Shown piece after piece: positions 1 through 22,729 of a stretch of 22,729 nucleotides of DNA. The position numbers were made by a program, and so were the translations under genes. Each line of letters starts with the position of its first letter. Within the stretch, counting starts at the first letter, position 1. Below the pieces are notes generated by a model. That model worked only from the letters and a program-made list of their open reading frames with translations. It was not told the origin of the DNA and did not search any database. The DNA comes from a virus: the IMG/VR virus record IMGVR_UViG_3300007735_000497, positions 1 through 22,729 of that record, one strand, 5' to 3'.

Positions 1-2
1 CA

Positions 3-626
3 GACCGCAGTATCGATAGCGGCGAGGAAAAGGACGGGCAGGCGCGTCTGTTTCGTATGCCCGACACCAGCGCCACAAGCATCCATTGCGAAAAGCGCAT
101 GACCACGGACGCACGCGCCGACGCCATCGCTGAAATTGTCAACGATAGCGACGAGACGTGGGTTGTCTGGTGCGACACTGACTATGAAGCCGACGCTCTG
201 ACCGCACGCATTCCCGACGCTATGGAAGTGCGCGGCTCAATGTCGGCTGACGAGAAAGAGCAGAAGCTTGTCGCGTTTACGACTGGCAAGGCGCGCGTCA
301 TCGTTACGAAGCCGTCTATCGCAGGGTTTGGCCTTAACTGGCAGCACTGCGCACGCATGGCCTTCGTTGGCCTCAGCTTCTCATACGAGAGTTATTATCA
401 GGCCGTTCGCCGTTGCTGGCGGTTCGGTCAATCGCGTTCGGTGCAGGTCCATATCGCCTGCGCTGATACCGAGGAATCAATCTGGCAGATCGTGAACCGC
501 AAAGCGGGCGATCACGACGCCATGAAGTCTGCAATGTCCAAGGCAATGGCTCGCGCCGTCAAACGCGCCGCAGTTGATGCTTACGCCCCTTCAAAACTCC
601 TTCAGATACCAGGATGGCTTTTATGA
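3..626 (+). CDS. SNF2/DEAD-type helicase, C-terminal part (5' end outside window)
   Basis: The frame is open from the first bases of the window, so this is the end of a longer gene; an internal ATG at 57 is not the real start. The 207 visible residues form the second RecA-like lobe of an SF2 helicase of the SNF2 type. Motif V reads TKPSIAGFGLNWQ (nt 306-344), and motif VI is QAVRRCWRFGQ (nt 399-431), with the RxxR and GQ typical of SNF2 enzymes. In this family ATP hydrolysis drives movement along duplex DNA. Phage copies usually sit among replication or recombination genes, as here. The nucleotide-binding first lobe is not visible. The stop overlaps the start of the methyltransferase (ATGA at 623), which suggests translational coupling. 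The family is clear; the exact role in the phage is not known. Confidence 0.85.
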   Translation, partial: DRSIDSGEEKDGQARLFRMPDTSATSIHCEKRMTTDARADAIAEIVNDSDETWVVWCDTDYEADALTARIPDAMEVRGSMSADEKEQKLVAFTTGKARVIVTKPSIAGFGLNWQHCARMAFVGLSFSYESYYQAVRRCWRFGQSRSVQVHIACADTEESIWQIVNRKAGDHDAMKSAMSKAMARAVKRAAVDAYAPSKLLQIPGWLL

Positions 627-1528
627 CTTCCGTTATCGCTCAACACGCTGGCGAACACTTTACCGCATACAATGCGGATTGCGTTGAAATTGCCCGCGCT
701 CTTCCGGCCAACAGCATTGGCCATTCTGTCTACTCGCCTCCGTTTGCTCACCTGTTTGTCTACAGCGACAGCGAGCGCGACATGGGCAACGTCAAGGACG
801 AAGCCGAGTTCAAAGCGCTCTATCGGCATCTGGTTCGTGAGCTGTACCGCATCACAAAGCCGGGCAGGCTGACGGCGGTGCATTGTTCCGACCTGCCGCG
901 CACGAAGTCTATGCATGGCGTGGTCGGGCTCTATGACTTCCCGTCCGACATTCGCGAAGTGCATGAGGCGGAAGGCTGGACCTATCATAGCCGCATCACG
1001 GTTTGGAAAGATCCTGTTGTCGAGATGCAGCGCACGAAGGCGCTGGGGCTGCTCTACAAGCAAATCCAGACAGACAGCACGCGCAACCGTCAAGGCATGG
1101 CGGATTACGTCCTGGTGTTTCGCAAGACGCCGTCAGACGAGAAGGAAGCCGACCGTGTAGGGCAGGACGCCAAGCTGTTTCCGGTTGATATGTGGCAACA
1201 GTGGGCATCGCCCGTCTGGATGGACATCAATCAGACAAATGTGCTCAACGGCAAGCTGGCGCGTGAGGACAAGGACGAGCGCCACCTTTGCCCGTTGCAA
1301 CTCGACCTGATTGAGCGTTGCATTCGCCTCTGGTCCAACCCGAACGACGTGATCTTTTCCCCCTTTATGGGCATCGGCTCTGAGGGCTGGGTTGCGCTCA
1401 AGGCTGGGCGACGGTTCGTCGGTAGCGAGCTGAAGCCGACCTACTTCAAGCACGCTGTACGCCACTTGCAGGAAGCCGAGCGCGAAAAAACAGGCGGAAC
1501 TCTTCTTAATCTTATGGGAACAGCATGA
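623..1528 (+). CDS. DNA amino-methyltransferase (N4-cytosine or N6-adenine), beta-type motif order
   Basis: This 301-residue protein belongs to the N6/N4 DNA methylase family, which transfers a methyl group from S-adenosylmethionine to an exocyclic amino group of a base. The catalytic motif IV is SPPF (residues 38-41). The SAM-binding motif I (FSPFMGIGSEG, about 245-255) lies near the C-terminus, followed by GRRFVGSEL (motif X-like). Catalytic motif before SAM motif is the beta arrangement. SPP(Y/F) instead of DPPY is commoner among N4-cytosine enzymes, so m4C is my preferred guess. I chose ATG 623 over ATG 614 because AGGA at 611-614 sits 8 nt before it and it forms an ATGA overlap with the helicase stop. 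No restriction endonuclease is adjacent, so it is probably a solitary enzyme for protection or regulation. Confidence 0.85.
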   Translation: MTSVIAQHAGEHFTAYNADCVEIARALPANSIGHSVYSPPFAHLFVYSDSERDMGNVKDEAEFKALYRHLVRELYRITKPGRLTAVHCSDLPRTKSMHGVVGLYDFPSDIREVHEAEGWTYHSRITVWKDPVVEMQRTKALGLLYKQIQTDSTRNRQGMADYVLVFRKTPSDEKEADRVGQDAKLFPVDMWQQWASPVWMDINQTNVLNGKLAREDKDERHLCPLQLDLIERCIRLWSNPNDVIFSPFMGIGSEGWVALKAGRRFVGSELKPTYFKHAVRHLQEAEREKTGGTLLNLMGTA

Positions 1529-1773
1529 CCAGCCAGACACGCACGCGCACATTTCGCGACACCTCGGCGCAAGCTGCAGCCGTCGCTTACGTCAAGCAGC
1601 AGAACACCACTTGTGAAGGCTGTTGCTGGCTCCAGCGGATGCCTCGACCACAATGCAAGGGCGAGGGCTCGCCCTATTTCCGCATGGTGCGCGATACCCA
1701 CTACCCACAGTGCAACGCTTTCGCCCGGCGCAAGCCAGGCGATCCGGAGCCCGTCAAACAGGTGCGCAAATGA
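1525..1773 (+). CDS. small Cys-rich phage protein, unknown function
   Basis: This is an 82-residue basic protein with a compact cysteine set: CEGCC at about 30-34, then further single cysteines near 44 and 63, spaced as in small metal-binding folds. The segment around SPYFRMVRDTHYPQC resembles a recurrent motif of small phage proteins as I remember them, but I cannot assign a named family. It starts with an ATGA overlap on the methyltransferase stop and ends with an ATGA overlap on the nuclease start, so it is translated in the middle of the DNA-metabolism operon. A zinc- or Fe-S-binding accessory to its neighbours is possible, but this is inference only. Confidence 0.7.
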   Translation: MTSQTRTRTFRDTSAQAAAVAYVKQQNTTCEGCCWLQRMPRPQCKGEGSPYFRMVRDTHYPQCNAFARRKPGDPEPVKQVRK

Positions 1774-2498
1774 TCGATCTCAACCCTACCAGCATGACAC
1801 GCAGCGCAGACGTCGCGGCCATCCATGCGCTTATCGATGCACTCCCACCGCCAGCCGAGAAGCGGCGCACCTATGTCGGCGCGTCATCGATCGGCTCGCC
1901 CTGTGAGCGCAAGATACAATACGAGTTCATGGGCGAGCCTCACGACGAGGGCTGGCGCTTTTCGGCAAAGACCCTGCGCATATTCCAGCGCGGGCACACG
2001 ATGGAAAGCATGGCCGCCGTCTGGCTGTCAGACGCCGGGTTCAGGCTCACGCAGACGGGCAAGGACGGGGCGCCCATAGGCTTCTCGGTTGCCGGCGGGG
2101 CATTCCGGGGGCACGTCGATCGGGTCATCAAGGGCGGCCCTGATGGCTTCCAATACCCCATGCTCTGGGAGCACAAGGCGCTGGGCCAGAAGTCGTGGGC
2201 CGCCATCAACAAGAACGGGCTGGCCAAGGCCAAGCCCGAATACGCCGATCAGGTCGCTTTGTATCAGGCTTACCTTGATCTCACCTCGCCCGCGCTGTTC
2301 CAGGCGACCAACGCGGACACGATGGAGATTTACCTCGAGCTGGTCCCGTTTGATCGAGAACGCGCCCAGGCGGCATCAGACCGCGCAGCCGGGATCATCG
2401 CAGACACACGCGCCGGAAGCCTGCGGGCCAGATGCACGGATGACGAGAACTACTGGCTGTGCAAGGATTGCCCCTTCCGCAAACGCTGCTGGGGGTAA
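1770..2498 (+). CDS. PD-(D/E)XK nuclease of the Cas4/AddB/RecB type with probable Fe-S cluster
   Basis: This 242-residue protein carries the full signature of RecB-like nucleases: a conserved His (H76), the metal-binding Asp in GHVDRVI (D117), the E134-x-K136 pair in LWEHKAL, and a QxxxY motif (Q161 to Y165). Cys45 at the N-terminus and C231-x2-C234-x5-C240 at the C-terminus match the four-cysteine layout that holds a [4Fe-4S] cluster in Cas4 and AddB. Family members are metal-dependent DNA exonucleases that can act in end processing and recombination. I chose ATG 1770 (ATGA overlap with the upstream stop). The frame stays open back to 1623, but that extension lies under another gene and has no sign of conservation. 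No cas genes are nearby, so a role in phage replication or recombination is more likely than in CRISPR adaptation. Confidence 0.85.
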   Translation: MIDLNPTSMTRSADVAAIHALIDALPPPAEKRRTYVGASSIGSPCERKIQYEFMGEPHDEGWRFSAKTLRIFQRGHTMESMAAVWLSDAGFRLTQTGKDGAPIGFSVAGGAFRGHVDRVIKGGPDGFQYPMLWEHKALGQKSWAAINKNGLAKAKPEYADQVALYQAYLDLTSPALFQATNADTMEIYLELVPFDRERAQAASDRAAGIIADTRAGSLRARCTDDENYWLCKDCPFRKRCWG

Positions 2499-2501
2499 GC
2501 C

Positions 2502-4406
2502 ATGCTCGATTTCAACGACGCGGCACGGTTGCCATTTGAAGACGCCGAAGCCCGCAAGCGGCGCGTGGAGATGGCAATCCACGGCAATATCCGGGAGTTC
2601 GTGCGCTACCTGTTCCCACGCGCACGGCTTCAGGCGCAGGACGCGCGCGTCGGGGACCTGTCAGGGACCAAAGGCGAAAGCCTCTCGATCTCTCTGGCAC
2701 GCGACGAAACCTGCGGACGCTGGATTGATCACGCCACAGGCGATCGGGGAGACTGCTTTGCCTTGTACGCCCGCGTACACAATCTCGACCCGCGCCGCGA
2801 GTTCGCGACGGTCCTGGCTGAATGCGACCAGTGGGCAGGCGGCGCCCCGGCCCCACGGGCCGAGGTGCGACACACCGTCGAGGCAGCGCGTCCCGCAGAA
2901 CCGGAACCCGAGCGAACGCTTGAGGCGAAATACGTCTACCGGGACAAGGCAGGCCGCAAGGTCTGCGAGGTCAACCGCTGGGCCCTGTCTAACGGCAAGA
3001 AGACCTTTGCCGTGCCCGGCGGCATGCCATCGCCCCGGCCACTGTACGGGCTTGATCGCTGGCATGCGTCAGAAGCGGTCGTAATTGTTGAGGGCGAAAA
3101 GTGCGTAGACGCCCTGGCATCAGTCGGGATTGACGCCACGTCATTGATGGGCGGGGCAAACACCACGATTGAAAAGACCGACCTCACGCCACTGGCCGGC
3201 AAAACGGTCGTGCTCTGGCCTGATGCGGATGATCCCGGCAGGAAGCTGATGGCGGGGCTGGAAGGGCCATTGCAGGCCCTTGGCTGCACGGTCAGGCGGA
3301 TCACCCCGCCAGCCGCAAAGCCTGTCGGATGGGACGCCGCAGACGCAGTGGCCGAAGGATTTGACGTCGCGGGGTTCCTCGCGGCACCTGTTGAGCCTCC
3401 ACGCCCACGCCTGCCCATCCTCGACGTCCCCGGCCTGCTATCGGTCCCGGATCCCACGTGGATAATTGACAACTGGGTGATCGATGACGGCGCGTCGGTC
3501 TGGTATGGCCCTGCCAAAACATTCAAGACCTTTAATGTCCTCGACATGGCGCTGAGTGTGGCCTGCGGCGTTGAATGGCGCGGCAATGCCACCGTGCAAC
3601 AGCCCGTCCTGTACCTGCTGGGCGAGGGCATGGGCACCTTCAAGTATCGCGTCCACGTCTGGCTCGCGAAGCGATCAGAGGGCCGCCAGGCGCGCTTCTG
3701 GACCATCCCCGTAGGCGTGCCGCTATCGACCCCGGAAGGCCTTGCCAATGCGCTGGCCGCAATCGACAGCCTGCCCGTCAGGCCGGGGATGGTTGTGATA
3801 GATACTCTAAACCGTCATTTCGGGCCGGGCGACGAGAACTCGTCTCAGGACATGACCCGCTTCGTGCAGTCGATCGATGCCATACGCGCTCACACACGCG
3901 CCCACATCGCCATCGTCCACCACAGCGGCAAGGATGCCGAGAAAGGCGCGCGGGGCTCCTCGGCCCTGCTGGGGGCCGTGGACAACGAGTTCAGGATTAC
4001 CCGCATCGAAGGCACCCAGATATGCCGGATCGAATGCACCGCAGCACGCCATTCGGACGAGCCCAAACCCATGACCGTGGAGCTTGTCAAGGTCGAGGTG
4101 ACGCACCCGGAAAGCGGGCTTGTCATGTCCTCCCTGCTGCCCGTGCTTCGCGATGAACCACAGGGCGGGAAAGACGCCAAGGCGGCCGGAAAACCACTCT
4201 CCAAATCCGCCAGGATGGTCCTCACGCTGCTGACAGAGGGACCTAAATTCGTAAAAGAGCTGGTAGAAGAAACCGGCCTCAAAAGACCAACTGTGCAGCT
4301 AATCCTTGCCGATCTTGCTGCTTCCAAGCACGTTTATTCTAAAGAGGCTGAAGGCGCTAAGATTTGGCATGTGTTGGAAACAGAAAGCAACACCCATGTT
4401 CAATGA
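2502..4406 (+). CDS. DNA primase-helicase: TOPRIM plus RecA-like (RepA-type) ATPase
   Basis: This 634-residue multidomain replication protein has four regions. Residues 1-110 resemble the N-terminal region of phage/plasmid primases (GRWIDHATGDRGD), but lack a CHC2-type zinc-ligand set. A TOPRIM domain follows at about 190-285, with EGEK (197-200) and the acidic DADD (241-244) that would bind catalytic metal. A RecA-like ATPase follows at about 320-510, with Walker A GPAKTFKT (336-343) and Walker B VVIDT (431-435). A predicted winged helix occupies about 570-626. The architecture fits a primase fused to a hexameric helicase that opens and primes DNA at the origin. The ATG follows the nuclease stop by 3 nt. 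The heptamer cluster begins inside its 3' end and continues just downstream, so the protein or a partner may act there. Confidence 0.85.
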   Translation: MLDFNDAARLPFEDAEARKRRVEMAIHGNIREFVRYLFPRARLQAQDARVGDLSGTKGESLSISLARDETCGRWIDHATGDRGDCFALYARVHNLDPRREFATVLAECDQWAGGAPAPRAEVRHTVEAARPAEPEPERTLEAKYVYRDKAGRKVCEVNRWALSNGKKTFAVPGGMPSPRPLYGLDRWHASEAVVIVEGEKCVDALASVGIDATSLMGGANTTIEKTDLTPLAGKTVVLWPDADDPGRKLMAGLEGPLQALGCTVRRITPPAAKPVGWDAADAVAEGFDVAGFLAAPVEPPRPRLPILDVPGLLSVPDPTWIIDNWVIDDGASVWYGPAKTFKTFNVLDMALSVACGVEWRGNATVQQPVLYLLGEGMGTFKYRVHVWLAKRSEGRQARFWTIPVGVPLSTPEGLANALAAIDSLPVRPGMVVIDTLNRHFGPGDENSSQDMTRFVQSIDAIRAHTRAHIAIVHHSGKDAEKGARGSSALLGAVDNEFRITRIEGTQICRIECTAARHSDEPKPMTVELVKVEVTHPESGLVMSSLLPVLRDEPQGGKDAKAAGKPLSKSARMVLTLLTEGPKFVKELVEETGLKRPTVQLILADLAASKHVYSKEAEGAKIWHVLETESNTHVQ

Positions 4407-4541
4407 TTTCAAAGTGTTAGGTGGGGGTGTTGCTAGGTGTTGCCTCGTGTTGCTTTTGGTTTGCGGAAGCCGGGAGGTGTGTTGCTACTTTCGGGGACCC
4501 CTATAGGGGGGTCCGAAGCAACACCCGGTCCGGGGCAACAC
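4371..4541. repeat. cluster of GTGTTGC heptamers in both orientations (iteron-like)
   Basis: Seven exact copies of one heptamer lie in about 155 bases. GTGTTGC is at 4427, 4437, 4447 and 4479, and its complement GCAACAC is at 4387, 4518 and 4535. Near copies are GTGTTGG at 4371 and GTGTTAG at 4414. The copies at 4427, 4437 and 4447 are spaced exactly 10 bases apart, so they face the same side of the helix. The two right-hand copies belong to a 17-base tandem unit (GGTCCGNNGCAACAC at 4510 and 4527). Phased direct repeats beside a replication gene are typical of protein-binding iterons at origins, or of an operator array. The binding protein is not identifiable from the sequence. Confidence 0.7.
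4479..4524. promoter_or_regulatory. large imperfect dyad inside the heptamer cluster
   Basis: GTGTTGC (4479-4485) and GCAACAC (4518-4524) form the outer arms. Inside them TTCGG (4490-4494) pairs with CCGAA (4513-4517), and ACCCC (4497-4501) pairs with GGGGT (4508-4512), around a TATAGG loop. Two unpaired G residues (4495-4496) bulge on the left side. There is no T-run on either flank, so it is unlikely to be an intrinsic terminator. A cruciform, a hairpin at an origin, or a symmetrical protein-binding site all fit. An AT-rich patch follows at about 4549-4572, where duplex opening would be easiest. Confidence 0.6.
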
Positions 4542-4584
4542 AACAGGAAGGAAAATTCTTTCTTTAATCGATGGAGCGAAAACG

Positions 4585-4863
4585 ATGACCACGAACCTGA
4601 AGCCTGCCGATGAACTCAAGTCAGTCCGGGACCGGATCAAGGAACTCCAGACACGCGAAGCCGAGTTGCGTGAAGGCATCATTGCCGGAAGCCTGGACGC
4701 CGTCGGGATCACGGCAATCGCCTTCGTGACGAAGCAGAACCGCAAGACATTTGACCGCAAGGCGGCCGGGGCGGAACTTGGCGACCTGTCCCGCTTCGAG
4801 CGTTCCGGCGAGATGTTCGTGGTCCGGGTGCAGGAGCGAGTTTACGAACCCGAGGAGGGTTGA
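4585..4863 (+). CDS. small coiled-coil protein, unknown function
   Basis: This is a 92-residue charged protein. Residues 8-35 (ELKSVRDRIKELQTREAELR) have a clear heptad pattern and should form a coiled coil. The rest is a short mixed region ending in an acidic tail. GGAG at about 4573-4576 lies 8 nt before the ATG. It is the first gene after the heptamer cluster, so its expression could be affected by whatever binds there. No family is recognised. Its position next to the primase-helicase and the putative origin suggests an early accessory protein, but this is inferred from location alone. Confidence 0.7.
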   Translation: MTTNLKPADELKSVRDRIKELQTREAELREGIIAGSLDAVGITAIAFVTKQNRKTFDRKAAGAELGDLSRFERSGEMFVVRVQERVYEPEEG

Positions 4864-4870
4864 CCACACC

Positions 4871-4918
4871 ATGCGCCTGATGCACAAGGTTTCAACCAAC
4901 AGGGGAGCTGACCATTGA
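4871..4918 (+). CDS. possible 15-residue leader peptide
   Basis: An ATG at 4871 opens 15 codons whose TGA stop (4916-4918) overlaps the TTG start of the next gene as TTGA. This is the same overlap style used throughout the window. GGAGGG at 4854-4859 could serve it, but the spacing is 11 nt, longer than ideal. The peptide is too short to judge by composition. It may be a coupling leader or chance. Confidence 0.25.
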   Translation: MRLMHKVSTNRGADH

Positions 4919-5187
4919 CCGAAGCCGAAGCCGTCCTTGAATTCCGCGAAGCGTCTGCCGCAGTCCGCCGCGCCTATGGCGCCCGAGACGACGCCCGCGT
5001 GGATCAGATCCTCGCCGACACGCGCATGGGATTAGCTACAGTAAATCTATCAGACGCCCAGGCTCGCCTGCACGCCGCCGACATCGCCCTGCAGGCTGCA
5101 CGCGCCGAGCCGCCGACGCCGGCCGACATCGACGTGACGCGCGTCGATGCCACGATCACCCACGGCGTGGACGGCGGGCCGTGGTGA
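4915..5187 (+). CDS. hypothetical small protein with TTG start
   Basis: This 90-residue protein is rich in Ala and charged residues and should be mostly helical (residues 1-65), followed by a short hydrophilic tail. It has no ATG start: the TTG at 4915 is chosen because AGGGGAG (4901-4907) stands 7 nt upstream, the best Shine-Dalgarno of this section. It ends with a GTGA overlap on the next gene. No family is recognised. Position among small early genes gives no firm clue to function. Confidence 0.65.
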   Translation: MTEAEAVLEFREASAAVRRAYGARDDARVDQILADTRMGLATVNLSDAQARLHAADIALQAARAEPPTPADIDVTRVDATITHGVDGGPW

Positions 5188-5384
5188 GCGACAGCCCGAC
5201 GCCTGACGAAATCCTCGCCGCAGCCAAGGGCAAACTTTCCAGCGCCATCGTCCTCGGCTTTGATACGGACGGCGCAGAATGGATCACGTCCAGCACCAGC
5301 GACGTCGGCGTGATCCTGTACCTGCTTGAACGCGCCAAGGCCAAGGCAATGGCGTCCGTCACGTTGACAGACGAAACGGGTTGA
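5184..5384 (+). CDS. hypothetical small phage protein
   Basis: This is a 66-residue protein. The GTG at 5184 overlaps the upstream stop as GTGA; the GTG at 5181 is an alternative. After a short charged N-terminus, the segment around SAIVLGFDTDGAEW followed by TSDVGVILYLLERAK recalls a small protein that recurs in phages and prophages of proteobacteria, in which a beta hairpin is followed by a helix ending in LLERAK. The function of those proteins is unknown to me. It is the last gene before a non-coding, hairpin-rich gap, and so may close the early gene group. Confidence 0.65.
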   Translation: MSDSPTPDEILAAAKGKLSSAIVLGFDTDGAEWITSSTSDVGVILYLLERAKAKAMASVTLTDETG

Positions 5385-5467
5385 GCAATTGTTTGGTATG
5401 CCGCTTACGCGGCGAGGGGTCCAACCCGTCAGAGTAGATTGAACCCTAGCTCTGGCGGGTCCTTCCC
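5385..5467. promoter_or_regulatory. hairpin-rich intergenic gap, probable early/late boundary
   Basis: Two inverted repeats lie here. GCCGC/GCGGC (5400-5413) has a TTAC loop. A long one pairs 5424-5437 with 5446-5460: 14 pairs including one T-G wobble and a bulged G at 5449, around an 8-nt loop. No T-run follows either, so they are poor intrinsic terminators; an mRNA leader structure or processing site fits better. A perfect TTGACA at 5364-5369 lies just upstream, but the best -10 at the right distance (AATTGT at 5387) is weak. A promoter for the late block is therefore possible but not shown. Confidence 0.45.
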
Positions 5468-5818
5468 ATGCACGCAAAAGCCAACATCCTACAGAGCGTG
5501 TTTTTCCCTCACATCATCGACGATGCCTTTATCGATGCCATCATGGCGCACGTCACGGAAACCGTTCGCGAGCTGGACGTTACCGACATGCGTCGGCGCA
5601 AAGCCCAGCGCCTGATCGAGGCTACAGCCTGCCAGGCGGTTGCCGAAATGTGGACGTCAGCTTTCCGCAAGACGTTCAAAGTCACACGCAACTGGCCACA
5701 GGCGACCGCGATCCTCCTTGACAATCCACCCCGCGCGGTGATTGAACTTTGGATCGGACACGAATACCACGACGCCGATATCCCTGAGCCGATAGAGGTC
5801 TTCTTCGATGGCGAGTAA
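5468..5818 (+). CDS. hypothetical protein upstream of terminase
   Basis: This 116-residue protein is predicted mainly helical, with a conserved-looking middle (DMRRRKAQRLIEATACQAV) and an acidic C-terminus. It follows the long hairpin directly. No good Shine-Dalgarno precedes the ATG; GGCGGG at 5454-5459 is the only candidate. The gene overlaps the next one by 11 bases. No family is recognised. As the first gene after the gap it may be the first of the late transcription unit. Confidence 0.65.
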   Translation: MHAKANILQSVFFPHIIDDAFIDAIMAHVTETVRELDVTDMRRRKAQRLIEATACQAVAEMWTSAFRKTFKVTRNWPQATAILLDNPPRAVIELWIGHEYHDADIPEPIEVFFDGE

Positions 5819-5966
5819 ACCGGGCCTTTACGCAAACATCGCCGCCAAGAAGGCACGCATTGCCGCTGGGTCTGGCGAGAAGATGCGCAAGCCCGGCACC
5901 AAGGGCGCACCAACCGCTGCGGCGTTTCGGGCGTCAGCCAAGACGGCGAAAAAGTCTAAACGCTGA
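5808..5966 (+). CDS. very small basic phage protein (52 residues)
   Basis: The ATG at 5808 lies inside the end of the previous gene, in another frame. The product is strongly basic, starting MASKPGLYANIAAKKARIAA and ending in KKSKR. The pattern LYANIxAKKxRIAxGSGEKMRKPG is, from memory, common to tiny proteins just upstream of terminase genes in many tailed phages, which supports a real gene despite its size. The composition suggests nucleic-acid or acidic-protein binding; the function is not known. Confidence 0.7.
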   Translation: MASKPGLYANIAAKKARIAAGSGEKMRKPGTKGAPTAAAFRASAKTAKKSKR

Positions 5967-5988
5967 ATGAATATCGAAGCATTCACAA

Positions 5989-6282
5989 ATGGCTAGAGGC
6001 GGGAAAAGAGCGGGCGCTGGCAGGCCGAAGGGTTCGGTCAGCACGCAGACCAAAGCCTTCAAGGAAGCCGTTGAGATTGCATTCTCCGAGCTTGGCGGCG
6101 TTGCCGGTCTGGTTGAGTGGGCAAGGACAAACCCCGACGCGTTCTACAACGGCATATTCCCCAAGCTTGCGCCGCTCCAGGTGCACCACAGCGGCGACGA
6201 CAGCCGCCCGCCCGTCCAGATCGAACACGGCATCGCCGGCCAGCGCGTCAAATCCCTGCTTGAACAGATCGCGACGAAATGA
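5989..6282 (+). CDS. terminase small subunit (probable)
   Basis: This 97-residue protein lies directly before the large terminase and overlaps it as ATGA. Its N-terminus (RGGKRAGAGRPKGS, residues 3-16) is the Gly/Arg/Lys-rich, AT-hook-like start seen in many small terminases. A helical central part (residues 20-50) could be the DNA-recognition and oligomer region. In the family, this subunit recognises phage DNA and presents it to the motor. It is short compared with P22 gp3 (162 residues) and could be a reduced form. The Shine-Dalgarno is weak. The call rests mainly on the N-terminal motif and the gene position. Confidence 0.65.
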   Translation: MARGGKRAGAGRPKGSVSTQTKAFKEAVEIAFSELGGVAGLVEWARTNPDAFYNGIFPKLAPLQVHHSGDDSRPPVQIEHGIAGQRVKSLLEQIATK

Positions 6283-7628
6283 CCGCCAGCGTGGCCGAGC
6301 GCCTGGCAAGCCTGCCGCGCGACGAGCGGAATGCCATCGTTGATCAGCTCACCCCCGCCGAACAGGAAGCCTTGCTTTATGACTGGCGCGAGTTCCTCGC
6401 CCGCCCCGAACAGATCACACCCGAAGGCGACTGGGACATCTGGCTGATCATGTCAGGCCGCGGCTGGGGCAAGACGAGGACCGGCGCCGAGTGGGTCAAG
6501 GAAGCCGTAAGGAAGGGCTACAAGCGCATCGCCCTGATCGGCGAGACAGCAGCGGACGCGCGCGACGTCATGGTCGAGGGCGTGACCGGCATCCTGTCTG
6601 TCTATCCCGAAACCGAGCGTCCGCTGTACGAGCCCAGCAAGCGCCGCCTGACATGGCCCAACGGGGCGATTGCCACCACGTTCAACGCCACCGAGCCTGA
6701 CCAGCTGCGCGGCCCGCAGTTTGACCTGGCGTGGTGCGATGAGTTGGCCAAGTGGCGCTACGCCCGCGAGACGTGGGACCAGTTGAGCTTTGGCCTGCGC
6801 CTTGGCGATCATCCCCGCGTACTGGTCACGACGACGCCAAGGCCTGTCGAACTGGTCAAGGCGATCGTGGCCGGGTCAGAGGGCAAGGTTCACATTACCC
6901 GCGGCGCGACGATGGACAATCGCTCCAATCTGGCGGGCAAGTTTCTTGAGAAGATCCAATTAAGGTATGAGGGAACCCGCCTCGGCCGGCAGGAACTGCG
7001 CGGGGAAATCCTCGGCGATATCCCGAATGCGCTATGGACCTATGGCCAGATCGAAGCCAGCCGCGTCAGGCAATGCGATCCGCTGGATCGTGTCGTGGTG
7101 TCGGTTGACCCTGCGATATCCAACACCGAGGACAGCGACGAACACGGGATTATTGTTGCTGGCGTCCATCACAAGTCACAGGAAGCTTACGTTCTTGAGG
7201 ACGGCTCAATGCAGGGCAGTCCGATGGAATGGGCGCGGCGGGCAATCAACCTTTACGATACGCACAAGGCGGACGCGATCGTGATAGAGGTCAACCAGGG
7301 CGGAGACATGGTGGCGCAGACCCTGCGCAGCGTGCGGAATACGGTGAAGATTAAGGAAGTCCGGGCCACGCGCGGCAAGCATGTCCGGGCCGAGCCGATC
7401 GCCAGCATGTACGAGCAGGGCCGGGTCCACCACGTCGGCAGCTTCCCGGCGCTTGAAACGCAAATGACGCAGATGACGACCTTTGGTTACGAAGGTGCGG
7501 GCAGCCCTGACCGTGTCGATGCGCTGGTCTGGGCGATGACGGACCTGTTCCCAAGCATGGTGGGCAAGACAGCCAATCAACGCACCCCAGTTAAATTGGT
7601 ACCCATCGTGACACCGATGGCGAGATAG
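6279..7628 (+). CDS. terminase large subunit (DNA-packaging ATPase and nuclease)
   Basis: This 449-residue packaging motor protein has two domains. The ATPase domain has Walker A GRGWGKT (60-66), Walker B FDLAWCDE (148-155) with catalytic Glu155, and a coupling motif TTTPRP (184-189). The RNase H-like nuclease domain (about 270-425) has metal-binding acidic residues in VDPAIS (D277), VIEVN (E337) and DRVDALVWA (D411, D414). It would cut concatemeric DNA and drive it into the prohead through the portal encoded next door. The length is slightly below P22 gp2 (499). All key residues are present, so it should be active. The mode of packaging (headful or fixed ends) cannot be read from the protein by eye. 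Confidence 0.95.
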   Translation: MTASVAERLASLPRDERNAIVDQLTPAEQEALLYDWREFLARPEQITPEGDWDIWLIMSGRGWGKTRTGAEWVKEAVRKGYKRIALIGETAADARDVMVEGVTGILSVYPETERPLYEPSKRRLTWPNGAIATTFNATEPDQLRGPQFDLAWCDELAKWRYARETWDQLSFGLRLGDHPRVLVTTTPRPVELVKAIVAGSEGKVHITRGATMDNRSNLAGKFLEKIQLRYEGTRLGRQELRGEILGDIPNALWTYGQIEASRVRQCDPLDRVVVSVDPAISNTEDSDEHGIIVAGVHHKSQEAYVLEDGSMQGSPMEWARRAINLYDTHKADAIVIEVNQGGDMVAQTLRSVRNTVKIKEVRATRGKHVRAEPIASMYEQGRVHHVGSFPALETQMTQMTTFGYEGAGSPDRVDALVWAMTDLFPSMVGKTANQRTPVKLVPIVTPMAR

Positions 7629-7643
7629 TTTACGGCAGACGCT

Positions 7644-10031
7644 ATGGCGCGAGAAACCAGAGAGCAGCGGCTGCAACGCGTCCACACCGAGGCGCTGACC
7701 GAGTTCGACGCTATCCAGTCCACAATGCGTGACGAGCGGTTCCAGTGCCTCGAAGATCGCCGGTTCTACAGCATCGCTGGCGCGCAGTGGGAGGGTAACC
7801 TCAGCGAACAGTACGCGAACAGACCAAGGTTCGAGGTGAACAAGGTCGCGCTGTCCGTGATGCGGATCATATCCGAATACCGCAACAATCGCGTCACGGT
7901 TGATTTTGTCCCCAAAGACGGGAGCACAAATCTCAAGCTGGCCGACACCTGCGATGAGCTTTACCGGGCTGATGAGCAGGACAGTTCCGCAGACGAGGCC
8001 TACGACAACGCATTCGAGGAAGCAGTCGGCGGCGGGTTCGGGGCGTGGCGTCTCTCCAACCAGTATGAGGACGAGGGCGACCCCGAAAACGAGCAGCAGC
8101 GCATCGTGTTCCAGCCCATCTTCGACGCTGACACGTCCGTGTTCTTTGACCTGAACGCCAAGCGCCAGGACAAGAAGGACGCGCAGAAATGCTACGTCCT
8201 GTCGGCCATGACGATCCAAGCGTACAAGGACCGTTTCGACGACGACCCGCAGACGTGGCCCAAGGTTGTGCAGTTCGTCCAGTTCGACTGGTCAACGCCA
8301 GACGTGGTCTACATTGCAGAATACTACGTCAAGGAACAGGTAACCGAGACGCTGCGTATCTTCCGCTCGCTGGATGGCGAAGAGACAAAGTATTCGGAAG
8401 CCGACTTTGAAGACGATCCCGACCTTGAGCGGATGTTGCTTGCAACCGGCAGCGTCGAGGTGCGCGAGCGCAAGATTAAGCGCCAGCGGGTCCACAAGTA
8501 CCTGCTAAGCGGCGGCAAGGTGCTGGAAGATTACGGGCTGATAGCCGGGTCTGAAATCCCGATCATCCCGGTTTATGGGAAGAGATGGTTCGTTGACAAC
8601 ATCGAGCGTTGCCAGGGCCACGTCAGGCTGGCCAAGGATGCGCAGCGCCTGAAAAACATGCAGCTGACTAAGCTGGGCGAGATATCTGCTTACAGCACGG
8701 TGCAGAAGCCAATCTTCACCCCCGAGCAGGTTGCCGGCCACGAACTCGCTTGGGCGGACGACAACGTCAAACGCTATCCGTACCTGCTGGTTAACCCCGT
8801 CACCAATGCGGACGGCGGCGAGCAACCTATGGGCGCACTGGATTACACGCGGGCGCCGGAGATACCGCCTGCGATGGCTGCGCTGCTTCAGATCACCGAG
8901 CAGGACATGCAGGAGATCCTCGGCAACCAGCAGCAGGCCGAGATCATGCAGCCCAACATGTCAGGCAAAGCCGTGGAGCTGATCCAGAACAAGCTTGACA
9001 TGCAGACGTTCATCTACCTCAGCAACTTCGGGAAGGCGGTGAAGCGCTGCGGCGAGGTCTGGCTGTCGATGGCGCGGGACATTTACGTCGAGCCGAACCG
9101 CAAGATGAAAGGGATCCAGACCACCGGAGAGCCGCGCACTGTCGAACTGGCCCGGCCGATCGTCAACAAAGAGACCGGCGCGATCGAGACGGAGAACGAT
9201 ATCGCGGAAGCCAAGTTCGACGTTGCCGTTGATGTCGGGCCAAGCACGACCAGCCGCCGCGCTGCTGTCGTTCGCGCCATCACCGGCATGATGCAGATCA
9301 CGCAGGACCCGCAGACGCTGTCCATTCTCGGCAGCATGGCCATGATGAACATGGAAGGCGAAGGCCTTTCCGAGATGCAGCAATACTTCCGCAAGCAATT
9401 GCTGAAGCTGGGCGTGCTTGAGCCGAACGAGGAAGAGGCCGCGGCGATGCAGGCCGAGCTTGAGGCCATGCAGAGCCAACCCGACCCGCAGGCGCAGCTT
9501 GCCGAGAGCCTGGCAATGGAAGCCCGCGCCAAGGCGGCCAAGGCAGAAGCCGACACCGAGGCAGCGCTTGCCACGGCGGAAAAGACGCGAGCGCAAACGA
9601 TCGAGATCCTGACGGGCGTAGGTGTGGAGGGTGATGCGGCTATGGCGCAAGCCGCGCCAATGCCAACACAAGCGCCATCTGTTCCGGACGAGCGCACGCA
9701 GCTAGAGCTTGAGGCACTGCGCCTCGACAACATGGAGCGCCAGGAAAAGATCACGGCGGCGCGAGGCAAGGTCGAGCAGATCAACGCCGATCGAGAGGCC
9801 AACAACACAATGGCGCAGGCTGCTTCGGCAATGCAGCAGGCAGTGACCGGCCTGAGCCAGAGCGTGGCAGTTATCGGGGACGCGGTTGGGCAGATGAGCC
9901 AAGCCGTAGGCCAGTTTGCGGCAGTGACATCCGAGAACTCCGACAAGGCCATCAAGGCGCTGTCCCGCCCGAAACGCGTGGTGCGCGAAAAGGGCCGGAT
10001 ATCCAGAATTGAAACTGAAGGTGCAGACTAA
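7644..10031 (+). CDS. portal protein, P22 type
   Basis: This 795-residue protein follows the terminase after a 15-base gap. It resembles the P22-like portal family: an N-terminal region with a DRRFYSIAGAQWEG segment and an EVNKVALSVMRIISEYRNNR helix, a long alpha/beta body, and a helix-rich C-terminal part from about residue 590 with long Ala/Glu/Gln-rich coiled-coil stretches, ending in RPKRVVREKGRISRIE. Portals of this family form a dodecameric ring at one capsid vertex that passes DNA and docks the tail. P22 gp1 has 725 residues and a C-terminal helical barrel inside the head; the extra length here lies in that C-terminal region. No clear Shine-Dalgarno precedes the ATG. Confidence 0.92.
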   Translation: MARETREQRLQRVHTEALTEFDAIQSTMRDERFQCLEDRRFYSIAGAQWEGNLSEQYANRPRFEVNKVALSVMRIISEYRNNRVTVDFVPKDGSTNLKLADTCDELYRADEQDSSADEAYDNAFEEAVGGGFGAWRLSNQYEDEGDPENEQQRIVFQPIFDADTSVFFDLNAKRQDKKDAQKCYVLSAMTIQAYKDRFDDDPQTWPKVVQFVQFDWSTPDVVYIAEYYVKEQVTETLRIFRSLDGEETKYSEADFEDDPDLERMLLATGSVEVRERKIKRQRVHKYLLSGGKVLEDYGLIAGSEIPIIPVYGKRWFVDNIERCQGHVRLAKDAQRLKNMQLTKLGEISAYSTVQKPIFTPEQVAGHELAWADDNVKRYPYLLVNPVTNADGGEQPMGALDYTRAPEIPPAMAALLQITEQDMQEILGNQQQAEIMQPNMSGKAVELIQNKLDMQTFIYLSNFGKAVKRCGEVWLSMARDIYVEPNRKMKGIQTTGEPRTVELARPIVNKETGAIETENDIAEAKFDVAVDVGPSTTSRRAAVVRAITGMMQITQDPQTLSILGSMAMMNMEGEGLSEMQQYFRKQLLKLGVLEPNEEEAAAMQAELEAMQSQPDPQAQLAESLAMEARAKAAKAEADTEAALATAEKTRAQTIEILTGVGVEGDAAMAQAAPMPTQAPSVPDERTQLELEALRLDNMERQEKITAARGKVEQINADREANNTMAQAASAMQQAVTGLSQSVAVIGDAVGQMSQAVGQFAAVTSENSDKAIKALSRPKRVVREKGRISRIETEGAD

Positions 10032-10468
10032 TGCCCGCAGGTAACTGGATCGTCTTTAACAGGGCCAAGCTGAAGCTGGCGAACGGCACGTTCGACCTTG
10101 ACACGCAGACGTTCAAGATGGCGCTGACCACGTCTGCGCAAGCTTTGGATGCGACATTCGTCGGCACGTCCACGGACTGCCGATACGCGGACCTTACGGA
10201 GGAGGTCGTCGGAACCGGATATGTTGCGGGTGGCAAGACGCTGACCGCCACATGGACGCAATCGACGGGCACCATTACATTTGATGTGGATGACCAGGCT
10301 TGGACTGCCAGCACGATCACGGCGAAATACGCGGTGATCTACCTGACCACCGGCAACGCTGACCTGTTGTGCGTGGTGGATCTGGACACGGGCGGCGGGT
10401 CAGTCAGCACGACGGCCGGAACTCTCACGATAACCATCAACGCCTCTGGCGTGTTCACGCTGGCATAA
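10031..10468 (+). CDS. small beta-rich virion protein, unknown role
   Basis: This 145-residue protein starts with a TAATG overlap on the portal stop. The first half (TFKMALTTSAQALDATFVGT, then YADLTEEVVGTGYVAGGKTL) matches a pattern common to small phage structural proteins, in which a short strand KMALT is followed by DLT.E and GY..GG. The second half is Thr/Gly-rich with alternating strands. It has no Cys cluster, signal peptide or membrane segment. The gene lies between portal and scaffold, where P22 has none, so it is probably an extra head or tail decoration. That role is inferred from position and composition. Confidence 0.7.
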   Translation: MPAGNWIVFNRAKLKLANGTFDLDTQTFKMALTTSAQALDATFVGTSTDCRYADLTEEVVGTGYVAGGKTLTATWTQSTGTITFDVDDQAWTASTITAKYAVIYLTTGNADLLCVVDLDTGGGSVSTTAGTLTITINASGVFTLA

Positions 10469-10478
10469 GGGACAGACC

Positions 10479-11042
10479 ATGCAACAGGGATATATCGCGA
10501 CCCTCCTTAACTCGATTGCGGACGGTACGGCGCTTACCAACACGACAACGGCAACGTCTATCCTGCCGGTTATTGCCAAGCCGACGCTTCCGGCTAACTA
10601 CCTGTTCGCGGGCAAAATGTTCAGGGTCACGGCGGGCGGCAGGATCAGCACGGTGGTAACGACGCCTGGAACGCTGACGCTTGATCTGCGCCTGGGCTCC
10701 GTCAACGTGTTCTCGTCGGGAGCGATGTCCTTAAACACGACCGCGCAAACCAACGTCGGCTGGATTTATGAGGCGTTTTTCACAGTGAGAGCCGTCGGCG
10801 CAACCACGACTGCCAACGTGCTGGGCCAGGGATCATGGCAGAGCCATGCAGTCATCGGCTCTCCCGCGCCAACTGCAGGCGGCGCCGGCGAGCATGTCCT
10901 GCCATACAACGCAGCGCCCGCAGTCGGCACGGGCTTTGACAGCACGTCGGCGCAGTTGGTGGACCTGTTCGCGACGTGGTCAGTGGCCAGCGCGTCGAAC
11001 TCGATTACTTGTCACCAGTTCTTTATTGAGGACCTCAACTAG
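10479..11042 (+). CDS. hypothetical structural protein, Thr/Ala-rich beta type
   Basis: This 187-residue protein has AGGGAC about 7 nt before its ATG. It is rich in Thr, Ala, Val and Gly with the alternating hydrophobic pattern of beta sandwiches (GTLTLDLRLGSVNVFSSGAM). It has few charges and no recognisable catalytic motif. It belongs to the block of four small genes between portal and scaffold. I see it as a virion surface component by analogy with similar beta-rich proteins in phage late operons, without a family name. Confidence 0.65.
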   Translation: MQQGYIATLLNSIADGTALTNTTTATSILPVIAKPTLPANYLFAGKMFRVTAGGRISTVVTTPGTLTLDLRLGSVNVFSSGAMSLNTTAQTNVGWIYEAFFTVRAVGATTTANVLGQGSWQSHAVIGSPAPTAGGAGEHVLPYNAAPAVGTGFDSTSAQLVDLFATWSVASASNSITCHQFFIEDLN

Positions 11043-11045
11043 GTC

Positions 11046-11495
11046 ATGCCTCGCATCGGATCACTCACGCAACAACCGCGTCAGATGACGCGCTTCGGCG
11101 CGAACATGTGTCCGATGACGAACACTGGATTGACCAAGCTGGCCGCGAACACTGGGGCGGAATACGTGGAGCTAGGCCCCCGCCGCGTTCCAATGGGCGG
11201 CATCGGGCATTCGCTGTTCTCTACGCCGCTGCTTAAAGCCCCGACATTCACTGGCACATTCTCGCTGTCTGGCGTGACGCGGGATAGTTCCGGGGCAGCG
11301 CTTGACAACTGCGTGGTGGACCTGTTCCTGAACTCGGAGGACACGCTGGTTGCGACAACCACGTCGGACGGATCGGGAAACTACAGGTTTATCGTAAACG
11401 GCAATTCGCAGACCTATTTCGTCAGGGCGTACAAGGCCGGATCGCCTGACGTTGCGGGGACGAGCGTGAACACGCTGACGGCTGTCTATCCGTGA
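11046..11495 (+). CDS. virion protein with carboxypeptidase-regulatory-like (Ig-like) domain
   Basis: This 149-residue protein has a basic, Met-rich start (residues 1-60). The C-terminal part (about 68-148) reads as a small seven-strand beta sandwich: FSLSGVTRDSSGAALDNCVV, then DLF, then TTTSDGSGNYRF, then a final strand FVRAYKAG. The run G-V-T-x-D-x-x-G-x-x-L followed by T-S-D-G-S-G-N-Y is the hallmark of carboxypeptidase-regulatory/Ig-like folds, which phages often place on exposed virion proteins, where they may bind cell-surface sugars. The stop overlaps the next start as GTGA. A surface decoration is the best guess. Confidence 0.7.
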   Translation: MPRIGSLTQQPRQMTRFGANMCPMTNTGLTKLAANTGAEYVELGPRRVPMGGIGHSLFSTPLLKAPTFTGTFSLSGVTRDSSGAALDNCVVDLFLNSEDTLVATTTSDGSGNYRFIVNGNSQTYFVRAYKAGSPDVAGTSVNTLTAVYP

Positions 11496-12286
11496 GTGAC
11501 GTTCGGCTATTTACGGTTCCGAGCGATGCCAACCAGAACGACGTCCGGCTTTATCCTGGCGTTGTAAACACCGCGCTGACGCCTGATCGTGGCCTGCTGA
11601 CGCTGACCGGCTTTGCGCCGGCGGTTGTCGCTAGCGCCCTGATGGCGCTGGGTGTCGGGTCGCTGACGCTGACCGGGTACGCGCCAACGGTCACAACAGC
11701 CGCAACGCCGGTAAATGTGACGGTGACGCCTGGCGCTGGCGCGCTCGCCCTGCAGGGCTACGCCCCGACAGTCACGGCTCAAGTCAGTGTGTCCCTCACG
11801 ACAGGCCTGGGCGCGCTGGCCCTGACCGGATATGCCCCTACGGTAAGCGGAGACGTGCCGCAGATTGTCGGCGGCGGCGGGCCGGGCGGAAACGCGGCGC
11901 AATACAAGCGGCCGCGTCCAAGTCCTGCCCATGAATGGGAGCTTGAGCTTGCGCAGGCCGCGCGGCTGGCGTCGATCGCCAAGGAACTGGCGGCGTCCGA
12001 TCGCCCGCAGGCGCAGCGGATTGCGAAGAAGCTGAAGGATTACACCGGCGAGATCAGGCAGGTGGAAAGCCTGCGCCGGGAACTGGCCAAGCTCGAGGCG
12101 GTGCAGCGGGAAAAGCAGTTCCGCAGCGAGATAGAACGCCAGAAAAGCCAGGATTTGCAGGACGCGGCGCGGGAACTGGATGCCATACTGGCAGACGATG
12201 AAGACGCACTGGACCTGTTGATGGCAAATTATGAGGCGGAAGCAGATTTGCTGCTGGCCGTTTTTGGGTTAGGACGATTGATTTAG
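11492..12286 (+). CDS. repeat protein: four GYAPTV repeats plus C-terminal coiled coil
   Basis: The GTG at 11492 overlaps the upstream stop (GTGA). The 264-residue product has two parts. Residues 30-120 hold four copies of a repeat ending in L(T/Q)G(Y/F)AP(T/A)V, at 38-45, 60-67, 87-94 and 111-118, each preceded by a Gly-rich turn and separated by Val/Thr-rich strands. After a Gly-rich linker (127-134), residues 145-262 are almost wholly helical and highly charged (ELAKLEAVQREKQFRSEIER), as in a coiled coil. This suggests a fibrous or linker virion protein with a beta N-terminus and an oligomerising tail. No named family is assigned. It lies just before the scaffold gene. Confidence 0.7.
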   Translation: MSDVRLFTVPSDANQNDVRLYPGVVNTALTPDRGLLTLTGFAPAVVASALMALGVGSLTLTGYAPTVTTAATPVNVTVTPGAGALALQGYAPTVTAQVSVSLTTGLGALALTGYAPTVSGDVPQIVGGGGPGGNAAQYKRPRPSPAHEWELELAQAARLASIAKELAASDRPQAQRIAKKLKDYTGEIRQVESLRRELAKLEAVQREKQFRSEIERQKSQDLQDAARELDAILADDEDALDLLMANYEAEADLLLAVFGLGRLI

Positions 12287-12335
12287 CCGGTACACCAGTC
12301 AGCCGGATCAAGTGACTGAGCAAGGAAGCGCTAAG

Positions 12336-13190
12336 ATGCTAGACCCGAACGAGATCGAAACCGAGCTGCTTGACGGAGGCGAGACGCCACCGGAGCCCGC
12401 TGCGGAGGGCGAGACGCCCCCAGCGGAAGAGGCCGAGAACGAGATTGTTGTCAGCATCGGCAACGAAGAGCCCCAGCCTGATCCGGTCGCTGAACAAACT
12501 CAGCAAGCACCGGAATGGGTGAAGGAACTTCGCAAGCAGAACCGCGAATACCAGAAGCGGATCCGTCAGTTAGAACGCAACACGCAGGCCCCGGCCGCGC
12601 AGGGTGAGACAACTACCACCGCCCCGCCAAAGAAGCCAACGCTTGCCGATGTGGACTACGACACGGGCGCTTACGAGGCAAAGCTTGACGACTGGTACAA
12701 GGCGAAAGCCGAGTACGATCGCAAGCAGAGCGAACGTCAACGCGAACAGGACGCGGTCAAAGGTGCGTGGGAGGCCAAAATCAATGGCTATAACACCGCC
12801 AAGGCCGAGCTGAAGGCGCGTGACTTCGACGATGCGGAGGCTGTGATTGCTGACACTTTGTCAGTGACGCAGCAGGGCATCATCCTTGACGGCGCGGAGA
12901 AGCCTGCACTGTTGATCTATGCGCTCGGAAAGAACCCAAAGAAAGCCGCCGAACTGGCGGCGATACAGAACCCGGTCGCGTTTGCTGCGGCAATTGGACG
13001 ATTGGAGGCAAGTTTGAAAGTCACATCACGCAAGCCGTCAGCGGCGCCAGAACAGATACCGAGCGGCAACGCTCCGAAGTCTGGCTCCGTCGACAACACA
13101 TTGGAACGACTGCGCGAGGAAGCCGGCAAAACGGGCGATTTCACCAAGGTGATGGCCTACAAGCGCCAGGCTGCCGCGAAGCGCGGTTAA
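12336..13190 (+). CDS. scaffolding protein (probable)
   Basis: This 284-residue protein is acidic at the N-terminus (many Glu and Pro) and then helical and highly charged, with a coiled-coil segment (WVKELRKQNREYQKRIRQLE, about 65-85) and a basic C-terminus ending in YKRQAAAKRG. It lies directly before the coat gene, the position of scaffold gene 8 in P22 (303 residues), where the protein guides coat assembly and then leaves. The basic C-terminal helix matches the coat-binding end of P22 scaffold in kind. I chose ATG 12336 because AAGGAAG lies 8 nt before it; GTG 12312 would add 8 residues. Sequence similarity in this class is low, so the call rests on position and composition. Confidence 0.75.
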   Translation: MLDPNEIETELLDGGETPPEPAAEGETPPAEEAENEIVVSIGNEEPQPDPVAEQTQQAPEWVKELRKQNREYQKRIRQLERNTQAPAAQGETTTTAPPKKPTLADVDYDTGAYEAKLDDWYKAKAEYDRKQSERQREQDAVKGAWEAKINGYNTAKAELKARDFDDAEAVIADTLSVTQQGIILDGAEKPALLIYALGKNPKKAAELAAIQNPVAFAAAIGRLEASLKVTSRKPSAAPEQIPSGNAPKSGSVDNTLERLREEAGKTGDFTKVMAYKRQAAAKRG

Positions 13191-13205
13191 CAAGGACAAG
13201 GAACA

Positions 13206-14480
13206 ATGCCCAACGGATTTAGTAAGGAAGAACGCGTAGCGTTCGAGAACATCCTCGAAGGTTTTCAGGATGCTCTAGTGCTGTCCCGCAACGTCGCTGT
13301 GTTCAACACGGACCAGACGACAATGGAACGCACGAATAACGTCATGTGGCGCCCGCAGCCGTACATCGCGACGAGCTACGCCGGCACCGACATGACCACG
13401 AACTTCGACGACTACACGCAGCTGTCCGTCCCCGCGACGATCGGCTTCCAGCGTTCGGTCCCGTTCGTGCTGACGGCAACCGAACTGCGTGACGCCCTGC
13501 AGGAAGGCCGCCTCGGCGATGCCGCCAAGCAGAAGCTCGCCAGCGACATCAACGTGAGCGTGATGAACGTTGCAGCCAACCAGGGTACGCTTTTCGTCAA
13601 GCGTTCCGCGGCTGCGGCTGGCTTCGATGACGTCGCACTTTGTGAGGCGATCATGAACGAGCGCGGCGTCCAGATGGACAACCGCTACCTTGCTCTGTCT
13701 ACCCGTGACTATAACGGCATGGCGTCCAACCTTGCCGTCTCGACCCGCAGCTTCGGCAACTCGATTTCCGATGAAGCGCTGCGTCGCGGGTTCGTCGGGC
13801 AGGTGGCGTCTTTCGAGACTTACAAGCTTGATTACGCCAACCGCAAGACGGCTGCGGCCGGCGGCGCTGGCCTGACCATCAGCACGCTTGCGGCTGCTGG
13901 TAACTACTGGGTGCCGAAGGCAACCTCTGTTGCCACGACCGGCGAAACGTCGAACGTGGATAACCGCTATCAGACGGTCACCATCAGCTCCACAACCAAC
14001 GTGGTTGCTGGCGATGCGTTCACGATTGCAAACGTCAACTCGTGCCACCTGATCACGAAGCAGGACACCGGCCAGCCGATGACGTTCCGCGTTATCTCGG
14101 TTCCGTCTGCGACGACGCTGGTAATTTCTCCGCCGATCATCTCAAACCAGGGCGCGTCGGACGCTGAAACGCAGTACCAGAACTGCGTTGTGACGGCGAC
14201 CTCCGCCACGGCGGCGATCACCTTCCTGAACACCGTTACCGCGTTCCAGAACCCGTTCTGGTTCAAGGACAGCATTGAAATCCTGCCGGGTCGCTATGCG
14301 GTCCCGACGGATGCCGGCGCGGCGGTGATGCGTGCGGCAACCGATCAGGGCATCGAACTGGTCATGCAGAAACAATACGACATCAACACGATGCGGACCA
14401 AGTATCGTCTCGACACGCTCTATGGGGTTGTCAACAAACAGCCCATGATGAGCGGCCTCATCATGTTCAGCCAGACCTAA
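13206..14480 (+). CDS. major coat protein, P22 gp5-like
   Basis: The 424 residues compare with 430 for P22 coat. Recognisable stretches include an N-terminal helix region, the P22-type NNVMW element, and the central VDNRYQTVTISSTTNVVAGD with the following VISPP strand, which matches the inserted beta domain (I domain) of this HK97-fold family. Near the end NPFWFKDSIEILPGRYAVP corresponds to the P22 segment before the last strands. The protein would form the icosahedral shell on the scaffold encoded just upstream. AAGGA lies 8 nt before the ATG. In P22 the I domain stabilises the subunit. The gene is intact, with no sign of frameshift. Confidence 0.93.
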   Translation: MPNGFSKEERVAFENILEGFQDALVLSRNVAVFNTDQTTMERTNNVMWRPQPYIATSYAGTDMTTNFDDYTQLSVPATIGFQRSVPFVLTATELRDALQEGRLGDAAKQKLASDINVSVMNVAANQGTLFVKRSAAAAGFDDVALCEAIMNERGVQMDNRYLALSTRDYNGMASNLAVSTRSFGNSISDEALRRGFVGQVASFETYKLDYANRKTAAAGGAGLTISTLAAAGNYWVPKATSVATTGETSNVDNRYQTVTISSTTNVVAGDAFTIANVNSCHLITKQDTGQPMTFRVISVPSATTLVISPPIISNQGASDAETQYQNCVVTATSATAAITFLNTVTAFQNPFWFKDSIEILPGRYAVPTDAGAAVMRAATDQGIELVMQKQYDINTMRTKYRLDTLYGVVNKQPMMSGLIMFSQT

Positions 14481-14495
14481 CGGAGAAATCGCACA

Positions 14496-15140
14496 ATGAG
14501 TAACTTTCTCACCGGCGGCGGCCGTGTCTCCGTCACTCTCACCGCAACGCAGAAAATCGCGGTTGCTTCGCAAGGCGCCGTCCAGGTCTATCGCACGTCT
14601 GGTTTTGCCAACTATCCGGACGCCTCGACCCTGATCGGCACCGTCATCAACGGTCAGACCGTGTTCGGCACCTTCACGGGTGGCGCCACGATTATCATCG
14701 ATGCGGGCGGCGGCCTGTCGGCGCAGTACGAAGTCGGCACTGACCCGAACGTCAAGCAGTGGCGCACCGATAACGGTGTCCAGGGCGACGTAACGGCAAA
14801 AACTGTTGCGGTCACACTGACATCGGCTGAACTGCTGACGAACCTGATTACCGGCACTCACACCGCCGGCGCGACGCAGGCTTACACCCTGCCGACCGGC
14901 ACCCTTCTGGACGCGGCAACCTCGTTTGACGTGAACGAATACTTCGACTGGTCGCTGATCAACCTGTCAGCGGCAGCTCTGGACACGATCACGCTGACGG
15001 CGGGTGCAACGCACACCATCGTGGGCAACCCGATCGTGCAGAGCGCCAACGCCTCGACGGGCGGCATCTACGGTAACTCCGCACGCTGGAGGACCCGCAA
15101 GACTGCGGCCAACACGTTCGTGACGTACAGGCTCGCGTAG
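14496..15140 (+). CDS. capsid decoration-like structural protein
   Basis: This 214-residue beta-rich protein is placed directly after the coat gene, with GGAGA 10 nt before the ATG. The N-terminal half is a Thr/Val/Gly-rich domain. The C-terminal half (from about 125) is a module that I recall in many phage head proteins: [12 protein letters not shown], then [11 protein letters not shown], then a final [20 protein letters not shown]-like strand pair. It has no Cys. Its position before the strong terminator suggests it is made in amounts similar to coat, which fits a protein that covers the capsid surface. The decoration role is inferred. Confidence 0.65.
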
Positions 15141-15147
15141 GACTAGA

Positions 15148-15178
15148 AGCCCCGGCTCGAAAGGGCCGGGGCGCTTTC
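15148..15178 (+). terminator. intrinsic terminator after the coat/decoration genes
   Basis: GCCCCGGC (15149-15156) and GCCGGGGC (15165-15172) form a perfect 8-pair, all G/C stem with an 8-nt loop, followed after GC by TTT. The T-run is short, so it may let part of transcription through. Lying between the coat genes and the downstream tail genes, it would lower expression of the latter relative to capsid. Confidence 0.8.
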
Positions 15179-15192
15179 CAAGGGAGGAAGCT

Positions 15193-15330
15193 ATGCCACT
15201 GAAGAAGGGCTATAGTCAGAAGACCATCTCGAAGAACATCTCGACCGAGATGAAGGCCGGCAAGCCGCAGAAGCAGGCAATTGCCATTGCGTTGAGCACG
15301 GCCAAGAAGGCCAAAAGGAAGGCCAAATGA
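15193..15330 (+). CDS. very small Lys-rich protein (45 residues), DUF6496-like
   Basis: The ATG at 15193 follows GGGAGG by 7 nt, one of the best ribosome sites of the window. The product starts [17 protein letters not shown] and continues with [21 protein letters not shown]. This matches, from memory, a widespread tiny protein family (DUF6496) found in phages and bacteria, with the pattern [27 protein letters not shown]. Its function is unknown; the high Lys content suggests DNA binding. The stop overlaps the next start as ATGA. It is the first gene after the terminator. Confidence 0.8.
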
Positions 15331-15752
15331 GCGATTTCCCGACTATCGTTTACCGCTGCCCTGGCGATCGTCCGGGACCGCCGCACACCACGTTCAAGAG
15401 CATCGGCATTGCTGACAAAAAGGCATTTGACAAGGCACTGGCCGAGGGCTGGTTTGCCACGCTGCCGGAAGCTGCTGAAGCGTACCTGAACCCCGCGCCG
15501 GATCGTGTCGCTGTCGTGGTGGAGCCAGAGCCGATCGATAACGCTCCGCCGACGCGTGACGAGATGCTGGCCAAAGCGGCAGAGATCGGCCTGGCGGTTG
15601 ACAAGCGCTGGTCCGACAAGACGCTGGCGAACAAGATTATCGAGGCGCTTGAGGCGCAGGAAGCGGCCGAGGCTGCTGCGCCAGAGCCGGCGCCGGAACC
15701 TACGCCGGAGCCCGTCCTTGATCCCGCCCCTGATCCGGAGCCCCAACCGTGA
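15327..15752 (+). CDS. small virion-associated protein with HeH/SAP-like motif and Pro-rich tail
   Basis: This 141-residue protein has three parts. Residues 1-55 are a short domain ([24 protein letters not shown]) that recurs in phage proteins near head-tail genes. Residues 75-108 ([20 protein letters not shown], then [10 protein letters not shown]) look like a helix-extension-helix/SAP-type nucleic-acid or protein binding unit. The last 30 residues are repeated Pro-Glu/Pro-Ala/Pro-Asp pairs, an extended acidic linker. It overlaps both neighbours (ATGA before, GTGA after). It is probably a head-completion or internal protein; the role is inferred from place, not shown. Confidence 0.65.
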
Positions 15753-16237
15753 GCTGGACAAAGCGCGAGCTGGTGCAGAACGCCTTTGAGGAGGTGGGGC
15801 TTGCGTCCTACGCCTTCGACCTTCAGCCGGAGCAGTTCCAAGCCGGGTTGCGCCGCCTCGACAACATGATGGCGACGTGGAACAGCCGCGGTTTGCGCAT
15901 CGGCTATCCGCTTGCCGATAATCCTGGCGACAGCGATCTGGACCAGGACACCAACGTCACCGACGAGGCCATTGAGGCCATCGTCAGCAACCTTACGCTG
16001 CGCCTTGCGCCAATGATGGGCAAAACCGTCAGCCCCGACACCAAAGCAACGGCGCGATCGTCTTACATGGCGCTTCTCAGCCGCCGATCGACCATCCCGG
16101 AAAGGCTGATTGACGTGAACGCTGTTCCGGCTGGAGCTGGAACGAAATACTGGCGTGTTAACGGCGACCCGTTCCTGCAACGCGAGGATCGTGGTTTAAC
16201 GGTCGGGCCTGACGCAACGCTTGATTTCGAGAGCTGA
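15749..16237 (+). CDS. head-tail adaptor, P22 gp4-like packaged-DNA stabilisation protein
   Basis: This 162-residue protein (P22 gp4 has 166) starts with GTG in a GTGA overlap. It is helical with the family pattern: KRELVQNAFEEVGLASYAFD, then LRRLDNMMATWNSRGLRIGYPLADN, then an acidic segment, and then EAIVSNLTLRLAP. These align by eye with the gp4 helices including its MMAEW...GI.GY motif. In P22, gp4 binds below the portal after packaging, seals DNA in the head and provides the platform for tail proteins. The C-terminal part ending in LTVGPDATLDFES is extended. The gp10 homologue lies four genes downstream rather than directly after, as in P22. Confidence 0.85.
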   Translation: MSWTKRELVQNAFEEVGLASYAFDLQPEQFQAGLRRLDNMMATWNSRGLRIGYPLADNPGDSDLDQDTNVTDEAIEAIVSNLTLRLAPMMGKTVSPDTKATARSSYMALLSRRSTIPERLIDVNAVPAGAGTKYWRVNGDPFLQREDRGLTVGPDATLDFES

Positions 16238-16240
16238 TCC

Positions 16241-16957
16241 ATGACGGACATTAACCAGCTATCCTCTACGGACACGCTCACGGCGGGCGACCTGCTGCCA
16301 ATCTGGCGGGCGAACAACAGCGACACGCGCAAAACCAGCTTGACGGCGTTGCAAGCCTATTTGCAAGGCGCGTTGACTTTCTCGGCAGGCCAGTTCGTGG
16401 TGCAGTACGCGGCGCCTGCGGCGACCGGGTTCACGACGACCCTGCTGAACAACACCAATAACCAATGGCTGATCATGTCGCCGCTGGCAGCGTATGCGGC
16501 GGGGACCATCACGTTCCCGTTGCTGTCCAGCGTGACGGATAATCAGGAAATCCTGATTGTTTCGACGCAGGCTGTCACGACGCTGACCCTGTCTGGCAAT
16601 GGTGCGTCCATCGTGGGGGCGCCTACTGGCATCATCCAGAATGGAGCCATGCGGTTCAAGTTCAATTCCCTCGCTTCAACGTGGTATCTGATCGATGCCA
16701 ACAACGCCTCGGGGCAGGCCTTCCTCGGCACGGCGCAGACCTTCACAGCGCAGCAGACGCTGACGAGCGGGCTTGTGCTTCAGTCTCTGGCGGCGGCATC
16801 GATCGCGGCGGTGGCCAACGCCATCAACACAAGCGGCAAGGTCACGGGCAAGGTGGTCTATGACACGACCAACAATCGCCTGATGGTGTCGAGCGGGTCG
16901 GCTGCAGCCTCGCCCTGGTATATCGCGGATGGCTCTGGATCGGTGGTGCCGGCATGA
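16241..16957 (+). CDS. tail fibre or virion structural protein
   Basis: This 238-residue protein follows after 3 bases. The N-terminal INQLSSTDTLTAGDLLPIW with a later TSLTALQAYLQ is a pattern seen at the start of many phage tail-fibre proteins (LPAxxxLTGxDLVPVxxxGxTKKTTLSALLxY type). The middle is a Thr/Leu-rich beta region (ITFPLLSSVTDNQEILIVST, then TLTLSGNGASIVG, then a WYLI strand). The end (GKVVYDTTNNRLMVSSG and ASPWYIADGSG) is a short motif frequent at fibre C-termini. It would be an exposed structural protein, and a role in host contact is possible. No enzymatic motif is visible. Confidence 0.65.
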   Translation: MTDINQLSSTDTLTAGDLLPIWRANNSDTRKTSLTALQAYLQGALTFSAGQFVVQYAAPAATGFTTTLLNNTNNQWLIMSPLAAYAAGTITFPLLSSVTDNQEILIVSTQAVTTLTLSGNGASIVGAPTGIIQNGAMRFKFNSLASTWYLIDANNASGQAFLGTAQTFTAQQTLTSGLVLQSLAAASIAAVANAINTSGKVTGKVVYDTTNNRLMVSSGSAAASPWYIADGSGSVVPA

Positions 16958-17394
16958 TGACGGAAGACGAACACGGGCAGCTTAAAGCGCTGGCCTGGCG
17001 CACGCTGAAAGCGGTTGATCACATCGACGCCAAGGCGGCGGACGAGGGGCTTTCAATCAATACCGACTGGCGCGCGTGGCGCTCGCAGGTGCGGGCTGTG
17101 ATCCGTGGCGAGCGGCTGGACATTCCCAACGAGCCGCCGCGCTATGGCGATGCCTATAAGGCGCATTGGCAGGCTCCCGCGCCGCAGCAGCCAAGCGAGC
17201 CGCCTGCCGAGGCGCTGCTTGAAGCCTATCCGGACGAGGATCACGCGGCGCTCAAGGCGCGTATTCTTGGCGAGTTCGCTTCGCTTCGGAACATGCTGAT
17301 TGGGCAGATACCGATGACGCATGAGCAGCTTGACAGGCTCGTTGCGCTTGAACATCCGAAGTATCAGAGCTGGCTGCAAGGGGTTACCAAATGA
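16954..17394 (+). CDS. hypothetical protein within the fibre block
   Basis: This 146-residue, mainly helical protein starts with an ATGA overlap (ATG at 16957 is an equal alternative). Residues 30-52 (GLSINTDWRAWRSQVRAVIRG) are reminiscent in a general way of small tail-fibre assembly proteins, which have a WR.YR.ALR-like motif, but the match is weak. A Pro-rich stretch (PAPQQPSEPPAE) links two helical parts. Its place between two structural genes would suit a fibre chaperone. I regard that as a guess. Confidence 0.6.
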   Translation: MMTEDEHGQLKALAWRTLKAVDHIDAKAADEGLSINTDWRAWRSQVRAVIRGERLDIPNEPPRYGDAYKAHWQAPAPQQPSEPPAEALLEAYPDEDHAALKARILGEFASLRNMLIGQIPMTHEQLDRLVALEHPKYQSWLQGVTK

Positions 17395-17696
17395 TTGACC
17401 AGACATTCGGTCCCGCCTACGGATCTGGCGTATCGGTGGCCAGCGTGACGGCAACGTCAGCCTCGACGGCCATCGGCGTCGGCTCCAAGTCCATCACGGT
17501 CACGAACACGGGAACGAACAACGTTTATGTGCGTACCGGCCTGACGGGCCTGACGGCGGTGGCGGCGCAGGACTACATCGTCCTTCCGTTGACGCAGGTA
17601 AGCATCAGCAAGCCGCAGGATCACACGCACGTTGCCTATGTGTGCGATACGGCGCTGACCTCAACCCTGCACCTGATCCCTGGCGAAGGCTTCTAG
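17391..17696 (+). CDS. small beta-rich virion protein
   Basis: This 101-residue protein starts with an ATGA overlap. It is almost free of charged residues apart from a short region, with a repeated strand pattern (SITVTNTGTNNVYVRTG, DYIVLPLTQVSISKP) and a terminal LIPGEGF. This kind of single-sandwich protein, with VTNTGTNxVYVRxG and a final GEG, is frequent in phage virion operons. It may be a fibre-tip or capping subunit. No catalytic residue is seen. Confidence 0.65.
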   Translation: MIDQTFGPAYGSGVSVASVTATSASTAIGVGSKSITVTNTGTNNVYVRTGLTGLTAVAAQDYIVLPLTQVSISKPQDHTHVAYVCDTALTSTLHLIPGEGF

Positions 17697-19004
17697 ATGA
17701 GGGGGCGTAGCCGGTTCAGGTCGCGCAGCCGGGGCGGGGCAAACTCCCTGCTGTCGCAGGCGACGGCACTGCTGGGAACTGCGCCGCTGCATTATTGGGA
17801 TTTCACGTCCAACCGCGCGCTGTTCAACGGCGTGGATGTTGGCGCTGTCACCAGCACTCCAGGCTGGAGCTTCACGCGCGCCAGCACGAGCTACGCGCAG
17901 ACTCTGGCGGGAACTCTCGTCAATTTTGGCTCTGGCGTGCCGCGTATTACAAACAAGGGTCTGTTGGTTGAGGACGCCCGCACCAACCTGCTGCTGCAAT
18001 CGCAGACGCTAGCCACCGCGCCTTGGGTACCGTTTCAATCCAGCGTCACGGCAGACGCTACCGCCGCGCCCGACGGTACAACAACCGCAGACAAGCTGGT
18101 CGAAGACACAACGGCGGCGTCAACGCACTTCCACCAACAGATCGTCACCCTGACTGCTTCGGTGCAGACTTTTTCGATTTACGCCAAAGCGGCGGAACGT
18201 ACGCAGACTTCTATCTTTGTACCTACGACCGCGTTTGCGGACGCTGCGTTCCGTACGGCATCGTTTGACCTGACAGGAGCAGGCTCTACTTTTAGCGTAG
18301 CTGGCGCGGGGGCGACCGCGTCTATTGAGGCGCTGGCCAACGGCTGGTATCGCTGCGTCCTGAACGTGCCTGCTACCTTGGCTGTCGCAGCCAACATACA
18401 ATACGGCATGCTGGTAGCAAACAGCCCCACCTACACCGGCAACGGCACGTCTGGCCTGTTTCTGTGGGGCGCGCAGATCGAGGCATCTACAGTCCACTCA
18501 AGCTACATTGTGACTACAGCGGCGGCGGCAGCGCGACAAGCTGACATCCCTTCTGTCTCCAGCCCCGGGGTAAATTACCCGCTGGCCATCTACAGCCAAT
18601 TCAACCGCACCATAGGAGCGCTTGCGACAAACACAGTGGCCTTTAACATTTCAGACGGCACCCAAAACAACCGCGTATCAAACATTATCTTGGCGACCAC
18701 AAGCCAGTCAAACCCCCTCGTGGTGACGGCGGGAGTAACGCAATACGGCCCTGCTATAAACCCCGCTCTGGCGGCCAACGTAACAACAAAAATGGCAACG
18801 AGGGCAGGCGCAAGCAGCGCGAACTCTGCGCGCGACAACGTGCTGGATACAGCGACCGGCGCAATTTCTGTACCGGCGACCCCAACTCTTATTTCTATGG
18901 GTATGAACTCGTCTTTCACGGGGCAACTCAACGGCTACTTGCTGCGCGCGGCCGTATTTAACACCGCGCTGGCTGATGCCGCTTTGCAACGTGCGACCAC
19001 GTAG
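17697..19004 (+). CDS. tail or head fibre protein with carbohydrate-binding-like and LamG-like regions
   Basis: This 435-residue protein has its ATG immediately after the previous stop. Residues 1-14 are Arg/Ser-rich. The segment 50-290 is a beta-rich unit with the recurrent phage pattern LLVEDARTNLLLQSQ, then APDGTTTADKLVEDT, then a QTFSIYAKAAERT strand and GWYRC near 215, as in fibre domains that resemble carbohydrate-binding modules. The C-terminal 120 residues end in QLNGYLLRAAVFNTALADAA, a typical last helix and strand of laminin-G/concanavalin-like folds. It may contact cell-surface sugars. No hydrolase site is visible. It is likely to be the most exposed and variable virion protein in this block. 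Confidence 0.7.
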   Translation: MRGRSRFRSRSRGGANSLLSQATALLGTAPLHYWDFTSNRALFNGVDVGAVTSTPGWSFTRASTSYAQTLAGTLVNFGSGVPRITNKGLLVEDARTNLLLQSQTLATAPWVPFQSSVTADATAAPDGTTTADKLVEDTTAASTHFHQQIVTLTASVQTFSIYAKAAERTQTSIFVPTTAFADAAFRTASFDLTGAGSTFSVAGAGATASIEALANGWYRCVLNVPATLAVAANIQYGMLVANSPTYTGNGTSGLFLWGAQIEASTVHSSYIVTTAAAAARQADIPSVSSPGVNYPLAIYSQFNRTIGALATNTVAFNISDGTQNNRVSNIILATTSQSNPLVVTAGVTQYGPAINPALAANVTTKMATRAGASSANSARDNVLDTATGAISVPATPTLISMGMNSSFTGQLNGYLLRAAVFNTALADAALQRATT

Positions 19005-19018
19005 GGGGGTGAGCCATT
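19002..19018 (+). promoter_or_regulatory. extended Shine-Dalgarno and ATT start codon of the gp10-like gene
   Basis: TAGGGGGGTGAGCC (19002-19015) lies directly before ATT. The complement of the 16S rRNA 3' end is TAAGGAGGTGATCC: 11 of 14 positions are identical, and two of the three differences are G in place of A, which still pair as G-U. The core G-run ends 6 nt before ATT, the ideal distance. The in-frame codon at 19010-19012 is TGA, so no earlier start exists. Confidence 0.75.
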
Positions 19019-20416
19019 CAAATCCCGATCCTCTCAGGCGCCTACAGCGACGGCAACGCAGATTTCCGGGTCAGCTATCCGCTGAACCTAACGCCTGTTG
19101 TGCAAAGCCAGGGCATCAGCAACGGCTATCTGCGGCCGGCGGATGGCATCGTGGCGAATGGCACGGGGCCGGGCCTGGATCGCGGCGGCGTCGAGTGGAA
19201 TAACGTTCTCTATCGCGTCATGGGAACCAGCCTTGTCAGCATCAGCGATGCAGGCGTAGTGACGACGATCGGCACCATCCCAGGCACTGACCGCGCGATC
19301 ATGGTCTATTCCTTCGATTATCTTGCAATCGCGGCCAATGGCTCCCTTTACCTCTATGACGGCACCACGCTGGCGCAAAACGTAGACCCGGATCTGGGTC
19401 TGGTGGTCGATGTCGTCTGGGTCGATGGGTATTTCATGACGACGGACGGGGAAAACCTCGTCATTACGGAACTAAACAATCCGTTTTCCGTTGATCCTCT
19501 CAAGTATGGCTCGTCAGAGATCGATCCCGATCCGATTGTGGGGCTGATCAAGCTTCGGAATGAGATTTACGCCGTCAACCGCCACACCATCGAGGTGTTT
19601 CAGAACGTGGGAACCACTGGCTTCCCGTTCGAGCGCATTCAGGGCGCGCAGATCACGCGCGGAAGCGTCGGGGTGAACGCAAATTGCATGTTTCTCGACC
19701 AGATCGCCTTTATCGGCGGCGGGATGGGCGAGGGAATTGCGGTCTGGCTGGGCGTGAACGGCAATTCGCAGAAGATCAGCACGCGCGAGATCGACACTGT
19801 CCTGTCTGGTTATACCGAGGCGCAACTCGCGCTGGCGTTCCTGGAAACCCGCACCGACAAGGACCACCGGCAGCTGCTGATCCACCTGCCAGACAAGTGT
19901 CTTGTCTATGACGGGGCAAGCAGCGCGGCGGTGCAGCAGCCAGTGTGGTATTGCCTCTCGTCCAGCCTGTCTGGCGTCGGCGCCTATCGTTCGAGCAAGC
20001 TGGTCTATTCCTACAACCGCTGGAACACGGCAGACACGCAGTCCGCATCGTTTGGCTATCTCGTGGACGACATTTCGACCCATTGGGGCCAGACGGTCGG
20101 CTGGAACTTCCAGACGCAGATCATCTACAACGAGAGCCGCGGCGTGGTGGTGCACGAACTCGAGTTGGTGGCGCTTACGGGCCGCGTGGCGCTTGGGGCG
20201 GATCCGCAGATATCGACGTCCTACAGCCAGGATGGCGTGACCTACAGCCAGCCCAAGTTCATCAGGGCAGGCAAGATCGGCGATCGATCCAAGCGGCTGG
20301 TATGGCTGCAGCAAGGCGCGTTCCGGAACTGGCGCTTGCAACGCTTTTCGGGAACGTCGGACGCCTTCCTGTCCTTTGCCAGGCTGGAGGCGCGGTTAGA
20401 GCCGCTGGCCTGGTAA
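19016..20416 (+). CDS. tail hub protein, P22 gp10-like (packaged-DNA stabilisation family)
   Basis: With the ATT start the product has 466 residues, against 472 for P22 gp10. The N-terminus QIPILSGAYSDGNADF, then SYPLNLTPV and SQGISNGYLRPADGI, is what the family shows from its first residues. Later parts also match P22 gp10: a YTEAQLALAFLETR helix, then HRQLLIHLPDKCLVYDG and a C-terminal beta region. In P22, gp10 forms the tail hub between gp4 and the needle/tailspikes. No ATG, GTG or TTG lies before the conserved start; a GTG at 19100 would remove 28 conserved residues and has no Shine-Dalgarno. The ATT is therefore the most likely start. The stop overlaps the next ATG (TAATG). Confidence 0.88.
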   Translation: MQIPILSGAYSDGNADFRVSYPLNLTPVVQSQGISNGYLRPADGIVANGTGPGLDRGGVEWNNVLYRVMGTSLVSISDAGVVTTIGTIPGTDRAIMVYSFDYLAIAANGSLYLYDGTTLAQNVDPDLGLVVDVVWVDGYFMTTDGENLVITELNNPFSVDPLKYGSSEIDPDPIVGLIKLRNEIYAVNRHTIEVFQNVGTTGFPFERIQGAQITRGSVGVNANCMFLDQIAFIGGGMGEGIAVWLGVNGNSQKISTREIDTVLSGYTEAQLALAFLETRTDKDHRQLLIHLPDKCLVYDGASSAAVQQPVWYCLSSSLSGVGAYRSSKLVYSYNRWNTADTQSASFGYLVDDISTHWGQTVGWNFQTQIIYNESRGVVVHELELVALTGRVALGADPQISTSYSQDGVTYSQPKFIRAGKIGDRSKRLVWLQQGAFRNWRLQRFSGTSDAFLSFARLEARLEPLAW

Positions 20417-21204
20417 TGGCAGACCCGAAAGCCCTTACCCGCAACCAGATTGCCGCCTTCGTCGGCAACGACCCCGAAGCCATCCGGGCCATCGAAAGGC
20501 TGTTCCGCGTGGCGGGCGAGCTGACGCCGTCAGACATTGCAACGCTCAGTGCGGCGATCGAGGCCAACACGCTGGCGTTGGGCGTGGCGCAGGGGCAGGC
20601 CGAGGTGCTGACGGCTATTGCAGGGGAGCTTGCCCAGCGGGTGGTGCAGGCCGACACGGCAACGGCCCTTGCGCAAGCCGCGCTGGATCAACTGGCGCGC
20701 GTGGGGGACACGGTGCAGGGGCTGGCGCTTGCCGCCCCGATCCTGCCAGCGCGGCGCAAGGTTTATGGGACGTTTTACGACGTCAACACCCAGACAGCGG
20801 CGGCAATCAACACGGCTTACACGGTGAGCCTGTCCAACACGGATTTAAGCTTTGGCGTTTACCTGTCGGGGACGCAGATCACGGTCACTCAAACCGGGGT
20901 TTACGATTTCCAGCACTCAATCCAGATCGACAAGACCACGGGCGGCAAGGGGCTGTTTTACCTGTGGTACAGGAAGAACGGAACCGACGTTGCCGAAAGC
21001 GCAACGCGGATCAGGCTTGAGGGTAACAACAGCGAGAGCGTCGCGGCGTGGAATTACGTGTTCAAACTCAAGGCGGGCGATTATATTGAGTATCGCTGGG
21101 CGGTTGATGACACGGCGGTGGAGATCAAACGCTTTGCCGCTGCGGCTCCGGTTCCTGCCATCCCTAGCGTGATTGTGACTGTAACGGACAATATTGGAGA
21201 CTGA
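20416..21204 (+). CDS. tail needle-like protein: helical stalk plus TNF/C1q-like knob
   Basis: This 262-residue protein starts with a TAATG overlap. Residues 15-110 are helical with long Ala/Leu/Gln runs, fit for a coiled-coil stalk. Residues 116-260 read as a jelly roll of the TNF/C1q type: YGTFYDV, then a GVYDFQHSIQI strand, FYLWYRKNG, and LKAGDYIEYRW. The gene lies between the gp10-like and gp7-like genes, where P22 has gene 26, the needle that plugs the tail; phage Sf6 has a needle with such a knob. Stalk and knob would be trimeric. Similar proteins with this N-terminus (MADPKxLTRNQ) also occur in other phages, so the needle role is inferred from position and architecture. Confidence 0.7.
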   Translation: MADPKALTRNQIAAFVGNDPEAIRAIERLFRVAGELTPSDIATLSAAIEANTLALGVAQGQAEVLTAIAGELAQRVVQADTATALAQAALDQLARVGDTVQGLALAAPILPARRKVYGTFYDVNTQTAAAINTAYTVSLSNTDLSFGVYLSGTQITVTQTGVYDFQHSIQIDKTTGGKGLFYLWYRKNGTDVAESATRIRLEGNNSESVAAWNYVFKLKAGDYIEYRWAVDDTAVEIKRFAAAAPVPAIPSVIVTVTDNIGD

Positions 21205-21207
21205 TGG

Positions 21208-21543
21208 ATGGCCGTAACAGCAAGGGTTCTGGTTCCGCCTAAGCAGCTTGAAAACGCCCAGACGGCGCAATACACGGCGACGAACGTGCGGGCCATCATA
21301 GACAAGGCGACGGTGACAAACACGTCAGCCAGCAACGTCACGCTTTCGGTTAACCTTGTTACGGTCAGCGGGTCGGCCAGTTCGTCCAACCTGATCATCG
21401 ATAACCGCACCATCGTTCCAGACGAAACGTATCTTTGCCCGGAACTAGTCGGCCAGGTTCTTGAGGCGGGCGGGTTCATCTCCACTATCGCAGGGGCGGC
21501 AACTTCGCTAACCATGCGCGTGTCTGGCCGGGAGATTTCCTGA
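21208..21543 (+). CDS. small beta-rich virion protein
   Basis: This 111-residue protein has GGAG 9 nt before the ATG. It is Thr/Ser/Val-rich with alternating strands (RAIIDKATVTNTSASNVTLSV, LIIDNRTIVPDETYLC), and ends in a MRVSGREIS strand. It resembles other single-domain structural proteins of phage late operons with the pattern KATVTNTSxxxVTLSVxLV. It is probably a virion accessory, located beside the needle-like gene. No more precise role can be given. Its stop overlaps the next ATG (TGATG). Confidence 0.65.
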   Translation: MAVTARVLVPPKQLENAQTAQYTATNVRAIIDKATVTNTSASNVTLSVNLVTVSGSASSSNLIIDNRTIVPDETYLCPELVGQVLEAGGFISTIAGAATSLTMRVSGREIS

Positions 21544-21947
21544 TGTTTGAAGACTTCGCCAAGCGTTTAGGCGAGTTGGGCGGCCTGCCGGAAATCGAGC
21601 TAACGCCGCGGCAGAACAAGCTTAACCGCGAGATGACGATTGAGGAGTGGGGCTACGGCCCGGAAGCGCCCAGCCTGGCGAAGGGGTCGAACAAGCCGTT
21701 CTATTCGGGCTTGGCGAGGGCGTGGGGCATCGAGGAAGCCGAAGCCCGGCGGCGGATGTGTGGAAACTGCGAATACTGGAAGGCCTGCGAGGACACGCAG
21801 GAAATGCTCGAAGCCATCCCCGTGACGCCGTACGACGAAGCGGGTGGCGCGGCGCGGGGCTATTGCGAGGAACACGAGTTCGCCTGCGCGGCGTCCCGTG
21901 TTTGCAAGAGCTGGGAAGAAGTCGAGATGGAAGAGGGGTATGATTGA
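21543..21947 (+). CDS. Cys-rich protein, probable metal-binding, unknown function
   Basis: This 134-residue protein has two regions. The first 70 residues are charged (RQNKLNREMTIEEWGYGPEA, then SGLARAWGI). The second holds cysteines at MCGNC, YWKAC, GYC, and a last pair in FACAASRVC, arranged as in zinc or Fe-S binding sites. A pattern CGNCxYW....GYCxxHxFxCxAxRxCxSWE is recurrent among phage proteins of this type in my memory, but I know no function. It sits between virion genes, so a virion or assembly role is possible. Both ends overlap neighbours by TGATG. Confidence 0.65.
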   Translation: MFEDFAKRLGELGGLPEIELTPRQNKLNREMTIEEWGYGPEAPSLAKGSNKPFYSGLARAWGIEEAEARRRMCGNCEYWKACEDTQEMLEAIPVTPYDEAGGAARGYCEEHEFACAASRVCKSWEEVEMEEGYD

Positions 21948-22684
21948 TGTGGCCTCTCATTGCGACAATCGGATCTGCCATCATCGGCGGCGCTATGTCC
22001 TCCAAGGCGCAGAAGTCTGCCGCTAAAACAGCAGCCGGGGCGCAGACAGCGGCCACTGATGCCAGCATGGCCGAGCAGCGCCGGCAGTTCGACAGCATCC
22101 AGGCGCTGTTCCGGCCCTACGTAGAGGCGGGCGGCGGCGCTCTGGCGCGTCAGCTTGACCTGGTCGGCAACAACGGTCCCGAAGCCCAGCAGCGAGCCAT
22201 TCAGGCGATCGAGATGGGGCCAGAGTTCGCCGCCATGACCCGGCAGGGCGAAGAGGCCATCTTGCAGAACGCGGCTGCAACCGGCGGGCTGCGCGGCGGG
22301 AACGTCCAGAGCGCGCTGGCGAAGTTCCGGCCAGAGGTGCTGTCCAGCCTTCTCAACCAGCAATACCAGCGCCTCGGCGGCCTGACGCAGCTGGGGCAGG
22401 CGTCGGCGGGAAATCAGGCGGCGGGTGCGCAGACGTTTGCAAACAACATGTCGCAACTCTTCACGCAGCGCGGCGAGGCGCTGGCCGGTAGCGCGCTGGC
22501 GCGAGGCCAGGCCAACGCGAACATGTGGGGCAACATCGCGGGCAGCGTCGGCTTTGCCGCGGGGCGGGGGATGTTTGGTGGGATGGGCGCAGGCGCTCCG
22601 GGTACGGACATCGGCGGCGGACCTGGCGTTGGCATGGCATCTACCGGCGGCAATCGCGTTGGCGGGCTTGGAGGGCTCTTCTGA
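21947..22684 (+). CDS. DNA ejection protein, P22 gp7-like
   Basis: This 245-residue protein (P22 gp7 has 229) starts at ATG 21947; a TTG at 21944 is possible, but GAAGAGGGG ends 8 nt before the ATG. The N-terminus MWPLIATIGSAIIGGAMSSK is hydrophobic with small residues, as in ejection proteins. The middle is Ala/Gln-rich helix (DSIQALFRPYVEAGGGALAR, EAILQNAAATGGLRG, LSSLLNQQYQRLGG), matching the pattern of phage DNA-transfer proteins. The last 45 residues are Gly-rich. In P22, gp7 leaves the capsid with DNA and helps form the conduit across the cell envelope. Its position after the needle gene agrees. Confidence 0.8.
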   Translation: MWPLIATIGSAIIGGAMSSKAQKSAAKTAAGAQTAATDASMAEQRRQFDSIQALFRPYVEAGGGALARQLDLVGNNGPEAQQRAIQAIEMGPEFAAMTRQGEEAILQNAAATGGLRGGNVQSALAKFRPEVLSSLLNQQYQRLGGLTQLGQASAGNQAAGAQTFANNMSQLFTQRGEALAGSALARGQANANMWGNIAGSVGFAAGRGMFGGMGAGAPGTDIGGGPGVGMASTGGNRVGGLGGLF

Positions 22685-22729
22685 TGCCAGTCAACTACCA
22701 GATGGACGTCATCAATCCCTTTCAGGCCG
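22684..22729 (+). CDS. start of next ejection/internal virion protein (3' end outside window)
   Basis: The ATG overlaps the previous stop as TGATG. Only 15 residues are visible, MPVNYQMDVINPFQA. The NYxxDVxNPFQA start is common to phage internal virion proteins, and position after the gp7-like gene equals P22 gene 20. The call is provisional because the gene is cut by the window edge. Confidence 0.5.
   Translation, partial: MPVNYQMDVINPFQA

Follow-up and report, generated by a model that had tools for sequence, protein, structure and literature searches.

A four-gene block between the portal and scaffold genes of a P22-type phage as a possible version of an exchangeable, portal-linked virion cassette

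Four genes, gA to gD, separate the portal gene from the scaffold gene in the window, by which we mean the whole stretch of 22,729 nucleotides analysed here (IMG/VR record IMGVR_UViG_3300007735_000497, positions 1 to 22,729). With confidence and doubt evenly balanced, we propose that this block represents one form of an accessory virion cassette that is mobile and modular, is tied to the portal by an anchor in gD and carries exchangeable adhesin- or fibre-type cargo. Direct observations are the gene anatomy, the co-occurrence and correlated evolution of the two ends, the swapping of cargo and, at one site, a whole unit that is either there or missing. In the proposed arrangement, the constant ends would be the helical C-terminal domain of gD (gD-C) and, on the portal, a C-terminal extension made up of a helix and a basic tail. 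These two would bind each other, making gD the anchor, and gA to gC together with the N-terminal part of gD would be the cargo, assembled on gD at the portal vertex. The swappable set is always accompanied by the portal tail, an association suggesting that its last protein is held by the portal and that the others are traded among phages.

The portal and scaffold genes of the window are 2,280 bases apart (Table 1), and the window thus departs from the P22-type module, in which the scaffold gene directly follows the portal gene. Direct succession of portal, scaffold and coat, which the preliminary description gave for P22, is the usual arrangement in relatives, with a portal-scaffold gap of at most 55 nt in 44 of the 62 scored relative loci. 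The four genes are real, conserved open reading frames under purifying selection, with dN/dS values of 0.06–0.31 against five relatives (gA 0.07–0.12, gC 0.08–0.13, gD 0.20–0.31). They had been called tightly overlapped, which holds for portal/gA (1 nt, TAATG) and gC/gD (4 nt, GTGA) and not for gA/gB, gB/gC and gD/scaffold, which are separated by gaps of 10, 3 and 25 nt, respectively. No sigma-70-like promoter was found in positions 7500–14600, which is compatible with co-transcription but does not demonstrate it. The block is larger than first noted, as it takes in the last ~115 portal codons as well; the extension encoded there ends in the basic tail RPKRVVREKGRISRIETE.

Table 1. Positions of the cassette and of neighbouring head genes in the window.
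Feature	Position	Strand	Evidence or remarks
Portal, P22 type, bears C-terminal extension	7644..10031	+	PF16510 (P22_portal) 4.1e-153; phrog_156 6.5e-139
Portal C-terminal extension, about residues 667-795, heptad-like helix and basic tail	9642..10028	+	In all scored gD-C loci, absent from 47 loci without gD-C
Basic tail of portal extension, RPKRVVREKGRISRIETEGAD	9966-10028 (last 63 bases)	+	
gA, cargo gene 1, 145 aa, predicted beta sandwich	10031..10468	+	phrog_644 1.1e-24
gB, cargo gene 2, 187 aa, without known family	10479..11042	+	dN/dS 0.06-0.17
gC, cargo gene 3, 149 aa, weak carboxypeptidase-regulatory (Ig-like) domain	11046..11495	+	PF13620 9.8e-6, under cut-off
gD, last cassette gene, 264 aa, GTG start, proposed anchor	11492..12286	+	Repeats and helical gD-C
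gD N-terminal LTLTGYAPTV-type repeats, residues ~26-126	about 11567-11869	+	
gD-C, helical C-terminal domain of gD, proposed anchor	about 11920-12283	+	
Scaffold gene, downstream border of cassette	12312..13190	+	phrog_648 5.3e-54
Coat gene, P22 type, context	13206..14480	+	PF11651 (P22_CoatProtein) 9.6e-88
gp7-type ejection gene	21944-22684		phrog_598

The four products had been described as beta-rich, Ig-like or repetitive, which fits gA, for which a beta sandwich was predicted by AlphaFold (pLDDT 82), and the N-terminal repeats of gD. The Ig-like assignment of gC rests on a match of residues 73–138 to CarboxypepD_reg that falls short of Pfam's own cut-off. The description does not fit the second half of gD, which is helical in a low-confidence AlphaFold model (36 homologues; pLDDT 53, pTM 0.28); the fourth gene does not simply add another beta protein, and its helical domain is the block's one constant feature. 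The phrog_644 match covers residues 1–143 of gA and positions 1–141 of the 174 in the profile. In VIA-align, the gA model aligned with T4-type baseplate chains of 5iv5 and 9f4a, probably gp7 (Z 10.9 and 10.7, 123–124 residues), and with a chain of the phage GP4 fibre/fibre-adaptor entry 8jou (Z 7.1, 113 residues), compared with a Z of at most 2.9 for unrelated rows. The model thus has the baseplate/fibre-adaptor beta-sandwich fold over most of the domain and well above background, and tail-collar fibres were among the matches of a BFVD fold search. Foldseek alone gave no match to the PDB at E <= 0.001, nor did a PDB sequence search with gA. A shared fold does not by itself demonstrate a function. 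No family was found for gB in Pfam and PHROG, although relatives of gB occur in phages with other portals.

Neither the extension nor gD-C had a convincing family match in Pfam, NCBIfam or solved structures, and PDB sequence searches with these two and with gB gave only weak matches, mostly to coiled coils or by chance. No relatives of gD-C or the extension were found among 50,697 phage records; INPHARED phages contained no match to the extension, to gD, or to gD-C from either the window or locus L086. In GTDB genome contigs, 91 stretches fitted the pattern of the extension and 24 that of gD-C, none of which was confirmed.

Among IMG/VR loci, many of which are near-identical or overlapping, the extension and gD-C occurred together in 60, both were absent from 47, and gD-C was never found alone. 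The extension lacked a gD-C partner in 30 loci, 29 of them on prematurely ending contigs; in the remaining one (L171) portal and gD core form a single in-frame fusion, which may be a misassembly and was counted neither for nor against the pairing. The window has both the extension and a last gene with gD-C, and in every divergent block read the gene with gD-C directly precedes the scaffold gene. Comparison of L091 with the nearly identical contigs L097 and L101 revealed a unit of 4,238 bases, from the extension through the end of gD, that is either present or cleanly absent, with flanks 92.8% and 96.1% identical. Four further inserts in the portal-scaffold slot (L053, L087, L127 and L128) are of other types and lack the extension. 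Since the two ends lie 1–3 kb apart and can be gained or lost jointly, as in L091/L097, co-occurrence alone is no proof of contact.

The distances between loci are correlated as well. Across 27 loci the extension correlated with gD-C at 0.67 (partial 0.55; 0 of 999 permutations) and with the portal body at 0.35; in 233 pairs without common cargo, r was 0.59 with gD-C and 0.03 with its own portal body, and among 15 non-redundant loci the correlation with gD-C was 0.50 (Mantel p 0.0055). As the distances of the extension follow those of gD-C better than those of the portal body that bears it, some link between the two is needed. It is unlikely that this link is mere linkage, with extension and cassette acquired once together and co-inherited without contact. 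Their adjacency and one-step joint loss in L097 would agree with this, as would the correlation of gD-C with the adjacent scaffold (0.71 in the 27 loci, 0.50 in the non-redundant set), but the correlation of the two ends survives many exchanges of the intervening cargo, and a similar pairing of portal tail and last gene is seen again where portal and coat belong to other families. A basic tail of similar type is present on those portals of other families (phrog_156, 12082 and 1216) that precede gA/gB-type cargo. The last cassette gene has an acidic-LLL tail in 17 of 18 distinct tailed rows and in one of 16 untailed rows (both tails 17, neither 15, discordant 1 and 1), with the patterns defined after examples were known and two loci set by eye. 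An ssrA-like reading of ends of the type LLLAA is conceivable. The acidic-leucine motif of the window gD, DDEDALDLLM, is internal rather than at the very end, and gD-C itself was not found in cassettes beyond this lineage. Cultured or named relatives among the matches to the L027-type portal (8 of 290) lack both the tail and this cassette, and the basic tail is absent from named relatives matching the L300-type portal (4 of 10).

The cargo between the extension and gD-C falls into about 30 clusters in 22 arrangements, and in sister phages includes GDSL lipase, YadA-like and lectin-like domains; PDB sequence searches with three cargo proteins yielded a single match, by chance (E 0.21). The cargo of L067, which includes a methyltransferase and, below threshold, a glycosyltransferase-like protein, could suggest assembly helpers or morons acting in the infected cell, outside the particle. 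We regard this as very improbable, because most labelled cargo is of virion-surface type, the F7 family is labelled as virion structural protein (phrog_3758), and the block is located within the head operon. The proteins would be present in the virion and may have a role in adsorption or delivery. The earlier suggestion of a decoration or fibre set is reasonable for a fibre or adsorption set, given the gA fold and the lectin, YadA and lipase cargo; nothing was found that points to decoration of the capsid lattice.

Such a set could also sit outside the particle as tail-fibre or collar proteins, with the extension having another role or hitch-hiking, which is conceivable though not probable. 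Consistent with this are the similarity of gA to baseplate and fibre chains and tail-collar fibres, the cargo domains just named, and the small phrog_644/phrog_3758 proteins of cultured siphophages (Murphy gp30, Seuss gp33, Pan4_24), to whose families gA and the F7 cargo belong; the siphophage genes come after tail-tip or minor tail genes, while gA of the window comes after the portal gene. Locus L003, which lacks the block, has gA together with an F27-type protein in the interval from gp4 to gp10. An external location does not explain why the extension correlates better with gD-C than with its own portal body, nor is the gp4-gp10 slot of block phages significantly shorter. Substitution of the cassette for a fibre locus in that slot was thus not supported (median 1269 b with block, n = 14; 3035 b without, n = 17; p 0.095), and is a lead only. 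A derivation of the docking tail from a tail-tip protein was likewise rejected, as none of the tail-tip and minor tail proteins inspected in Seuss, Pan4 and Murphy carries it at the C-terminus.

For the portal-linked cassette that we prefer, docking would take place within the head, or while the procapsid assembles, if the extension prolongs the P22 portal barrel. This P22 topology is hard to square with adhesin-like cargo, which would be expected outside. The cargo might nevertheless be stored in the head, on the portal barrel, and exit before the DNA, as ejection proteins do. We consider this possible at best, since known ejection proteins are described as helical or membrane-inserting, whereas gA is a predicted beta sandwich; the cargo also looks extracellular, and the window already has a gp7-type ejection gene. 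Rather doubtful, too, is the wider version, in which several distant lineages use a basic portal tail to bring in an anchor protein, either acidic and leucine-tailed or helical, so that a swappable load of adhesin- and enzyme-type proteins is held on the barrel within the head and released before the DNA.

The cassette is of interest because it links virion-type proteins that are hypervariable to the portal, which ranks among the best-conserved head components, through what resembles a two-part docking signature seen again in combination with several families of portal and coat. Should this prove real, it would provide a sequence handle for such cassettes in uncultured phages, and cargo other than classical ejection proteins on podophage portals would become testable. 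No description of such a portal-cassette pair was found in the titles and opening parts of abstracts searched, a search that covers few subscription journals and does not prove absence.

Like P22, Sf6, HK620 and CUS-3, the window has a head module in which homologues of portal, scaffold and coat keep this order. In the P22-like phages MW202867, MW202475 and PfAn1 the scaffold gene directly follows the portal gene; in the window the portal is longer and four genes intervene, a structural-type set that is absent from these phages and from most relatives. Capsid decoration proteins and head fibres, such as Moo19 gp28 and B2 gp45, are accessory and often Ig-like virion proteins, according to the part of the source considered (PMC11654681). 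No sequence or fold match of the block to them was seen, and it is genetically linked to the portal rather than to the coat; no clear relatives among known decoration or head-fibre proteins were found in Pfam, PHROG, NCBIfam and PDB sequence searches, or in the fold search, made with gA only. The P22 portal barrel points into the head, and its distal part is proposed, in the portion of the report consulted, to bind ejection proteins (PMC4992974); gA to gD have no family in common with that set, without any PHROG match to gp7-, gp16- or gp20-type families. The crAss001 cargo protein gp45 is a non-tail protein bound to the portal inside the capsid, at the portal wing, and the section of that paper considered describes no swappable set or portal tail (PMC10172136). 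As far as these partial sources go, crAss001 gp45 and the P22 ejection proteins provide precedents for portal-bound internal proteins.

The window, a virus record of 22,729 bases, carries a P22-type head operon in which four genes, gA to gD, lie between the portal and scaffold genes (table below). Their insertion at this site, proposed in the preliminary description, is borne out: dN/dS values of 0.06-0.31 against five relatives indicate that gA, gB, gC and gD are real genes, and none of them has an NCBIfam family. The block is not limited to these four genes, since a C-terminal extension of the portal, consisting of a helix and a basic tail, also belongs to it. The beta-rich, Ig-like or repeat character ascribed to the products holds for gA, modelled as a beta sandwich, and for the N-terminal half of gD; the Ig-like match of gC is sub-threshold, and the second half of gD (gD-C) is helical.

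Genes of the portal-scaffold region in the window
Feature	Coordinates	Characteristics
Portal	7644-10031	P22-type
gA	10031-10468	phrog_644 match, 1.1e-24
gB	10479-11042	without family
gC	11046-11495	weak carboxypeptidase-regulatory/Ig-like match, 9.8e-6, below Pfam cut-off
gD	11492-12286	repeats in N-terminal half, helical C-terminal half
Scaffold	12312-13190	

The distribution of the block among related phages, suggested earlier as a check, was determined in a set of 129 loci (L-numbers, mostly IMG/VR contigs), comprising 124 from two IMG/VR searches with gD and coat as queries, four phage loci and the window's own copy. Portal, scaffold and coat were all scored in 62 loci. In 44 of these no more than 55 nt separate portal and scaffold, a 2.3-3.9-kb block occupies the slot in 14 (12 contigs), always with a gD-type last gene, and four have other inserts. 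The latter are unrelated single genes (L087:3370-4854, L127:8251-8733, L128:1600-2742 and L053:4868-5311) without the extension, so the slot takes other inserts too. Portals upstream of a gD-type block exceed the others by about 115 residues and have a conserved basic tail at the C-terminus; those not followed by such a block stop well short of the extension.

Two further profile searches used gD-C (A1) and the extension (A2), each enriching its own query and not the partner. HMM scoring of 214 non-contained loci gave a portal match in 137 and none in 77. Extension and gD-C occurred together in 60 of the 137, neither in 47, the extension without a separate gD-C gene in 30, and gD-C without the extension in 0; these counts are not independent, as some loci overlap or are near-identical (L067, L133 and L209 are one contig). 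Twenty-nine of the 30 cannot be judged, because their contigs stop 31-3309 b past the portal, before the scaffold, and the gD-C gene, where present, starts 1.0-3.1 kb downstream of the portal. The remaining locus, L171, is an in-frame fusion: one reading frame (L171:3-1772) joins portal and gD core, with the intervening genes (the cargo) entirely missing. This reflects either a deletion or a misassembly; in L170, which is near-identical, 2.6 kb of cargo occupies this position. The scaffold and coat genes of another locus look fused, with a single 663-residue ORF (L169:2759-4747) matched by both HMMs.

Loci L091 and L097 (also L101) form a natural present/absent pair: identity is 92.8% as far as L091:4697 and 96.1% from L091:8936 onwards. 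The intervening 4,238 bases encode the portal extension, two cargo proteins and gD to its last codons. The same break is seen in L116 and L117, with flanks of 88.6% and 83.7% identity. The L097 portal ends in GVK-stop where gD of L091 ends in GVR-stop, and GGC stands at both break points. On these sequences, the empty state of L097 would be accounted for by clean deletion, in frame, of the stretch from the portal to the gD terminus. With both ends removed in one event, the pair shows that a phage can do without the entire unit; this alone is no demonstration that extension and gD-C bind.

The proteins encoded between extension and gD-C fall into about 30 clusters, arranged in 22 ways, although a few of the clusters are artefacts of simple ORF calling and contig ends shortened some arrangements. 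Pfam matches in the cargo include a GDSL lipase (L091, 3.5e-14), YadA head repeats (L221, 3.8e-12), a methyltransferase (L067, 8.2e-7), an F5/8-C domain just below cut-off (L073, 3.2e-6) and a sub-threshold glycosyltransferase-like protein (L067). Pairwise protein distances were compared for 27 distinct loci, out of 36 having all parts. Extension distances correlated with those of gD-C at r 0.67 and with those of the rest of the same portal at 0.35; gD-C and the adjacent scaffold gave 0.71. The partial correlation was 0.55 between extension and gD-C once portal body, scaffold and coat were controlled for (reached by 0 of 999 permutations); between extension and portal body it was -0.18. For the 233 of 351 pairs without a common cargo cluster, the extension gave 0.59 with gD-C and 0.03 with the portal body. 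Restricting the set to 15 loci whose gD-C domains share less than 80% identity gave 0.50 for extension and gD-C (Mantel p 0.0055) and likewise 0.50 for gD-C and scaffold. The extension thus follows gD-C across swapped cargo better than it follows its own polypeptide.

We propose a binding interaction between the portal extension and gD-C, with gD as carrier or recruiter of the cargo, whereby any phage's own cargo set would be assembled at the portal vertex. We lean towards the docking of this putative anchor on the portal being real. Docking may take place inside the head, by analogy with the P22 portal, whose C-terminal barrel points into the head (PMC4992974), and with crAss001, which also has a cargo protein bound to its portal (PMC10172136). 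We also retain the reading that the cargo lies outside the particle, as it is of a kind normally external.

The AlphaFold model of gA is a confident beta sandwich (pLDDT 82, pTM 0.80), for which Foldseek found no PDB match at E <= 0.001. By VIA-align, gA aligned with chains of roughly 1000 residues, probably gp7, from two T4-type baseplate entries (Z 10.9 and 10.7), with a 136-residue chain from a fibre/fibre-adaptor entry of phage GP4 (Z 7.1) and with a tail chain of HFTV1 (Z 5.1); unrelated rows stayed below 3. BFVD matches include a phage 7-7-1 structural protein and, more weakly, several tail-collar fibres. In cultured siphophages, tail-tip or minor tail genes lie upstream of genes of the gA family and of cargo family F7 (phrog_3758, virion structural protein). 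In Murphy, a Mycobacterium phage, the gene directly 5' of a gA relative encodes a minor tail protein (L319:7969-9429) with short Pro/Gly repeats reminiscent of the gD N-terminus; a similar pairing therefore also occurs at a siphophage tail locus. L003, a spring-derived P22-type phage that lacks the block, encodes a gA relative together with an F27-type protein in the interval from gp4 to gp10 (L003:17606-18930), which is cassette-type cargo at the tail-hub locus.

Searches with gA and gB reached contigs having other portals, matching phrog_156 (L247, L294, L253, L255, L018), phrog_12082 (L300) or, as best match, phrog_1216 (L250, L258), and other coats (those tested: L018 phrog_283, L295 phrog_334, L302 phrog_9953). 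Here too the portal is followed by cargo and a repeat protein and, on contigs that extend far enough, by scaffold-type and coat genes. Portal tails outside the window lineage include PKRVVRDPQTGRVVGTE, PKTIIRGKDGRALGVE and APRMIKRDDGGRVTGVE; the final gene of the cassette terminates in a stretch of acidic residues plus leucines, as in EDEDEAILLLMAA. In the window lineage, the acidic-leucine motif (DDEDALDLLM) lies inside gD-C and is not terminal; gD-C was not detected at the loci outside this lineage reached via gA or gB. Conserved ends ...ILLLAA or ...LLLMAA, which we take to resemble an ssrA-type degradation tag, occur in the last cassette genes of L016, L247, L255, L300 and others. A distant P22-type contig encodes a repeat protein of the gD N-terminal type upstream of terminase (L019:8132-10492); its portal has no basic tail.

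Of 84 loci bearing gA or gB, the comparison omitted 15 that belong to the window lineage and three that lacked a matching ORF; among the remaining 66, 21 had no upstream gene to judge. The 45 scored loci had both tails in 27 cases, neither in 16, the portal tail only in one (L296, no further gene seen) and the acidic tail only in one (L295, portal reading frame truncated). Counted as distinct rows, these become 17, 15, 1 and 1 (Fisher 2e-7), an exploratory result because examples had been inspected before the patterns were written and because two loci, L018 and L317, were assigned by eye.

Neither gD-C nor the portal extension had relatives among 50,697 phage records, confirmed relatives in GTDB contigs or a convincing match in Pfam, NCBIfam or PDB. 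Accessory virion cassettes as such are already known; as far as these searches go, a virion cassette linked to the portal through a tail pair that recurs is new.
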